Shown here one piece after another: positions 1 to 64,000 of a DNA stretch of 64,000 bases. The first letter of the stretch is position 1; every line of letters starts with the position of its first letter. The position numbers and the translations under genes were made by a program. This DNA is from Rhodoferax sp. (GTDB lineage Bacteria; Pseudomonadota; Gammaproteobacteria; Burkholderiales; Burkholderiaceae_C), in the NCBI RefSeq assembly GCF_028689295.1, contig NZ_JAQTWL010000003.1:184104-248103 (forward strand). The letters run 5' to 3'. Below the pieces are notes generated by a model. That model saw only the letters and a program-made list of their open reading frames with translations. It did no database searches and was not told where the DNA came from.

Positions 1-288
1 GTGGGCCTGATGTTCACCATGGACCGCGTCATGGGGCGCGGTTCCTTGCTCGACTACGGCATGTTTTTGCAAAACATCATGGTGGCGGCGCGTGCCCGCG
101 GTCTGCACACCTGTCCGCAGGCCGCCTGGAACGGTTTTGCCAGCCTCATCCTGCCGCACATTGGTGCCGGTACCGACGAGATGCTGGTGTGCGGCATGGC
201 GCTGGGCTACGCTGATGCCGGGCAGCCGGTCAACAGCTTCCACACGCCGCGTGTGCCGGTGTCAGAGTTCACCCGCTTTCTTACTTGA
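1..288 (+). CDS. Nitroreductase family protein, 3' end (partial)
   Basis: Only the last 95 residues are in the window; the GTG at base 1 is probably internal, not the start. The segment has the C-terminal pattern of FMN-dependent nitroreductases: an AAWNGFA stretch, a GMALGYAD motif and an NSFHTPR tail close to the end. Such enzymes use NAD(P)H to reduce nitro groups or quinones in the cytoplasm. The stop codon overlaps the end of the convergent bamC by 8 bases, so the two genes may share a termination region. The family call is fairly safe; the substrate cannot be inferred. Confidence 0.75.
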   Translation: MGLMFTMDRVMGRGSLLDYGMFLQNIMVAARARGLHTCPQAAWNGFASLILPHIGAGTDEMLVCGMALGYADAGQPVNSFHTPRVPVSEFTRFLT

Positions 289-1363
289 GGTCTTCGGCCA
301 GCACTTTCACGATGCGCTGTGCGTCCGCGGCGGCGGCGGGGCTGCCGTCGGCATTTTGCACCGACACCAGGCTGGTGCTGTCCTGGCTGACCACTGAGAC
401 CTTGAATTTTTGCAGCGCGCTGTCCTTGGTTGAACTGCCGAAGAGTTTGCCGAAGAAGCCAGGTTCAGTCTTGTCGGCGCTGGGCGCCACGTAACGTACA
501 AAGTAGACGCCCTTGCTGCGGTCGCGATCTTCCACGGTGAAGTTGGTGCGGTCCAGCGCCAGGCCCACCCGGCGCCAGGCGCGGTCAAAGTTGTCGTCCA
601 GGCGCACCACGGGCTGACCGTTCACGGTGTCGAGGCGGGCGCCCTGGGTGGCTGTTCCGGCGGCGATCAGGGCTTTGGATTGCTCCTGGGAAACGCCGAG
701 CTTGACCATCAGGCGGCGCAGAAATTCGGCTTCGAGCTCGGGGTCGGCGGCGCGCGGTTGCCAAACGGTCTGGTCTTTTGCCGTGCTGTTAAAGACCTCG
801 ACCATGCCGCGGTGGCTGATGAAAATCTCGGTGCCGCCGCTGGCGTTGCGCTCCAGCCGGGTGCGGAACTTGTCGCGTTCACCAGTGGAATACAGCGAAT
901 CGAACACCTTGCCAATGGTGCTGCGGATGATGTCCTGTGGAATTTTGGCGCGGTTTTCGGCCCAATCGGTTTCCATGATGCCCAGGTTGGCCTGCTCCAT
1001 CACCAGCAAAAAGCCGTTTTCCAGCCAGAAGTCTTTCACCGGTTCCCACAGTTTGTCGGCGGGGCGGCTGATCACCAGCCAGCGCTGCGTGCCGGCGCGC
1101 TCGATGCGGACATCACCCAGCGAGCTGGTCGCCGTTGGCGTGGTCTGGCTGCTGGTCTGGCCGATCTGGAAGCTAGAGGCGGTGACAGCGCTGCCGGGCA
1201 CCACGTAACGCGTTTCGCGCGAGAGCTGGGTCAGGTCGGGTGGCACTTCAAGCGATGGCGCTTTGCCGGCGCTTTTGTAGTTGACTTTGTCACCTTCTAA
1301 AACGGTGCAGGCACCCAGGGTCAGGGTCAGGCCAAGCAGTGCGAGTCTGGAAATAGGGTTCAC
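281..1363 (-). CDS. bamC: Outer membrane assembly lipoprotein BamC (NlpB family)
   Basis: This 360-residue protein begins with a lipoprotein signal peptide whose lipobox LGAC places the lipidated cysteine at residue 19. The region just after it (YKSAGKAPSLEVPPDL) is the typical BamC N-terminal segment that contacts BamD, and two helix-grip-like domains follow. BamC is an accessory lipoprotein of the BAM complex that inserts beta-barrel proteins in the outer membrane. The start is GTG with an AAGGA ribosome binding site six bases upstream. It lies 66 bases downstream of dapA on the same strand, the same neighbourhood as in many proteobacteria, so the two are probably co-transcribed. Confidence 0.9.
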   Translation of the reverse strand: MNPISRLALLGLTLTLGACTVLEGDKVNYKSAGKAPSLEVPPDLTQLSRETRYVVPGSAVTASSFQIGQTSSQTTPTATSSLGDVRIERAGTQRWLVISRPADKLWEPVKDFWLENGFLLVMEQANLGIMETDWAENRAKIPQDIIRSTIGKVFDSLYSTGERDKFRTRLERNASGGTEIFISHRGMVEVFNSTAKDQTVWQPRAADPELEAEFLRRLMVKLGVSQEQSKALIAAGTATQGARLDTVNGQPVVRLDDNFDRAWRRVGLALDRTNFTVEDRDRSKGVYFVRYVAPSADKTEPGFFGKLFGSSTKDSALQKFKVSVVSQDSTSLVSVQNADGSPAAAADAQRIVKVLAEDLK

Positions 1364-1429
1364 AAAAAATCCTTCAGGTGATGAATCGGGTCGGCAAATG
1401 AAATGCGGAAAAGCGTTGTTGGCCTTGCG

Positions 1430-2323
1430 TTACAGCAGGCCTACTTCGCGCAGGGCAGCTTCCACCACTGGCGCGTTGGCCGGGGTCAGCTCGGTCATGG
1501 GCAGGCGTAGCGTGCCACCACACAGATTCATGCGCGCCACGGCCCATTTCACGGGAATCGGGTTGGCTTCGACAAACAGGTTTTTGTGCAGCGGCATCAA
1601 CTTGAATTGAATTTCCATGGCGCGTTTGACATCGCCAGCGATGGCGGCCACGCACAACTCGTGCATCAGGCGCGGCGCCACATTGGCCGTGACGCTGATG
1701 TTGCCATGACCGCCGCACAGCATCAGGGCCACGGCAGTGGGATCGTCGCCTGAAAAAATGGCAAAGTTGTTGGGCGCTTGGCGGATCAGCCATTGGGCGC
1801 GGTCGATATTGCCCGTGGCTTCCTTGATGCCGACAATGCCGCTCACCTGGGCCAGGCGCAAGACCGTGTCAACGCCCAAGTCGGCCACCGAGCGCCCGGG
1901 CACGTTGTAAAGCACCATGGGCAGGTCAACGGCTTCGGCAATTGCCTTGAAATGTTGGTACTGGCCTTCCTGGGTCGGCTTGTTGTAGTAGGGCACCACC
2001 TGCAACTGGCAATCGGCACCCACGCTTTTGGCAAACCTGGCCAGCTCAATGGCTTCAGCGGTGCAGTTGGAGCCGCAACCGGCCATGATCGGCACGCGCT
2101 TATTGGCTTGCTCGACCGCCACCCGGATGATTTCGCAGTGCTCCTGCACGCTCACGGTGGGCGACTCGCCGGTGGTGCCGACCACGCCAATGCAATCTGT
2201 CCCTTCGGCAATGTGCCAGTCGATCAGCTTGCGCAGCGCCGGGTAGTCCACGCTGCCATCAGGGTGCATGGGCGTGACCAGGGCGACGATACTGCCGGTA
2301 AGGAAGGGCTTTGAGTATGGCAT
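1430..2323 (-). CDS. dapA: 4-hydroxy-tetrahydrodipicolinate synthase
   Basis: DapA condenses pyruvate with aspartate semialdehyde, the first committed step of lysine and diaminopimelate synthesis, in the cytoplasm. The 297 residues form one TIM barrel of normal length. Visible motifs are GTTGESPT with threonines 50 and 51, the catalytic tyrosine in VLYNVPGR (Y139), and the Schiff-base lysine in GIKEATG (K167), all shifted by about six from the E. coli enzyme. It is the first gene of a dapA-bamC pair. Nothing is missing and the call is secure. Confidence 0.97.
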
Positions 2324-2351
2324 GTTGTCTTGCGTGTAATGGTTTAGCCGC

Positions 2352-2954
2352 TCATTTTAACGAGAGTGGGTAGCGCAGGGGTTGAGTGTCAACGGGGCCT
2401 GAAGTTGCGGCAGCAGGTGGCGACTGGATGGCCGCAATGCGCTGCACGAAGCGCTCCGGGCTGGGTAAAAATCCATCTTCGAACGCCACGATGCGCAGGT
2501 TTTGGCAAAGCTGCAGCAATTCACCGGTGCGCAGCAAAAAATCAGGGCTGGCGGGTTTGCCCACGGTCTCATTGCCCACCGCAAAAGTCTCATAGAGCAG
2601 CAAGCCGCCCGGTGCCAGGCTTCGCAGCAGCACCGGGAACAAGGGTCGCCACAGGTAGTTGGTGACCAGCACTACGTCGAACTGCCGCGGCACACCGTTG
2701 TCGAGCAGGGGCCAGGTGCCGCCTTCGATGTCTGCCTGAAGGGTGCTGCCGTACTGGCTGGCTGTCTCCAGCGCTTCGGCCGAGCGGTCGATGCCGGTGC
2801 AATGGCAGCCGCGTTGCGCCAGCCATGACATGTGCCGCCCAGAGCCGCAGGCCACGTCCAGCACCCGTGCGCAGGCTGGCATCAAATGCTGCCAGCGCTG
2901 CACCCAGCCGGACGGCTCACTCAAATTGTGTTGCAACACTAAAAACAGCCCCAC
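2352..2954 (-). CDS. Class I SAM-dependent methyltransferase
   Basis: A 200-residue Rossmann-fold methyltransferase with the SAM-binding glycine motif [11 protein letters not shown] near residue 34 and an acidic motif II (GIDRSAEAL) that would bind the ribose. It resembles the small TehB/UbiE-like methyltransferases, but the substrate is not identifiable. The start is uncertain. The ORF-track GTG overlaps the upstream 41-residue gene by 16 bases. A second GTG at 2939 overlaps that gene's TAG stop by one base and would give a 195-residue protein coupled to it. It heads away from the MFS transporter in the same direction and may be the last gene of that operon. Confidence 0.8.
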
Positions 2955-3064
2955 ACCTGGTTGGCCAGCGTCATGACAAAGTCGGGACGGGCGTACATGG
3001 CAAACACCAGCCCCAGCACCACCAGCAGGACGGCGTAGAGCAGGTATTTCTGGATCGGCTTCAT
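2939..3064 (-). CDS. 41-residue single-pass membrane microprotein
   Basis: This gene is too short for the ORF track. The ATG at 3064 opens 41 codons beginning MKPIQKYLLYAV and ending ANQVWGCF, then TAG. Residues about 7-24 are a strongly hydrophobic helix after a short positive N-terminus, so an inner-membrane protein with a roughly 17-residue exposed tail is expected. It starts 4 bases after the MFS transporter stop and its stop overlaps a possible GTG start of the methyltransferase, so it fits a three-gene operon with translational coupling. Function is unknown. Clean spacing and a membrane-protein composition argue that it is real. Confidence 0.7.
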   Translation of the reverse strand: MKPIQKYLLYAVLLVVLGLVFAMYARPDFVMTLANQVWGCF

Positions 3065-3068
3065 GGCT

Positions 3069-4289
3069 TCATACCCCTTGCGGTGCAGGCGTGCGCACAA
3101 TGGCGGCTTCCTTGATGGGCAGATTCACCAATGCGGCCAGCACGCCCAGCGCAATCGCGATGTACCAGACGATGTCGTAACTGCCGGTGCGGTCAAACAA
3201 GTAGCCGCCCAGCCAGACGCCCATGAAGGAGCCGATCTGGTGGCTGAAAAAGACAAAACCGCCAAGCATCGACAAGTGCGCCACGCCAAAAATTTGTGCC
3301 ACGGTGGCGTTGGTCGGCGGCACGGTGGACAGCCACAACAAGCCCATCACCGCCGAAAACACATAGACACTCATGGGCGACAGCGGCACCAGCAAGAAAA
3401 CACTGATGACGATGGCGCGCGTCAGATAAATGAAGGCCAGGATGTTTTTCTTTTGCATGCGCTGGCCCAGCACCCCCGCCGCATAGGTGCCAAACACGTT
3501 GAACAGGCCGATCAGCGCCAGCGAGTAGCTGGCCACGTTCGAGGCCAGCCCCTGGTCTTTCAGGTAACTGGGCATGTGCACGCCGATGAACACCACCTGG
3601 AAGCCGCAGACAAAATAGCCCGCCATCAGCAACTGGAAGCTTCGGTATTTGAAGGCCTCGCGCAGCGCCTGCATGATGGACTGTTCGCGAAAATGTCCGG
3701 CGCCGCCCCTGAAATGCGGCTCGCGCAAGCCCCAGGCCAGCGGCATGATCAAGAGCGCGGCCAGCGCCAGCGCCACCAGCGCCTGTTGCCAGCCCAGGCT
3801 GTCGATCAGAAAACCTTCGGTCGGCACCATCAGAAACTGGCCGAAGGAGCCCGCTGCCGCCGCCACACCCATGGCCCAGGAGCGCTTGCTGGCGCTGATG
3901 TTGCGACCGATCACGCCGTAAATGATGGCGTAGGTGGTGCCGGCTTGTGCCATGCCGATCAGCACCCCGGCGCTCAAGCTCAGCAACTGCGCGGTGGTGG
4001 CATAGGCCATGCCGACCAGCCCCAGCGCATACAGCAGGGCACCGCCCACCAGCACGCGAAAGGCACCAAAGCGGTCGGCCAGCATGCCGGCAAAGATGCC
4101 GGTAAAGCCCCACACCAGGTTCTGGATGGCCAGCGCAAAGGCAAAGGTTTCGCGGCTCCAGTTGAGGCTTTGCGTCATCGGCTGCAGCCACAGCCCGAAG
4201 CCGTGCCGGATACCCATGGACAGCGTGACGATGGCGGCACCGCATAGCAGCACCTGGGTCATGGAAAGTGTTTTTGAAGCATTTGGCAT
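3069..4289 (-). CDS. MFS transporter
   Basis: The ORF is open to 4517, but the natural start is the ATG at 4289 (MPNASKTLSM), giving 406 residues, the usual length for a 12-helix major facilitator. The first helices contain the GIRHGFGLWLQP and GMLADRFGAFRVLVGG segments; the second is the loop 2-3 MFS signature with the conserved D-R-x-G core. Residue content is typical of the broad monocarboxylate/oxalate-formate branch, but the substrate cannot be read from sequence. A 41-residue membrane protein and a methyltransferase follow directly. The gene is divergent from parE, 109 bases away. Confidence 0.88.
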   Translation of the reverse strand: MPNASKTLSMTQVLLCGAAIVTLSMGIRHGFGLWLQPMTQSLNWSRETFAFALAIQNLVWGFTGIFAGMLADRFGAFRVLVGGALLYALGLVGMAYATTAQLLSLSAGVLIGMAQAGTTYAIIYGVIGRNISASKRSWAMGVAAAAGSFGQFLMVPTEGFLIDSLGWQQALVALALAALLIMPLAWGLREPHFRGGAGHFREQSIMQALREAFKYRSFQLLMAGYFVCGFQVVFIGVHMPSYLKDQGLASNVASYSLALIGLFNVFGTYAAGVLGQRMQKKNILAFIYLTRAIVISVFLLVPLSPMSVYVFSAVMGLLWLSTVPPTNATVAQIFGVAHLSMLGGFVFFSHQIGSFMGVWLGGYLFDRTGSYDIVWYIAIALGVLAALVNLPIKEAAIVRTPAPQGV

Positions 4290-4398
4290 GGGCGGAATAT
4301 ACCGAATCTGTCGTCGAGCAGTTTTGCCTTGAACGAATCCTTGGCGAAGCTGGTTATATATCCAGTTGTTTGGGGCTGCCTGATTACAATGCGCCGCT

Positions 4399-6369
4399 AT
4401 GGCAACAAAACCTGAAACTGAATATTCCGAAAACTCGATTCGTGTGCTGAAAGGGCTGGAGCCGGTCAAGCAGCGCCCGGGCATGTACACACGCACCGAC
4501 AGCCCGATGCACGTCATTCAGGAGGTGCTGGACAACGCCGCTGACGAGGCGCTGGCCGGGCACGGCAAGAAGATCAGGACCATCGTCCATGCCGACGGCT
4601 CGATCACAGTGGAAGACGACGGCCGCGGCATTCCGTTCGGCATGCACCCCACCGAACATGCGCCGGTGATCGAGTTGGTGTTTACCCAATTGCACGCCGG
4701 TGGCAAGTTCGACAAGGGTCAGGGCGGTGCCTACAGCTTTTCCGGTGGTCTGCACGGCGTGGGGGTCAGCGTGACCAACGCCTTGTCGCTGCGCCTGGAG
4801 GCCACCACCTACCGCGAAGGCCAGGTGGCGCGCTTGGTGTTTGCCGGTGGCGACGTGATTGAGCCTTTGAGCGTGCGTCCAGCGGGTGATGGTGACCGCA
4901 AGTCGGGCACCACGGTGCGGGTCTGGCCCGACGGCAAATATTTTGAGTCGATGGTGCTGCCCATGGCGCATCTGGAACATCTGCTGCGCAGCAAGGCGGT
5001 GCTGATGCCGGGTGTGTCGGTGACTTTGGTAGAGGAAAAGACCAAGGAAACCCAGACCTGGCTGTTCAAGGGTGGCTTGCGCGATTACCTGACGCAAACC
5101 CTGACCGGCGAGCCCGTCATTCCGCTGTTCGAAGGCGAAGGGTTTGCCGATGCCCTCCACGACAGTTTTGCCGAAGGCGAGGGTGCGGCCTGGTGCGTGG
5201 CTTTTACCGAAGACGGCCAGCCGGTGCGCGAGAGTTATGTCAACCTGATCCCGACCCCGGCCGGTGGCACGCATGAAGCGGGCTTGCGTGATGGCCTGTA
5301 CGCGGCAGTCAAGAGTTTTGTGGAAATGCATTCGCTGCTGCCCAAGGGCGTCAAGCTGCTGCCCGACGACGTCTTTGCGCGCGCCAGTTATGTGCTGTCC
5401 ACCAAGGTGCTGGATCCGCAGTTTCAGGGCCAGATCAAGGAGCGTCTGAACTCGCGCGATGCGGTGCGTCTGGTCTCCAACTTCGTGCGGCCGGCGCTCG
5501 AACTCTGGCTGAACCAGAACGTTGAATACGGCAAGAAGCTGGCCGAGATCGCCATCAAGGCCGCGCAAAGTCGCCAAAAGGCCGGCCAAAAGGTCGAAAA
5601 ACGCAAGGGTTCGGGCGTGGCCGTGTTGCCGGGCAAGCTGACCGATTGCGAGAGCCGCGACATTGCCGACAACGAGGTGTTTCTGGTCGAAGGTGACTCG
5701 GCCGGTGGTAGTGCCAAGATGGGCCGCAACAAGGAAAGTCAGGCGGTGCTGCCCTTGCGTGGGAAGGTGCTGAACACCTGGGAGGTCGAGCGTGACCGCC
5801 TCTTTGCCAACAATGAAATTCACGACATTGCGGTGGCTATTGGCGTCGATCCGCACGGCCCTGATGACGCCCCCGATTTGAGTGGCCTGCGCTACGGCAA
5901 GATTTGCATTTTGAGTGATGCCGATGTCGATGGCTCGCACATCCAGGTGCTGCTGCTGACGCTGTTTTTCAAGCACTTTCCCAAGCTCATCGACACCGGA
6001 CATGTCTTTGTGGCCCGCCCGCCGCTGTTTCGCGTGGATGCGCCAGCGCGCGGCAAAAAGCCGGCGTCCAAGGCCTATGCGCTTGACGAGGGCGAACTCA
6101 GTGCCATCCTGGACAAGCTGCGCAAGGAAGGGGTGCGCGAAGCCGCCTGGACCATCAGCCGCTTCAAGGGGCTGGGCGAAATGAACGCCGAGCAGTTGTG
6201 GGACACCACGCTGAACCCCGACACGCGCCGTTTGCTGCCAGTGCATTTGGGCGCGTTGGATGTGTCGCAGACCTCAGCGTTGATGAACAAGCTGATGGGC
6301 AAGGGCGAGGCGGCAGCGCGGCGTGAGTTGATGGAACTGCACGGGGATTCGGTGGAGATTGATGTTTGA
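4399..6369 (+). CDS. parE: DNA topoisomerase IV subunit B
   Basis: ParE is the ATPase and TOPRIM subunit of topoisomerase IV, which unlinks daughter chromosomes. The 656-residue protein has the GHKL ATP-binding motifs EVLDNAADEA, EDDGRGIPFG and GLHGVGVSVTNAL. It also has the TOPRIM metal-binding motifs EGDSAGGSAKMGR and DADVDGSHI, and the PLRGKVLN segment that contacts ParC. Length fits ParE (about 630-660) and lacks the roughly 170-residue insert of gammaproteobacterial GyrB. The parC gene follows after a 135-base gap that holds a palindromic repeat. Confidence 0.96.
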   Translation: MATKPETEYSENSIRVLKGLEPVKQRPGMYTRTDSPMHVIQEVLDNAADEALAGHGKKIRTIVHADGSITVEDDGRGIPFGMHPTEHAPVIELVFTQLHAGGKFDKGQGGAYSFSGGLHGVGVSVTNALSLRLEATTYREGQVARLVFAGGDVIEPLSVRPAGDGDRKSGTTVRVWPDGKYFESMVLPMAHLEHLLRSKAVLMPGVSVTLVEEKTKETQTWLFKGGLRDYLTQTLTGEPVIPLFEGEGFADALHDSFAEGEGAAWCVAFTEDGQPVRESYVNLIPTPAGGTHEAGLRDGLYAAVKSFVEMHSLLPKGVKLLPDDVFARASYVLSTKVLDPQFQGQIKERLNSRDAVRLVSNFVRPALELWLNQNVEYGKKLAEIAIKAAQSRQKAGQKVEKRKGSGVAVLPGKLTDCESRDIADNEVFLVEGDSAGGSAKMGRNKESQAVLPLRGKVLNTWEVERDRLFANNEIHDIAVAIGVDPHGPDDAPDLSGLRYGKICILSDADVDGSHIQVLLLTLFFKHFPKLIDTGHVFVARPPLFRVDAPARGKKPASKAYALDEGELSAILDKLRKEGVREAAWTISRFKGLGEMNAEQLWDTTLNPDTRRLLPVHLGALDVSQTSALMNKLMGKGEAAARRELMELHGDSVEIDV

Positions 6370-6375
6370 CTGGCC

Positions 6376-6460
6376 GTCATTGCGAGGCGCGTCGCGACGT
6401 GGCAATCCATGACTCTTGGGAGTTTTTGCGGATTGGCCTCTGCCTCGCGGGTTAAAAATA
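6376..6460. repeat. Palindromic interspersed repeat, copy 1
   Basis: The left arm gtcattgcgaggcgcg...ggcaatccatg lies in the parE-parC gap. It matches two other copies in this window (about 28990 and 29955). The right arm (ggattggcctctgcctcgcgg) is degenerate. This family of roughly 70-85 base hairpin-forming repeats, with tcattgcgag and gcaatcc cores, is seen between genes in many bacteria and resembles REP or small MITE elements. This copy is non-coding and could shape the parE mRNA 3' end. Confidence 0.75.
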
Positions 6461-6504
6461 ACGCAACATTGTGATTTTTTTGAATTATTGGAAACTGGTT
6501 TGCC

Positions 6505-8877
6505 ATGACTGATCAACTCATTATTGAACCCCCGGCCCCGGCCCCACCTGAGGGTGACGACGCGCTGAACCTGGCCAGCTATGCCCAGCGCGCCTATCTT
6601 GAATATGCCCTGAGCGTGGTCAAGGGCCGGGCTTTGCCGGACGTGACCGATGGCCAGAAGCCGGTGCAGAGGCGCATTTTGTATGCCATGAGCCGCATGG
6701 GCCTGGGCTTTGGCGGCGCCAATGGCAACACCGGGGCCAAGCCGGTCAAGTGCGCGCGCGTGGTGGGTGACGTGCTGGGGCGCTTTCACCCGCATGGTGA
6801 TTCGTCTGTGTATGACGCTGCGGTGCGCATGGCACAGGACTTCTCTTTGCGTTATCCGCTGGTCGATGGCCAGGGCAACTTTGGCTCCAGGGACGGCGAC
6901 GGCGCTGCCGCGATGCGCTACACCGAGGCGCGGCTGGCCAAAATCACCAGCCTGCTGCTCGACGAAATCGACGAGGGCACGGTCGATTTTTCGCCCAACT
7001 ACGACGGCTCCACCGAGGAGCCCAACCAGTTGCCTGCGCGCCTGCCGTTTGCCCTGCTCAACGGCGCCAGCGGCATTGCCGTGGGTTTGGCCACAGAAAT
7101 CCCGAGCCACAACCTGCGCGAGGTGGCCGATGCCTGCGTGGCGCTGATCAAGTCTCCCATCCTGTCCGACGACGAACTGTTTGCGCTGGTGCCCGGTCCG
7201 GACTTTCCCGCTGGCGGCCAGATCATCAGCAGTGCCGCCGAAATTGCCGAGACTTACCGGACTGGCCGTGGCTCGCTCAAATGCCGTGCCCGCTGGAAGA
7301 TCGAGGAACTGGCGCGAGGCCAGTGGCAATTGGTGGTCACCGAGCTACCGCCGGGTGTCAGCACGCAGCGTGTGCTGGAAGAAATCGAAGAGCTGACCAA
7401 CCCGAAAATCAAGGCCGGTAAGAAAGCCCTGTCGCTGGAGCAAAACCAGCTCAAGGCCACTGTGCTGTCTGTGCTCGACGGGGTGCGCGACGAGTCCAGC
7501 AAGGACGCCGCCGTGCGCCTGGTGTGCGAACCCAAGACCAGCAAGATCGACCAGCAGGAGCTCATCAACACCTTGCTGGCGCACACCAGTCTGGAGACCT
7601 CCAGCCCCATCAACCTGACCATGATCGGGCTCGACGGCCGGCCCACGCTCAAGTCGCTGCGCCAGATGTTCACCGAGTGGATTGCCTTCCGCCAGACCAC
7701 GATCGAGCGGCGCACCCGCCACCGGCTGGCCAAGGTGCTGGACCGCATCCACATTCTGGAGGGCAGGGCGCTGGTGCTGCTCAACATCGACGAGGTAATC
7801 GCCATCATCCGCCAGGCGGATGAACCCAAAGCGGCCTTGATGGCACGCTTCAACTTGTCGGAGCGACAGGCTGAAGACATTCTGGAAATCCGCCTGCGCC
7901 AGTTGGCCAGGCTGGAGACCATCAAGATCGAGCAGGAACTCTCCAGCCTGCGTGATGAGCAGCACAAGCTGGAGGAAATTCTGGGCAGCCCGGCGGCGCT
8001 GCGCCGCCTGATGGTGAAAGAAATCGAGGCGGACGCCAAAACCTTTGCTGATGCCCGACGCACCCTGATCCAGGCCGAGAAAAAAGTGGTTCTCGAAGTG
8101 AAAGTGGTGGACGAGCCCGTGACCGTGGTGGTGAGCCAGAAGGGCTGGGTGCGCACGCAAAAGGGCTGTGCGCGGGACCGCCTCAGTGGTACGGCGGCGC
8201 CGGAATATGCATTCAAGGCGGGTGATGCGCTGTATGGCACGTTCGAGTGCCGCAGCGTCGATACCTTGCTGGCCTTTGGTTCCAATGGCCGGGTCTATTC
8301 AGTGGCGGTGGCGCTGCTGCCCGGCGGCCGCGGAGACGGCCAGCCCATCACCAGCCTGATCGAACTCGAAGTGGGCACCCAGTTGCTGTACTACTTTGCC
8401 GGACCGATGGAGGCTAGCCTGTTGCTGAGCAGTTCGGCCGGCTACGGGTTCACCGCCTCCGTGGCCAACATGGTCTCGCGGCAGAAAGCGGGCAAGGCGT
8501 TTGTCACGGTGAACGAGGGTGAAACCCTGTGCCAGCCCTCGCTGGTGGCCAATGCCGCCACCATGGTGCCGACGGCCACGCATGTGGCCTGCGCGTCCAC
8601 GGGAGGCCGCATTTTGACCTTCGAGCTCAGCGAACTCAAGACACAAGCCAACGGCGGGCGCGGCCTGATGCTGCTCGATTTGCTGGACAAGGACACGCTG
8701 GCCGGTGCGGCTGCCTACACCCGCAGCGTGCGCATCGAAGGCATCGGCCGCGGCGGCAAGGCGCGCGAGGAAACTTTGGAAATCCGCAGCCTCAACAACG
8801 CCCGTGCAGCCCGGGCGCGCAAGGGAAAAATGGCAGATCTGGGCTTCAAGCCCAACAAGGTTACGCGGGTGGAATGA
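6505..8877 (+). CDS. parC: DNA topoisomerase IV subunit A
   Basis: ParC cuts and rejoins DNA in topoisomerase IV together with ParE. The 790 residues carry the winged-helix breakage region with the catalytic tyrosine in MRYTEARL (Y139). The quinolone-determining segment [11 protein letters not shown] has serine at 100 and aspartate at 104, so no obvious resistance substitution is seen. A C-terminal beta-pinwheel of GRG/GGR-type repeats spans about residues 520-790. The start is the ATG at 6505. With parE it forms a two-gene unit. Confidence 0.96.
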
Positions 8878-8886
8878 ACCCAGGGC

Positions 8887-10995
8887 TCAATGCCCCTGTT
8901 GGACAAACTTCTCAAAATCAGCCAAAGCAATTGGGTGGCTGAAAAGATAACCCTGATAGGCCTGGCAGCCAATGTGCGCCAGAAATTCTTTTTGCGCCTG
9001 CGTTTCTACACCTTCGGCAATCACAGCCAAGTCCATGCTGTCGGCGAGGGCCATCACCATCCTGGCTATTGCCGCATCGTTGGTATCGGTCAGGATGTTT
9101 TTGACAAAACCCTGGTCAATTTTGAGCTGGTCCAGCGGTAGCCGCTTCAGGTACGAAAGTGAGGAGTAGCCAGTGCCAAAGTCGTCCAGCGAGAAGCCCA
9201 CGCCGCAGGCTTTAAGCGCCGCCATCTTGGTGATCACGCCCTCCACATCACTCACCAAAAGGCTTTCGGTGAGTTCCAGCTTCAGTCGTTTCGGGTTGGC
9301 GCCAGTGCGGGTCAGCAACGCCAACAATTGCGGCACAAACTTTTCTTCGCGGAATTGTTTGGCACTCACATTCACCGCCAGTGTCAAATGGCTGAAAACC
9401 GGTTGCGCTGCCCACTTCGCCAGTTGAGAGCAGGCCGTTTCAAGTACCCACTGGCCCAAGGACAGGATCATCCCCGTGTCTTCAGCCAAGGGGATGAATT
9501 CTCCTGGCGACACCAGCCCGCGCTGCGGATGTTGCCAGCGCACCAGCGCTTCGGCGCCAGTCAGGTGCCCATCACCCACCACCTGCGCCTGGTAATACAG
9601 AAGAAACTGGTGTTGATTCAAGGCCTCGCGCAAGTCGTTTTCCAGACCTGCCCGTTGTGTGACCTCCACTTGCATTTGTGGGTCAAAAAACTGCAGTGTG
9701 TTGCGCCCGGTTGTTTTGGCTTGGTACATCGCCAGTTCGGCGCGCTTCAAGGGTTCGTCGGTCGTTTCGGGCTGCGCTGCACCAAACAACGTGATACCAA
9801 TACTGGTCGTGCTGTGGTGCTCAAAAACACCGAGGGTATAAATCTGGCCGAGCGCCTGTCGAATCTTTTCACCCACCGATCTGGCTTCGTTGGCAGCATC
9901 AAGCTCGTTTTCACCCAGATGTTCGAGCAAGACGACGAATTCGTCGCCACCCAGGCGCGCCACGGTGTCGCCCTCGCGCACGCAGGCGGTCAAACGGTTG
10001 GCCACGTGTTCCAGCAATAAGTCGCCTTGAACATAGCCCACCGTGTCGTTCAGAGTCTTGAAATTATCCAGATCAACATACAGCACGGCGCCTTGACCCG
10101 CGCGCCGCGAGCAGGTGACCTGCGCCTGCGCCAGCCGGTCCAGCAACAGCCGACGGTTCGGCAAATGCGTCAAAGGGTCATAAAAAGCCAAGGTTTTTAT
10201 TTGCTCTTCTGCGACTTTGTGCGCGCTGATGTCTGAAAAGATGGACACATAGTGCGTTGTCCGCCCGTCTTTATCTTTGACCGCACTGATTGTGAGCCAC
10301 TCCGGATACACCTCACCGTCTTTGCGCCGGTTCCAGATCTCGCCCTGCCAGGAGCCTTGCCGCGCAATATCTCCCCTCATGGCGTTGAAGAACGCCGCAT
10401 CATGGCGGCCAGAGGCGAGCAGGCGCGTGTTCTGACCCACGGCCTCGGCCGCACTGTAGCCGGTGATCTGCGTAAAGGCCTGGTTGACGCGCAGGATCAC
10501 ACTTTCGGCGTTGGTGATGCTCATTCCCTGCTGTGACTCGAAGGCGGTGGCTGCAATACGCAAATCGTCTTCTGCCTTGGCCAGGACGCTCATGTCGGCG
10601 TCCATGCAGAACATGACAGCTGACTGCCCGGGAATTGAAACCACGGTGTGGCTGGAATAGACTGGCACATCTCGGCCATCCTTGTGCCTAAGCGTCATGC
10701 GACTCGGAGGTATCCCCTGACCGGTCTCGAACATCCAGCGCACAGCGCCCTCAACCGGGGCACGCATCTCCGCTGGAATGATCAGGTCCAGCAGGTTGCC
10801 CCCGAGGGCTTCGTCGGCGCTGTATCCGTAAATGGTCTCTGACGCACGGTTCCAATAGACCACCGTCCCGTCGACGAGGTAGCCTTGAATTGACATGGCA
10901 TCCGCGTCTTCAAACAGTTTCTGAAAACGCAAATCGGCAATTTTGCTGGCGCTTTCCCGTGCCTGTGCGGCAGCTGTGAGCGGTGTGGTGAACAT
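8887..10995 (-). CDS. PAS-PAS-GGDEF-EAL diguanylate cyclase/phosphodiesterase
   Basis: The ORF opens at 11055, but the ATG at 10995 (MFTTPLTAAA) has a GGGGAGG ribosome binding site, giving 702 residues. Order: two PAS domains (about 25-145 and 150-265), a GGDEF domain with intact ARLGGDEF and an upstream RxxD inhibitory site (REGD), then an EAL domain with GAEALVRW and the downstream DDFGTGYSSL motif. Both catalytic motifs look intact, so it could make or break cyclic di-GMP in response to a signal sensed by PAS. No transmembrane helix is seen, so it is probably cytoplasmic. It is convergent with parC, 9 bases apart. Confidence 0.93.
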   Translation of the reverse strand: MFTTPLTAAAQARESASKIADLRFQKLFEDADAMSIQGYLVDGTVVYWNRASETIYGYSADEALGGNLLDLIIPAEMRAPVEGAVRWMFETGQGIPPSRMTLRHKDGRDVPVYSSHTVVSIPGQSAVMFCMDADMSVLAKAEDDLRIAATAFESQQGMSITNAESVILRVNQAFTQITGYSAAEAVGQNTRLLASGRHDAAFFNAMRGDIARQGSWQGEIWNRRKDGEVYPEWLTISAVKDKDGRTTHYVSIFSDISAHKVAEEQIKTLAFYDPLTHLPNRRLLLDRLAQAQVTCSRRAGQGAVLYVDLDNFKTLNDTVGYVQGDLLLEHVANRLTACVREGDTVARLGGDEFVVLLEHLGENELDAANEARSVGEKIRQALGQIYTLGVFEHHSTTSIGITLFGAAQPETTDEPLKRAELAMYQAKTTGRNTLQFFDPQMQVEVTQRAGLENDLREALNQHQFLLYYQAQVVGDGHLTGAEALVRWQHPQRGLVSPGEFIPLAEDTGMILSLGQWVLETACSQLAKWAAQPVFSHLTLAVNVSAKQFREEKFVPQLLALLTRTGANPKRLKLELTESLLVSDVEGVITKMAALKACGVGFSLDDFGTGYSSLSYLKRLPLDQLKIDQGFVKNILTDTNDAAIARMVMALADSMDLAVIAEGVETQAQKEFLAHIGCQAYQGYLFSHPIALADFEKFVQQGH

Positions 10996-11207
10996 CTTGA
11001 TTGCCCTCCCCAAAGTCAATTGTTCCCTTATGTTAATGGCAGTGAGGCAAGGCAAGTATTTTTCGGCCTGGCTTGACTACTGCTAATCGAGCTTGTCCAT
11101 TTGGCGCAAGCAGGCACATACGGTTGCCCATGTTGGAAATAACCGACACTACGCCCCCTTTGGCGGTGCTACCGTCGTGCTTTTTTGAAATCCCGCAAGG
11201 AAACACC

Positions 11208-12578
11208 ATGCCCAAAACCCTGATCGAGCCGTTTCGCATTAAAAGTGTCGAGCCTATCCGCATGACCACTCAGCCTGAGCGCGAGCAACTGCTGGAGGCC
11301 GCCAAGCTCAACGTGTTCAAGTTACACGCCGAAGACGTGCTGATCGACTGGCTGACCGACTCCGGCACCGGCGCCATGTCTTCGCGTCAGTGGGGCGCGA
11401 TCATGGAAGGCGACGAAAGTTATGCGGGTGCGCGCAGCTTTTTCCGGCTGGAGAAAGTCATCCAGGACATTACCGGCATGCAGTTCTTTGTGCCCACGCA
11501 CCAGGGCCGTGCCGCAGAAAAGGTGCTGTTCACGGCGGTGTGCAAAAAGGGGGATGTGGTGCCCAACAATTGCCACTTTGACACCACCCGCGCCAACCTC
11601 GAATACCTGGGTGTGCAAGCGCTGGACCTGGTGATTCCCGAGGGTCTTCAGCCTGCCACCCTTCATCCGTTCAAGGGCAATATTGACCTGGAGCGGGTCG
11701 AGACACTCCTGAAGGAGCAGGGCGACCGCATCCCGTTTGGCATGATCACCGTGACCAACAACACTGGCGGTGGCCAGCCGGTGTCGATGGCCAACATCCG
11801 CGCTTACGCCCAGCTGCTGAAAAACCATGGCAAGCCCTTCATCATGGATGTCTGCCGTTTTTCAGAGAACGCCATGTTCATCAAGATGCGCGAACCGGGC
11901 TACGAGAACACGCCCATCAAATCAATTGTGCAAGAGATGTTTTCTTACGCCGACGGCGCCACCATGAGCGCCAAAAAGGATGGCATGGTCAACATTGGCG
12001 GCTTCATCGTACTCAAAAGCGAGGAGTGGATGGACGCGGTGCGTAACGTGCTGATCATGACAGAGGGCTTTCCCACCTACGGCGGCCTGGCCGGGCGCGA
12101 CCTGGAAGCGCTGGCCGTGGGCCTGGAGGAAGGCATGCAGGAAGACTACCTGCGCTATCGCCTGCGCACCGCCGAATACCTGGGCGAGCGTCTGGAGGCG
12201 GCCGGCGTGAGTTTTGTCAAACCCACCGGCGGCCACGCGGTGTACATCGACGCCCGAACCGTGCTGCCCGACATGCCCGTGGCCCATTACCCGGCCTGGG
12301 CGCTGTGCAACGCGCTGTATCTGGAGGGCGGCATTCGCGGTGTGGAAATCGGTTCGGTGATGTTCGGCAAGCGCCTGGCCGACGGCACGGAAACGTTTCA
12401 CAGCATGGAACTGGTGCGCCTGGCTTTTCCGCGTCGCATGTACACGCAAAGCCACTTCGACTATGCCGCCGAGGTGATTGCCGAAGTCAAGCAAAAAGCG
12501 GCCAGCATCCGCGGGGTGAAGATCACCAAACAGCCCCAGTTCTTGCGGCATTTCACTTGCGAATGTGCCTGGGTCTGA
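11208..12578 (+). CDS. tnaA: Tryptophanase (tryptophanase/tyrosine phenol-lyase family)
   Basis: A PLP enzyme of 456 residues that would split tryptophan into indole, pyruvate and ammonia. The start is the ATG at 11208 with AAGGAA upstream; the longer ORF is not needed. Seen motifs: VPTHQGR, GGGQPVSMAN, the MDVCRFSENA aspartate/arginine pair and SAKKDGM with the PLP lysine at about 257. Two positions separate the two activities. The HFDTT aspartate and the GVEIGS segment match tryptophanase, whereas tyrosine phenol-lyase has TTT and MERG there. No TnaC-like leader with a tryptophan codon is found upstream. No tryptophan permease is adjacent. The tyrosine phenol-lyase alternative is less likely. 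Confidence 0.85.
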   Translation: MPKTLIEPFRIKSVEPIRMTTQPEREQLLEAAKLNVFKLHAEDVLIDWLTDSGTGAMSSRQWGAIMEGDESYAGARSFFRLEKVIQDITGMQFFVPTHQGRAAEKVLFTAVCKKGDVVPNNCHFDTTRANLEYLGVQALDLVIPEGLQPATLHPFKGNIDLERVETLLKEQGDRIPFGMITVTNNTGGGQPVSMANIRAYAQLLKNHGKPFIMDVCRFSENAMFIKMREPGYENTPIKSIVQEMFSYADGATMSAKKDGMVNIGGFIVLKSEEWMDAVRNVLIMTEGFPTYGGLAGRDLEALAVGLEEGMQEDYLRYRLRTAEYLGERLEAAGVSFVKPTGGHAVYIDARTVLPDMPVAHYPAWALCNALYLEGGIRGVEIGSVMFGKRLADGTETFHSMELVRLAFPRRMYTQSHFDYAAEVIAEVKQKAASIRGVKITKQPQFLRHFTCECAWV

Positions 12579-12679
12579 TGCTTGAGGCAAGCTTTCTCCA
12601 GACTGATGCGACCGGGTTATCATGGTCCGATATTGCTTGATACCCTTGCCGATGAGTCACACTCGAAAGGTCCTGGCGC

Positions 12680-13159
12680 ATGAGTTCCCCCCATCATCTG
12701 GAAGACGAAATCGCATGGCGGCGCATGTTTGCCTCGCAGGCAAACAACCGTGCCTGGGCGCTCACTGAGCAGTTGACGCGCACGCCGGAGGAAGATCAGG
12801 AAATGCTCGACGCAGCGCACGCGTCCATGCACCTTTGGCGCCCGATTGGCAACGACAAAAACTATAGGCTGGGTTGCCTTCTTCTGGGCCAGGTGCATGC
12901 GCTACTGGGCAATGCGTCGTATGCCATTGACTATGCGAGTTCGGCGTTTGACTACTTCGAAGTTCAAATTTGTGAGCCTTGGGAAATGGCGTTGGCCCAC
13001 GCGGTGCTTGCCAATGCGGCGCATTGCGCTGACGACGAACTGCGGCATGCGTTGCACTACCGGGCAGCGCAAGCGTTGATCGACGCTTTGCCGGACCCAG
13101 AGGAAAAAGACATCTTGCTTGCAACGCTGCGAGTGGTTCCAGCACTGTCAGCGGCGTGA
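12680..13159 (+). CDS. Hypothetical protein, all-helical TPR-like
   Basis: A 159-residue soluble protein with no recognised family motif. It is alanine, leucine and glutamate rich and falls into helical hairpins of the kind found in TPR-like repeats (for example ALAHAVLANAAH followed by ALHYRAAQALID). There is no signal peptide or membrane helix. An AAAGG ribosome binding site lies upstream of the ATG. It sits alone between tnaA and a VOC-family gene. A protein-binding role is a guess from the fold type only. Confidence 0.65.
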   Translation: MSSPHHLEDEIAWRRMFASQANNRAWALTEQLTRTPEEDQEMLDAAHASMHLWRPIGNDKNYRLGCLLLGQVHALLGNASYAIDYASSAFDYFEVQICEPWEMALAHAVLANAAHCADDELRHALHYRAAQALIDALPDPEEKDILLATLRVVPALSAA

Positions 13160-13212
13160 GTCATTGAAGTGCGTCCTGAATTCTTATTGACGAACCACTT
13201 GAGAGGAGCCAT

Positions 13213-13608
13213 GTGAGCGACACCCCAATCCATCAAGGCGTGGTGATCTTTGCCAAGAACAAGAAGAAGGTGTCTGCGTTTTACCGCGGCACGCTGGACC
13301 TGCAGGCGCTTGAAGAAGCGCCGTCGCATGATGTGCTGCGTGGTCATGGTCTGGAGGTGGTGGTTCACGCCATTCCACGCAAGATTGCCGCAGAGATCCA
13401 GATGACCCAACCGCCAGCGGTGCGCGAAGACACGCCGATCAAGCCGACCTTTGTAGTGACCAGTCTGGAGGCGGTGCGTGTCGCGGCGCTGGCCACTGGT
13501 GGCCTTTTGAAGCCCATGGAAGGGGCGTGGCATTTTCGTGGTGCCACCGTGCTGGATGGCCACGATCCGGAGGGCAATGTGGTGCAATTCAAACAGCTTG
13601 ATGCGTAG
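13213..13608 (+). CDS. VOC (glyoxalase/dioxygenase) family protein
   Basis: A 131-residue single vicinal-oxygen-chelate domain. The start is GTG preceded by GAGAGGAG; the ATG two bases upstream runs straight into TGA. The beta-alpha-beta-beta-beta layout is visible, ending with the characteristic LDGHDPEGNVVQF strand found in glyoxalase-like proteins. The N-terminal metal-ligand histidine expected of true glyoxalase I is not obvious. It may be an enzyme of unknown substrate or a binding protein. It converges on the 2-oxo acid decarboxylase gene. Confidence 0.75.
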   Translation: MSDTPIHQGVVIFAKNKKKVSAFYRGTLDLQALEEAPSHDVLRGHGLEVVVHAIPRKIAAEIQMTQPPAVREDTPIKPTFVVTSLEAVRVAALATGGLLKPMEGAWHFRGATVLDGHDPEGNVVQFKQLDA

Positions 13609-13646
13609 CCGGAAGATGCTGTTCAATGGCCTCAAGAATTCTGCTA

Positions 13647-15269
13647 TTACTTGGCAGCATTCAAGCGCTTGACCCCCGCCACAAATCGCGCCAGCGTGTT
13701 GGACAACACGCCGCTTGGGATCATGATTTCAATCAGTTGGAAGCGCCCGCTTGTGGCCATGGCTGCATCAAGTGCCGCCTTGAGTTCGGCTCGGGTGCGA
13801 ACCCGCACGCCGTCCCCTCCCAGGCCACGCGCCATGTCGGCAAAACCCCACTCACCCAGGTCGTTGAAGCCGGATTCGGGCTGGAAGGTCCGCAGCATTT
13901 CCCAACTGGCGTTGTTGAACAGCAGCACGATCGGGTCCCAGCCGTAGCGCTTGCAGTTACCCAGCTCCCAGCCGGTCATCTGGAAGGCGCCGTCGCCGAC
14001 CAGAATCAGCGGGCGTTCACCGGTGGCGGCTTGCAGGCCCAGGCCCGCGGGCACGCCAAAACCCATGGTGGCGTAATAGCCGGGCGCCACCAGCGCGGTG
14101 TGGCTGATTTCCATGGCGGTGAACAGGCAGTCGCCCATGTCGGAAGCCATCGGCATCTTGCCGTGCCTGGCCATCAGGTCGTTCACGGCCGTGGCAATGT
14201 CGGTGGGGGTGATGCTTTGGTCGTCTTCAGCCAGGCCGGTGGGAAAACTTTGCCGCGTCACGCTGAAGGCTTTGTCGGGTCCGGGCACGCGTTCCAGCAT
14301 GCGGTTCACCACTGCAGCCAGCGGCAGATTGGCATAGGTGTGGTAGCCAATGTTGACCTGGCCGTTCAAGGCCTGGATCGTCTTGCGCATGTCGATCTTG
14401 GTCTCCGACACGGCAAAGTTGGTGTCGCAGATGATTTCACCCAGCAAAAACAGGCCGTCGGAGCCTTCCACGAGTTGCGTCACTTCGGGGAAGCCCGCCA
14501 CACCCATGTAGGTGCCGACCAAGGGTGCGTCCTGGTCCGCCAGCAGGCCGCGACCCATGAAGCTGGTCACCACCGGCAGCCCCAGCCGGCGTGACAGGGT
14601 GGCCACCTTGTCTTCCAGACCGTAGCGGCGCACTTCCACACCGGCCATCAGCACGGGTGATTGGGCTTGGGCCAAACGCGCCAGAATTTCATCGACGCAG
14701 GCATCCAGCGCGTCCGGGTCCACCTTGAACTCTGGCTCCGGCACCACCTCCAGGCAGGGCACGGCCACCATGTCGCGCGGAATCTCGATGTACACCGGCT
14801 CGGAGTGGCGCAGGCAGTTGGCCAGCACGCGGGCAATGTCAGCCGGGGCGCGCTCGGCATCGTCCAGGCGCACCTGGTCACAGGTGATTTCCTTGAAAAT
14901 CTGAAACTGGCTGTCGAGCGTCTTGGCCTGGTGGTGCAGCAGCAGGCCCGAGCGCGACTCGTTCTTGCCCGGCCCGCCCGACAGCACCACCAGCGGCGAC
15001 TTTTCGGCAAAGGCGGCCGCCACCGAATTGATCATGTTCAAGGCGCCCGCGCCGTAGGTGACCGCCGCCACACCGAGGCTGCCATTGATGCGCGCCGAGG
15101 CATCGGCCGCAAAACCCACGCCGGGCTCGTGCGACAGGGTGTAGAGCGGCAAAATCTGCGACTCTTCGATGATGCGGAAATAGGGCAGGGCAAAGTCGCC
15201 GGGGATGCCAAAAATCTGCCGCGCACCGTGCTTTTTGAGCGCGGTCAGCAGTTGTTCGGTGAGATTCAT
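13647..15269 (-). CDS. TPP-dependent indolepyruvate/phenylpyruvate decarboxylase
   Basis: Start chosen at the ATG 15269 (MNLTEQLLTAL) with AGGAGA upstream, giving 540 residues. It has the three-domain layout of thiamine-diphosphate decarboxylases. The pyrimidine-binding domain holds the activating glutamate in LSHEPGVGFAADA, and the TPP motif GDGAFQMTGWE...LLFNN is C-terminal. Overall it resembles the phenylpyruvate/indolepyruvate decarboxylases of Azospirillum-type bacteria, which convert aromatic 2-oxo acids to aldehydes on the route to phenylacetate or indoleacetate. With tnaA nearby, a role in aromatic amino acid breakdown is reasonable inference. A related 2-oxo acid decarboxylase activity is not excluded. 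Confidence 0.82.
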   Translation of the reverse strand: MNLTEQLLTALKKHGARQIFGIPGDFALPYFRIIEESQILPLYTLSHEPGVGFAADASARINGSLGVAAVTYGAGALNMINSVAAAFAEKSPLVVLSGGPGKNESRSGLLLHHQAKTLDSQFQIFKEITCDQVRLDDAERAPADIARVLANCLRHSEPVYIEIPRDMVAVPCLEVVPEPEFKVDPDALDACVDEILARLAQAQSPVLMAGVEVRRYGLEDKVATLSRRLGLPVVTSFMGRGLLADQDAPLVGTYMGVAGFPEVTQLVEGSDGLFLLGEIICDTNFAVSETKIDMRKTIQALNGQVNIGYHTYANLPLAAVVNRMLERVPGPDKAFSVTRQSFPTGLAEDDQSITPTDIATAVNDLMARHGKMPMASDMGDCLFTAMEISHTALVAPGYYATMGFGVPAGLGLQAATGERPLILVGDGAFQMTGWELGNCKRYGWDPIVLLFNNASWEMLRTFQPESGFNDLGEWGFADMARGLGGDGVRVRTRAELKAALDAAMATSGRFQLIEIMIPSGVLSNTLARFVAGVKRLNAAK

Positions 15270-15397
15270 GTGGAATGTCTCCTGGTTTAAGGTGCCTGCA
15301 TTATCACAGTCCATCGTGCTTGAGACCCCTGTTGCGTCAGGGTTTACCGGGGCTCAAACCGTTACCATTGCAGCTTCATTTTTCAGGAGTTTTCAAG

Positions 15398-16246
15398 ATG
15401 GGTATCACAACAGTTGGCATCATTGGCGCGGGCACCATGGGTAACGGCATTGCACAGGCTTGCGCCGTGTCAGGCATCAAGGTGGTGATGATCGATATTT
15501 CGGAAGCCGCTGTGGCCAAGGGTGTCGCCACCGTGTCGGGTAGCCTGGACCGTTTGCTCAAGAAAGAAAAGATCACTGCGGATGACAAAACCGCGGCCAT
15601 GGCACGCATCCATGGCAGCACCAGCTACGACGACCTCAAGGGCGCGCAACTGGTCATTGAAGCTGCCACTGAAAACTACGATCTAAAAGTCAAAATCCTC
15701 AAGCAGCTTGATGCCTTGCTGGCCCCGGAGGTGATCATTGCCTCCAACACCTCGTCGATTTCCATCACCAAGCTGGCCGCTGTGACCACCCGCGCCGACA
15801 AATTCATCGGCATGCACTTCTTCAACCCGGTGCCGATGATGGCGCTGGTCGAGATCATTCGCGGCCTGCAAACCAGCGATGCCACGCACGCCGCGGTGCA
15901 CGCCATGGCCACCGCCCTGGGAAAAACCCCGATCACGGTCAAAAACGCACCCGGTTTTGTGGTCAACCGCATTCTGGTGCCGATGATCAACGAAGCCTTC
16001 TTTGTGCTGGCCGAGGGCCTGGCCACGGCTGAGGACATCGACGCCGGCATGAAACTGGGCTGCAACCAGCCGATCGGCCCGCTGGCGCTGGCCGACATGG
16101 TGGGTCTCGACGTCTGTCTGGCGGTGATGGAGGTGTACTTGAGCGAGTTTGGCGACAGCAAATACCGCGCCTGTCCCTCGCTGAAGGAAATGGTGGCCGC
16201 CGGCCGCCTGGGCCGCAAAACCGGACAGGGTGTTTACACCTACTGA
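15398..16246 (+). CDS. 3-hydroxybutyryl-CoA dehydrogenase
   Basis: The true start is the ATG at 15398 behind CAGGAG, giving 282 residues, the normal length. The N-terminus is an NAD-binding Rossmann fold with GIIGAGTMGNGIAQ. The catalytic pair is the histidine of GMHFFNPVP (H140) and the glutamate in LVEIIRG (E152), with the conserved serine in ASNTSS. The enzyme interconverts 3-hydroxyacyl-CoA and acetoacetyl-CoA-type esters, as in butyrate/PHB metabolism or the phenylacetate pathway (PaaH/Hbd type). It is divergent from the decarboxylase gene, 128 bases away. Confidence 0.92.
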   Translation: MGITTVGIIGAGTMGNGIAQACAVSGIKVVMIDISEAAVAKGVATVSGSLDRLLKKEKITADDKTAAMARIHGSTSYDDLKGAQLVIEAATENYDLKVKILKQLDALLAPEVIIASNTSSISITKLAAVTTRADKFIGMHFFNPVPMMALVEIIRGLQTSDATHAAVHAMATALGKTPITVKNAPGFVVNRILVPMINEAFFVLAEGLATAEDIDAGMKLGCNQPIGPLALADMVGLDVCLAVMEVYLSEFGDSKYRACPSLKEMVAAGRLGRKTGQGVYTY

Positions 16247-16332
16247 TCTTCAGGAACCATCGCCTTGTCGTCTTGCGGCGACAATCACCTGCTTATTTTG
16301 ATTGATGGCCGGGTTCGTCCCCGGCGCTTGTT

Positions 16333-16863
16333 ATGTCCCTGATTACGCCTACCGAGGTGCGCCCCGCGATTCTGCGCGACGCCAAGTCCATTGCCGACAT
16401 CCGCACCCGCTCCAGCCAGGCCGCCTTCAAGGCTGTGTTCCCCGGCGAGACCTTGCCGGTGGGCGGCTCGCCCGAGCACAGCCTGGTGTACTGGCGCGAG
16501 GCCATTGAGTACAGCGAACCCCAGGTGCTGGTGGCGGTGCAGAAATCAACGGTGGTGGGTTTTGTCGGCTTCGACCGCTCGCGCGACCCCAAGACGCCCA
16601 ACACCATGGGCGAGATCTGGGCGCTGTATGTGGCGCCTGAGCAATGGGGCCAGGGCGTCGGGCTGGCGCTGTGGGACGCCGCCCGTGAAGGCCTGCTCTA
16701 TGAAGGCTGCACCAAGGTCAGCGCCTGGGTGCCGCTGGGCTTCGAGCGCGCCTTGCGTTTTTTTGACATGGCCGGTTTCAAGCGCGAAATGACCAGCATC
16801 AAAACCGTGCCGATGGGTGACACCCGGGTTGAAGAAATCCGATTCAAGCGCGACCTGAGTTGA
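16333..16863 (+). CDS. GNAT family N-acetyltransferase
   Basis: A 176-residue single GNAT domain. The acetyl-CoA-binding motif A is seen as IWALYVAPEQWGQGVGLALWDAA, with the Q-x-x-G-x-G/A loop. The C-terminal motif B (ALRFFDMAGFKRE) is also clear. It would transfer an acetyl group to an unidentified amine in the cytoplasm. It follows the 3-hydroxybutyryl-CoA dehydrogenase by 86 bases and converges on the FabH-like gene. Confidence 0.88.
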   Translation: MSLITPTEVRPAILRDAKSIADIRTRSSQAAFKAVFPGETLPVGGSPEHSLVYWREAIEYSEPQVLVAVQKSTVVGFVGFDRSRDPKTPNTMGEIWALYVAPEQWGQGVGLALWDAAREGLLYEGCTKVSAWVPLGFERALRFFDMAGFKREMTSIKTVPMGDTRVEEIRFKRDLS

Positions 16864-16870
16864 CCGGGAT

Positions 16871-17989
16871 TCAGGTGCGGCGCAACACCGCGCTGCCAAT
16901 CGAATAACCTGCGCCAAAAGAGCAGATCACGCCCACCTCGCCTGTTTTGAAGTCGTCATGGTGACGGTGAAAAGCGATGATGGAGCCCGCAGAGGCGGTG
17001 TTGGCGAACTCGTTCAGGATCACGGGCGCTTCATCGGCCGTGGCATCGTGTCCGAGCAGTTTGCGGCTGATGAGTTGGTTCATCGCCAGGTTGGCCTGGT
17101 GCAGCCAGAAGCGACGCACGCCATTCGGTGCGAACCCCAGTTTGCCCAGGTGGCTACTGATGTGCGCAGCAGCCAGCGGGCAGACGTCCTTGAACACCTT
17201 GCGCCCCTCCTGATAGAACAGCATGTCGCGGTCGTCCGGGTTGCGGTCTTCACTGCGCCACATATAGCCCGCGTTGTTGCGGATGTTGTTGGAAAACGAG
17301 GTGAGCAGCTGCGTGCCCAGAACCTCAAAAGCGCCGGCTGGCGCGTTGTCCAGCCGCTCAATCAGGATGGCGGTGCAGACATCGCCAAAAATGAAGTGAC
17401 AGTCGCGGTCCTTCCAGGCCAGATGCGGTGAGGTGATTTCGGGGTTGACCACCAGCACGGCGCGGGCGCTGCCGCATTTGACGGCGTTGACCGCCATCTC
17501 GATGCCGAAGGTGGCTGACGAGCAGGCCACGTTCATGTCGAAACCAAAGCCCTGAATGCCCAGCGCAGCCTGGATTTCAACCGCCAGCGCCGGGTAGGCG
17601 CGCTGCATGTTGGCCGCCGCGCAGATCACGGCGTCCACATCGCCGGCCTGTTTGCCCGCGCGGGCCAGGGCGTCACGGGCGGCGGCGATGCTGATCTCGG
17701 CCATCAGCGAGACCTCGCTGTCGGGCCGCACGCGCAGCCGTGGGCGCATCCGCGTGGGGTCGAGCACACCCGACTTTTCCACCACGTAGCGGCGCTGGAT
17801 GCCGGAGGCTTTTTCGATGAACTCCACGCTGGAATAAGGTATGGCGGCACGGGTGCCTGCGGCGATCTCAGCGGCATGGGCTGCATTGTCCAGGTCGGCA
17901 AACTGATTGAAAGCGGTCACCAATTCGGCATTGGTGATGATCTCTGGCGGGTTATAGAGGCCGGTGCTGCTGATACAAACGCGGTGCAT
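16871..17989 (-). CDS. Beta-ketoacyl-ACP synthase III-like (FabH superfamily)
   Basis: 372 residues, about 50 longer than a housekeeping FabH, with extra sequence near residues 30-90. The catalytic triad is intact: cysteine in NVACSSATFG (C156), histidine in WLHQAN (H297) and asparagine in NEFANTASAGS (N330). Such enzymes start chains by condensing an acyl-CoA with malonyl-ACP. The length and isolation from other fab genes suggest an alternative synthase (special starter or lipid) rather than the essential FabH. That reading is inference. Confidence 0.82.
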   Translation of the reverse strand: MHRVCISSTGLYNPPEIITNAELVTAFNQFADLDNAAHAAEIAAGTRAAIPYSSVEFIEKASGIQRRYVVEKSGVLDPTRMRPRLRVRPDSEVSLMAEISIAAARDALARAGKQAGDVDAVICAAANMQRAYPALAVEIQAALGIQGFGFDMNVACSSATFGIEMAVNAVKCGSARAVLVVNPEITSPHLAWKDRDCHFIFGDVCTAILIERLDNAPAGAFEVLGTQLLTSFSNNIRNNAGYMWRSEDRNPDDRDMLFYQEGRKVFKDVCPLAAAHISSHLGKLGFAPNGVRRFWLHQANLAMNQLISRKLLGHDATADEAPVILNEFANTASAGSIIAFHRHHDDFKTGEVGVICSFGAGYSIGSAVLRRT

Positions 17990-18132
17990 AAAGGTTCTTT
18001 CTGAGAGGGTCGATGCACAGGTTTTTGTGCCGATGCGCCATTATCCAACCGATCGGAGAGGGTCGTCAGCGTCGTATCCGCGACAATGTGCCGTTATGAA
18101 ACATCAATTTTTCGTGTCTGGAGAGGTCTCCC

Positions 18133-19056
18133 ATGGCCACTAGTCTCTTGGTGTTGCTCGACGACATTGCCACAGTGCTCGATGACGTGGCCTTGCTGAC
18201 CAAGGTGGCCGCCAAAAAAACGGCGGGTGTGCTCGGGGACGATCTGGCGCTCAACGCCCAACAGGTGGCCGGTGTCAAGGCCGAGCGCGAATTGCCCGTG
18301 GTGTGGGCGGTGTGCAAGGGTTCCCTCATCAACAAAGCCATTCTGGTGCCCGGCGCGCTCGTGCTCAGCGCCATAGCGCCCTGGGTCATCACGCCACTGC
18401 TGATGGCGGGCGGTCTGTTTTTGTGTTTTGAGGGCTTCGAGAAAGTGGCGCACAAGCTGTTGCAAAAACCTGCCGAAGATGCTGCCGAGCACGAGCAACT
18501 GGTCAACGCCCTGCTTGACCCCACGGTCGATCTGGTGGCCGTGGAAAAGGACAAGATCAGGGGTGCCGTGCGCACCGACTTTATTTTGTCCACCGAAATC
18601 ATCGTCATCACGCTGGGTACGGTGGCGGCCAGTCCGTTCATGACGCAGTTCACCGTGCTGGCCGGGGTGGCGCTGCTGATGACGGTGGGCGTGTATGGTC
18701 TGGTGGCAGGCATTGTCAAGATCGACGACCTGGGCCTGTACCTGAGCCAGCGCACCAGCAGCGTGGCGCAAGCTTTGCAACAAAAACTGGGTCGCGGCTT
18801 GCTGCTGGCCGCGCCGCTGCTGATGAAAAGCCTGACCGTGCTGGGCACGCTGGCCATGTTTCTGGTCGGTGGCGGCATTCTGGCGCATGGCTGGCACGAC
18901 GTGGGGCAGGGCATCGAGCAACTCAGCGCTTTGGCGGGCAGCCTGCTGCAACCGGTGCTGGGTGTGTTGCTCAACATGGCGCTGGGTTTGCTCGCCGGCG
19001 GCTTGGCGCTGCTGGTGGTGACGCTGGGGCAGCGGCTCAAGGTGAAATTGCGTTAG
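18133..19056 (+). CDS. yedI: DUF808 (YedI) family membrane protein
   Basis: A 307-residue inner-membrane protein. The N-terminal LLDDIATVLDDVALLTKVAAKKTAGVLGDDLALNAQ region is diagnostic of the YedI/DUF808 family, and several hydrophobic helices follow, among them LMAGGLFLCFEGFEK. The ATG at 18133 has GGAGAGG upstream. The family's function is not established. It is a single-gene unit between the FabH-like gene and the flavin reductase. Confidence 0.88.
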   Translation: MATSLLVLLDDIATVLDDVALLTKVAAKKTAGVLGDDLALNAQQVAGVKAERELPVVWAVCKGSLINKAILVPGALVLSAIAPWVITPLLMAGGLFLCFEGFEKVAHKLLQKPAEDAAEHEQLVNALLDPTVDLVAVEKDKIRGAVRTDFILSTEIIVITLGTVAASPFMTQFTVLAGVALLMTVGVYGLVAGIVKIDDLGLYLSQRTSSVAQALQQKLGRGLLLAAPLLMKSLTVLGTLAMFLVGGGILAHGWHDVGQGIEQLSALAGSLLQPVLGVLLNMALGLLAGGLALLVVTLGQRLKVKLR

Positions 19057-19112
19057 GGCGCTATGCTTCTGCCGTACTACCGCCGGATGTTGAGACGCGC
19101 TCCGCGGGTCCT

Positions 19113-19736
19113 TTATCCGCGCGGTCGATGCATCCTGAACAACTGCTCTGGTCCCACCGAAAAATAGTCCGCCGCGCCACCGCCGCGCAGCACATGCTCG
19201 GCGCGCGCGGTGTCGTAAACGCCGTTGACCAGCAGGCGCCGCGCAATGTGCACGGCGACCACTTCGCCCAGCGCCAGCCAAGTGGGCAGCTTTTGGCCGC
19301 TGGCATCCTGCAACTGCAGCAGTTGCGTCAGGCGGCATTCAAAAGACACCGGGCTCTCGGCAATACGCGGCGGTGTCACCAGGCGTGAGGCCAGCGGGGT
19401 CAGGCCGGCCAGTTCGAATTCACTGATCTCAGGCGCCACGGCGGCGCAGGTCTGGTTCATGGCCTCGGCCAGCGGCCGTGTCACCAGGTTCCAGACGAAT
19501 TCGCCGGTTTGTTCGATGTTGCGCACCGAATCCTTGTAGCCGATGCTGGAAAAACCGACGATGGGTGGCGTGTAGTTGAAGGCGGTAAAAAAGCTGTAGG
19601 GCGCAGCGTTGAGCGTGCCGTGGGCGCTGCGCGTCGAGATCCAGCCGATCGGGCGCGGGCCGACGATGGCGTTGAATGGGTCATGGGGCAGGCCATGGCC
19701 CAGGCGCGGCTCGTAAAAGTGGCTGGCCTCAGGCAT
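19113..19736 (-). CDS. Flavin reductase-like, FMN-binding split-barrel protein
   Basis: 207 residues from the ATG at 19736 (MPEASHFYEP). A TTG at 19763 could add nine residues and overlap the upstream stop. The sequence has the FMN-binding split barrel of the flavin reductase/HpaC-like family: VGPRPIGWISTR near the start, then APYSFFTAFNYTPP. It would reduce flavin with NAD(P)H or act as an oxidoreductase in its own right. It follows the rhodanese gene with only about 23 bases between, so the two are probably one operon. Confidence 0.85.
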   Translation of the reverse strand: MPEASHFYEPRLGHGLPHDPFNAIVGPRPIGWISTRSAHGTLNAAPYSFFTAFNYTPPIVGFSSIGYKDSVRNIEQTGEFVWNLVTRPLAEAMNQTCAAVAPEISEFELAGLTPLASRLVTPPRIAESPVSFECRLTQLLQLQDASGQKLPTWLALGEVVAVHIARRLLVNGVYDTARAEHVLRGGGAADYFSVGPEQLFRMHRPRG

Positions 19737-19759
19737 GGTTGTATCGGGGGCGAGCGGGC

Positions 19760-21007
19760 TCAAAGCACCTTGAAGCCGTGGGTGCCGTCGCGCGCCAGTT
19801 GCGCCACCAGGCCATATTCCCAGTCCAGATAGGCCTGCATGGCCGCATGCGGGTTGTTGGTGCCTTCGTAGGGGCGGCGGTAGCGGTGCGGGGAGGGCGA
19901 TACCGGCGGGGGCAGCTGGCCGGTTTCTCTGAAATCGGCGGCCTGCAGGCCGTCAAGCACCCACATCTCCCAGCCCATTTGCGCCAGCCATGAGGCAGTC
20001 ATGTTGGCGCGCACGCCATCCAGGTCGGCCAACACTGCGCGTGCGCCGCGCACCGGCATCGTGACATCGGTTTCCTGCACCAGTTGGCCACCGGGCGCGC
20101 TGGCAAAGCCGCTCAGGTGGCCAGCGGCAAATTCCTCTGGTGTGCGCACATCAAGGCAGTAGCTGGTGCGCATTGTTTCACTGCGAAAGCGCGCCACATC
20201 CGCCAGCTGCGCACGCTTGACCCCGGCGCGATCCGCCACCGCCCGCGCCCGCTGCGCAGCGGCCAGGCGCTGCGTCTCGGGCACTTGGTTTGCTTGGCGT
20301 CCGGCGCCGTGTTCGAGTGTTTGCCCGGCCAGGCTCCAGCCGATGGTGCCGTTGCGCAGGGCTGCCACCGGGTTGGCGATGCCCGCGTTCACCAGCGACT
20401 GCGTGCCGATGATGCTGCGGGTGCGTCCGGCGCAGTTGACGATGATGCGGGTGGATGGATCGGGCGCCATTGCGGTGGCGCGCAGTACCAGTTCGGCACC
20501 GGGCACGCTGATGCTGGTGGGAATGTTCATGGTCTGGTATTCGTCGAAGCGGCGGGCGTCGAGCACGACCACATTGGCTTGGGCTTCGAGCAGGGCCTTG
20601 ACTTCCTGGGCGGACAGCATGGGGGTGTGGCGTTGTGCATCGACCAGCTCGCCGAAAGCCTTGCTCGGCACGTTGACATCCTTGAACAGCTCGCCACCGG
20701 CCTGCTGCCAGCTTTGCAGGCCACCGTCCAACAGGTGGACTTGGCTGTAGCCGAGCTGTTGCAGGATTTGCGCGGCGGCTTGGGCCAGGCCTTCACCATC
20801 GTCATAGGCCACGATCAGCGTGTCAAGGCGCGGGATGCGGCGGCGGGCATCCGGGTCAAGGCGCGCCAACGGCAGATTGGCGGCAAACAGCGGGTGCGCC
20901 TGGGCAAACACGTCTTCCTCGCGCACGTCGAGCAGCGCGATCTCCTGCTTGTTCAGCAGGGCCTGGCGTACCGCCTGGCAGGTCATCAAAGGGAAGGGGG
21001 TGGGCAT
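19760..21007 (-). CDS. Rhodanese-related protein with three rhodanese domains
   Basis: 415 residues that divide into three rhodanese modules (about 9-115, 130-235 and 275-385). Only the middle module keeps the active-site cysteine, in IIVNCAGRTRS. The first has an aspartate in the equivalent loop (LIVAYDDG) and the third has LADLDGVRAN, so those are probably structural or regulatory. A sulfur-transfer role would rest on the central domain. It sits between a GntR regulator and a flavin reductase, all on the minus strand, and may be co-transcribed with them. Substrate unknown. Confidence 0.85.
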   Translation of the reverse strand: MPTPFPLMTCQAVRQALLNKQEIALLDVREEDVFAQAHPLFAANLPLARLDPDARRRIPRLDTLIVAYDDGEGLAQAAAQILQQLGYSQVHLLDGGLQSWQQAGGELFKDVNVPSKAFGELVDAQRHTPMLSAQEVKALLEAQANVVVLDARRFDEYQTMNIPTSISVPGAELVLRATAMAPDPSTRIIVNCAGRTRSIIGTQSLVNAGIANPVAALRNGTIGWSLAGQTLEHGAGRQANQVPETQRLAAAQRARAVADRAGVKRAQLADVARFRSETMRTSYCLDVRTPEEFAAGHLSGFASAPGGQLVQETDVTMPVRGARAVLADLDGVRANMTASWLAQMGWEMWVLDGLQAADFRETGQLPPPVSPSPHRYRRPYEGTNNPHAAMQAYLDWEYGLVAQLARDGTHGFKVL

Positions 21008-21025
21008 TCGTTTTCTGTGCCAGGT

Positions 21026-21688
21026 TCAGGCATGGACCGGCAGGTCCAGCTCCGCCAGCGAGGCCAGCAGGTCGCCAAAGCGTTCACCCTGCACCACGAC
21101 ATGGTCGTGCAGGGCAGCGGCTGCGGCGGCGGCATCGCCGGCAACAATGGCGCGGACAACGGCATCGTGTTCGTCAAATGAAGTGCTGATGCGGTTGCGC
21201 ACGCGCAATTGCAGGCGTCGATAGGGGCGCAAACGACGGTGCAACTGCTGCGCCTGCTCGCCCAGAAAGGCATTGTGGCTGCCGGCGTAGATGGCGGCAT
21301 GGAAGCGCTCGTTGCAATAAAAGTATTCGTCCGAATCCTGGGCGGTGCGCGCGGCTTCGCAGGCTTGGTGGGCGGCCAGCAGATCGGCGCGCTCGCCCTC
21401 GCTCATGCGCCGTGCCGCCAAACGCCCGCACATGGCTTCGAGCTCGGCCATGACTTCGAACATTTCCAGCAGCCGGGCCGGACCGATGCTCGTCACGATG
21501 GCGCCGCGACGCGGCCGGATTTCTATCAGGCCCTCGGCGGCCAACTGGATGAGCGCTTCCCTGACCGGTGTGCGCGACACCCCGTGCTGCTCGGCCAGCC
21601 TAGCTTCGTCGAGTGCGCAGCCCGGTGGCAGCTCGCCGGTGGCGATTTGTTCCTCGATTTTTTCGCACACTTGGTCGGAAATTTTCAT
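21026..21688 (-). CDS. GntR family transcriptional regulator (FadR/FCD type), likely malonate regulator
   Basis: 220 residues: an N-terminal winged helix-turn-helix (ARLAEQHGVSRTPVREALIQLAAEGLI) and a C-terminal FCD ligand domain with the metal-binding Asp/His residues (DEYFYCNERFH, LHDHVVVQGERF). It is transcribed away from the TRAP-malonate decarboxylase operon across a 173-base gap. That placement, and the fact that the Acinetobacter malonate cluster is controlled by the GntR repressor MdcY, make it the likely local regulator. The ligand (malonate or malonyl-CoA) is inferred. Confidence 0.85.
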   Translation of the reverse strand: MKISDQVCEKIEEQIATGELPPGCALDEARLAEQHGVSRTPVREALIQLAAEGLIEIRPRRGAIVTSIGPARLLEMFEVMAELEAMCGRLAARRMSEGERADLLAAHQACEAARTAQDSDEYFYCNERFHAAIYAGSHNAFLGEQAQQLHRRLRPYRRLQLRVRNRISTSFDEHDAVVRAIVAGDAAAAAAALHDHVVVQGERFGDLLASLAELDLPVHA

Positions 21689-21793
21689 CGTTGAATTCTC
21701 TCACTTCTGTTTTTACAAAATTCAAGAAATGTCCTAGGGTATTCACCAATGCGTTTAATAAATACAAAATATACATTAACGGACACATTCATC

Positions 21794-21808
21794 GCATTGA
21801 TTGAATGC
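21794..21808. promoter_or_regulatory. Candidate regulator site in the GntR/TRAP divergent region
   Basis: The AT-rich gap between the GntR gene and dctP contains the perfect 5-bp-arm inverted repeat gcattgattgaatgc. An 8-base word GTATTCAC also occurs twice (21740 and 21831). TTTACA and TAGGGT hexamers 17 bases apart (about 21711-21739) form a possible rightward promoter. Binding by the adjacent GntR protein is inference from position. Confidence 0.3.
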
Positions 21809-21861
21809 GTTGGACGCTTCACCCCTAGATGTATTCACACTCAAAACCAGGAGACAAACCC

Positions 21862-22866
21862 ATGAAATGCCCCACCCTTGCCAAATCTTTAACCGGCTTG
21901 CTGGTCGCCGCCCTGCCCATGACGGCTGTGTTGGCCGACAGCATCACACTCAAGGCTTCGCACCAGTTCCCGGGTGGCAAGGGCGACGTGCGCGACGAAA
22001 TGGTGCAGATGATTGCCAAGGAGGTCGCCGCTGCCAACGTCGATCTCACCATCAAGGTGTTTCCCGGTGCCAGCCTGGTGAAGGCCCAAGACCAGTGGAA
22101 GGCCATGCAGACGGGTCAGATCGACATGACCTCGCTGCCGCTGGACTACGCCTCGGGCATTCACCCGCAATTTGGCGCCACGCTGATGCCGGGCCTGGTC
22201 AAGAACCATGCGCACGCTCAGCGCATCAATGCCTCGCCCTTCATGCAGGACATCAAGGCCATCATTGCACAGGGTGGCGCCCATGTGCTGGCTGATGCCT
22301 GGCTGGCGGGTGCCTTTGCGGGCAAGGACAAGTGCATTCTCAAGCCCGAAGACGCGGCCGGCATGAAGGTGCGTTCAGCCGGCGCCACATTCGCGCAGAT
22401 GTGGGCTGGCGCCGGGGCTTCGGTGGTGTCGATCCCGTCCAACGAGGTCTACAACGGCATGCAACAAGGGGTGATCAACGGAACCGACACCTCGACCGGC
22501 AGTTTTGTGTCGTTCCGTTTGTACGAGCAGGTCAAGTGCATCACTGCCCCTGGCGACAACGCCATGTGGTTCATGTACGAGCCGGTGCTGATCTCCAAGA
22601 AAAGCTGGGACAAGCTCAATGACGCGCAGAAGAAAGCCCTGACCACGGCGTCCAAAAAAGCCGAAGACTACTTCAATGTCGAGTCGAAAAAACTGGACGA
22701 CGAAATGGTCGAAACCTTCAAGAAGAACAAGGTTCAGGTGGTCACCATGTCCAACGCCGATGCCGAAGCCTGGCGCGCCGTGGCCAACAAGACCTCGTAC
22801 AAGGTGTTTGCAGAAAAAGTACCCGGTGGCAAGGAGCTGATCGAGAAGGCGCTCAGTGTTAAATAA
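21862..22866 (+). CDS. dctP: TRAP transporter substrate-binding protein (DctP type), probable malonate binder
   Basis: The start is the ATG at 21862 with CAGGAGA upstream, giving 334 residues. A classic signal peptide (positive start, LLVAALPMTAVLA, cleavage near residue 25) sends it to the periplasm. The mature protein begins ITLKASHQFPGGKGD and has the DctP fold, with the conserved NEVYNGMQQGVING helix around the substrate arginine/asparagine region. It would hand a carboxylate to the DctQM membrane part. Position directly before mdcA makes malonate or a related diacid the likely substrate. Confidence 0.87.
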   Translation: MKCPTLAKSLTGLLVAALPMTAVLADSITLKASHQFPGGKGDVRDEMVQMIAKEVAAANVDLTIKVFPGASLVKAQDQWKAMQTGQIDMTSLPLDYASGIHPQFGATLMPGLVKNHAHAQRINASPFMQDIKAIIAQGGAHVLADAWLAGAFAGKDKCILKPEDAAGMKVRSAGATFAQMWAGAGASVVSIPSNEVYNGMQQGVINGTDTSTGSFVSFRLYEQVKCITAPGDNAMWFMYEPVLISKKSWDKLNDAQKKALTTASKKAEDYFNVESKKLDDEMVETFKKNKVQVVTMSNADAEAWRAVANKTSYKVFAEKVPGGKELIEKALSVK

Positions 22867-23401
22867 GGAGCAGGAACTGGCTTTGCCCCTGTGGGTGCAG
22901 GCGGTTTATGCCGTTTCGCGCGCCCTGGGGGTATTTTCCGCCTGCCTGATCGTGCTGGCCGTTGTGGTGGTGTGTCAGATGGTGTTTGTGCGGGCAGTGC
23001 TCGGCCAGTCATCGATCTGGCAGACGGAGTTTGCCACTTTTGCCATTTTGGGCGCCACATTTCTCGGTGCGCCCTATATTTTGCTCACGCGCGGCCATGT
23101 GGCGGTGGACCTCTTGCCGATGATGGTGGATGGCAACAAGCGGCGCGCGCTCTACTTTGCCGGCAGCTTTGTTGCGCTTGCCTTTTGCGGTCTGTTCTTT
23201 TATGCCTCGCTGTCCTGGTGGTATGAAACCTGGAGCTCGGGCCACACCACCTCGTCGATGTGGCGTGCCAGGCTGTGGATTCCGCATCTGAGTGTGCCGG
23301 TCGGGCTGGGGCTGTTGTGTCTGCAGTACCTGACCGAGATCTGGCTGGTCTGGACCGGAAAAGAAGAACCCTACGGCATGACGCCTGGAGTCCACCTATG
23401 A
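22856..23401 (+). CDS. dctQ: TRAP transporter small permease (DctQ type)
   Basis: About 181 residues with four hydrophobic helices (for example LGVFSACLIVLAVVVVCQMVFV), the standard DctQ topology. The start is uncertain. The GTG at 22856 overlaps the dctP stop by 11 bases and has GAGAAGG upstream; a TTG near 22883 behind AAGGAG is the other option. The stop overlaps the ATG of dctM (ATGA), so translation is coupled. It is the small membrane subunit that pairs with DctM. Confidence 0.85.
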   Translation: MLNKEQELALPLWVQAVYAVSRALGVFSACLIVLAVVVVCQMVFVRAVLGQSSIWQTEFATFAILGATFLGAPYILLTRGHVAVDLLPMMVDGNKRRALYFAGSFVALAFCGLFFYASLSWWYETWSSGHTTSSMWRARLWIPHLSVPVGLGLLCLQYLTEIWLVWTGKEEPYGMTPGVHL

Positions 23402-24705
23402 GCCCGTTGTTGATTGGTGTTCTGGTCTTTTCCACCACCATGCTGGTGCTTGCCACTGGCTTGCCCATCGCCTTCGGTCTGGGGGCGGTGGCGCTGGGGT
23501 TCATGATTATTTTTGACGGCTGGTCGAGCGTCCACTTTTTGCCGGAAACCATTTTTTCGGGCCTGGATGACTTCACCTTGGTGTCGCTGCCCATGTTTGT
23601 CATCATGGGGGCTGCCGTGGCCTCCTCGCGCGCTGGCAGTGATTTGTACGAAGCGCTGGCGCGGTTGCTGCACAAGGTGCCGGGCTCGCTGGTGATCTCC
23701 AACATCGGCGCCTGCGCGCTGTTCTCGGCGCTTACCGGTTCTTCCCCCGCCACCTGCGCCGCCATTGGCAAGATGGGCATCCCCGAGATGCGCAAGCGCG
23801 GTTACGACGCCGACCTGGCCACCGGCGCCATCGCAGCGGGCGGCACCCTGGGCATTTTGATTCCGCCCAGCGTCACCATGATCCTGTATGGCATCGCCTC
23901 GGAAACCTCGATTGGTCGCCTGTTTATCGCGGGCATCCTGCCGGGCCTGATGTTGACCCTCTTGTTCATGGCCTGGGCGTTGTTTTTGAGCTGGAAGCGC
24001 GGCACCGTGCTGATCGACAAGGACCGTATTTATTCGCTCAAGGAAAAGGTTGAACTGCTGCCGCGCCTGTTGCCCTTTTTGGCGGTGATTGCGGGCGTGG
24101 TCTATGCGCTGTATGGCGGCATTGCCACACCGTCGGAGGCGGCGGGGGTCGGGGCCATGCTGTGCCTGCTGATGGTGGCCGTGATCTACAAGGTCTGGCG
24201 TCCGCGCGACATGTGGCACATTTTGCGCGACGGGCTGCGCGAGTCCGGCATGCTGCTGCTGATCATCGGCACGTCCATTTTGTTTGGCTACATGATGTCG
24301 TCGTTGCAGGTGACACAGTCGGTGGCCGAAGCCATTGGTGCCTTGCAGGTGAACCGCTGGGTGGTGCTGGCCGCCATCAACCTGATGCTGCTGGTGGCCG
24401 GCTGCTTTTTGCCGCCGGCAGCCATCATTTTGATGACCACGCCGATCCTGATGCCGGTCATCACGGCAGCGGGTTTTGATCCGATCTGGTTTGGTGTGGT
24501 GCTCACCATCAACATGGAGCTGGGCCTCATCACGCCGCCCGTCGGCCTGAACCTGTTTGTCATCAACGGCATCTCGCCCGACATCAAGCTGACCACCATT
24601 CTCAAAGGCGCCTTCCCCTTCATGGTGTGTATGGTGGTGGCCATTCTGATTTTGTGCGTCTTCCCCGAAATAGCCACCTGGTTGCCGACCAAAGTCATGG
24701 GTTAA
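23398..24705 (+). CDS. dctM: TRAP transporter large permease (DctM type)
   Basis: The ATG at 23398 overlaps the dctQ stop by four bases; the longer ORF in the track is not the gene. The 435-residue product is almost wholly hydrophobic, with 11-12 helices. It has the DctM signature segments GIPEMRKRGYDADLATGAIAAGGTLGILIPPS and the late ELGLITPPVGLNLFVI. It forms the sodium-driven transport channel. mdcA begins 12 bases after its stop, so transporter and decarboxylase are one operon. Confidence 0.93.
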   Translation: MSPLLIGVLVFSTTMLVLATGLPIAFGLGAVALGFMIIFDGWSSVHFLPETIFSGLDDFTLVSLPMFVIMGAAVASSRAGSDLYEALARLLHKVPGSLVISNIGACALFSALTGSSPATCAAIGKMGIPEMRKRGYDADLATGAIAAGGTLGILIPPSVTMILYGIASETSIGRLFIAGILPGLMLTLLFMAWALFLSWKRGTVLIDKDRIYSLKEKVELLPRLLPFLAVIAGVVYALYGGIATPSEAAGVGAMLCLLMVAVIYKVWRPRDMWHILRDGLRESGMLLLIIGTSILFGYMMSSLQVTQSVAEAIGALQVNRWVVLAAINLMLLVAGCFLPPAAIILMTTPILMPVITAAGFDPIWFGVVLTINMELGLITPPVGLNLFVINGISPDIKLTTILKGAFPFMVCMVVAILILCVFPEIATWLPTKVMG

Positions 24706-24717
24706 TGCGGGGCGCTC

Positions 24718-26370
24718 ATGCGTAACTGGAGCAGCTTGGCAAACAACCGCAATTCCAGACTGGCGCGGGCGGCCAGTCTGGTGAGAGGCAAGCGGGTGCC
24801 GGCCGACCTGGCCACGGCACTGCTGGCGGCGGTGCTGGAGCCGGGGGATCGGGTCTGCATCGAGGGCAACAACCAGAAGCAGGCCGATTTTCTGGCGCGT
24901 TGCCTGACCCGACTTGACCCGGCGCACATTCACGACCTGCACATGCTGCAATCGGTGCTGGCGCTGCCGGAGCATCTGGATATTTTTGACAACGGCATTG
25001 CCTCGAAGCTCGATTTTTCTTTCTCGGGCCCGCAGGCCGCGCGGCTCGCCAGGATGGTGACGACCGGGCAGATTCAGATCGGTGCCATCCACACCTACCT
25101 GGAGCTGTTCAGCCGTTACTTTGTCGATTTGACGCCGCGTGTATCGCTGGTTTGCGCACAGGCTGCAGATGCCCAAGGCAACCTTTACACCGGCGCCAAT
25201 ACCGAAGACACGCCCGCCATCGTGGAGGCGACGGCGTTCAAGGGCGGCATTGTCATTGCCCAGGTCAATGAGTTGCTGGATACGCTGCCGCGGGTGGATA
25301 TTCCGGGCGACTGGGTCAATTTTGTGATCCAGGCGCCGCAGCCGCATGCCATCGAGCCCTTGTTTACGCGCGACCCGGCGCAAATTTCCGAAATTCAGGT
25401 GCTGATGGCGATGATGGCCATCAAGGGCATTTATGCCGAATACGGCGTGCAGCGCCTCAACCACGGCATTGGCTTTGACACGGCGGCCATCGAACTGCTG
25501 CTGCCAACCTACGCCGAGTCGCTGGGGTTGAAGGGCAAGATTTGCCAGCATTGGGCGCTGAATCCGCACCCGGCTTTGATCCCGGCCATCGAGGCGGGCT
25601 GGGTGCATTCGGTGCACTCGTTCGGCTCCGAGCTGGGCATGGAAAATTATGTCAAGGCGCGCTCGGACGTGTTTTTTACCGGGGCCGACGGCAGCATGCG
25701 CAGCAACCGGGCGCTGTGCCAGGCGGCGGGCCACTATGCCTGCGACATGTTCATTGGCTCCACGCTGCAAATTGACCTGAACGGCCACAGCTCGACTGCC
25801 ACTACCGGGCGCATTGCCGGCTTTGGCGGCGCGCCGAACATGGGCGCCGACGCGCGCGGACGCCGCCACGCCACGCCGGCCTGGCTCAAGGCCGGTGCCC
25901 AGGCACGCCAGGGCCGCACCGGGGTGTCAAGCATGCCGCGCGGCCAGAAGTTGGTGGTGCAAATCGTGGAAACCTTTCGTGAACACATGCAGCCGGCCTT
26001 TGTCGAAACGCTTGATGCCTGGCAATTGGCTGAGCAGGCGCACATGGCGATCCCGCCGGTGATGATTTATGGCGACGACGTGACCCACATCCTGACCGAG
26101 GAAGGCATTGCCAATTTGCTGCTGTGCCGCAGCGACGAAGAGCGCGAGCAGGCCATTCGCGGCGTGGCCGGCTTCACCCCGGTGGGTCTGGCGCGCGACA
26201 AGGCCATGGTGGAAAACCTGCGCGACCGCGGTATCGTCGTGCGCGCCGAAGACCTTGGCATCGACAAGCGCGACGCCACCCGCAGCCTGCTGGCTGCCCG
26301 CAACATGCGCGATCTGGTGCGTGCCTCCGGTGGACTCTACGACCCGCCCAAACGTTTTCGCAACTGGTAG
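24718..26370 (+). CDS. mdcA: Malonate decarboxylase alpha subunit (acetyl-S-ACP:malonate ACP transferase)
   Basis: MdcA swaps the acetyl group on the MdcC carrier for malonate, releasing acetate. The 550 residues match the family throughout: GDRVCIEGNNQKQADFLA near the start, a CoA-transferase-like middle and GRIAGFGGAPNMG with the final DPPKRFRNW. It is the first enzyme gene after the TRAP permease, with the carrier gene mdcC 17 bases downstream. Length is normal and no defect is seen. Confidence 0.96.
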   Translation: MRNWSSLANNRNSRLARAASLVRGKRVPADLATALLAAVLEPGDRVCIEGNNQKQADFLARCLTRLDPAHIHDLHMLQSVLALPEHLDIFDNGIASKLDFSFSGPQAARLARMVTTGQIQIGAIHTYLELFSRYFVDLTPRVSLVCAQAADAQGNLYTGANTEDTPAIVEATAFKGGIVIAQVNELLDTLPRVDIPGDWVNFVIQAPQPHAIEPLFTRDPAQISEIQVLMAMMAIKGIYAEYGVQRLNHGIGFDTAAIELLLPTYAESLGLKGKICQHWALNPHPALIPAIEAGWVHSVHSFGSELGMENYVKARSDVFFTGADGSMRSNRALCQAAGHYACDMFIGSTLQIDLNGHSSTATTGRIAGFGGAPNMGADARGRRHATPAWLKAGAQARQGRTGVSSMPRGQKLVVQIVETFREHMQPAFVETLDAWQLAEQAHMAIPPVMIYGDDVTHILTEEGIANLLLCRSDEEREQAIRGVAGFTPVGLARDKAMVENLRDRGIVVRAEDLGIDKRDATRSLLAARNMRDLVRASGGLYDPPKRFRNW

Positions 26371-26387
26371 CGCGCAAGGAAGACAGC

Positions 26388-26723
26388 ATGGAAAAATTGC
26401 ACTACGAACTTGCCGGGCATCGCGCCCCGGGTCAGTTCGCCCCCGTGCTGGTGGGCGTGGTGGGCTCGGGCAATCTGGAGGTGATGATCGAGCCGACGCC
26501 CCAAGGCACCGCTTGCCAGATCGATATCACCACCTCGGCGCGCGGTTTTGCACCGATCTGGCAGGCTGTGGTTTACGATTTTCAGGCGCGCCATGGCCTG
26601 GCAGGGGTGGCCGTGTCGATCAATGACATGGGGGCCACGCCCTCCGTGGTGAGTTTGCGGCTGGACCAGGCCGCAGCGGCGCTGCCAGCAGCTCATTCCC
26701 CAGCCAAAGGTGCCTTGGCATGA
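26388..26723 (+). CDS. mdcC: Malonate decarboxylase acyl carrier protein (delta subunit)
   Basis: The ATG at 26388 behind AAGGAAG gives 111 residues; the longer ORF in the track is an upstream extension. MdcC carries the 2'-(5''-phosphoribosyl)-3'-dephospho-CoA group on a serine; the expected site is in VVGSGNLEV (S27). The malonyl and acetyl thioesters form on this group. Its stop overlaps the mdcD start by four bases (ATGA). Confidence 0.94.
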   Translation: MEKLHYELAGHRAPGQFAPVLVGVVGSGNLEVMIEPTPQGTACQIDITTSARGFAPIWQAVVYDFQARHGLAGVAVSINDMGATPSVVSLRLDQAAAALPAAHSPAKGALA

Positions 26724-27616
26724 AACTCAGTTTTGCCGAATTGACCGCCCGCGAACGTGTTACCCATCTGCTCGATAGCGACAGTTTTCACGAGATTCTG
26801 GGACCGGCCCAGCGCGTCGTCAGCCCGCACCTGGCGCTGCTGGGCGTGCCCTCGGCGTTCGACGACGGGATCGTGATCGGCAGTGGCTTGCTGGCGGGTC
26901 AACCGGTCTTTCTCGCCGCGCAGGAAGGTGAGTTCATGGGCGGTGGCGTGGGTGAGGTGCATGGCGCCAAGCTGGTCGGCCTGCTTCAGCGCGCGCTGGT
27001 TTGCAGGCCTGCTGCCGTCATCGTGCTGGCCGAGTCCGGCGGCGTGCGCCTGCACGAGGCCAATGCCGGACTCATCGCGGTGTCGGAGGTGATGCGCGCC
27101 TTGCTGGCGGTGCGCGCGGCGGGCATACCGGTGCTGATGCTCATTGGCGGTGCCAACGGCTGTTTTGGCGGCATGGGCCTGATTGCGCGCTGTGCCGACT
27201 GGGTGGTGATGAGCGACATCGGTCGTCTGGCCATGTCGGGCCCCGAAGTGATCGAGTCGTCCCACGGCGTCGAGGAATTCGACTCCCGCGACCGTGCGCT
27301 GGTGTGGCGCACTACCGGTGGCAAGCACCGTTACCTGATGGGCGATTGCGACGCGCTGGTGGAAGACGACGTAGCCCAATTTCGGAGTGCTGCCATTGGC
27401 TTGCTCGATCAATCCCGGCCTCTGACCCTAGCCGCGCTGGAGGCTGAACACGCGCTGTTGACCGAGCGCCTGACGCGTTATGGCGACTGCCGCGATGCGC
27501 TGGACATCTGGCAGCGCGACGGTGTGCCAGTGCCGCTGCGGGTGACCGACATGGAGGCCGATGAGATTGTGACCCTGAAGGCGCTGATCGAAGACCAACC
27601 CAGGGTACCGGCATGA
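26720..27616 (+). CDS. mdcD: Malonate decarboxylase beta subunit
   Basis: 298 residues with the crotonase-like carboxyltransferase fold. The LAESGGVRLHEANAG segment, the GGANGCFGGMGL oxyanion-hole region and SGPEVIESSHGVEEF are typical of MdcD. With MdcE it removes carbon dioxide from malonyl-S-carrier, leaving acetyl-S-carrier. In this biotin-independent cytoplasmic system no sodium-pump subunits are expected, and none are present. Start and stop overlap mdcC and mdcE by four bases each. Confidence 0.95.
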   Translation: MKLSFAELTARERVTHLLDSDSFHEILGPAQRVVSPHLALLGVPSAFDDGIVIGSGLLAGQPVFLAAQEGEFMGGGVGEVHGAKLVGLLQRALVCRPAAVIVLAESGGVRLHEANAGLIAVSEVMRALLAVRAAGIPVLMLIGGANGCFGGMGLIARCADWVVMSDIGRLAMSGPEVIESSHGVEEFDSRDRALVWRTTGGKHRYLMGDCDALVEDDVAQFRSAAIGLLDQSRPLTLAALEAEHALLTERLTRYGDCRDALDIWQRDGVPVPLRVTDMEADEIVTLKALIEDQPRVPA

Positions 27617-28311
27617 ATTGGACAGCACTGCTTACCGCGCTGTTCGGCGCGGCGCACGATGTGCAGTGTGATGGTGACCTGCTGCACGGCAGCGCCCAAC
27701 TGAATGGCCGAACCCTCGCGCTGGTGGGCACCACCCACCACGCCGCCATTGGCGTCGAACTCGCCCTGGCGCAGGCGCGTGTGGTGCTGGATGTGGTGCG
27801 CGATTTCCCTGGGCGGGCCATTGTGCTGCTGGTGGACACCCAAGGCCAGCGCTTGCGCCACCGCGATGAGTTGCTCGGTATCAACCGCTATATGGCGCAC
27901 ATGGGTTGCTGCATCGCGCTGGCGCGTCAGCAGGGGCACCGTGTGATTGGCCTGGTCTATGACCAGGCGCTGTCGGGCGGCTTCATCACCTCGGGCCTGA
28001 TGGCCGATGCCTGCTACGCGCTGCCCGAGGCCGAGATCCGTGTCATGCGTCTGCCAGCCATGGCGCGCGTGACCAAGCTTGACGAGCAACGCCTGGCCGA
28101 GCTCTCCAAGACCAATCCGGTGTTCGCGCCGGGCGTGGAAAACTATGTGGCCATGGGCGGCATTGAGGCGCTTTGGCGCGGTGATCTGCAAGCCTGCCTG
28201 GTTGCGGCATTGCAGCAGGCCACGACCGTGGACACGCGTGCGGCCGAGGGCGCGGCACGTGGCGGGCGCCTGCTGGCCGAACAAGTTGCCATGCGTGTGG
28301 TCAACGCCTGA
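27613..28311 (+). CDS. mdcE: Malonate decarboxylase gamma subunit
   Basis: 232 residues, the partner of MdcD in the codecarboxylase. It has the second half of the carboxyltransferase-like active site: LLVDTQGQRLRHRDELLGINRYMAH and YDQALSGGFITSGLMAD. The gene overlaps mdcD by ATGA. Its end is followed by mdcG after about 28 bases. Family assignment is firm. Confidence 0.94.
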   Translation: MNWTALLTALFGAAHDVQCDGDLLHGSAQLNGRTLALVGTTHHAAIGVELALAQARVVLDVVRDFPGRAIVLLVDTQGQRLRHRDELLGINRYMAHMGCCIALARQQGHRVIGLVYDQALSGGFITSGLMADACYALPEAEIRVMRLPAMARVTKLDEQRLAELSKTNPVFAPGVENYVAMGGIEALWRGDLQACLVAALQQATTVDTRAAEGAARGGRLLAEQVAMRVVNA

Positions 28312-28339
28312 ATCGTGTCAGGCCAGCGTGGTGCACGGC

Positions 28340-29020
28340 ATGGAGGACTTGCGACGCAACCAATTGGTCTGCCTTCATGCGCAGGGCTGGGCGCAGCTGC
28401 AAGCCCATGCCTGGGACGCTGAGGCGCAAGCCATTCTGGCGCATTGGCAGCGCAACAAGCTGCCGCTGGTGGTGTGCCGCCAGCGCATTGATGTTGAATC
28501 AGCGCAGGTTTGCCTGGGTTTGCCGGCACCACGGCAATGGTCCCGGCGGCGCCTGGCGCTGAAGCTTGGGCTGGATCAGGTGGCTGCCGTTGCGACCTTT
28601 CCCACCCTGCGGCAAGTGGCGCAGGCCATGCCGTGGGAGCCTGCCGCATTCAAGTTGGATGAAAAGCTGACACCACTGGCTGTGACGCCACGGGTTTACG
28701 GCTCGCACGGCTGGCAGTGGCTCACCCACATGCCCTATGTGCACGAAGCTTCGGACATCGATATCAGCCTGAACGTGCCGGATTTCGAGACGGCTTGCGG
28801 GGCGACGGCGTTGCTGGCTAGGGCTGAGTTGGGGCCGCGACTCGATGGCGAAGTCGTTTTCCCGGGCGGTCAGGCCGTTGCCTGGCGCGAATTGCAGCGT
28901 CTTCTGGCCGGGCACACAGCGCAGGTCATGCTCAAAGACCGTCAAAGTATCGGGCTGGCCACGTTGGCAGAGCTGAAGATTTGGGGAAGGTCATTGCGAG
29001 CGAAGCGCGGCAATCCATGA
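28340..29020 (+). CDS. mdcG: Malonate decarboxylase holo-ACP synthase (phosphoribosyl-dephospho-CoA transferase)
   Basis: MdcG attaches the triphosphoribosyl-dephospho-CoA precursor to MdcC. The ATG at 28340 (MEDLRRNQLV) gives 226 residues; GTG codons at 28328 and 28331 are in frame and possible. The nucleotidyltransferase core has the DxD motif in EASDIDISLNV and TPRVYGSHGWQ before it. Oddly, the last nine residues (SLRAKRGNP) and the stop codon are supplied by a palindromic interspersed repeat, so the natural C-terminus was replaced. The catalytic core is upstream and looks intact. Confidence 0.9.
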   Translation: MEDLRRNQLVCLHAQGWAQLQAHAWDAEAQAILAHWQRNKLPLVVCRQRIDVESAQVCLGLPAPRQWSRRRLALKLGLDQVAAVATFPTLRQVAQAMPWEPAAFKLDEKLTPLAVTPRVYGSHGWQWLTHMPYVHEASDIDISLNVPDFETACGATALLARAELGPRLDGEVVFPGGQAVAWRELQRLLAGHTAQVMLKDRQSIGLATLAELKIWGRSLRAKRGNP

Positions 29021-29067
29021 CTCCCCGCCACATGGATCGCCACGGCGCGGCTCACCTCGCGATGACG
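28990..29067. repeat. Palindromic interspersed repeat, copy 2 (mdcG end/mdcB leader)
   Basis: Left arm gtcattgcgagcgaagcgcggcaatccatg and right arm catggatcgccacggcgcgg...cctcgcgatgac are near mirror images and match the copies at 6376 and 29955. The left arm codes for the last nine residues and stop of MdcG. The right arm fills the mdcG-mdcB gap. A stable RNA hairpin is expected here. Confidence 0.82.
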
Positions 29068-29080
29068 GAGGCGTGTCCAA

Positions 29081-30067
29081 ATGCGGGCTGATCAACCGCT
29101 GCCAAACCATCGTTCAAACGCCGTGTACGGTATTGGGCTGGCCGCGGTGCGCGCACTTTACGCGGAGGTGGCGCTGGAGCCAAAACCGGGACTGGTGTCT
29201 TTTCGGGACTGCGGCAGCCATACCGACATGACTGCCCAGACCTTCGTGCGCAGCCTGTTTGTCTTGCGCGGCTATTTCCCTCGCATGGTGTGGGCAGGTC
29301 TTGCCGGTGCACCCTTTGCTGTTCTGGAAGGCTTGGGACAAAGCGCCGAAGCCCGCATGTTGATAGCCACCCGTGGCATCAACACCCACCGCGGCGCCAT
29401 TTTTTGCCTGGGTCTGCTGTGCGCCAGCGCGGGCCGGTTGCTGGCCCAGGGTGTGCTGGTCACGCCGCAGCATCTGCGTGCCGTGCTGACATCCACCTGG
29501 GGCGACGCCTTGACGCGGCGCGCGAATGCCGCACGGCTCACCGCGCCGGTGTCCCATGGTCAAGCGGCGGCACGTCGCTTTGGGCTGCGCAGCGCGGGCG
29601 ACGAGGCGGCGCAGGCGTTCCCGGTGCTGTTCGACGTCGCCCTGCCTGCCCTGCAAGCCGCTTTGCAGGCGGGGGCGGGCGATCGCGCGGCCCGTGTACA
29701 AACCCTGTTTGCCACCATGACCGCGCTGGACGACACCAATTGTGTCCACCGCGGCGGCATCGACGGTCTGCGCTTTGTTCAGGCGTCGGCGCTCCAGTTT
29801 TTGCGGGCGGGCGGTGTCATGCAAACCGACTGGCTGTCCCATGCCCGTGCCATCCATGCTGCATTCGTGGCACGTCGACTTTCTCCGGGCGGTTCCGCTG
29901 ACGTATTGGCGAGTGCCTGTTGGGTTCAGTCGCGCCTGCAAATGGATCCTGAACCGTCACTGCGAGGCGCGTTAGCGACGCGGCAGTCCGGACTACATGG
30001 ATTGCTTCACTGCGTTCGCAATGACGAGAGCGATTCACTCAAAACACCGCCCGAGCTTGCCGCATGA
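29081..30067 (+). CDS. mdcB: Triphosphoribosyl-dephospho-CoA synthase
   Basis: MdcB makes the prosthetic-group precursor from dephospho-CoA and ATP. The 328-residue protein has the family motifs ALYAEVALEPKPGLVSFRDCGSHTDM, GINTHRGAIF and DDTNCVHRGG. Bases 29955-30026 are a complete palindromic repeat translated in frame (SLRGALATRQSGLHG and onward to CVRNDES), adding 24 residues before the last 11. The reading frame and the ATGA overlap with mdcH survive. The enzyme core ends before the insert, so activity may be kept, but this is untested. Confidence 0.92.
   Translation: MRADQPLPNHRSNAVYGIGLAAVRALYAEVALEPKPGLVSFRDCGSHTDMTAQTFVRSLFVLRGYFPRMVWAGLAGAPFAVLEGLGQSAEARMLIATRGINTHRGAIFCLGLLCASAGRLLAQGVLVTPQHLRAVLTSTWGDALTRRANAARLTAPVSHGQAAARRFGLRSAGDEAAQAFPVLFDVALPALQAALQAGAGDRAARVQTLFATMTALDDTNCVHRGGIDGLRFVQASALQFLRAGGVMQTDWLSHARAIHAAFVARRLSPGGSADVLASACWVQSRLQMDPEPSLRGALATRQSGLHGLLHCVRNDESDSLKTPPELAA
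29955..30026. repeat. Palindromic interspersed repeat, copy 3, inside mdcB
   Basis: cgtcactgcgaggcgcgttagcgacgcggcagtcc pairs with ggattgcttcactgcgttcgcaatgacg. It is the same family as the copies at 6376 and 28990. It spans 72 bases, exactly 24 codons, and is read through without a stop in the mdcB frame. Confidence 0.85.
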
Positions 30068-30981
30068 GTTACGCCCTCGTCTTTTCGGGTCAGGCCAGCC
30101 AGCATCCGACGATGTTGCCCTGGCTCGAAGCCGAACCCCTGGCCGCGGCAAGCTTGCGCGCCATGAGCCAGCGCATTGGCACCGATTGGCGCAATGCGCT
30201 ACAGCACGAGGCCAGCCGCAGCAGTAACACTTTCGCCCAAGTGCTCATCACCGGCACCTCGCTGGCGGCATGGGCAGCCATCAAGGACCAATTGCCGCAG
30301 GCCCCCGCTGTCGTCGCTGGCTACAGCGTGGGCGAACTCGCGGCCTATGCCTGTGCCGGTGTGTTCTCGACAGAGCAGGCCATCGCTTTGGCGCAGCAGC
30401 GGGCTGAGTTGATGGATCTGGCGGTGCTGGGCTGGCAGACCGGCATGATGGCCGTGACAGGCTTGTCAGAGGACAGGGTACTTGCAGTCTGTGCCGGTCT
30501 GGGACTCGAATGTGCGATACGCATTCATCGCCACCAGTCGGTGTTCGCGGCGACCGACATCGTCCTGAACCAGGCCACGCCCCTGCTGGTGGCGCTGGGT
30601 GCAGTGTGCAAGCGGCTCGACGTGCGCGTGGCCTCGCATTCGTCATGGATGGCGCCAGCCGCACAGGACTTTGCCAAGGCATTGGTCGGGTTGCCATTCG
30701 CCGCTCCGCTGTGTCCCATCGCCACCGATGCTGATGGCACGCTAAGCCGGCAGGCGGCCACGCTGCGCCAGGCCCTGAGCCGCCAACTGGCCAGCACAGT
30801 CCAATGGGCCGCCTGCATGGAATCAATCGCAGAACGGCAGGTGGCCTGTGTGCTGGAAATCGGCGCCGGGTCAGCGCTGGCCAAAATGTGGAACGAGCGC
30901 TTTCCCGACATCCCGGCGCGTTCCCTCGATGAGTTCCAGCACGCCCAAGGGGCTGTGCAATGGGTTCTGCGAAACGGGTGA
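30064..30981 (+). CDS. mdcH: Malonate decarboxylase epsilon subunit (malonyl-CoA:ACP transacylase)
   Basis: A 305-residue FabD-like acyltransferase that primes the MdcC carrier from malonyl-CoA. The nucleophile elbow is GYSVGE (S88) and the catalytic histidine is in ASHSSWM (H192). The start begins with FSGQASQHPTM, the GQGSQ-like motif of this fold. Its ATG overlaps the mdcB stop by four bases, and it ends the mdc operon. The next gene is convergent. Confidence 0.93.
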   Translation: MSYALVFSGQASQHPTMLPWLEAEPLAAASLRAMSQRIGTDWRNALQHEASRSSNTFAQVLITGTSLAAWAAIKDQLPQAPAVVAGYSVGELAAYACAGVFSTEQAIALAQQRAELMDLAVLGWQTGMMAVTGLSEDRVLAVCAGLGLECAIRIHRHQSVFAATDIVLNQATPLLVALGAVCKRLDVRVASHSSWMAPAAQDFAKALVGLPFAAPLCPIATDADGTLSRQAATLRQALSRQLASTVQWAACMESIAERQVACVLEIGAGSALAKMWNERFPDIPARSLDEFQHAQGAVQWVLRNG

Positions 30982-31002
30982 AAGTTGAATTCGCGAAGGT
31001 GC

Positions 31003-32157
31003 CTATGTCGGGTAGGTCCCCGGCAGCAGAATCCCCTTGTCCACGCTGTCGATCTGTGTGCGCCCGCAAAAGGCCATGGTCAAATCAAGTTCCTTGTGGA
31101 TGATCTCCAGCGCCCGGGTCACACCGGCCTCGCCCATGGCGCCCAGTCCGTACAAAAAGGCGCGGCCGATGTAGGTGCCGCGCGCACCCAGGGCGCGCGC
31201 CTTGAGCACATCTTGGCCGCTGCGAATGCCGCCGTCCATGTGCACCTCGATCCGGCTGCCCACCGCATCGACAATGGCGGGCAGGGCGGTGATGGACGAT
31301 GGCGCGCCGTCGAGTTGCCTGCCACCGTGGTTGCTCACAATCAGCGCGTCGGCGCCAGAATCAACGGCCAGGCGGGCGTCCTCCACGTCCTGGATGCCTT
31401 TCAAAATCAGCTTGCCGCCCCAGCGTTGCTTGATCCACTCCACGTCACCCCAGTTGAGCGCCGGGTCGAACTGTTTGGCGGTCCACTCACTCAGGGTGCC
31501 CATGGTCTCGATGCCCTTGACGTGGCCGACGATGTTGCCAAAGCCGCGCCGCGGCGTGCCCAGCATGCCCAGTCCCCAGCGCGGCTTGGTCATCATGTTG
31601 AGCATGTTGCGCACGGTGAGTTTGGGTGGTGCCGACAGACCGTTGCGGATATCGTTGTGGCGCTGGCCGATGATCTGCAGGTCCAAGGTGAGCATCAGCG
31701 CCGAGCAGTTCGCTGCCTTGGCGCGGTCGATCAGGCGCTCGATGTAGTCGCGGTCTTTCATCACATACAACTGGAACCAGAACGGATGGCCGCCGGTCTC
31801 CCTGGCCACGTCTTCGATCGAGCAAATGCTCATGGTGGACAGCGTGAACGGTATGCCGAATTTCTTCGCCGCATTGGCCGCCTTGATCTCGCCGTCAGCG
31901 CATTGCATGCCGGTCAGGCCGACGGGCGCCATGGCCACCGGCATGGCCACCTGTTGGCCGATCATGGTGCTGGCGGTGCTGCGGTTTTCCATGTTGATGG
32001 CGACGCGCTGGCGCAGTTTGATGCCCTGAAAATCGTCGCTGTTGGCGCGGTAGGTCGATTCGGTCCAGGAGCCGGAGTCAGCGTATTGGTAAAACATGCG
32101 CGGCACGCGCTTTTTGGCAAGCAGCCGCAGGTCTTCGATGTTGGTGATGATGGGCAT
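31003..32157 (-). CDS. FMN-dependent alpha-hydroxy acid dehydrogenase (LldD-like)
   Basis: 384 residues of the L-lactate dehydrogenase/glycolate oxidase family. The catalytic histidine and arginine are in VSNHGGRQLDG (H277, R280), the FMN lysine in LILKGI (K253) and the active-site tyrosine in FYQYADSG (Y24). The enzyme oxidises L-lactate or another 2-hydroxy acid to a 2-oxo acid, probably at the membrane with quinone. It is divergent from a FAD-dependent amine oxidase gene. L-lactate is likely but not proven. Confidence 0.9.
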   Translation of the reverse strand: MPIITNIEDLRLLAKKRVPRMFYQYADSGSWTESTYRANSDDFQGIKLRQRVAINMENRSTASTMIGQQVAMPVAMAPVGLTGMQCADGEIKAANAAKKFGIPFTLSTMSICSIEDVARETGGHPFWFQLYVMKDRDYIERLIDRAKAANCSALMLTLDLQIIGQRHNDIRNGLSAPPKLTVRNMLNMMTKPRWGLGMLGTPRRGFGNIVGHVKGIETMGTLSEWTAKQFDPALNWGDVEWIKQRWGGKLILKGIQDVEDARLAVDSGADALIVSNHGGRQLDGAPSSITALPAIVDAVGSRIEVHMDGGIRSGQDVLKARALGARGTYIGRAFLYGLGAMGEAGVTRALEIIHKELDLTMAFCGRTQIDSVDKGILLPGTYPT

Positions 32158-32254
32158 CAGAGTCTCCTGAAAAAAGTGCCTGCATGGTAATGCCAGCGCC
32201 AGTGAGCTCTCCTGATGCGTTAAAGTGACTGCATCCCATGTTCCGGGTCAGTTC

Positions 32255-33382
32255 ATGCAAAGCACAGACGTTCTCATCATCGGCGCCGGCATGGCGGGTG
32301 CTTCGGCGGCCTATTTTCTGGCACCCCATGCCAGGCTGATTCTGCTCGAGCGCGAGTCGCAACCCGGCTACCACGCCACCGGGCGCTCGGCCGCGCTGTA
32401 TTCGGAAACCTATGGCAACGCCACGGTGCGTGCCATCACCACCGCGTCCAAACCTTTCTATTTCCAGCCACCCGAGGGCTTTTCGTCGTTTCCGCTGGTG
32501 TCGCCGCGCGGTGCCTTGATCGTTGGCGCGGAGGCGGACCATCCCGCGCTGCGCCAGACGCTGGACGCCATGCGTGCCCTGGTGCCCAACATTGCATGGT
32601 GGAGCCAGGGCGACATCTTGCAGCGCGTGCCGGTGCTGCGACCCGAGGCCGCGGTGTGCGGTGTTTATGAACCCGACGCCATGGACATGGACGTGCACGC
32701 CATTCACCAGGGTTTTTTGCGCGGCGCCAAGGCAGCCGGGGCGCAAACCGTGTGCGACGCCGGGGTCAGTGAGATCAGCTTTGACGACGGCCAGTGGCGC
32801 GTGAGCACGCCCGCCGGGCGTTTTTGCGCCCCCGTTCTGGTCAACGCGGCGGGGGCCTGGTGCGATGAACTGGCGCTGCTGGCCGGCGTCAGGCCAGTGG
32901 GGCTGGTGCCGATGCGGCGCACTGCTTTCACCTGCGAGGTGCCAGCATCCGCGCAGATCCAGGATTGGCCCCTGGTGATTGATGCCGGCGAGACGTTTTA
33001 CTTCAAGCCCGAGGCCGGGCTGCTGCTGGTGTCGCCCGCCAATGCCGACCCGGTGCCGGCGCAAGATGTGCAGCCCGAGGAACTCGATGTGGCGATTGCC
33101 GTGGACCGGCTGCAGGCCGCCACCACCCTGCAGATCCGCCGGGTACGGCGCAAATGGGCCGGCTTGCGCTCGTTCGTTGCCGACAAGACCCCGGTGGTCG
33201 GCTTCGCCCCCGATGCCCCCGGCTTTTTCTGGCTGGCGGGCCAGGGCGGCTACGGCATCCAGACCGCACCCGCCATGGGCGAACTGGCTTCAGCCCTGGT
33301 GCGCGGTCTGCCGGTGCCGTCGGCCATGGCGGCGATGGGCGTGCGGCAGGAGGCGCTGGCGGCCAGTCGGTTCTGGGTCTAA
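32255..33382 (+). CDS. FAD-dependent oxidoreductase, D-arginine dehydrogenase (DauA)-like
   Basis: Start at ATG 32255 (MQSTDVLIIGAG), 375 residues. It has the FAD dinucleotide motif GAGMAGASAAYFL, then the RSAALYSETYGN stretch and the C-terminal GQGGYGIQTAPAMGE. These segments and the overall length closely follow the Pseudomonas D-arginine dehydrogenase family of D-amino acid dehydrogenases (DAO superfamily). It would deaminate a D-amino acid to a 2-oxo acid. The exact substrate is uncertain. A hairpin lies eight bases after the stop. Confidence 0.86.
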   Translation: MQSTDVLIIGAGMAGASAAYFLAPHARLILLERESQPGYHATGRSAALYSETYGNATVRAITTASKPFYFQPPEGFSSFPLVSPRGALIVGAEADHPALRQTLDAMRALVPNIAWWSQGDILQRVPVLRPEAAVCGVYEPDAMDMDVHAIHQGFLRGAKAAGAQTVCDAGVSEISFDDGQWRVSTPAGRFCAPVLVNAAGAWCDELALLAGVRPVGLVPMRRTAFTCEVPASAQIQDWPLVIDAGETFYFKPEAGLLLVSPANADPVPAQDVQPEELDVAIAVDRLQAATTLQIRRVRRKWAGLRSFVADKTPVVGFAPDAPGFFWLAGQGGYGIQTAPAMGELASALVRGLPVPSAMAAMGVRQEALAASRFWV

Positions 33383-33390
33383 TCAGTTGA

Positions 33391-33428
33391 GGACAGAGCA
33401 AATTTGCTGCGCAAATCCTGGTCTGTCC
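33391..33428. terminator. Hairpin after the DauA-like gene
   Basis: GGACAGA...TCTGTCC (7-bp arms) encloses a second perfect stem ATTTGC-tgc-GCAAAT. It begins eight bases after the stop and ends 17 bases before the end of the convergent anti-sigma gene, so it could act as a bidirectional terminator. No clear T-run follows, so a small repeat element is the alternative. Confidence 0.5.
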
Positions 33429-33445
33429 CGCAAGGTCTCAGGTTT

Positions 33446-33961
33446 TTAAAGCGCTTTCTGCACCAGTGCACCGCGGTACAGGTAGGGCAGCAGCGGCTGT
33501 GCGCCGGCTTCGGCACCGCCCCGGTTTTCGACACTGATGGACAGGTGGGTCACTTTGGCGAGCGATTTATCGGTGGCGGGCAATTGCGCCGTTCTGATTT
33601 TGGGCGTCAGCACCCCCAACGATTTGGGCTGGCCGGGAACGCTGGTGTCCCACAGCTGCATGCTGTCGTTCTGGCCTTCCTTGATGTCGGTGAGGCGCTG
33701 CAACTGCAAAAACCCATCCAGCGGGTCGAACGTGACCAGCACGCCGGGGGCCTGCTGGGCGTCGAGCAGCACGGCGATGTATTTGGTTTGCGGAACATTT
33801 TTGAGCTTGCCCTGAAGGTGCGTGATTTGCGCGTTGAACATCTCGTACAGGCTGACCCCGGTCGCGCTGCCCACGGCCAGCAACACCACGCAGATGATGG
33901 TGGCCAAGCGCCAGCCGGTGGTGTAAGGCGGGATGGGTTCTTTTGTTTCAGGTGTTGTCAT
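33446..33961 (-). CDS. Anti-sigma-K (RskA C-terminal) domain membrane protein
   Basis: 171 residues from the ATG at 33961 (MTTPETKEP). A short cytoplasmic N-terminus is followed by one transmembrane helix (LATIICVVLLAVGSATGVSLYEMF) and a periplasmic domain. The YIAVLLDAQQAPGVLVTFDP and LQLWD-like strands and the LGVLTP segment resemble the C-terminal domain of anti-sigma-K factors. The N-terminal zinc-type anti-sigma domain that binds a sigma factor is missing, and no sigma gene is next door. It starts 4 bases after the argH stop. Function therefore open. Confidence 0.7.
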   Translation of the reverse strand: MTTPETKEPIPPYTTGWRLATIICVVLLAVGSATGVSLYEMFNAQITHLQGKLKNVPQTKYIAVLLDAQQAPGVLVTFDPLDGFLQLQRLTDIKEGQNDSMQLWDTSVPGQPKSLGVLTPKIRTAQLPATDKSLAKVTHLSISVENRGGAEAGAQPLLPYLYRGALVQKAL

Positions 33962-33965
33962 GTGC

Positions 33966-35417
33966 TCAACCCAGTCGGGCCCGGTGCTTGGCAATTTGTG
34001 AGCGCACCTGCTTGGGCGCGGTGCCGCCCAGGATGTCGCGGGCGTTGAGCGAGCCGCGCAGGCTCAAACACGCGTAAACGTCTTTCTCGATGCTCGCATT
34101 GAAGCCCTGCAGCACCGCCAATGGCAGTTCAGACAGGTCCACCTGGTGGGTGATGGCGGCCTTGACGGCATGCGCCACGGTCTCGTGCGCATCACGGAAC
34201 GGCAGGCCTTTCTTGACCAGGTAGTCGGCCAGGTCGGTGGCGGTGGCGTAACCGCGCAGTGCGGCCTGTTCCATGGCGGGGGCGTTGACCGTGATGCCGC
34301 CTTCTTTTTGACCCGTGGCAGGGTTCATCTGACCGCCGATCATCTCGCTAAAGATCCGCAGCGTGTCCTTGAGCGTGTCCACCGTGTCGAACAGTGGCTC
34401 CTTGTCTTCCTGGTTGTCCTTGTTGTAGGCCAGCGGCTGGCCTTTCATGAGCGTGATCAGGCCCATCAGGTGGCCGACCACGCGGCCGGTCTTGCCGCGC
34501 GCCAGTTCGGGCACGTCGGGGTTTTTCTTCTGCGGCATGATGGAACTGCCGGTGGTGAAGCGGTCGGCGATTTTGATGAAGCCGAAGTTCTGGCTCATCC
34601 ACAACACCAGCTCTTCGCTCATGCGGCTGATGTGCACCATGCACAGCGCGGCGGCGGCGCTGAACTCGATGGCGAAGTCGCGGTCGCTGACCGCATCGAG
34701 CGAGTTCTGGCACACCTGCGGTCGGCCCTGCGCATCGACCATGCCCAGTGCCACGGCGACACGCTCGCGGTCCAGCGGGTAGCTGGTGCCGGCCAGCGCG
34801 GCCGCGCCCAGTGGCAGGCGATTGACCCGACGCCGCACCTCGGTCATGCGCTCGGCGTCGCGGCTGAACATTTCCACATAGGCCAGCAGGTGATGGCCAA
34901 AGCTGACAGGTTGTGCCACCTGCAGGTGGGTGAAGCCGGGCAGGATCACCTCGACATGCTGCTCTGCCACGTCAATCAAAGAGGTTTGCAGGTCTAGCAG
35001 CAATGCGCTGATCAGGTCGATTTCACCGCGCAGCCACAGGCGCACGTCGGTGGCCACCTGGTCGTTGCGCGAGCGCCCGGTGTGCAGGCGCTTGCCGGCG
35101 TCGCCGATGAGCTGGGTCAGGCGCGCCTCGATGTTGAAGTGCACGTCTTCCAGGTCGAGCTTCCACTCGAAGGCGCCGGACTCGATTTCAGCGCTGATCC
35201 GAGCCATGCCGCGCTCGATGTCGGCCAGGTCCTGGGCGCAGATGATGCCCTGCGCCGACAGCATGCCGGCATGGGCCAGCGAGCCGGCGATGTCGGCCTG
35301 CCACAGGCGCTTGTCAAAAAAAACGCTGGCGGTGTAGCGCTTGACCAGGTCGCTCATGGGCTCTGAAAACAGCGCCGACCAGGCTTGGGACTTTTTGTCG
35401 AATTGGTTTTGGCTCAT
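33966..35417 (-). CDS. argH: Argininosuccinate lyase
   Basis: Cleaves argininosuccinate to arginine and fumarate, the last step of arginine synthesis. 483 residues with the fumarase/aspartase superfamily signature [15 protein letters not shown] (catalytic serine loop) and the [23 protein letters not shown] substrate motif. Length is standard. It is divergent from algZ by 87 bases, a gene pairing also known in Pseudomonas. Confidence 0.96.
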
Positions 35418-35504
35418 CGAAAATCAAGTTAGTTGAGGGCGCTGTGCCCGAGAATCATCAATAATTGCCGCAGTGACCAAACCGGCCGCGTATCAGGCAG
35501 ATGA

Positions 35505-36548
35505 ATGAAAGATACCCAAATTTTATCGGGCTTCCATGACCCGGCCGCGGCGCCGACCGGGAATGCCGTGCCGCGCCCTGCCGTTCTGGTGTTCGACGCC
35601 TGCCATGTGGGCGTGGTGTTGCGCGCCGTTCTGTTTGTGCAGTCGGTGGTGGCGGTGGCGGCCATGTTCGGTGCCGCCACACCGCTCGACTGGTTGACCC
35701 GGCTGTCGCTGATGACTGGCGCCACCTTGCCCGCCACCCTGCTGTGGCTGATCGTGGCGTGCAGCCTGAAACAAGTGCTGGCGCGCCTGAGTCCTGCGCT
35801 GCAACAGGCGGCCGGCATCATCCTTGGCGCCCTGGCGGGGTTGTACGGTTGTGCCATGCTGGCCATGGTCGGCTCGCTGCAAGCCGCGCCGTGGTGGGCC
35901 AGTGCTTTTGCCGGGGCCATGCTGTCGGCTGCGTTGGTGGCCGCGCTGGTCTTGCGCGCCAAGGGCAAGGCGCCGGCAGCGGCGGCGGCGCGCCTGGCCG
36001 AGCTGCAGGCGCGCATCCGGCCGCATTTTTTGTTCAACACCCTGAACAGCGCTGTTGCCCTGGTGCGCGCCGAGCCGCGCCGTGCCGAAACGCTGCTCGA
36101 AGACCTGAGTGACCTGTTTCGCCATGCCCTGATGGAACAGGGCGAGTCGGTCACGCTGGCGGAAGAAATTGCCTTGGCGCAGCGTTATTTGGCGATCGAG
36201 CAGGTGCGCTTTGGCGAGCGCATCCGCATCGAGTGGGTGCTCGACGCAGCAGCCGGTTCGGCCCGTTTGCCGCCCCTGCTGTTGCAACCGCTGGTGGAAA
36301 ACGCCGTCAAGCATGGGGTGGAACCCAGCGCCAGCGGGGCCGACATCAGAGTCAGCACCCAGCTCCGGGGCTCGCGCGTGGTCATCAAGGTCAGCAACAC
36401 CACGCCAGCTTCGAGGAGCGCACAAGGCAATGGGCTGGCGCTGGCCAATGTGCGCGAGCGCCTGGGCCTGTTGCACGACGTGCAGGCCCGTTTTCAAAGC
36501 GGCTTGAAAGACGGTGTTTATCAGGTCAGGATCGAGGTGCCCGCTTGA
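35505..36548 (+). CDS. algZ: LytS/AlgZ-type sensor histidine kinase
   Basis: 347 residues: about four N-terminal transmembrane helices (residues 35-150) and a cytoplasmic His_kinase domain. The phospho-acceptor is the histidine in IRPHFLFNTLN (H174); the ATP site has LLLQPLVENAVKHG and a short GNGLALANVRERL G-box. This is the AlgZ/FimS layout, without a HisKA dimerisation helix. It is the first gene of the pair with algR, 19 bases apart. Confidence 0.88.
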   Translation: MKDTQILSGFHDPAAAPTGNAVPRPAVLVFDACHVGVVLRAVLFVQSVVAVAAMFGAATPLDWLTRLSLMTGATLPATLLWLIVACSLKQVLARLSPALQQAAGIILGALAGLYGCAMLAMVGSLQAAPWWASAFAGAMLSAALVAALVLRAKGKAPAAAAARLAELQARIRPHFLFNTLNSAVALVRAEPRRAETLLEDLSDLFRHALMEQGESVTLAEEIALAQRYLAIEQVRFGERIRIEWVLDAAAGSARLPPLLLQPLVENAVKHGVEPSASGADIRVSTQLRGSRVVIKVSNTTPASRSAQGNGLALANVRERLGLLHDVQARFQSGLKDGVYQVRIEVPA

Positions 36549-36567
36549 ACAGCGCAGAGGAGGCCGC

Positions 36568-37311
36568 ATGATGATCCGCGTATTGGTGGTGGACGATGAA
36601 AGCCTGGCGCGCAGCCGGCTCAAAGCGCTGTTGGGCGATTGCGGCCAGCCTGGTGCGCAGGTGCTTGGTGAAGCTGCCAATGCGGTGCAGGCGGTGGAGT
36701 TCTTGCAGCACCATGCGGTCGATGCAGTGCTGCTTGACATCCACATGCCCGGCGCCGATGGCCTGATGCTGGCGCAGGCGCTGCGCCAGTTGCCCCATCC
36801 GCCCGCCATCGTTTTTGTCACGGCCTACGCTGAACACGCGGTGCAGGCTTTCGAGCTGGAGGCGCTGGACTACCTCACCAAGCCGGTGCGGCTGGAGCGC
36901 CTGCAGGCCGCACTGCAAAAAATAGCGCGTGTGACGCAGCTTGTGCCGCAAGCTCCAGCAGAATGGCTTGAGGAAGTGCTGGTGATCCAGGAGCGCGGCG
37001 GCGCCGAGCGCGTGCCGTTGGCGCAGGTGCTGTACCTGAAGGCCGAGCTGAAATACATCACGGTGCGCACCGCCAGCCGCAGCTACCTGCTGGAGGGCGC
37101 GCTGTCCGAGCTGGAGGCCCGCTACGCCAGCCGCTTCATGCGCATTCACCGCAATGCGCTGGTGGCCCGGCGCGCCGTGCGGGCGCTGGAGAGGCACCAC
37201 GACCCCGAAGAGGGAGAGGGGTGGGCAGTGCAGCTGGACGGCGTCGAGGAAACGCTGTTCGTTTCGCGCCGCCAGCTTGCCGCCGTGCGGGCGCTGGTGA
37301 GCGCGGCCTGA
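36568..37311 (+). CDS. algR: LytTR response regulator AlgR
   Basis: The ATG at 36568 follows AGAGGAGG, giving 247 residues (a second ATG is next to it). A receiver domain (phosphorylation aspartate in VLLDIHMPG, D57) precedes a LytTR DNA-binding domain with YLLEGALSELEARY and RFMRIHRNALVA. With AlgZ it forms a two-component pair that in relatives regulates exopolysaccharide, type IV pili and related surface genes; targets here are not known. It converges on ppc. Confidence 0.9.
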   Translation: MMIRVLVVDDESLARSRLKALLGDCGQPGAQVLGEAANAVQAVEFLQHHAVDAVLLDIHMPGADGLMLAQALRQLPHPPAIVFVTAYAEHAVQAFELEALDYLTKPVRLERLQAALQKIARVTQLVPQAPAEWLEEVLVIQERGGAERVPLAQVLYLKAELKYITVRTASRSYLLEGALSELEARYASRFMRIHRNALVARRAVRALERHHDPEEGEGWAVQLDGVEETLFVSRRQLAAVRALVSAA

Positions 37312-37323
37312 TGGCAAACGATT

Positions 37324-40173
37324 TCAACCGGTGTTGCGCAGCCCTGCGGCAATGCCGTTGATCGAGATGTGGATGCCGCGCTTGAGCCGGTCATCGGTCT
37401 GACCGGCGCGGAAGCGGCGCACCAGTTCCACCTGCAAATGGTGTAGCGGGTCAATGTAGGGGAAACGGTGGCGGATCGAGCGTTGCAGCGCGGCGTTGTT
37501 GGCCAGGCGCTGCTTGTCGCCGGTGATCAGCTCCAGCGCGTGCGCGGTGCGGTGCCATTCCAGCTCGATGGCGCTGAAGATTTTCTTGCGCAGGCGCTTG
37601 TCCTCCACCAGTTCGGCGTAGCGCGAGGCCAGCGCCAGGTCGCTCTTCGCCATCACCATGTCCATGTTGGACAGCAGCGAGCTGAAGAACGGCCATTTTT
37701 TGTGCATTTGCTGCAGCAGCGCCAAGCGCTGCTGGCTGAGCTTGGGGGTAGCCCCGAGCGGATTCAGGAACGCATCCACCGCCGCGCCGAAACCGAACCA
37801 TCCGGGCAGCGTCAGGCGGCATTGGCCCCAGCTGAAGCCCCAGGGGATGGCGCGCAGGTCTTCGATTTTTTGCGTCGCCTTGCGTGACGCCGGGCGCGAA
37901 CCGATGTTGAGCTCGGCAATTTCGCGGATCGGCGTGGCATCGAAAAAATATTCGGTAAAGCCCGGGGTCTCGTACACCAGCTTGCGGTAGGCCGCCATGC
38001 TGGAGAGCGACAGCTCGGCGGCCGCCTGCAGGAAAGCAGGCTTGGCCGATTGGGTGGGGTTGAGCAGCGTGGCCTCCAGCGTGGCCGCCACCAGCGTTTC
38101 CAGGTTGCGCCGACCAATTTCGGGGTTGGCGTATTTGGAGCCGATCACCTCGCCCTGCTCGGTCAGGCGGATCTGGCCGCGCACGGTGCCCGGGGGTTGC
38201 GCCAGGATGGCCTCGAAGCTCGGGCCGCCGCCTCGCCCCACGGTGCCGCCACGACCGTGGAACATGCGCAAGCGGATCGGGCTGACGTGGGCGCTCTGGT
38301 TGATGCCGTCGAACATGTCCACCAGCGCGATCTCGGCTTGGTACAGCTCCCAGTTGCTGGTAAAAATGCCGCCGTCCTTGTTGCTGTCGGAGTAGCCCAG
38401 CATGATGTCCTGCTCGCCATACTGGTCTTGGGCGCCGCGCTGCACCATGGCCAGCACGCCGGGCAGGGCGTAATACTCGCGCATGATGCTTGATGCGTTG
38501 CGCAGGTCGTCGATGGTCTCAAAGAGCGGTACCACGATCAGGTCGCAAGTGGCATGCGTGTCGAGCGTGCCGTGCATCAGCCCCACTTCTTTTTGCAGCA
38601 ATATTATTTCGAGCAGGTCGCTCACGGTTTCGGTGTGGCTGATGATGTAGTGGCGAATGGCCTGCGTCCCGAACAGCGCGCGTGACTGTTTGGCGGTCTC
38701 GAAGATGCCGAGCTCGCTCAACGTGTGGGCGCTGTAGGCGTGGCCGATCACGCGCAGCGGGCGGGCGTCGCACAGCAGGCGCATCAGCAATTCACGCTTG
38801 GCGGCCTCGTCGAGCTGGCCGTAATGCGGCGTGATGCGCGCCGTGGCCAGCAGTTCGGCCAGCACCGCTTCGTGCTGGTCCGAGCTTTGGCGCAGATCGA
38901 CGCTGGCCAGGTGAAAGCCAAACACTTCCACCGCCCGGATCAGTGGCTGCAGACGCTGTGTCACCAGCGCCTGGGCGTGCTGCGCCAGCAGCGACGATTC
39001 GATGATGCGCAGGTCGCGAAGCAGGTCTTCAGGCTTGAGGTAAGGGTTCTGCGGCGCCACCGCATGACGGGCGGCCTCGCCACCGCTGAGCGCCTTCAGG
39101 GAGGCCGCCAGTCGCGCGTAAACGCCGATCAGGGCGCGCCGGTAGGGCTCGTCCTTGCGGTGCTCGTTGCTGTCGGGCGAGTGGGCCGCCAGCGCCTGCA
39201 TCTCGGGCGGAAAGTCCATCAGCATGGCCGACAGAGACAGTTCGCCGCCCAGGTAGTGCACCTCGGTCAGGTAATGCCGCAGCGCCATGTCGGCCTGGCG
39301 GCTTAAGGCGTGGCTCAGGGTCTGGGCGTTGACGTTGGGGTTGCCATCGCGGTCGCCGCCAATCCATTGGCCCATGCGCAGGAAACTGTGCACCGGGTGC
39401 GGCCCCAGAGCCTGCTCCAGGCTGGCGTAGAGCTTGGGAATTTGACGCAGAAAGGTCGATTCGTAATAACTCAGCGCGTTCTCCACCTCGTCGGCCACGG
39501 TGAGCTTGGAAAAGCGCAGCAGCCGGGTGTGCCACAACTGCAGCACGCGGGCGCGCAACTGGGCTTCGTTCTGGCTCAGTTCGCGTGGCGTGAGCGCATC
39601 GTGCGCCACCTTGCTGGCCGCCGCCTGCGCCAGGATGTCGTCGCGCGCGGTGAGCAGTTGTGCAATCGCGCGTTCGGCATCCAGGATGCTCTTGCGCTGC
39701 ACCTCGGTGGGGTGGGCCGTGAGCACCGGTGAGACAAAACTGTGCGCCAGCATGTCGCTGATGGCTTGCGGCGTGATGCCTTTGTCCGCCAGTCGTTTGA
39801 GCGTCATGTCGATGCTGCCGGGGCGGATGCTGCCGGCGCGCTCATGCACCGCGCGGCGGCGGATGTGGTGACGGTCTTCCGCCAGATTGGCCAAGTGGCT
39901 GAAATAGGTAAAGGCCCGCACCACGCTCACGGTCTGGTCGCCGCTGAGCGACTTGAGCAACTTGTTGAGCGCCTTGTCGGCCACCAGGTCGGCGTGGCGG
40001 CGAAAGGTGACCGAAAGCTGGCGGATCTGCTCGATCAGGGCATAAGCGGCGTCGCCTTCCTGCTCGCGTATCACGTCGCCCAAAATGCGCCCGAGCAGGC
40101 GGATGTTTTCGACCAGCGGGCGCTCGCTGTTGCGGAGCGTGCTTGTTTTGGATGCAGGGGTGGGCTTGGGCAT
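37324..40173 (-). CDS. ppc: Phosphoenolpyruvate carboxylase
   Basis: Fixes bicarbonate onto phosphoenolpyruvate to form oxaloacetate, refilling the TCA cycle. 949 residues from the ATG at 40173. Catalytic signatures are [12 protein letters not shown], the [10 protein letters not shown] phosphate loop and [14 protein letters not shown], and the protein ends in the conserved [13 protein letters not shown]. It interrupts the algR-hemC neighbourhood found in pseudomonads and is divergent from hemC. Confidence 0.97.
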
Positions 40174-40276
40174 GGCAGTTTTCAAAGTCGGTAGGCAAAA
40201 GCTTAAGCAAAAGCCATGCTAGCATTCTCGGCTTGAACAAGATTACGAAAAGGTTACGGCTTTTCAGCCCCGCACT

Positions 40277-41227
40277 ATGCAGCACTTCACCATCGCAACA
40301 CGAGAAAGCCGCCTGGCCATGTGGCAGGCCGAGCATGTACAAACCCTTTTGAGTGCCAAGGGCCATCAGGTCAGCCTGCTGGGCATGACTACCCAGGGCG
40401 ACCAGATACTGGACCGCGCGCTGAGCCAAGTCGGCGGCAAGGGCCTGTTTGTCAAGGAACTGGAAGTGGCTCTGGAAGAAAAGCGCGCCGACCTGGCCGT
40501 GCATTCACTCAAGGACGTTCCGATGGAACTGCCTGAAGGCTTCAGTCTGGCCTGTGTGATGGAGCGCGAAGACCCGCGCGATGCTTTTGTCTCCAACAAA
40601 TATGCCAATCTGGATGCCCTGCCGCAGGGCGCGGTGATGGGCACGTCGAGCCTGCGCCGCGTGGCCTTGCTGCGCGCCTTGCGGCCCGACCTGCGCATCG
40701 AACCCCTGCGCGGCAATCTGGATACGCGTCTGCGCAAACTCGATGAAGGCCAGTACGACGCGATTGTGCTGGCTGCGGCCGGCCTCAAGCGCCTGGGGTT
40801 GGCAACACGCATTCGAGCGGTGTTCGAGCCTTCGGTGATGCTGCCGGCGGCCGGCCAGGGCGCGCTCGGCATCGAAGTGTGCTCCGACCGCACCGACGTG
40901 GTGGCGGCGCTGGCCCCTTTCGTGCACCAGACGTCCTGGCTGGCGGTGGCCGCCGAGCGCGCCGTGAGCCGGGCCATGGGTGGCAGCTGTTCCATGCCGC
41001 TGGCGGCCTACGCCACGCTCAGCGACAACCTTTTGACGATCGACGCCGCCTGGGGCGACACCGAGGGTCTTTTGCCGCTGGTGCGTGTGCATCTGGCCGG
41101 TCCGGTGACCGACCTGGCCAGCGCGGCCGATTTGGGCCAGCGAGTGGCAGATACCCTGCGCACCCAGGTGCTGGCCCAGGGCGGCACGCTGGCCCATTTG
41201 GCCGCAGCCGCCAGCCAACCGGGTTGA
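40277..41227 (+). CDS. hemC: Hydroxymethylbilane synthase (porphobilinogen deaminase)
   Basis: Polymerises four porphobilinogens into hydroxymethylbilane for heme and siroheme. 316 residues with the AVHSLKDVP motif holding the catalytic aspartate and [13 protein letters not shown]-like substrate arginines. The dipyrromethane cofactor cysteine is in [11 protein letters not shown] (C238). It is the first gene of a hemC-hemD-hemX-hemY operon with very short spacings. Confidence 0.96.
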
Positions 41228-41229
41228 GC

Positions 41230-42039
41230 GTGCGCATCATCGTGACCCGGGTGCAGCCGCAGGCGCAGCACTGGGCAGACCGCTTTGCCGCCAGGGGCCA
41301 TGAGACGCTGGTGCTGCCGCTGATCGAGGTGCGCGGTTTGAACAACACCACCGCGGTGCACGCGGCCTGGCAGCAGATGCCCGGTTACGCGGCGGCGATG
41401 TTTGTCAGCCGCCATGCGGTCGATTTTTTCTTTCAGGAACAACCAGGGCCGCTTTCCACTGGCAAGCCGCTGGCAGTTCAAACCACGCGATTCTGGTCAA
41501 CCGGCCCGGGCACCGCCAAAGCCTTGCTGGAACACGGCGCTGCCCCGGCTTTGATGGACACACCCCCGGAGCTGGCCGGGCAATTTGACTCCGAGGCGCT
41601 TTGGCAGTTGGTGCAGACCCGGGTGCGGCCGGGCGACAAGGTGCTGATCGTGCGTGGCGACAGTGTGGCGCCCGACGGCAGCACCACGGCCGACAATGAC
41701 CAGGGCGTGGGCCGCGAATGGCTGGCCGGGCGTCTGCGCCAAGCCGGTGCGCAGGTGGACTTTGTGGTGGCGTATCAGCGCGGTGCCCCTTTTTGGGGAG
41801 ATCGGCAGCGTGAGCTGGCGTGCGACGCCGCCTCGGACGGCTCGGTTTGGCTGTTCAGCAGCGCCGAGGCGCTAGGCCATTTGCGTGGCCTGCTGCCCGG
41901 GCAGAACTGGTCATCGACCCGCGCCCATGCGACCCATCCCCGGATCGCGGCAGCGGCCCGGGACCTGGGCTTTGGTGTGGTCACGCAGTCACGCCCCACC
42001 TGGGAAGAGGTGCTGGCGTCGGTAGAATCCCCGGCATGA
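41230..42039 (+). CDS. hemD: Uroporphyrinogen-III synthase
   Basis: Cyclises hydroxymethylbilane to uroporphyrinogen III. The start is taken as GTG 41230 (VRIIVTRVQPQAQ), two bases after the hemC stop, giving 269 residues; a TTG at 41224 overlapping the hemC stop is possible. The two-lobed HemD fold is weakly conserved but recognisable from IIVTRVQPQAQHWADRF and the late VTQSRPTWEEVLASV. Its stop overlaps the hemX ATG by four bases. Confidence 0.9.
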   Translation: MRIIVTRVQPQAQHWADRFAARGHETLVLPLIEVRGLNNTTAVHAAWQQMPGYAAAMFVSRHAVDFFFQEQPGPLSTGKPLAVQTTRFWSTGPGTAKALLEHGAAPALMDTPPELAGQFDSEALWQLVQTRVRPGDKVLIVRGDSVAPDGSTTADNDQGVGREWLAGRLRQAGAQVDFVVAYQRGAPFWGDRQRELACDAASDGSVWLFSSAEALGHLRGLLPGQNWSSTRAHATHPRIAAAARDLGFGVVTQSRPTWEEVLASVESPA

Positions 42040-43115
42040 ACCCCGAGCTTCCCCCCGAATCTGCCAACCCGCCAAGCCCCGCTGAGCCGAGCGCCAGTGC
42101 GACATCGACTACGGTTGGCGCCGCTGCCAAAAGCGCACCAGCAGCTCGATGGGCCGTGTGGCCGTCAGCGGTGCTGGCCGTGCTGGCCCTGTTGACGGTT
42201 GCCCTGTTATGGCAAAAAGTGACCGGCATGCAGGAGCAACTGGCGCGCCAGAGTGCTGAAACGCAATCGCAGTCTTCGGAGGCGCGGGCGCTGGCCAAAC
42301 AGGCCGTGTCCTTGGCGCAAGAGGCAGCGGCGCGCGCGGCCGTGCTGGATTCTCGCTTGAGCGAGGTGGCCCTGCAGCGCAGCCAGCTCGACGAGTTGAT
42401 GCAAAGCATGTCGCGTTCCCGTGATGAAAATCTGGTGGTGGATATTGAAGCCGCCTTGCGCCTGGCCCAGCAACAGGCGCAGTTGACGGGCAGCGTGGAG
42501 CCGATGCTGGCAGCCCTCAAAAGCGCCGACCAGCGCATTGTTCGGGCGGCGCAACCGCGGCTGGCCTTGTTGCAGCGCGCCATTGCACGCGACATCGACC
42601 GCGTCAAGGCTTCGGCGGTCAGCGACACACCCACGCTGCTGATCAAGCTCGACGAACTGGTGCATCTGGCCGATGAACTGGTGCTGGCGAATGCGGTGGC
42701 ACCCGCGCGCCAGGTTGAGAAAAACCTGGTCGTGCCACCGAAAGCGCCCGTGAGTTGGTGGCAAACTGGTTTCCAGATGGTGCTCGGGGAGGCGCGCAAC
42801 CTGGTCAGGGTGAGCCGCATCGAGTCTCCGGATGCGGCGCTGCTGTCACCGGAGCAGTCCTTTTTTCTGCGTGAAAACCTCAAGCTCAAGCTGCTCAACG
42901 CCCGCCTGGGGCTACTGGCACGGCAGATTGAATCGGCGCGCTCCGATCTGGCCGATGCGGAAGCCATGCTGAAAAAATACTTTCAGTCCAATGCGCGCAA
43001 AACCCAGGCCGCTGCTGCCTTGCTGCAACAGTTGCAGACGCAGATGCGCACCCTGCAGCTTCCGCGCATCGACGAGACGCTGGCGGTGTTGGCCACCGCC
43101 GTTGCGGGGCGCTGA
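42036..43115 (+). CDS. hemX: HemX-like membrane protein
   Basis: 359 residues from the ATG at 42036. A proline/alanine-rich cytoplasmic N-terminus (about 1-45) is followed by one transmembrane helix (SAVLAVLALLTVALLW) and a long periplasmic alpha-helical, probably coiled-coil part. The DIEAALRLAQQQAQLTG and FFLRENLKLKLLNARLGLL segments are diagnostic for HemX. The gene was once called a methyltransferase by fusion in enterobacteria, but no SAM site is seen here. Its role near heme enzymes is not settled. Confidence 0.88.
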   Translation: MNPELPPESANPPSPAEPSASATSTTVGAAAKSAPAARWAVWPSAVLAVLALLTVALLWQKVTGMQEQLARQSAETQSQSSEARALAKQAVSLAQEAAARAAVLDSRLSEVALQRSQLDELMQSMSRSRDENLVVDIEAALRLAQQQAQLTGSVEPMLAALKSADQRIVRAAQPRLALLQRAIARDIDRVKASAVSDTPTLLIKLDELVHLADELVLANAVAPARQVEKNLVVPPKAPVSWWQTGFQMVLGEARNLVRVSRIESPDAALLSPEQSFFLRENLKLKLLNARLGLLARQIESARSDLADAEAMLKKYFQSNARKTQAAAALLQQLQTQMRTLQLPRIDETLAVLATAVAGR

Positions 43116-43117
43116 CC

Positions 43118-44404
43118 ATGCGTGTGGCTTTGTGGTTCCTGGGCTTGTTCGGCGTGGCGGTGTTGCTGGCCCTGTTTGTCAGCAGCAACGCCGGCACGAT
43201 CACCGTATTTTGGCCGCCGCACCGGGTCGATCTGTCGCTCAACATGGTGGTGGTGTTGCTGGGCTTGTTGTTTCTATTGTTGCATCTGGCGCTCAGGGCG
43301 CTGGCGGCCCTGTTCGCCCTGCCGGGGCAGGCGCTGTCGTGGCGGGTGCGTCACCAGGAGCAGGCCATGCATGCCACCCTGTTGGATGCCTTGTCACATT
43401 TTGTCGCTGGCCGCTACCTGCGGGCCAGAAAGTCGGCGCTTGAAGTGCTGGCGCGTGAAGCGGCGCTGGCGCGTAATGGCGATGCGGGTTCTGCTGCCGT
43501 GCGTTTGCGAGTCTTGGCCAGTCTTCTGGCCGCAGAAAGCTCGCAGGCATTGCAGGACAAAACTGCGCGCGATGTCCATTTTCAGCAGGCCCTGGCACAG
43601 TCTGCCAGCCTGGGCGCGACGGGCATCCGCGAGGGCTTGTTGCTGCGCGCCGTGCGCTGGTCGCTGCGCGACCGCGATGCAGCGACAGCGCAGGATTGGT
43701 TTGCCCAGTTACCGCAGGGGGTCGCGCGGCGCACCCTGGCCTTGCGTTTGCGGCTCAAGTTGGCGCGTTTGACAGGCCAATCGAGCCTGGCGCTGGACAC
43801 GGCGCGCCTGCTGGTCAAGCACCGCGCCTTTTCCGAGGATTCAGGTCGCGGCCTGGTGCGCGCCCTGGCGCTGGAAAACATCCGGGCGGCTCGCGATACT
43901 GAGCAGTTGCAACGGATCTGGCACAAGCTCGAGTCAGCCGAGCAGACCATGCCCGAAGTGGCCGGTCTGGCGGCTTCACGTTGGCTGCCTTTGGGAGGCG
44001 ACCAGGCCACCGCGCTGGCATGGCTGCTGCCAGTGTGGGAGCGCATGGTCAAAGCCCCGAATGCGTTGAGTCAAAGCCAGAAGATTGCTCTGATACGGGT
44101 GCTGGAAACGGCATTTGCCGGCGCAGTCGATGCGACGTGGCTGGCGCGTATCGAGCGGGCACAAATGGCGCAACCTGGAGACGCCGTTTTGCAGTATCTG
44201 GCCGGCGTGGCCTGCCTGCAACTGGAACTTTGGGGCAAGGCCCAGCAGTTGATCAGCCAGGCTTTGCCGCGTTTGCACGATCACCGACTGGCTGCCAGCG
44301 CCTTGCTGATGCTCGCTGATCTGGCGCAGCGCCAGGGCGATTCCGCGCGGGCTGCCGATGCCTGGCAACAAGCCGCACAAATGGCATTGCGTCCGGAAGA
44401 TTGA
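43118..44404 (+). CDS. hemY: HemY-like TPR membrane protein
   Basis: 428 residues. Two N-terminal transmembrane helices (LFGVAVLLALFVSS and MVVVLLGLLFLLLHLAL) form the HemY_N domain, and a chain of TPR-like helices fills the rest, facing the cytoplasm by family precedent. It starts two bases after hemX. It is linked to late heme synthesis by operon position in many proteobacteria; biochemical function is not established. This is the end of the heme operon. Confidence 0.9.
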   Translation: MRVALWFLGLFGVAVLLALFVSSNAGTITVFWPPHRVDLSLNMVVVLLGLLFLLLHLALRALAALFALPGQALSWRVRHQEQAMHATLLDALSHFVAGRYLRARKSALEVLAREAALARNGDAGSAAVRLRVLASLLAAESSQALQDKTARDVHFQQALAQSASLGATGIREGLLLRAVRWSLRDRDAATAQDWFAQLPQGVARRTLALRLRLKLARLTGQSSLALDTARLLVKHRAFSEDSGRGLVRALALENIRAARDTEQLQRIWHKLESAEQTMPEVAGLAASRWLPLGGDQATALAWLLPVWERMVKAPNALSQSQKIALIRVLETAFAGAVDATWLARIERAQMAQPGDAVLQYLAGVACLQLELWGKAQQLISQALPRLHDHRLAASALLMLADLAQRQGDSARAADAWQQAAQMALRPED

Positions 44405-44458
44405 GTCGGGCAGTTTGCCTGTGGGCCATGTTCTGCGCAGCTGACCTTGGATGGAGGT

Positions 44459-45613
44459 TTAGCGGCTTTCTCGGGTTCGTTGAGCCGCTGTTTCTTCAAG
44501 TTTTTGACGCAAATCCGGCGCGCGGGAAATCAGGCTTTGATACTCCGCCAACCCCAGCACCAGGAAACGCGTTGGCTTGACGGTGGTCACCGTGGCGCTT
44601 CTCGGTTTGTTCTGCAGCAGACCCGCTTCACCAAAGAAGTCGCCGCTCTTGAGGCGGCGCGGGGCGGGGAAAAGGTCGATCTCGACCTCGCCGTCCACAA
44701 TGAAAAACAGCGAAGTTGAAAACTCCCCCTTGGTGATGACGATCACATGGGCGGGAACGATCAAGCTTCGCAGGAGACCGGAAATTTCCGATATCCAATT
44801 GGCGTCCAGGCCTTTGAACAAAGGCAGGCCCGATACGATTTTCCAATTTTGCAGCAATTCCCGGCGCCTGCGCTCGTTGGCAAAGCCAAGCGCGATCACG
44901 CCAGTGGGCATGGCCAGCATGCCGATGCCGATCAGCATGGTCATGCCGCCAAGAATGCGACCCGTCAGGGTGACGGGTGACATATCACCGTAACCCACCG
45001 TGGTCAATGTCACGATGCCCCACCACATGGTGTGCGGAATCGATTTGAATTGCGCGGGCTGCGCCTCACGCTCGATCAGGAAGAGGCAAGTTGACAACAC
45101 AACCAGCAAAAGTCCCAGGGTCAGTACCAATGCCATCAAGGTGTGCCGTTCGTTGTGAATGGCCGCTCCCACCAACTCAAGCGATGTCACATACCTTGAC
45201 AGCTTGAACAGCGGAATCACCCCGAACAGACTGAGCCAGCCGGTGGACGCAAAGCCGGCCAGGACAAAGACCAGCGGAACGCAGGCCAGCAGGTCGATGA
45301 CGCCGTGAAAGCTGAACAGATAGGCGCCGCACTTGCCCAGCACCGGAAACGTGCGCCACAGTCGATCACATTCTGGCGCCGTCCAGAAGCGCAGCAAGAG
45401 TTCTGCAAAAAAGATGCTGCCGCAAAGCAATAACGCGATCGAGGTGTTGGTCGCAATGTGTGGCTGCAACTCCGGCACCGACTGCAGCAGGGTCGCCGCC
45501 GTGGCCAGCACGACGTTGCCAATGACCAGCGCAGCCATCCAGGCTGCGCCGCGATGGTCCTCGCCGACGGGCAATGCCGCGTAAACCTGCTGGCGTAACG
45601 TGGTAGCAGCCAT
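44459..45613 (-). CDS. Voltage-gated-type potassium channel with cyclic nucleotide-binding domain
   Basis: 384 residues from the ATG at 45613 (a TTG nine codons earlier is possible). Six membrane helices are predicted, with the pore carrying the potassium filter TLTTVGYGD. A C-terminal cyclic nucleotide-binding domain (about 260-365) has the phosphate cassette FGEAGLLQNKPRSATV, including the glutamate and arginine that contact the nucleotide. The layout resembles the MloK1-type channels. S4 has few arginines, so gating by cyclic nucleotide rather than voltage is likely. The adjacent upstream gene on the same strand also has a cyclic nucleotide-binding domain. Confidence 0.88.
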   Translation of the reverse strand: MAATTLRQQVYAALPVGEDHRGAAWMAALVIGNVVLATAATLLQSVPELQPHIATNTSIALLLCGSIFFAELLLRFWTAPECDRLWRTFPVLGKCGAYLFSFHGVIDLLACVPLVFVLAGFASTGWLSLFGVIPLFKLSRYVTSLELVGAAIHNERHTLMALVLTLGLLLVVLSTCLFLIEREAQPAQFKSIPHTMWWGIVTLTTVGYGDMSPVTLTGRILGGMTMLIGIGMLAMPTGVIALGFANERRRRELLQNWKIVSGLPLFKGLDANWISEISGLLRSLIVPAHVIVITKGEFSTSLFFIVDGEVEIDLFPAPRRLKSGDFFGEAGLLQNKPRSATVTTVKPTRFLVLGLAEYQSLISRAPDLRQKLEETAAQRTRESR

Positions 45614-45672
45614 GGGTGTCCCGAAATGCTTGAGTCTCAACGACTGGACCAGTTAACGGGTGAGAATCATTG

Positions 45673-46320
45673 CTAGGCCGGATCCAGCGGCCCGAAGCTG
45701 CTGGCAGTGGCCTCGCGGCGCGCCTTTTCCGTGTCGTGCATGAGGCGCGCCACAATCAGGCGCATGACGTGAAAGCCCAGCTTTGGGTTCTGGTAATACA
45801 GGCGTGCCATGCCTTCGGCCGAAAGGCTGAAAAGGGTGCAGTCGGTGACGCATTCCAGGCTGAGTGTGCGGATATTGTCGGGCGCGAACAGACCAATTTC
45901 ACCGACCAGGCTGCCCGGCGCCAGCACCTCATCGTATTCCACCAAGCGCAAGCTGCCGGACTCCAGATACAGCATCTCCTTGGCCACGTCGCCCTTTTTC
46001 CACAGCCTCGTGCCCGCCTTGGCCGTTCGGCGCGTCATGTTCGGCAGCAGCCATTCGGAGATGGGCGTATCGGATTTGGCGTTTTCGATGGCCTTGACCA
46101 GCTTGTGGATCTGCAGCGTCTTCTTGATGTTGATCGGGATCAGCGCGCCATAGAGCAACAAGGTCGGCATGGCGGCAGCGAAGTAGCCGTAGAGCACCAG
46201 GAAAAGGCAGGCGACCAGGGCCACCACGCGCAGCGGCAGCATGCTTTTCATCAGATAGCTGGTCACCATCAAGCCAGCGCCGATGAAACCGTAGATATAA
46301 GCAATGTTGATATCGGTCAT
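45673..46320 (-). CDS. Membrane protein with C-terminal cyclic nucleotide-binding domain
   Basis: 215 residues: three hydrophobic helices (about 8-70, including VVALVACLFLVLYGYFAA and MPTLLLYGALIPINI) and then a CRP-like beta-roll (about 95-190) with GSLVGEIGLFAPDNIRTLSL as the candidate phosphate cassette. The arginine of the cassette is present; no helix-turn-helix follows, so it is not a transcription factor. It lies 59 bases upstream of the channel gene in the same direction. A membrane sensor of cAMP or cGMP is plausible; no known function. Confidence 0.75.
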   Translation of the reverse strand: MTDINIAYIYGFIGAGLMVTSYLMKSMLPLRVVALVACLFLVLYGYFAAAMPTLLLYGALIPINIKKTLQIHKLVKAIENAKSDTPISEWLLPNMTRRTAKAGTRLWKKGDVAKEMLYLESGSLRLVEYDEVLAPGSLVGEIGLFAPDNIRTLSLECVTDCTLFSLSAEGMARLYYQNPKLGFHVMRLIVARLMHDTEKARREATASSFGPLDPA

Positions 46321-46510
46321 GTCGTGACGCCATCGGTAGGAGATTGAGAGCGCAGTCCTTTGGCCCAGGCTGCGAGCTGGCGGTGGCCGGGCATTTCAGG
46401 TTTGCGCTTGCATGAAAAACCCTGCAACGAGATGGTATCACCGCACGACCAGTCGTGTTTTGGCGAGTCACATGTGGCGACTGCCATTGAGGGCGCCGCC
46501 CGATTTCCGG

Positions 46511-47359
46511 TCAAATTTCCAGGTTGTCGATCAGCCGGGTGCTGCCCAATTTGGCGGCGCCAAGCACCACCAGACCTTCGTTTTTGGCCAGTGCCGTGAC
46601 CTGATCGGCAACAGGGCTTTGCAGGTTGCTGCGGCAGCGCACGGTCAGGTAGTCGGGCTGCCACCCGCGCTGGGCCAGGGCGTCCATGGCGTGGTGTTCC
46701 AGGCTTGGCAGATCGGTGGCGCCGGCGCGCACGGCTTCGGCCATGGCGCGCAGGGCTTTTGAGAGTTGCACGGCTTCCTTGCGCTGGCTTGGGCTGAGGT
46801 AGTTGTTGCGCGACGACAGCGCCAGTCCGTCAGACGCGCGCAGGGTCTGGCCGCCGATGACCTCGATGGGCAGGGCGAACTGCCGCACCATGCGCCGGAT
46901 CACCATGAGTTGCTGATAATCTTTTTGCCCGAACAGGGCCACGCGCGGCCCGACGCAGGCAAACAGCTTCATCACCACGGTGCAGACGCCGCCAAAAAAC
47001 CCCGGCCTGAAATGGCCTTCGAGGATGTTGGCGGACTCCGATGGCGGCTGGATGGTGAAGCCTTGCGGCTCCGGGTACAGCTCTTTCTCGCCGGGTGCGA
47101 ACACCACATCGCAACCCGCCGCCTCGAGCGCCTGGCAGTCGGCCTCCCAGGTGCGCGGGTAGGTGTCGAAATCTTCGTGCGGCAAAAACTGCAGGCGGTT
47201 GACAAAAATGCTGACCACCACCACGTCGCCGAGCGGCTTGGCCTGGCGCACCAGCGCCAGGTGGCCGTCGTGCAGGTTGCCCATGGTGGGCACAAAGGCG
47301 GGACGTTTGAAGTTGGCCAGGTGCTCGCGCAATTCGGCGATGGTTCGGATGATCTGCAT
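46511..47359 (-). CDS. panC: Pantothenate synthetase
   Basis: Joins pantoate and beta-alanine using ATP. 282 residues of the nucleotidylyltransferase superfamily with [14 protein letters not shown] (the HxGH-type motif), [16 protein letters not shown], and LSSRNNYLS at the KMSKS-equivalent loop. It follows panB after 6 bases, so the two pantoate pathway steps are one operon. Confidence 0.96.
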
Positions 47360-47365
47360 AAAAAC

Positions 47366-48265
47366 CTACCAGGCGTGTAGCGCGTTGTACGGAAAACTGC
47401 CCTCTTTGACAGCCTTGACATAGGCTTGCATGGCTTCCCTGATACCGTGCTGGCCTTGCACGCCGGGCAGGTCGGCCATGAAGTTGCGCACGAATTTGGG
47501 CATCTTGCCCAGGTTCAGACCCAGCATGTCGTGCAGCACCAGAACCTGGCCGGCGGTGCCGCTGCCGGCACCGATGCCGATGGTGGGACAGTGCGGCAGC
47601 TCAGTGGTGAGCTCAGCCGAGAGCGCGGCGGGCACCATCTCCAGCACCAGCAGCGAGGCGCCGGCATCCTGCAGCGCGCGGGCCTGTTGTTTCATGATGG
47701 CTGCCGACTCGACCGTTTTGCCCTGCACCCGGTAGCCGCCCAGGGCGTGCACCGTTTGCGGTGTCAAACCCAAGTGGGCGCAGACCGGAATGCCGCGCTC
47801 CACCAGAAATCGCACGGTCTCAGAAGTCCAGCCACCGCCTTCGAGCTTGACCATGTGGGCGCCGGCCTGCATCAGCACGGCGGCGCTGCGCAGCGCCTGT
47901 TCCCTGGATTCCTGGTAGGTGCCGTAGGGCAGGTCGCCAATGATCCAGGCGGTGCCCTGCACCCGTCGCACGCCGCGCGTCACGCTTTCAACGTGGTAGC
48001 GCATGGTTTCCAGCGACACGCCCACGGTGCTGGTCAAACCCTGGCACACCATGCCCAGCGAATCGCCCACAAGAATGCATTCAACCCCGGCGGCATCGGC
48101 CACGGCGGCAAAGGTGGCATCGTAGGCCGTGAGCATGGTGATTTTTTCACCGCGCGCGTGCATTTCGAGCAGTCGCGGCAGGCTCACCGGTTTGCGCAGG
48201 GCGGGGTTGCTGGCAGGTGGCAGGGTGCCGTAGGGCGAGGCGCTTTGCGTGGTGGGTTGGTTCAT
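47366..48265 (-). CDS. panB: 3-methyl-2-oxobutanoate hydroxymethyltransferase (ketopantoate synthase)
   Basis: Adds a hydroxymethyl group from methylene-tetrahydrofolate to 2-oxoisovalerate. The start is the ATG at 48265 (MNQPTTQS), 299 residues. TIM-barrel motifs include [24 protein letters not shown] with the metal-ligand aspartate, and VKLEGGG. First gene of panBC. Confidence 0.96.
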
Positions 48266-48321
48266 CGGAAGTTTCCCCAAAAATGTGGCGCGAGTCTAAC
48301 GCAGACCCGTGCTGTTGAACA

Positions 48322-49923
48322 TCAGACTTTCGGGCTCAGCGTGGTGGGCAGCGCCTGTTCCAGCATGCCGGGGTAGTCGCGACTGAAGTGCAGGCCGCGG
48401 CTTTCGTGGCGGGCCTGGGCGCTGCGCACGATCAGGTCGGCTACCTGCACCAGGTTGCGCAGTTCCAGCAGGTCGCGGGTGACGTGAAAAAGGGCGTAAA
48501 ACTCCTGAATTTCGTCTTGCAGCAAGGCCACGCGGTGGGCGGCGCGCTCGAGGCGCTTGTTGGTGCGCACGATGCCCACGTAGTCCCACATGAAGCGGCG
48601 CAGTTCGTCCCAGTTGTGCGAGATCACCACCATCTCGTCAGGGTCGCTGACCCGGCTGTCATCCCAAGCCGGCAGCGAGGCGGTGGGTTTAAGCGTGCTG
48701 TGCTCAATGTCCTGGGCCGCCGCCTGGGCAAACACCATGCACTCCACCAGGGAGTTGCTGGCCAGCCGGTTGGCGCCGTGCAGGCCGCTGCAGGCGGCCT
48801 CGCCAATGGCGTAGAGGCCGTCGATGTCGGTGCGCCCCTCGAGGTCGGCCAGCACGCCACCGCAGGTGTAGTGGGCCGCAGGAACCACCGGAATGGGCTG
48901 TTTTGAGATGTCGATGCCGAGCTCAAGGCAGCGCGCGTAAATGTTGGGGAAATGCTCTTGCAAAAAGCTCATGGGCTGGTGCGAGATGTCCAGGTAGACG
49001 CAGTCGAAGCCGCCTTTTTTCATCTCGAAGTCGATGGCGCGCGCCACCACGTCGCGGGGTGCCAATTCCAACCGTGCATCGTGGGCGGGCATGAAGCGGG
49101 TGCCATCTGGCAGCAACAGGCGTCCGCCCTCGCCGCGCACTGCTTCGCTGATCAAAAACGACTTGGCATGCGGATGGTACAGGCAGGTTGGGTGGAACTG
49201 GATGAACTCCATGTTTTGCACCCGGCAACCGGCACGCCAGGCCGCGGCAATGCCGTCACCGGTGGCAGTGTCGGGGTTGGTGGTGAAAAGGTATACCTTG
49301 CCGGCACCGCCGGTGGCCAGAATGGTTTGGGGTGCCTCGAAGGTGAGTACCTGGTCGGTGGCCTCGTCGAGCGCATACAGCCCCAGGCAGCGCTTGCCTG
49401 ACAGACCAAGTTTTTCGGTGGTGATCAGGTCCACCAGCGTGTGCTGCTCGAACAGTGTGATGTTAGGCGTTTTTTTTACCTGTTCGATCAGCGTGCGCTG
49501 CACGGCGGCGCCGGTGGCGTCGGTCACATGCACGATGCGTCGGGCGCTGTGGCCGCCTTCGCGGGTCAGGTGCAGGTGGCCGTCTTCTTCAGAAAACGGC
49601 ACGCCCAGGGTTTGCAGCCAGGCAATGGCTTGGGGCGCGTTTTCCACCACGCGGCGGGTCGCGTCCAGGTCGCACAGACCGGCGCCGGCCACCAACGTGT
49701 CGGCAATGTGGGCTTCAAAACTGTCGTCCTTGCTCCACACCGCGGCAATGCCGCCCTGAGCCCAGCCGGTGGAGCCTTCCGCAACCGCGCGTTTGGTGAT
49801 CACCGCGACTCGTTTGGTTGGGGCCAGCAGCAGGGCGGAACTGAGTCCGGCTAGGCCGCTGCCGACGATCAAAACGTCGAAGTGAAGGGTGGCTGGGGCC
49901 GCATTGGTTTGGCGAGAAGGCAT
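48322..49923 (-). CDS. nadB: L-aspartate oxidase
   Basis: Oxidises aspartate to iminoaspartate, the first step of NAD synthesis, with FAD. 533 residues: the N-terminal dinucleotide motif VLIVGSGLAGLSSALLL, the succinate-dehydrogenase-like EGSTGWAQGGIAAV active-site segment, and the conserved GRTDIDGLYAIGEAACSGLHGANRLASNSL. Located between panB and scpA on the same strand; nadA is not in the window. Confidence 0.96.
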   Translation of the reverse strand: MPSRQTNAAPATLHFDVLIVGSGLAGLSSALLLAPTKRVAVITKRAVAEGSTGWAQGGIAAVWSKDDSFEAHIADTLVAGAGLCDLDATRRVVENAPQAIAWLQTLGVPFSEEDGHLHLTREGGHSARRIVHVTDATGAAVQRTLIEQVKKTPNITLFEQHTLVDLITTEKLGLSGKRCLGLYALDEATDQVLTFEAPQTILATGGAGKVYLFTTNPDTATGDGIAAAWRAGCRVQNMEFIQFHPTCLYHPHAKSFLISEAVRGEGGRLLLPDGTRFMPAHDARLELAPRDVVARAIDFEMKKGGFDCVYLDISHQPMSFLQEHFPNIYARCLELGIDISKQPIPVVPAAHYTCGGVLADLEGRTDIDGLYAIGEAACSGLHGANRLASNSLVECMVFAQAAAQDIEHSTLKPTASLPAWDDSRVSDPDEMVVISHNWDELRRFMWDYVGIVRTNKRLERAAHRVALLQDEIQEFYALFHVTRDLLELRNLVQVADLIVRSAQARHESRGLHFSRDYPGMLEQALPTTLSPKV

Positions 49924-49940
49924 GAGAATTCCAGATGGGT

Positions 49941-50789
49941 TTAAGAGGGGGTGTAGGCAAGCCGCACATAAATGGGCGCAAAGGCCTCGGCCTGGGTGAT
50001 GTCGATCAGGGTTTCCTTGGCCAGCTCGAGCAGCGCAATGAAGGTCACGATCAGTACCGGCGTGCCCTTGGCCGGGTCGAACAGGGACTCGAATTCAACA
50101 AATCTCCGGCCCTGCAACTTTTTCAGCACCAGGCTCATGTGCTCGCGCACCGAGAGTTCTTCCCGCGTGATCCTGTGGCGCTGCACCAGCGTGGCGCGCT
50201 GCAGGATGGCTTGCCAGGCCTGCTGCAAATCGCTCAAGGCAAGGTCAGGAAAACGCGGCGCCAGCGACTGCTCGATGTACACCTGGGCGCGCAGAAAATC
50301 GCGTCCCAACTGGGGCAGATCATTGAGCCGGGCGGCGGCTAGTTTCATCTGCTCGTACTCCAGCAGGCGGCGCACCAGTTCGGCGCGCGGGTCTTCGGCC
50401 TCCAAGCCATCTGCCACACGCTTGGGCGGTAGCAGCATGCGTGACTTGATCTCGATCAGCATGGCTGCCATCAGCAGGTATTCGGCGGCTAACTCCAGGT
50501 TGCGGTGGCGAATTTCTTCCACATAGGTGAGGTACTGACGCGTCAGCCCGGCCATGGGGATGTCCAGAATGTTGAAGTTTTGTTTGCGGATCAGGTACAG
50601 CAGCAAATCCAGGGGGCCTTCGAAGGCCTCCAGAAAGACCTCCAGCGCATCGGGCGGGATGTACAAATCCTGCGGCATGGCAAACAGCGGCTCACCATAG
50701 AGACGCGCCACGGCGACCTGATCAACCACCGTCGGCATCCCGACCAGGGTCTGGCTGCTGCCAGCATCGAGCGTGGCGTTGTCAACCAT
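49941..50789 (-). CDS. scpA: Segregation and condensation protein A
   Basis: Kleisin subunit that links the SMC ring for chromosome segregation. 282 residues with the N-terminal ScpA motif FEGPLDLLLYLIRKQNFNILDIPM and the RNLELAAEYLLMAAMLIEIKSRMLLP helix, plus a winged helix at the C-terminus. scpB is not adjacent. Upstream DUF3460 and downstream nadB-panBC follow the local order of related bacteria. Confidence 0.95.
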   Translation of the reverse strand: MVDNATLDAGSSQTLVGMPTVVDQVAVARLYGEPLFAMPQDLYIPPDALEVFLEAFEGPLDLLLYLIRKQNFNILDIPMAGLTRQYLTYVEEIRHRNLELAAEYLLMAAMLIEIKSRMLLPPKRVADGLEAEDPRAELVRRLLEYEQMKLAAARLNDLPQLGRDFLRAQVYIEQSLAPRFPDLALSDLQQAWQAILQRATLVQRHRITREELSVREHMSLVLKKLQGRRFVEFESLFDPAKGTPVLIVTFIALLELAKETLIDITQAEAFAPIYVRLAYTPS

Positions 50790-50857
50790 TTAACGAGCGG
50801 AGTGCTATCGGTATAGCTGCCTGCCCTGGGTGCAAAAGGGCTACAGGCCAATCAATG

Positions 50858-51064
50858 TTATTTGCCTTCGGTCTGGTAAACGTACGGCTTTTGAGCGACT
50901 TGCGCGGCACGGTACTCTTCCCAGGCCTGGCGATCCACCGGCTTGTCCCACAGCAATTCACGTCCTTCGCGCTGGCGGACTTCGATCCCAGGGTCTTCGG
51001 CTCTGAGTTGATCGATGAACTGGGTGGCATCGGATTGGTAAAGGGGACGGTAAAAAATGTGCAT
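50858..51064 (-). CDS. DUF3460 family small protein
   Basis: 68 residues, soluble and charged, with the conserved YQSDATQFIDQL and WDKPVDRQAWEEY segments of DUF3460, a family largely confined to betaproteobacteria and found next to scpA or panC. Function unknown. It ends 68 bases upstream of scpA and is divergent from the hyf-like operon. Confidence 0.85.
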   Translation of the reverse strand: MHIFYRPLYQSDATQFIDQLRAEDPGIEVRQREGRELLWDKPVDRQAWEEYRAAQVAQKPYVYQTEGK

Positions 51065-51177
51065 GTCGATAACCTCTTTGCGGCATTCTAACGGTGCTCG
51101 CGGGTGCCATTGTATTGAGCACGCTAAGACGGGTGTAATATCCCGATCCTGATTTACAGCGACGCCTACCCCGATCC

Positions 51178-53202
51178 ATGACTTCTTTTTTCCACCCTGC
51201 AGCCTGGGTCCATTTGGACTGGGTATTGGTTGTGGTAGTGGCCTGGTTGCTGATTGGCGTGCTGGGTGTGCTGGCGCTGCGGCGTTTCAGGTTTGTCGCC
51301 ATCGTGCTTTTTCCCATGGGCGCATTTTTTTCGGTGCTGTTGCTGGCCGTGTCGCTGAGTGCGGTGTTCAGCGGTCCTGAAACAGCCGTCCTGCCGCTGG
51401 GCCTGCCACAACTGCCGTTCCATTTGCGGCTCGACAACCTGTCGGCTTTCTTCCTGATCCTGATCGGTGGCGTCTCGGCCGGTGTCTCCACCTTTGCCGC
51501 CGGTTACTTTCGTCAGGGCGAGGGCACGCCGCCCGGCTTGATTTGTCTGGAATACCACGTCTTTCTGGCCAGCATTGCCCTGGTGGTGATGGCCGACGAT
51601 GCCTACCTGTTCATGGTGGTCTGGGAAACCATGGCCTTGTCGTCGTTCTTTCTGGTGCTGGCCAACCACCGCATTCCCGAGATTCGCAACGCCGGCTACA
51701 TCTACATGTTGATAGCGCACATCGGCGCACTGGGCATTTTGTTGTGCTTCGGCCTGCTGCAGGCCAACACCGGCGACTACACCTTTGCCAACATGCGCCA
51801 ACAGCACCTGACGCCGTTCTGGGGCTCGGTGGCTTTCGTGCTGGCGGTGTTCGGTTTTGGCGCCAAGGCGGGTTTGCTGCCGCTGCACGTCTGGCTGCCC
51901 GAGGCGCACCCGGCAGCGCCGTCGCCGTTTTCTGCCTTGATGAGCGCTGTCATGCTCAAGATCGCCTTGTACGGCATCCTGCGCGTGAGCTTTGATCTGT
52001 TGCAGGACACGATCTGGTGGTGGGGCGTGCTGCTGATGGGCGTGGGCTTGCTGACGGCTTTGTTCGGCGTGGTGTTCTCGACCGTGCAGGTGGAAATGAA
52101 GCGCCTGCTGGCCTACTCAAGCATCGAGAACATCGGCCTGATCTGCGCCGGCTTTGGCCTGTCGCTGCTGTTTCTGGCCTATGACATGAAAGCCCTGTCG
52201 GCGCTGGCGCTGACCGCCGCCATGTACCACATGCTGGCTCATGCCTTTTTCAAGAGCCTGTTGTTTTGCAGCACCGGCGCCGTGATGCATGCCACCGGCG
52301 AGCGCAGTCTGGGCAAACTCGGTGGCCTGATGCGCTACATGCCCTGGGTGGCCTGGCCAACGCTGGTGGGTGCGCTGGCCTGCGCCGGCCTGCCACCGTT
52401 TGGCGGCTTTGTGGCCGAATGGCTGCTGCTGCAGAGTTTCCTGTTCACGACCGGCCTGCCAAGCTCTTTCCTCGACATGCTGGTGCCGGTGATGGCGGCG
52501 CTGATTGCGCTGATCGCGGCGCTCTCGGGCTACACCATGGTCAAGTATTTTGGCGTGATTTTTCTGGGCCAGCCGCGCGAGGAAAACCTGTCACGCGCGC
52601 ATGATGCCGGCCCCTGGGAGCGCATGGGCATGATGTGGCTGGTGATGGGTTGCGTCGTGCTGGGCTTGTTTCCGAACCAGATCATTTCACTGATCGACCC
52701 CACCACCCAGCTGCTGGTGGGCGCCGGTCTGGCGCATACCCTGGCCGACAGTGGCTGGCTGTTGGTACCGGTGAGCGTGGAACGTGCCAGCTATGCACCG
52801 GCCATCTTTTTGCTGGGTGTGTTGGCCAGCTTTGGATTGGCATTTTTTCTGGTGCGCAAGCTCTACCATGGGCGCATGCGCCGGGTACCGCCGTGGGATT
52901 GTGGATATCCGTGGCAAACCCCGCGCATGCAGGACACCGCCGAGGGCTTTGGCCAACCGATCCGGCAGATCTTCGAACCATTTTTCCGCATCAAGCGGCA
53001 GCTCCCGACCGCTTTTGATGCGCAGCCCGGCTACAAGGTCACACTGGAAGATCCCCTTTGGTATTGGCTTTATTTGCCGGTCGCCCGACTGGTTGAGCGG
53101 GTCTCCAAAATTGTCGGCTTGCTGCAGCAGGGGCGCATTGCGGTTTATCTGATGTACAGCTTTGTCACCCTGATTGTGGTCTTGCTGGCGGTGAAGCGAT
53201 GA
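51178..53202 (+). CDS. hyfB: Hydrogenase-4 subunit B-like (NuoL/antiporter family) of an Ehr-type complex
   Basis: 674 residues, about 14-16 membrane helices, MrpA/NuoL-like proton-translocating fold. The key charged residues in helices are present: glutamate in VVWETMALSSF (E150), lysine in GFGAKAGLLPLHVWLPEAH (K230) and lysine in MLKIALYG (K261). It would pump ions when the peripheral arm is reduced. First gene of a six-gene operon (B-C-E-F-G-I) with four-base overlaps; hyfD is absent. Confidence 0.9.
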   Translation: MTSFFHPAAWVHLDWVLVVVVAWLLIGVLGVLALRRFRFVAIVLFPMGAFFSVLLLAVSLSAVFSGPETAVLPLGLPQLPFHLRLDNLSAFFLILIGGVSAGVSTFAAGYFRQGEGTPPGLICLEYHVFLASIALVVMADDAYLFMVVWETMALSSFFLVLANHRIPEIRNAGYIYMLIAHIGALGILLCFGLLQANTGDYTFANMRQQHLTPFWGSVAFVLAVFGFGAKAGLLPLHVWLPEAHPAAPSPFSALMSAVMLKIALYGILRVSFDLLQDTIWWWGVLLMGVGLLTALFGVVFSTVQVEMKRLLAYSSIENIGLICAGFGLSLLFLAYDMKALSALALTAAMYHMLAHAFFKSLLFCSTGAVMHATGERSLGKLGGLMRYMPWVAWPTLVGALACAGLPPFGGFVAEWLLLQSFLFTTGLPSSFLDMLVPVMAALIALIAALSGYTMVKYFGVIFLGQPREENLSRAHDAGPWERMGMMWLVMGCVVLGLFPNQIISLIDPTTQLLVGAGLAHTLADSGWLLVPVSVERASYAPAIFLLGVLASFGLAFFLVRKLYHGRMRRVPPWDCGYPWQTPRMQDTAEGFGQPIRQIFEPFFRIKRQLPTAFDAQPGYKVTLEDPLWYWLYLPVARLVERVSKIVGLLQQGRIAVYLMYSFVTLIVVLLAVKR

Positions 53203-54149
53203 GCTGGCTCGGCGCACTCTCGCAATTGCTGGCGCTGGTCATGGCGCTGCTGCTGGCCCCGTTGCTCACGGGTTGGGTCAACCAGTGGCGCGCGCGGCTG
53301 CAAAACAAGTCGGCGCCGGGCTTGCTGCAGCCCTACCGCATGTTGCACAAGCTGTTCAACAAGGAATCGGTGATGGCTGATCGCGCCACATCCTTGTACC
53401 GCACGGCACCCTACATTATTTTCAGTTGCATGCTGCTGGCGTGCGCCATCATCCCCACGCTCTCCACCGATTTGCCCCTGTCACCAGCGGCCGATGCGAT
53501 TGCGCTGGTGGGTTTGTTTGCGCTGGCGCGTGTCTTTATTTCACTGGCCGCCATGGATGTGGGCACTGCTTTCGGGTCGCTCGGCGCACGCCGGGAAATG
53601 CTGGTCGGGTTTTTGGCTGAACCAGCCTTGCTGATGGTGCTCTTTTGCGCCTCCATGATCACCCGCTCGACCTCGCTCACCGCCATTGTGGAAACGCTGG
53701 CCCACCGCGAATTTGCCATCTACCCCAGTCTGCTGCTGGCCGGGGTGGCGTTCACCATGGTGTCTCTGGCCGAAAACGCCCGCGTGCCGGTGGACAACCC
53801 CGACACCCACCTGGAACTCACCATGATCCACGAATCGATGATTCTGGAGTATTCGGCACGCCATCTGGCGCTGCTGGAGTGGGCCGCCAGCCTCAAGCTG
53901 TTCGCCTATTCCTGCGCTGGCCTCGCCATCTTTTTCCCATGGGGTGTGGCCGAGGCTCATTCGCCGCTGGCCCTGCTGCTGGCCTTGCCGGTGCTGCTGG
54001 TCAAGCTGGCCGTTGGCGGCTTTTTGATGGCCCTGATTGAGACCCTGAGTGCCAAGATGCGCATCTTCCGGGTGCCCGAATTTCTGGGCACTGCCTTTTT
54101 GCTGGCCGTGCTGGGTCTGCTGGTCAATATATTGCTGGGGGTCGGATGA
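53199..54149 (+). CDS. hyfC: NuoH-like membrane subunit (HyfC/HycD family)
   Basis: 316 residues, eight predicted helices. It has the NuoH core motif AENARVPVDNPDTHLELTMIHE, whose glutamates line the chamber that links the peripheral arm to the pump. It opens by overlapping hyfB with ATGA and closes by overlapping hyfE the same way. It anchors the soluble arm to the membrane. Confidence 0.92.
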   Translation: MSWLGALSQLLALVMALLLAPLLTGWVNQWRARLQNKSAPGLLQPYRMLHKLFNKESVMADRATSLYRTAPYIIFSCMLLACAIIPTLSTDLPLSPAADAIALVGLFALARVFISLAAMDVGTAFGSLGARREMLVGFLAEPALLMVLFCASMITRSTSLTAIVETLAHREFAIYPSLLLAGVAFTMVSLAENARVPVDNPDTHLELTMIHESMILEYSARHLALLEWAASLKLFAYSCAGLAIFFPWGVAEAHSPLALLLALPVLLVKLAVGGFLMALIETLSAKMRIFRVPEFLGTAFLLAVLGLLVNILLGVG

Positions 54150-54808
54150 TCGCCAAGTTTGCCCCGCAACTGATCAACCTGTTTGCCACGCTGATTTTGC
54201 TGCTGTCATTTGCCATGATTTCGCAGCGCCGCATTGGCACGCTGATCAACCTGTTCATGATCCAGGGCGCAGCGCTGGTGGCGGCCTCGTTTTTGCTGGG
54301 TTACGTCACCAGGCAGCCTGACTTGTACATTTCCGGCTGGTTGACGCTGGTGCTCAAGGTGATTTTTATTCCCTGGATGCTGCACCGGGTGATTCGCAAA
54401 CTCAATGTGCGCTGGGACGTGGAGACGCTGCTCAATGTGCCGACCACCATGCTGGTTGGCATCGGCCTGGTGATCCTGGCGTTCAGCTTGGCGCTGCCAG
54501 TGTCGCGGCTGTCGAGTTCTCTGGCCGGGGGCTCGCTCGGCATTGCGCTGGCCTGCATTTTGTTGTCGTTCATGATGATGATCACGCGCTCCAAGGCGGT
54601 GCCGCAGGTGATCGGCTTCCTGTCGATGGAAAACGGCCTGATCTTTGCCGCCACCGCGGTCACCAACGGCATGCCGATGATCGTGGAGTTTGGCGTGGCG
54701 CTCGACGTCCTGGTGGGGGTGTTGATATTGGGTGTGTTCATGTTTCAGATTCGCGAGAAATTCGACACGCTGGACATCCATAACCTTGAATCCCTCAAGG
54801 AAGACTGA
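54146..54808 (+). CDS. hyfE: Hydrogenase-4 subunit E-like membrane protein
   Basis: 220 residues, about seven helices. The first part corresponds to NuoK (IGTLINLFMIQGAALVAASFLLGYV) and later helices to the extension seen in HyfE (MENGLIFAATAVTNGMPMIVE). It ends with a short polar tail. Tightly spaced, two bases before hyfF. Confidence 0.88.
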   Translation: MIAKFAPQLINLFATLILLLSFAMISQRRIGTLINLFMIQGAALVAASFLLGYVTRQPDLYISGWLTLVLKVIFIPWMLHRVIRKLNVRWDVETLLNVPTTMLVGIGLVILAFSLALPVSRLSSSLAGGSLGIALACILLSFMMMITRSKAVPQVIGFLSMENGLIFAATAVTNGMPMIVEFGVALDVLVGVLILGVFMFQIREKFDTLDIHNLESLKED

Positions 54809-54810
54809 GC

Positions 54811-56265
54811 ATGCACGCCCTTTATTTTGTCCTGGGAGTTCCGTTGCTGGGCGGCATGGCGCTAGCCCTGACGGGTCACCGTGGCTACGCCCGGGATGTC
54901 AACGTGGCCTTCAGCCTGCTGACTTTTCTGGCTTCCTGCGTGCTCACCGCCCAGGTCATCAACAACGGGCCGCAACTGCTCTTGCACGACCAGTTTTACA
55001 TTGACCCGCTCAACGTTTTCCTGGTCACGCTCACTGCTTTTGTCAGCCTGACCACGGCCATTTTTTCGCGCCCCTACATGCGCATCGAGCAGGACCACGG
55101 CAAGATGACGCCGCCGCGCATGCGCCTTTACCACAGCATGTACCAACTGTTCAGTTTCACCATGCTGCTGGGCTTTACCACCAACAACTTGGGGATCATC
55201 TGGGTCGCCATGGAAGCCGCAACGCTGACCACTGTGCTGCTGGTCAGCGTTTACCGCACCACCGCCAGCCTGGAGGCCGCCTGGAAGTATTTCATTTTGT
55301 GCGGGGTCGGCATTGCGCAGGCGCTGTTTGGCACCATCTTGCTGTACATGGCGGCCGAAAAAGTGCTCGGCCCCGAGCACGCCACGCTGCTGTGGACCAG
55401 CCTCAACGACATCAAGGGCCAGCTCGACCCCACCATCATCACGCTGGCCTTTGTCTTCTTGCTGATCGGCTACGGCACCAAGATCGGCATGGTGCCGCTG
55501 CATAGTTGGCTGCCCGACGCCCATGCCGAAGGCCCGACGCCGGTGTCGGCGGTGCTCTCCGGGCTGCTGCTCAATGTGGCCATGTACGCCGTGCTGCGCT
55601 GCAAAGTGCTCACCGACGGCGCACTCGACAGCAATATGGCGGGCCAGTTGATGATGGGCTTTGGCTTGCTGTCGGTCACGGTGGCGGCGTTCTTTTTGTC
55701 GCGGCAAAAAGACGTCAAACGCATGTTTTCGTACTCGTCGATCGAGCACATGGGGTTGATCACCTTTGCCTTCGGCATGGGCGGGCCGGTGGCCAACTTT
55801 GCCGGGCTGCTGCACATGACGGTGCACTCGCTGGTCAAGTCTGCCATTTTCTTCACGGTGGGGCATGCCACGCAAAAAGCCGGAACCCAGGTGATGAGCG
55901 AGATTCGCGGTCTGATCAAGGTGAACCCGACGGTGGGATGGGGTTTGATGATGGGTGTGATGGCCATTCTGGGGATGCCACCGTTTGGGGTCTTTGCCAG
56001 CGAGTTCCTGATTCTGACCACCGCCATGCGCGAGCAACCCTGGGCCGCGCCATTTTTGTTTTTGGCGCTCGGTATCGCCTTTGCCTCCATCTTGATCCGG
56101 GTCCTGCCCATGGTGTTTGGCGACACCACCCTGAAGCCGCTGGCGCATCCGCCGGCGCTGATCCCGGTGTTTGTGCACCTGGCGCTGGCGCTGGTGCTGG
56201 GCCTGTTCATTCCGCCCTATTTGAACGGCTGGTACGTGCAGGCGGCCAGCATGCTGGGAGGCTAA
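54811..56265 (+). CDS. hyfF: Hydrogenase-4 subunit F-like (NuoN/NuoL family)
   Basis: 484 residues, 13-14 helices, a second antiporter-like subunit. The pump glutamate (WVAMEAATLTTV) and the lysine in GYGTKIGMVPLHSWLPDAH are present. The position after SGLLLNVAMYAVLR has asparagine where HyfB has lysine, as in other HyfF proteins. It lies between hyfE and the large subunit. Confidence 0.92.
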   Translation: MHALYFVLGVPLLGGMALALTGHRGYARDVNVAFSLLTFLASCVLTAQVINNGPQLLLHDQFYIDPLNVFLVTLTAFVSLTTAIFSRPYMRIEQDHGKMTPPRMRLYHSMYQLFSFTMLLGFTTNNLGIIWVAMEAATLTTVLLVSVYRTTASLEAAWKYFILCGVGIAQALFGTILLYMAAEKVLGPEHATLLWTSLNDIKGQLDPTIITLAFVFLLIGYGTKIGMVPLHSWLPDAHAEGPTPVSAVLSGLLLNVAMYAVLRCKVLTDGALDSNMAGQLMMGFGLLSVTVAAFFLSRQKDVKRMFSYSSIEHMGLITFAFGMGGPVANFAGLLHMTVHSLVKSAIFFTVGHATQKAGTQVMSEIRGLIKVNPTVGWGLMMGVMAILGMPPFGVFASEFLILTTAMREQPWAAPFLFLALGIAFASILIRVLPMVFGDTTLKPLAHPPALIPVFVHLALALVLGLFIPPYLNGWYVQAASMLGG

Positions 56266-56269
56266 GGGC

Positions 56270-57865
56270 ATGCGAATCCCCGGACTTGATCTTGAGTTTG
56301 ATGCGCTGCCCGCGCCGGTGCCGATCTGGCACGCGCAGGTGACGACCGAGCAGTGGCAGTCGGCCGCGACAGCTGTGCGCGACGAGGGCGGGCGTTTGCT
56401 GGCGTTGTGGGCCGGACCGATCGGTGATGGCAAAAGCACCGCCGGCGTGGCACGCGAACCCGCTTTCATGTGCGCCGCTTACGTCACGCTCGAAGGCACG
56501 TTCTGGTTGTCGCTGCCGCTGGCACCGCTGGCGCAAATCGGGCGTCAATTGGTTTATCCGGACCTGGCCACGGTGTTCCCGGCGGCAGGGCGCATGCAGC
56601 GCGCCGCCGCTGATTTGTCGGGTGTGCACGCGCAGGGCGCCCAGGACCTGCGCCCGTGGCTCAACCATGGCGCTTGGCCCGCCGACCATTACCCGCTGCA
56701 GCAAGACCCCGACAAGTTGACGCTGGTGGAAGCCACCGAACTCGTCAACTACCCCTTTGTGCATGTGGATGGCGACGGCGTGCACGAGATTGCCGTCGGC
56801 CCGGTGCACGCCGGCATCATCGAACCCGGCCATTTCCGCTTCAGCGTCGTGGGTGAAAAAGTGTTGCGGCTAGAGCAGCGCCTGGGCTACACGCACAAAG
56901 GCACCGAGCAACGCATGACGCAATTGGCGCCGCTGCAAGCCTCTCGGCTGGCGGGCCGGGTCTCGGGCGATACCACCGTGGCCTACGCCTGGGCGTATTG
57001 CATGGCGCTTGAATCCGCCTGTCAAACCACTGTTCCCGAGCGCGCCGCCTGGCTGCGCGCGCTGATGCTGGAGCGTGAACGCATCGCCAATCATCTGGGC
57101 GACCTGGGGGCTCTGGGCAACGACGCCGCCTTTGCCTTTGGCCTGGCACAGTTTTCCCGCCTGCGTGAAGACTGGCTGCGTGCTTCCGGAGTGGTCTTCG
57201 GCCACCGCCTGATGATGGACTGCATCGTGCCCGGTGGCGTCAAAAGCGACATCGACCGCGCCCAGTGCGACCTGCTGGTGCAGCAGTGCGATGCCGTGGA
57301 GCAGGAAGTGCGCACCCTGTTCACCATTTACGAAGCCCACGCCGGCCTGCAAGACCGTTTCATGACCACCGGCCGGGTCACGCCGGCGCTGGCCTCGCGT
57401 CTGGGCTTGACGGGGCTGGCCGGGCGCGCCAGCAGCCAGGCCTGGGACCTGCGCTGCGACCACCCATGGCCGCCTTACAGCGGCATGGACGTCGCCATGG
57501 CCACCCACCACAACGGCGATGTGGCGGCGCGCGTGGCAGTTCGATTTGATGAGGTGTTCGAGTCGATGCGCTTGATCCGGCGCACGCTCGATGAAATGCC
57601 TGCGGGCGAGGTGTCGTGCCCGGTGCAATTACCGCAGCAGCCAGCGCGCGGCGCCGGATGGGTCGAGGGTTGGCGTGGCGAACTGTTTGTGGCGCTGGAA
57701 TTGGCTGGCGCCGATCAGGCCAACCGCATCCGGCGCTGCCATTTGCACGACCCGTCGTGGCAAAACTGGCCGGTGCTGGAGCACGCCATCATGGGCAACA
57801 TCGTGCCCGACTTTCCGCTCATCAACAAGTCTTTCAACTTGAGTTACTCGGGGCAAGACCTATGA
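56270..57865 (+). CDS. hyfG: NuoCD/HyfG-like large subunit lacking [NiFe] ligands (Ehr type)
   Basis: 531 residues: an N-terminal NuoC-like part (about 1-155) fused to a NuoD/hydrogenase large-subunit domain (about 170-531). In true group 4 hydrogenases two CxxC pairs hold nickel and iron. Here the first site reads GRVSGDTT (R230-T236) instead of RxCGxC, and the C-terminal site reads NLSYSG (523-528) instead of DPCxxC. All four cysteines are gone. It cannot bind [NiFe] in the known way, so it is an Ehr-type subunit like the Nuo quinone-site protein. No maturation protease tail is visible. The substrate is unknown. Confidence 0.9.
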   Translation: MRIPGLDLEFDALPAPVPIWHAQVTTEQWQSAATAVRDEGGRLLALWAGPIGDGKSTAGVAREPAFMCAAYVTLEGTFWLSLPLAPLAQIGRQLVYPDLATVFPAAGRMQRAAADLSGVHAQGAQDLRPWLNHGAWPADHYPLQQDPDKLTLVEATELVNYPFVHVDGDGVHEIAVGPVHAGIIEPGHFRFSVVGEKVLRLEQRLGYTHKGTEQRMTQLAPLQASRLAGRVSGDTTVAYAWAYCMALESACQTTVPERAAWLRALMLERERIANHLGDLGALGNDAAFAFGLAQFSRLREDWLRASGVVFGHRLMMDCIVPGGVKSDIDRAQCDLLVQQCDAVEQEVRTLFTIYEAHAGLQDRFMTTGRVTPALASRLGLTGLAGRASSQAWDLRCDHPWPPYSGMDVAMATHHNGDVAARVAVRFDEVFESMRLIRRTLDEMPAGEVSCPVQLPQQPARGAGWVEGWRGELFVALELAGADQANRIRRCHLHDPSWQNWPVLEHAIMGNIVPDFPLINKSFNLSYSGQDL

Positions 57866-58410
57866 TCTGGAAAGTGGTCAAGCAAATCGCCAAGACCGGC
57901 ATTCGCACCGAAGCCGCACCCGACATCGGCGCAGACGAAGCCGCCCAAGCCGCGCGCATCCAGCGTGAATTGCTCGACATTCTGGGCCAAGCCCTGACCA
58001 TCCGCGAAGTCGATGCGGGCTCATGCAACGGCTGCGAGCTTGAAATCAATGCGTTGGGCAACCCCTATTACAACCTCGAAGGCCTGGGCATCAAGTTTGT
58101 CGCCAGCCCGCGCCACGCCGACCTGCTGCTGGTGACCGGGCCGGTGTCCTGCAACATGGAAACCGCATTGAGACGCACCTACGAGGCCACGCCCGGGCCC
58201 AAACTGGTGGTGGCCGTGGGCGACTGCGCCTGCGACGGCGGCATGTTTGGCGAGAGCTATGCCACCTGCGGCCGCGTCGCCAACGTGATTCCGGTCGATG
58301 AAGTCATTCCCGGCTGCCCGCCACCGCCGCTGGACATCTTGCGCGGCATTTTGAAGGCGGTGCGGCGGCGCGTTGCGCAGCCGCCCGGCGCTGCCAAGTT
58401 GCGGCTTTGA
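57862..58410 (+). CDS. hyfI: NuoB/HyfI-like small subunit with one [4Fe-4S] cluster
   Basis: 182 residues from the ATG at 57862, overlapping the large subunit stop by four bases. Cluster cysteines are present: GSCNGCE (C55, C58), GDCACDGG (C122/C124) and PGCPPPP (C152), the proximal N2-type [4Fe-4S] site. A short, positively charged N-terminus suggests contact with the membrane arm. It is the last gene of the operon. No HyfA- or HyfH-like ferredoxin subunit follows, so the next electron carrier is not encoded here. Confidence 0.92.
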   Translation: MIWKVVKQIAKTGIRTEAAPDIGADEAAQAARIQRELLDILGQALTIREVDAGSCNGCELEINALGNPYYNLEGLGIKFVASPRHADLLLVTGPVSCNMETALRRTYEATPGPKLVVAVGDCACDGGMFGESYATCGRVANVIPVDEVIPGCPPPPLDILRGILKAVRRRVAQPPGAAKLRL

Positions 58411-58807
58411 TCGCCCGAATGGAATGTATTCGGCGCGTGCTGCCGAGATTTACCTGAAATCGAATACGAGTGCAAAAATTCGTGTGGGCTGGCGTCTTCA
58501 GGTATGCAGCGATTGCAGCCTGTCACCTGAAAATCAGGTGCACCCGGTCTGGGCCAGTTCCAGTCGCTCGCGAATGACAGCTCTCAGCACATGAATTTTG
58601 CGCCACTGCTGGCTCAGGTTTTTGCGAATGAATTTCCATTACAGGCTGAAAACATACGATGGCAGGTGATCTGACGAGCGGCGACCATCGACCCTTTGCT
58701 GCCCTCCGATCGCTAAACGGGAACGTTCGTATCCAGTCTGAATTGAGCGTAGCGGGCACTAGAGCTGCCGATAGCGAATGAATAAATTCAGCCTATCGCC
58801 TGAGTTA
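58411..58807. other. Intergenic stretch, 397 bases, no gene seen
   Basis: No ORF with family-like composition or RNA gene is seen between the hyfI stop and the hairpin at 58808. The short ORFs in the track here have no consistent codon bias. GC is lower than in the hyf operon, and this marks the edge of the accessory region. Confidence 0.5.
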
Positions 58808-58831
58808 GGTGGCGCTTTTTCAAGCGCCACC
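58808..58831. terminator. Hairpin downstream of the 43-residue gene
   Basis: GGTGGCGCTT-TTTC-AAGCGCCACC, a perfect 10-bp stem with a four-base loop, begins four bases past the stop of the minus-strand small gene. No long T-run follows, so it may be a weak intrinsic terminator or an mRNA-stabilising structure. Confidence 0.6.
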
Positions 58832-58835
58832 AACG

Positions 58836-58967
58836 TTATTCATCTTTCTTATGCTTGTGCGGCTTGAGAGAAGGCGTATTGCCGGGCGTTTCCTTGTTGT
58901 CACGGCGACGCTTATCCGGCTTTCCTGTTGACTTTGCGATGGGTTTGGGCCCAGGTTTGATAGCCAT
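58836..58967 (-). CDS. 43-residue highly basic small protein
   Basis: Not in the ORF track as a gene. ATG at 58967 with AAGGAGT eight bases upstream; 43 codons starting MAIKPGPKPIAK and ending HKHKKDE, then TAA and a hairpin. The product is rich in lysine, arginine and proline, with no cysteine and no hydrophobic helix, so it is probably disordered and could bind nucleic acid. A strong ribosome binding site and terminator support a real gene. No family recognised. It is divergent from the HTH-fusion gene, so the two share a 174-base control region. Confidence 0.6.
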   Translation of the reverse strand: MAIKPGPKPIAKSTGKPDKRRRDNKETPGNTPSLKPHKHKKDE

Positions 58968-59041
58968 ACTTGCACTCCTTCAAACAAAAGTGTTACTCAG
59001 ACTTGCTGATCTATTCAGCCAAGTAGTCCGCCCGACGCTGG

Positions 59042-59070
59042 TTGGCTCCAGCGCTAAGCACAATTATATT
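59042..59070 (+). promoter_or_regulatory. Sigma70-type promoter of the HTH-fusion gene
   Basis: TTGGCT, a 17-base spacer and TATATT form a good match to -35/-10 boxes. The -10 box runs into the 30-bp palindrome, so a repressor bound there would block transcription. Confidence 0.55.
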
Positions 59071-59097
59071 GTATTGTGTAGCGCTACGCAATACAAT
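59068..59097. promoter_or_regulatory. 30-bp palindromic operator, HigA-type
   Basis: attgtattgtgtagc/gctacgcaatacaat is an inverted repeat with one mismatched pair across its 30 bases. HigA/VapI-type antitoxins bind palindromes of this kind (AT-rich arms around a tagcgcta-like centre) upstream of their operons. It overlaps the -10 box and likely start of transcription, which predicts autorepression by the adjacent HTH protein. Confidence 0.65.
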
Positions 59098-59141
59098 TGG
59101 TGAGATCGGCCCACAGGCAACAATGAGTCATTTAAAAGCAT

Positions 59142-62100
59142 ATGGACATGAGCGAAGTCCGCCATCCTGGCGAACGTATCAAGGCAGAGATTTTCCCGGC
59201 GAAGATGTCCGTGACAAAAGCCGCCGAGCTGATTGGCGTCGGACGTCCAGCTCTTTCCAACCTGATTAACGGGAAAGCGTCTCTCACTGCCGACATGGCT
59301 ACCCGCATCGAGAAGGCATTCGGGTTCCCCAGGAAGGATCTGCTCGAAATGCAGGCGCAGTACGACGCCTTCAAGGCTAAGCAGAAGAGCGTCCCCACGA
59401 ACGCAAAAGCCTACGTCCCCCCGTTCCTGGCAATCAAGGCCAACGACATAGAGAGCTGGGCTTCGCACAACATCGCCGCTCGCAGCAGGTTCGCTGTATT
59501 CCTGAGGACCTTGGTCCATTCGACAGGTAGCGGACTCACGGAAGTTGATTTCCCGGGTAACGATGACTCCCAGCGCGCCGGTTGGGACGGCCGTGTCGTG
59601 GCGAGCGAGGGAACCCCATGGGTGCCGGCAGGCCGCTCGGGCTGGGAGTTCGGCACCAACGAGGATCCCAAGACGAAGGCGGACAAGGATTACAAGAAAA
59701 GCGTAACTGCGACTGATGCAAACGACAGGGCATCAATGGAGTTCGTTTTCGTCACTCCCCGCAGATGGGCCGGCAAAAGCACATGGGTGACCGAAAAGAA
59801 GGCTGAGAGTTCCTGGGTGGACGTTCGGGCCTATGACTCCAGCGACCTGGAGCAGTGGGTGGAACAGTCGCTGCCCGGGCAGGCGTGGTTTGCCAACGAG
59901 ACAGGCATTCCTGCGCAGGACGTCCGCTCGCTAGATAAGTGCTGGGCAGACTGGGCGAACGTGGCGACTCCGCCGCTACCCGGCTCGCTGTTCAGTTCGG
60001 CCATCGAGGAAGCGAAGCGGAAGCTCGCCTCGCGTCTCGCGAAGCCGCCCACGGGGCCAATCGTGGTCGCAGCAGATTCCACTGACGAAGCGCTGGCCTT
60101 CGTGGCTCAGTGCTTTGGTCCTGAAGGGAGTGCAGAGCTGGAACCCTACCGGTACCGGATCCTGGTTTTCGACAAAACTGGTGTATTGCCGAAATTGGCA
60201 GGCGGGACGAGGCCGTTCATTTCCGTCGTGCACTCGCGCGAAGTCGAAGTTGAACTCGCGCCGTACACGGAACAGATGCACTCCATCGTCGTGTACCCGA
60301 GGAACTCGGTCAACTCGGAGCCGGACATTGTTCTCGAGCCGATCAGTTTCGAAGCGTTCGACTCCGCACTCAAAGGCATCGGCAAGAACCGGGATGAGAT
60401 CAAGAGCCTGGTAAACGAGTCGGGGCGCTCGCTGACTGTCCTGCGCCGCAGGCTCGCGACCGTCGAGGCGGTGCGAATGCCGCTTTGGGCAACGCAGCAA
60501 CATGCCCCGGAAAATCTAATCGCCTTCATGCTGGTAGGTGCCTGGCACTCGCTCAACGAAACCGACAAGGTCGGCCTATCCCTGCTGGCAGGTGACCGCG
60601 CGTATGAAGCACTGGAAAAGGACTGCCAAGCCCTGGTTCAACTGAACGACTCGCCGCTCTGGTCCATCGGGACGTATCGCGGGGTCGTCTCGAAGATAGA
60701 TCTGCTCTACGCCATCGCCCGCTACGTGACCCGCGATGACCTGAAGCGGTACTTCGATGTCGCGCGGATGGTGCTAGGCGAGGACGACCCATCCCTGGAT
60801 CTCGCCGAAGACCAGCGATGGGCAGCATCCATCCATGGAAAAACACGGGAATTCTCTTCTGCGTTCCGCCAAGGTATTTCGGAAACGCTCGTACTCCTGG
60901 CCGTTCACGGCGTGGGCCTTTTCAAGGCACGCCTGGGGATAGACACGGAAGTCCATGCAGCTCTGGTAGTGTGCGACCTACTTAAGGATCCCCTCACCAC
61001 GCGCGTGCTCGAAGCCAACGACCACGACCTGCGTCTCTACGCCGAAGCGGCGCCGACCGAGTTCCTCTCGATCATCGAGCGCGACCTGAAGGCAGACAGC
61101 CCTGCAGTTTTCGGCCTACTTCGCCCCGCCGGATCCGGCATGTTCGGCAGTCCCAGTCGCACCGGACTGCTCTGGGCGCTGGAAGGGCTCGCATGGAGTC
61201 CGGAGACGCTTCCTCGTACGGTGATGATCCTCGCTCGTCTGGCGCAGATCGAGATCAACGATAACTGGGTGAACAAGCCAGGGCATTCGCTAGCAGCAAT
61301 ATTCCGATCCTGGATGCCCCAGACCGCAGCCAACAATGAGGAACGCGTGGCTCTGGTGAAAGTCTTGTTCGACAGGTTCCCGGACGTCGCCTGGACGCTT
61401 TGCGTCGCGCAGTTCGGCAATCACCACCAAGTCGGAGACTATAGCCACAAGCCGACGTGGCGCCCGGACGGATATGGGTACGGTGAGCCGGTCCCGACAT
61501 GGGGACCGATTTTCGAATTCGCGGACAAGATGATCGAGCTGGCCTTATCCCGGGCGCGCTACTCGGTCTCGATGCTGTCTGACCTGATTGACCGCCTCCA
61601 TGATCTGACGGACGCCAACCAGGACCGCGTTTGGTCACTGGTCGAGGCATGGGCAAAGACCGCCAGCGACGACGACAAGATTGCGTTACGCGAGAAGATC
61701 CGAGTCTCGACGCTATCCCGCCTCGCAGCCCTGCGTGCGAAGAAAAGCGGGAAGCAATCCCGCGTAACAGCCGCAGCCAAGCACATCTATACCGCGCTTG
61801 AACCGAGCAGCCTCCTCGACAAGCACGCGTGGCTGTTCAAGGGCACGTGGATCGACGAGTCAGCCGACGAGCTCGAAGATATCGAGAATATTGACTACGA
61901 AGAGCGCGATAAGCGAATCCGCAAACAGCGGACCGATGCGCTGAAAGAAATTCAAGGAAAGCATGGCATCGCTGGCTTGCTCGACACGGCAATCCGCAGC
62001 GGAGCATCGGGAACCATCGGCGCCCTTGCGGCTGAGCGTGTGCTGGACGAGGCGGAATTGCTCGCGCTCGTAATCCTCGCCTTCCAGAAAATGAGCGAGA

Positions 62101-63260
62101 ACGAGCCTGAAGCCCGTGCGTTGGAATGGCTGATTCAAGGCATTCTAGGAGTGATGCCCGGCGACCAGAAACGTGAAGCATTCCTAAAGTCTGCCATTAC
62201 CGCGATAGGTCCCGAGAGCGCGGTCCGCCTTCTGACGCTCGCGCCCTTCGGCGAAACCGCTTGGTCGCTGGTCTCCTCGTACGGAGAGGGCGTTGAAACG
62301 CGGTACTGGAAGGAGGTCGTTCCCGGCTGGCTGCGGGACTCCCCTGCGGAGATGGCGAAGGCGGTCGATATGCTCATGAAGGCCCGGCGACCGCGCGCAG
62401 CGTTCGCGCTCGTCAAGGATCACCCCGAAAAGCTGTCGGTCCGCACACTATTCCAACTTCTTACTGTCATGGCGCAGGACGGCGACGACAAGGTGGGCGA
62501 ATACCTGCTCGAACACTACTACGTCGAAAGGGCTTTCGAATGCATCAACAGGACCTCCGAACTGTCGCTCGAACAGAAGGCCGGCCTCGAATTCGCGTAC
62601 CTAGAGGTGCTTGACCGCGCATGGGACCGACGTGCTAAGTCCGCAATCCCGAACCTCGAGCGCTACATCGAGGACCACCCTGAAGTGCTGGTCCAAGCCA
62701 TCGTCTGGACATACAAGCGCAAAGACCGAGCGGAAGATCCTCCAGAATTCAAGGCGGAAGCAGAAAAGGGCAAACCCATGGCTGAACGGGGATTCAAGCT
62801 CATACAGGCGCTGAAAAGGATTCCCGGAAGCGACGAAAACGGGAGAGTTGACGTCGAGCGTCTAGCGAAGTGGACCGGAACCGTACGTAAGTCCTGCGCC
62901 GAGCTGTCGCGCATCGGAATCGCCGATGTTGTCATCGGAGAACTGTTTGCTTCAGCGCAAATCGGCAAGGACGGCGCCTGGCCTTGTGAAGCGGTGAGGA
63001 GTGTGATGGAAGATATCCAGTCCGAGGAAATGATGCGCGGAGCGCATACTGGCGTGTACAACTCGCGAGGGGTACATACGAGAGGTCCTGGCGGGGATCA
63101 GGAGCGCCAACTGGCCAACAAGTACAGAAAGTGGGCGCAGCAGATCCGGATGTCGTCGCCGTACGTGGCTTCCGAACTGCTTATGAAGCTGACGGGGACC
63201 TACGAACGGGAAGCCGCCCAGGAGGATACTGAAGCGCAAATTAACCGGAGATTGCGCTAG
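59142..63260 (+). CDS. HigA-type HTH fused to a 1300-residue uncharacterised protein
   Basis: 1372 residues. Residues 8-75 match HigA-family antitoxins (HPGERIKAEIF, then the HTH SVTKAAELIGVGRPALSNLINGKASLT). Residues about 110-250 form a domain with GWDG (D149), WEFGTN (E169) and VFVTPRRWAGK (K212), an order that could suit a PD-(D/E)xK nuclease-like fold; that is inference. The rest to about 1300 is mostly helical, with no Walker A motif seen, and a conserved-looking tail GVYNSRGVHTRGPGGDQER starts near 1304. No HigB toxin gene is adjacent. GC and codon use differ from the core genes, and IS debris lies downstream. A defence or stress-response effector with its own repressor domain is possible; function unknown. 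Confidence 0.75.
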   Translation: MDMSEVRHPGERIKAEIFPAKMSVTKAAELIGVGRPALSNLINGKASLTADMATRIEKAFGFPRKDLLEMQAQYDAFKAKQKSVPTNAKAYVPPFLAIKANDIESWASHNIAARSRFAVFLRTLVHSTGSGLTEVDFPGNDDSQRAGWDGRVVASEGTPWVPAGRSGWEFGTNEDPKTKADKDYKKSVTATDANDRASMEFVFVTPRRWAGKSTWVTEKKAESSWVDVRAYDSSDLEQWVEQSLPGQAWFANETGIPAQDVRSLDKCWADWANVATPPLPGSLFSSAIEEAKRKLASRLAKPPTGPIVVAADSTDEALAFVAQCFGPEGSAELEPYRYRILVFDKTGVLPKLAGGTRPFISVVHSREVEVELAPYTEQMHSIVVYPRNSVNSEPDIVLEPISFEAFDSALKGIGKNRDEIKSLVNESGRSLTVLRRRLATVEAVRMPLWATQQHAPENLIAFMLVGAWHSLNETDKVGLSLLAGDRAYEALEKDCQALVQLNDSPLWSIGTYRGVVSKIDLLYAIARYVTRDDLKRYFDVARMVLGEDDPSLDLAEDQRWAASIHGKTREFSSAFRQGISETLVLLAVHGVGLFKARLGIDTEVHAALVVCDLLKDPLTTRVLEANDHDLRLYAEAAPTEFLSIIERDLKADSPAVFGLLRPAGSGMFGSPSRTGLLWALEGLAWSPETLPRTVMILARLAQIEINDNWVNKPGHSLAAIFRSWMPQTAANNEERVALVKVLFDRFPDVAWTLCVAQFGNHHQVGDYSHKPTWRPDGYGYGEPVPTWGPIFEFADKMIELALSRARYSVSMLSDLIDRLHDLTDANQDRVWSLVEAWAKTASDDDKIALREKIRVSTLSRLAALRAKKSGKQSRVTAAAKHIYTALEPSSLLDKHAWLFKGTWIDESADELEDIENIDYEERDKRIRKQRTDALKEIQGKHGIAGLLDTAIRSGASGTIGALAAERVLDEAELLALVILAFQKMSENEPEARALEWLIQGILGVMPGDQKREAFLKSAITAIGPESAVRLLTLAPFGETAWSLVSSYGEGVETRYWKEVVPGWLRDSPAEMAKAVDMLMKARRPRAAFALVKDHPEKLSVRTLFQLLTVMAQDGDDKVGEYLLEHYYVERAFECINRTSELSLEQKAGLEFAYLEVLDRAWDRRAKSAIPNLERYIEDHPEVLVQAIVWTYKRKDRAEDPPEFKAEAEKGKPMAERGFKLIQALKRIPGSDENGRVDVERLAKWTGTVRKSCAELSRIGIADVVIGELFASAQIGKDGAWPCEAVRSVMEDIQSEEMMRGAHTGVYNSRGVHTRGPGGDQERQLANKYRKWAQQIRMSSPYVASELLMKLTGTYEREAAQEDTEAQINRRLR

Positions 63261-63722
63261 CTGACTGCAGGGCGAGGGCTGAGCGCAGCGAAGAGGTGAT
63301 CGCCTGACCAATGCCCGCAGAAGTTCATGATCAAATCAGCACGATGCACTAGAAGCGGTTAATGCAGACCGGCGGCATTGGGATGCGAATCGCTGTCGGG
63401 GTTCAAATGCGAATACTTGGCTGTTTTTCTATGCCAATGTCTGGCGGCATTAAGCTGCTAATCGGTGGCGGTTTTCACGCTAATATTCAAGCCGGTCTGC
63501 GTGGAACTGTTAACTTGCAGAATATGTCCTTCAAGGATGCTTCTGCTGGCCGGGTTGTTTTCTATGGCTTTCGCAATGTCACCATTGATCAAGCTATTCA
63601 CGATTTAGCTCGCCACACTAACAGGCAACACCAGTGGTTTTTGGCTGAGAGCTACGAACTTTGGGCTGCTGCCGGTTTCAAAGACACTTTGTTAAGGTGG
63701 TCGATGAAACAGGAGATAGCAA
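63261..63722. other. Low-GC stretch after the HTH-fusion gene, no firm gene
   Basis: The 133-codon ORF at 63362 shows no recognisable domain. It contains two 29-bp imperfect repeats and its end runs through the orfA remnant in another frame, so it is probably chance. Composition differs from the core genome. Likely decayed mobile DNA. Confidence 0.4.
63371..63471. repeat. Two imperfect 29-bp direct repeats
   Basis: ggcggcattgggatgcgaatc... (63371-63399) and ggcggcattaagctgctaatc... (63443-63471) agree at 23 of 29 positions, offset 72 bases. Repeated terminal sequences of this sort occur at ends of IS21-like elements, but no transposase of that kind is visible here. Confidence 0.4.
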
Positions 63723-63824
63723 ATGGCAAAGAGAAGGCAATTCAGCCGGGAGTTCAAGGTTGAAGCTGTAAAGCTGGTAACTGAACGCGGAGTTGGCGTC
63801 AGCCAGACGCGCCGCCACCCGTGA
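63723..63824 (+). pseudogene. IS3-family transposase OrfA remnant
   Basis: ATG at 63723 behind AGGAG encodes MAKRRQFSREFKVEAVKLVTERGV, the usual OrfA N-terminus of IS3-type elements. After about 28 residues the sequence departs from the family (SQTRRHP) and stops at 63822. The helix-turn-helix is incomplete and OrfB is absent. A truncated insertion sequence, probably cut by arrival of the next element. Confidence 0.75.
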
Positions 63825-63893
63825 ACGGCCGCTTTCAGGCACTGAAACTGATCGTTTGGAATTCCGCTTTGGGTCTTGGATTCAACCGGTCGA

Positions 63894-63934
63894 TGCAACG
63901 CCTTAAATTCTGCATGAGCAGAAGGAGTGTTGCA
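63894..63934. repeat. Nested inverted repeats before the IS30-type transposase
   Basis: TGCAAC...GTTGCA encloses a perfect TTCTGC-atga-GCAGAA hairpin that ends next to the ribosome binding site AAGGAG of the transposase. Such structures lie at the left end of IS30-type elements and can limit transposase translation. The true IS boundary is not fixed. Confidence 0.45.
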
Positions 63935-63935
63935 G

Positions 63936-64000
63936 ATGAAACAAAGACCCAGGATTTACTACTCTGATAGCCAGAAGGCTCTGATGTGGGAGCGCTGGAA
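63936..64000 (+). CDS. IS30-family transposase, 5' end (partial)
   Basis: ATG at 63936 with AAGGAG upstream gives MKQRPRIYYSDSQKALMWERW, the characteristic start of IS30-family transposases whose next part is a helix-turn-helix. The gene runs off the window end. Nothing can be said of its intactness. Confidence 0.7.
   Translation, partial: MKQRPRIYYSDSQKALMWERW

Follow-up and report, generated by a model that had tools for sequence, protein, structure and literature searches.

A CGTC-headed palindromic repeat pair in frame in mdcB of Rhodoferax sp., and in-frame copies of its family in other genes

How did a repeated, inverted stretch of DNA come to lie in the reading frame of mdcB, close to its 3' end, and does the protein make any use of the 24 residues that it contributes? 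In-frame palindromic insertions were at first held to be a peculiarity of Rickettsia and were later reported from scattered species. The window, that is, the whole 64,000-nucleotide stretch analysed here (window coordinate = contig position minus 184103), comes from a Rhodoferax genome of 3.49 Mb in 72 contigs, referred to as G000. By most of its features, though not by all, the mdcB element is a CGTC-tagged REP pair, and the repeats are named accordingly in the list of features that concern us:

28328..29020, + strand: mdcG (TIGR03135, 169 bits), start placed by an in-house codon scorer, 3' end inside a REP
28989..29067, no strand: second CGTC-REP pair, 79 bp, at the mdcG/mdcB junction; encodes the last mdcG residues, SLRAKRGNP, and the stop
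29081..30067, + strand: mdcB, triphosphoribosyl-dephospho-CoA synthase, 328 aa (TIGR03132, 327 bits, residues 18-284; PF01874)
29955..30026, no strand: CGTC-REP pair, 72 bp, in frame in mdcB; two inverted units with CGTC ends outward and matches in its own genome
29955..29990, + strand: left REP unit, long-loop type (CGTCACTGC...GCAGTCC), equal to C69:214058-214093
29998..30026, - strand: right REP unit, 29 nt (CGTCATTGCGAACGCAGTGAAGCAATCCA on the minus strand)
30027..30064, + strand: mdcB tail end after the element (ESDSLKTPPELAA), similar in relatives and running into the ATGA overlap
30064..30981, + strand: mdcH, malonate decarboxylase epsilon subunit (TIGR03131, 305 bits), start in the ATGA overlap with mdcB

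The mdcB element and its repeat family

The element reads CGTCACTGCGAGGCGCGTTAGCGACGCGGCAGTCCGGACTACATGGATTGCTTCACTGCGTTCGCAATGACG, with CGTCA as its first and TGACG as its last bases, and begins at the second base of codon 292 in the 328-codon open reading frame of mdcB. The mdcB frame is free of stops throughout, in line with the 24 uninterrupted codons described in the first-pass annotation, and each of the other two forward frames contains a stop. Translation gives SLRGALATRQSGLHGLLHCVRND plus the shared end codons, and QSGLHGLLHCVR is an example of a tryptic peptide from the REP-encoded stretch. The annotation had also spoken of a complete palindromic repeat and of 11 residues kept after it. 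Its length and its repetition hold, but the two units, a long-loop left one and a short right one in opposite orientation, are not identical and do not make a single perfect palindrome; similarly, thirteen residues follow the element, the earlier count having taken in the last 11 only. The ATGA overlap with mdcH, which was said to be kept, is indeed present at 30064-30067.

The insertion lies past the conserved domain of MdcB, near the 3' end of the gene. In a structure model built from 10 sequences and of low overall confidence, the last helix extends to residue 286 and residues 287-328 form coil with pLDDT of 31-39, so the tail around the element is modelled as disordered. Forty-two residues of the tail, with the repeat-encoded peptide, matched none of the NCBIfam profiles at E up to 10, an Rfam search likewise found nothing, and a literature search for the literal string CATTGCGAG returned papers unrelated to repeats.

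As DNA, the element is one of many. It has 32 blastn matches in its own genome, the best non-self match being 85% identical (E=2.5e-19), and a 29-base half-site pattern has 62 matches, compared with 0 for the reversed control. The genome holds about 80 units of the family; 85 were listed, three of which (C14:90641, C20:264123, C51:45732) resemble chance matches inside genes. At most places two units of about 29 and 29-36 nt stand in opposite orientation, usually spanning 66-80 bp in all; their outer ends are CGTC or TGTC and their inner ends CCA. Most G000 units begin with CGTC or TGTC, both mdcB units with CGTC, and nearly all carry the CCA tail, in place of which the left mdcB unit has CCG. 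Another single unit of the same family lies within the window at 6375-6409, just past a gene end.

The stem consists of a 5-bp outer and a 3-bp inner helix with mismatches in between, and a second, long-loop type of unit exists; the predicted fold of the mdcB element has an energy of -31.4 kcal/mol. The first stem pair is A-U in 29/30 units. Among 30 distinct short units the outer stem varies on both sides (ATTGC/GCAAT, ACTGC/GCAGT, ATCGC/GCGAT, ATGGC/GCCAT), with 12 two-sided changes, 93.8% of cells pairing and a covariation score that 0/500 shuffles reached. These compensatory changes suggest that the hairpin structure is maintained in some way, and structure-dependent spread would give the same pattern.

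The CGTC-tagged REPs of Di Nocera et al. (2013, PMC3733652) have a CGTC, often TGTC, head, an A-T first stem pair and a CCA tail, occur as inverted pairs in tens of copies per genome, have no dedicated transposase, and are in some cases found within ORFs, among them uvrA, recB and further genes of DNA repair. The Rhodoferax units share the heads, the A-T first pair, the CCA tail, the inverted pairs, the copy number, the in-ORF sites, uvrA and recB among them, and, as far as Y1_Tnp genes go, the lack of a dedicated transposase; they differ in the stem, the published one having 8-9 bp and a loop of 4-5 nt, compared with 5 bp and a mismatch-separated inner helix of 3 bp here. A further difference is that in the single genus Rhodoferax the same loops are occupied by families unrelated to one another. 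The first-pass annotation was reminded of the Rickettsia palindromic elements (RPEs), and the likeness is more than an analogy because RPE-4 and RPE-6 of Rickettsia conorii belong to the CGTC-tagged superfamily, as CGTC-4 and CGTC-1 respectively (PMC3733652). RPE-4, RPE-6 and RPE-1 are, as in Rhodoferax, palindromic repeats in frame in many functional genes; the host here, however, is a free-living betaproteobacterium and not an obligate intracellular one, and the likeness was drawn from published descriptions. The betaproteobacterial repeat element BRE, of about 90 bp and often in tandem, is likewise a short repeat of Comamonadaceae, including Rhodoferax ferrireducens and Polaromonas, that sometimes lies wholly inside coding sequences (PMC3110155); by its described size and frequent tandem arrangement it may differ from the families seen here.

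The MdcB tail in related genomes

MdcB homologues were drawn from the genus Rhodoferax and its neighbours, the named relatives being mostly metagenome assemblies. All of them have the SPGG.AD.LA motif, and beyond it their tails vary in length and sequence; close relatives have other or fewer residues between CWV and the stop, yet their mdcB tails end in the ATGA overlap with mdcH. The comparison proposed with the first-pass annotation, a search for mdcB versions that lack the 24 residues, therefore has a clear result: relatives either have no insert or carry other residues, and the outcome that would have spoken for an ancestral segment, the same residues in all related MdcB proteins, did not occur. 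The alignment holds eight other homologues without the insert. The exception is Rhodoferax sp. Kmv23 (L029), the sole relative with a CGTC REP at the mdcB site, in the same frame and with a longer left part. At the DNA level L029 and G000 are about 79% identical over mdcB-mdcH.

A different palindrome (GTAGGGCGGGCTTCAGTCCGCC...GTCGACTGAAGTCGACC) occupies the mdcB tail in other relatives, in one copy in L030 (the sequence of genome G049) and in two in L028. Its matches number at least 40 in G049, 48 in G032, 22 in G003 and 3 in G000, with 0 in 11 other genomes. The G049 copy resembles the GTAG-tagged REPs that go with RAYT transposases; the window element differs from these in its CGTC heads, and the sole Y1 transposase of G000 is flanked by other inverted repeats. 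The CGTC family is patchy among 15 genomes: it has 32 matches in G000, 36 in G049 and 12 in G003, four genomes have one or two, and eight have none. In a tree of the MdcB core the sister of G000 is L028 (support 96/95), the bearer of the other palindrome, and L029, with the REP, falls outside that pair; on these sequences it would follow that the tail exchanged repeats over time, or that the locus recombined.

The mdcB tail is short in L031 and G003. What looked like a clean empty site in L019/L031, with an exact 72-bp difference and 21 versus 45 residues after CWV, was rejected as proof because L031 and L028 share a tail stretch that matches the 3' end of the other palindrome of L028; the equal length may be chance.

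The first-pass annotation had further suggested that the repeat is still mobile or was so recently. For the mdcB copy this finds no support: L029 shares the REP at the same site and frame in spite of the divergence of the surrounding DNA, which argues against a recent insertion, and the nearest genomic copy is the 85% match noted above. As judged from these comparisons the mdcB copy itself does not appear to be new, and present mobility of the CGTC family is neither shown nor excluded by them. A search for Y1_Tnp genes in G000 found no transposase dedicated to CGTC REPs. The one such gene is flanked by GGGGTCAGATTCC-type inverted repeats, not by REPs, and as a candidate mobiliser it was set aside for that different flanking repeat.

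In-frame insertions in other genes

The survey for in-gene copies that the first-pass annotation proposed was carried out on the regions around the known G000 copies, with genes placed by an in-house hexamer (codon) scorer, and gave at least 13 in-frame insertions in 10 genes:

uvrA (2,082-aa UvrA-type protein): three in-frame insertions
purL: two in-frame insertions
recB: one in-frame insertion
metH: one in-frame insertion
sua5 (Sua5-type threonylcarbamoyl-AMP synthase): in-frame head-to-head pair
pabB fusion: in-frame insertion
lpd (dihydrolipoamide dehydrogenase): in-frame insertion
nitrite/sulfite reductase gene: in-frame insertion
radical-SAM gene: in-frame insertion
mdcB: in-frame insertion at 29955-30026

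The entries for recB, pabB, lpd, the nitrite/sulfite reductase gene and the radical-SAM gene record the in-frame state, the alignments of relatives covering uvrA, purL and mdcB; in metH and sua5 the inserted stretch is absent from human MetH and from an archaeal Sua5. These counts strongly support the earlier suggestion that insertions in protein-coding sequence are tolerated. The in-gene pairs are 72, 73, 79 or 80 bp long, so a fixed 72-bp unit does not account for the open frame, which depends on the net change at the individual site. At gene ends, too, there is overlap with REPs: the stop codon of mdcG (29018-29020) sits within the REP pair at the mdcG/mdcB junction, and that of an fdhD-like gene within another REP (L040, C69:148918-148991).

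N-terminal overlaps with thyA-like, gluQ-like and hydrogenase-subunit-like genes were excluded from the count, as their start codons may be misplaced. The REP pair at the 5' end of the gluQ-like gene, whose called start may be wrong, is common to G000 (L058, C26:1303-1374) and G049 (L142, C137). G049 also has CGTC REPs in frame within a 776-aa open gene fragment and a 354-aa gene (L145, L147).

In two of the proteins the insertions coincide with loops whose length varies among relatives. The UvrA-type protein (L083:6109-12357, equal to G000 C51:40109-46356) has five internal blocks of large length variation, at G000 residues 495-527, 863-892, 1082-1120, 1478-1509 and 1702-1719, and three of the five hold CGTC REPs in G000. 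It is not the only UvrA of this genome, a homologue being encoded in a 1,069-codon open frame at C28. In other genomes the blocks contain other sequences, several of which are multicopy palindromes: G025 has a different CGTC REP pair (47 or more matches), G049, G003 and G032 have a GTAG-like palindrome, and G025, G010 and G057 have a repeat of about 120 bp. In PurL the first insertion, the larger of the two, is absent from the aligned relatives; it takes up residues 385-418, and no other length-variable internal block of the protein is as long. The second is common to G000 and G049, the other aligned relatives being without that REP, and G025 has a different insertion of 28 residues in the same region.

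Three further observations concern the UvrA loops. In the uvrA-type gene of G032 (L120), the block corresponding to G000 residues 863-892 is a 181-residue loop with two copies of the about-120-bp repeat, which is multicopy in other Rhodoferax. At the first uvrA site (L083; G000 C51:42669-42741) the REP pair has CGAACGG and CCGTTCG as its outer flanks; these look like the ends of a further palindromic repeat found in the same loop of G049, and the insertion is possibly nested. At residues about 1702-1719 there is an inverted repeat of GGGGTCAGATCCCAATT type, with the peptide LGSDPNF twice, of the kind that flanks the sole Y1 transposase gene.

Whether a few fast-growing loops, those of the UvrA-type protein and PurL together with the MdcB tail, are landing sites that several unrelated palindrome families across Rhodoferax have in common is, in our estimate, an evenly balanced matter. 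Each species' abundant repeat would then be read as new peptide, and the loops would grow by repeated, sometimes nested, insertion.

Why the element persists in mdcB

We consider it probable that a CGTC-tagged REP pair inserted into a C-terminal tail of MdcB that is dispensable and unstructured, and is carried there as a neutral passenger, not as a functional domain. REPs would land widely, mobilised in trans by a putative transposase; insertions that break a gene would be removed by selection, and copies in permissive loops or tails with an open frame would persist and be read through as extra peptide. The mdcB copy would have been kept because its frame and length add 24 residues without a stop, sparing the end of the tail and the translational coupling to mdcH. 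Both the neutrality of the element and the part of selection as a filter are what we infer from this pattern.

The main rival is that the REP works as an RNA hairpin at the 3' ends of mdcB and mdcG, tuning stability or relative expression in the mdc operon mRNA, with its coding incidental. Two REP pairs at the two consecutive junctions mdcG/mdcB and mdcB/mdcH, other palindromes at the same mdc junctions in relatives, the covariation of the outer stem and the position of REPs in general, mostly downstream of ORFs (PMC3733652), are all consistent with such a role. The same element, however, sits mid-gene in uvrA, purL, metH and sua5, where there is no junction, and in several relatives the mdcB/mdcH junction is without a recognised element, so that we regard a hairpin function as unlikely, though clearly ahead of the explanations that follow.

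One could argue from the REP at the same site and frame in Kmv23 that these 24 residues are an ancient segment of MdcB with a function, but this is already contradicted by the eight homologues without the insert, and the insert lies outside the family profile and its DNA matches dozens of unrelated sites; we give this reading hardly any weight. An artefact of assembly or of a chimeric metagenome bin is just as improbable: the relatives are mostly metagenome assemblies and G000 is itself in many contigs, but an independent assembly (L029) has a REP at the orthologous position in mdcB, the second purL insertion recurs in G049, and the genes on either side match those of relatives uninterrupted.

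The neutral passenger remains the reading that we prefer for mdcB, and parts of the wider picture have precedents. REPs inside genes, uvrA and recB among them (PMC3733652), in-frame RPEs (PMC10969869) and a repeat of betaproteobacteria located in coding sequences (PMC3110155) have all been described. What appears to be new, as far as the open-licence literature goes, is how many in-frame insertions one free-living betaproteobacterium carries, and that in related species palindrome families unrelated to one another make use of the same loops. For annotation, peptides like VIASEARQSM or SLRAKRGNP within or at the ends of proteins should be taken as translated repeats and not as domains. Given 13 insertions, of which PurL has two and a single UvrA-type protein three, and given the empty or differently filled loops in many relatives, the entry and persistence of repeats in proteins become testable by comparison. 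If the loops are indeed shared landing sites, a free-living genus would be gaining new protein segments recurrently from palindromic repeats.
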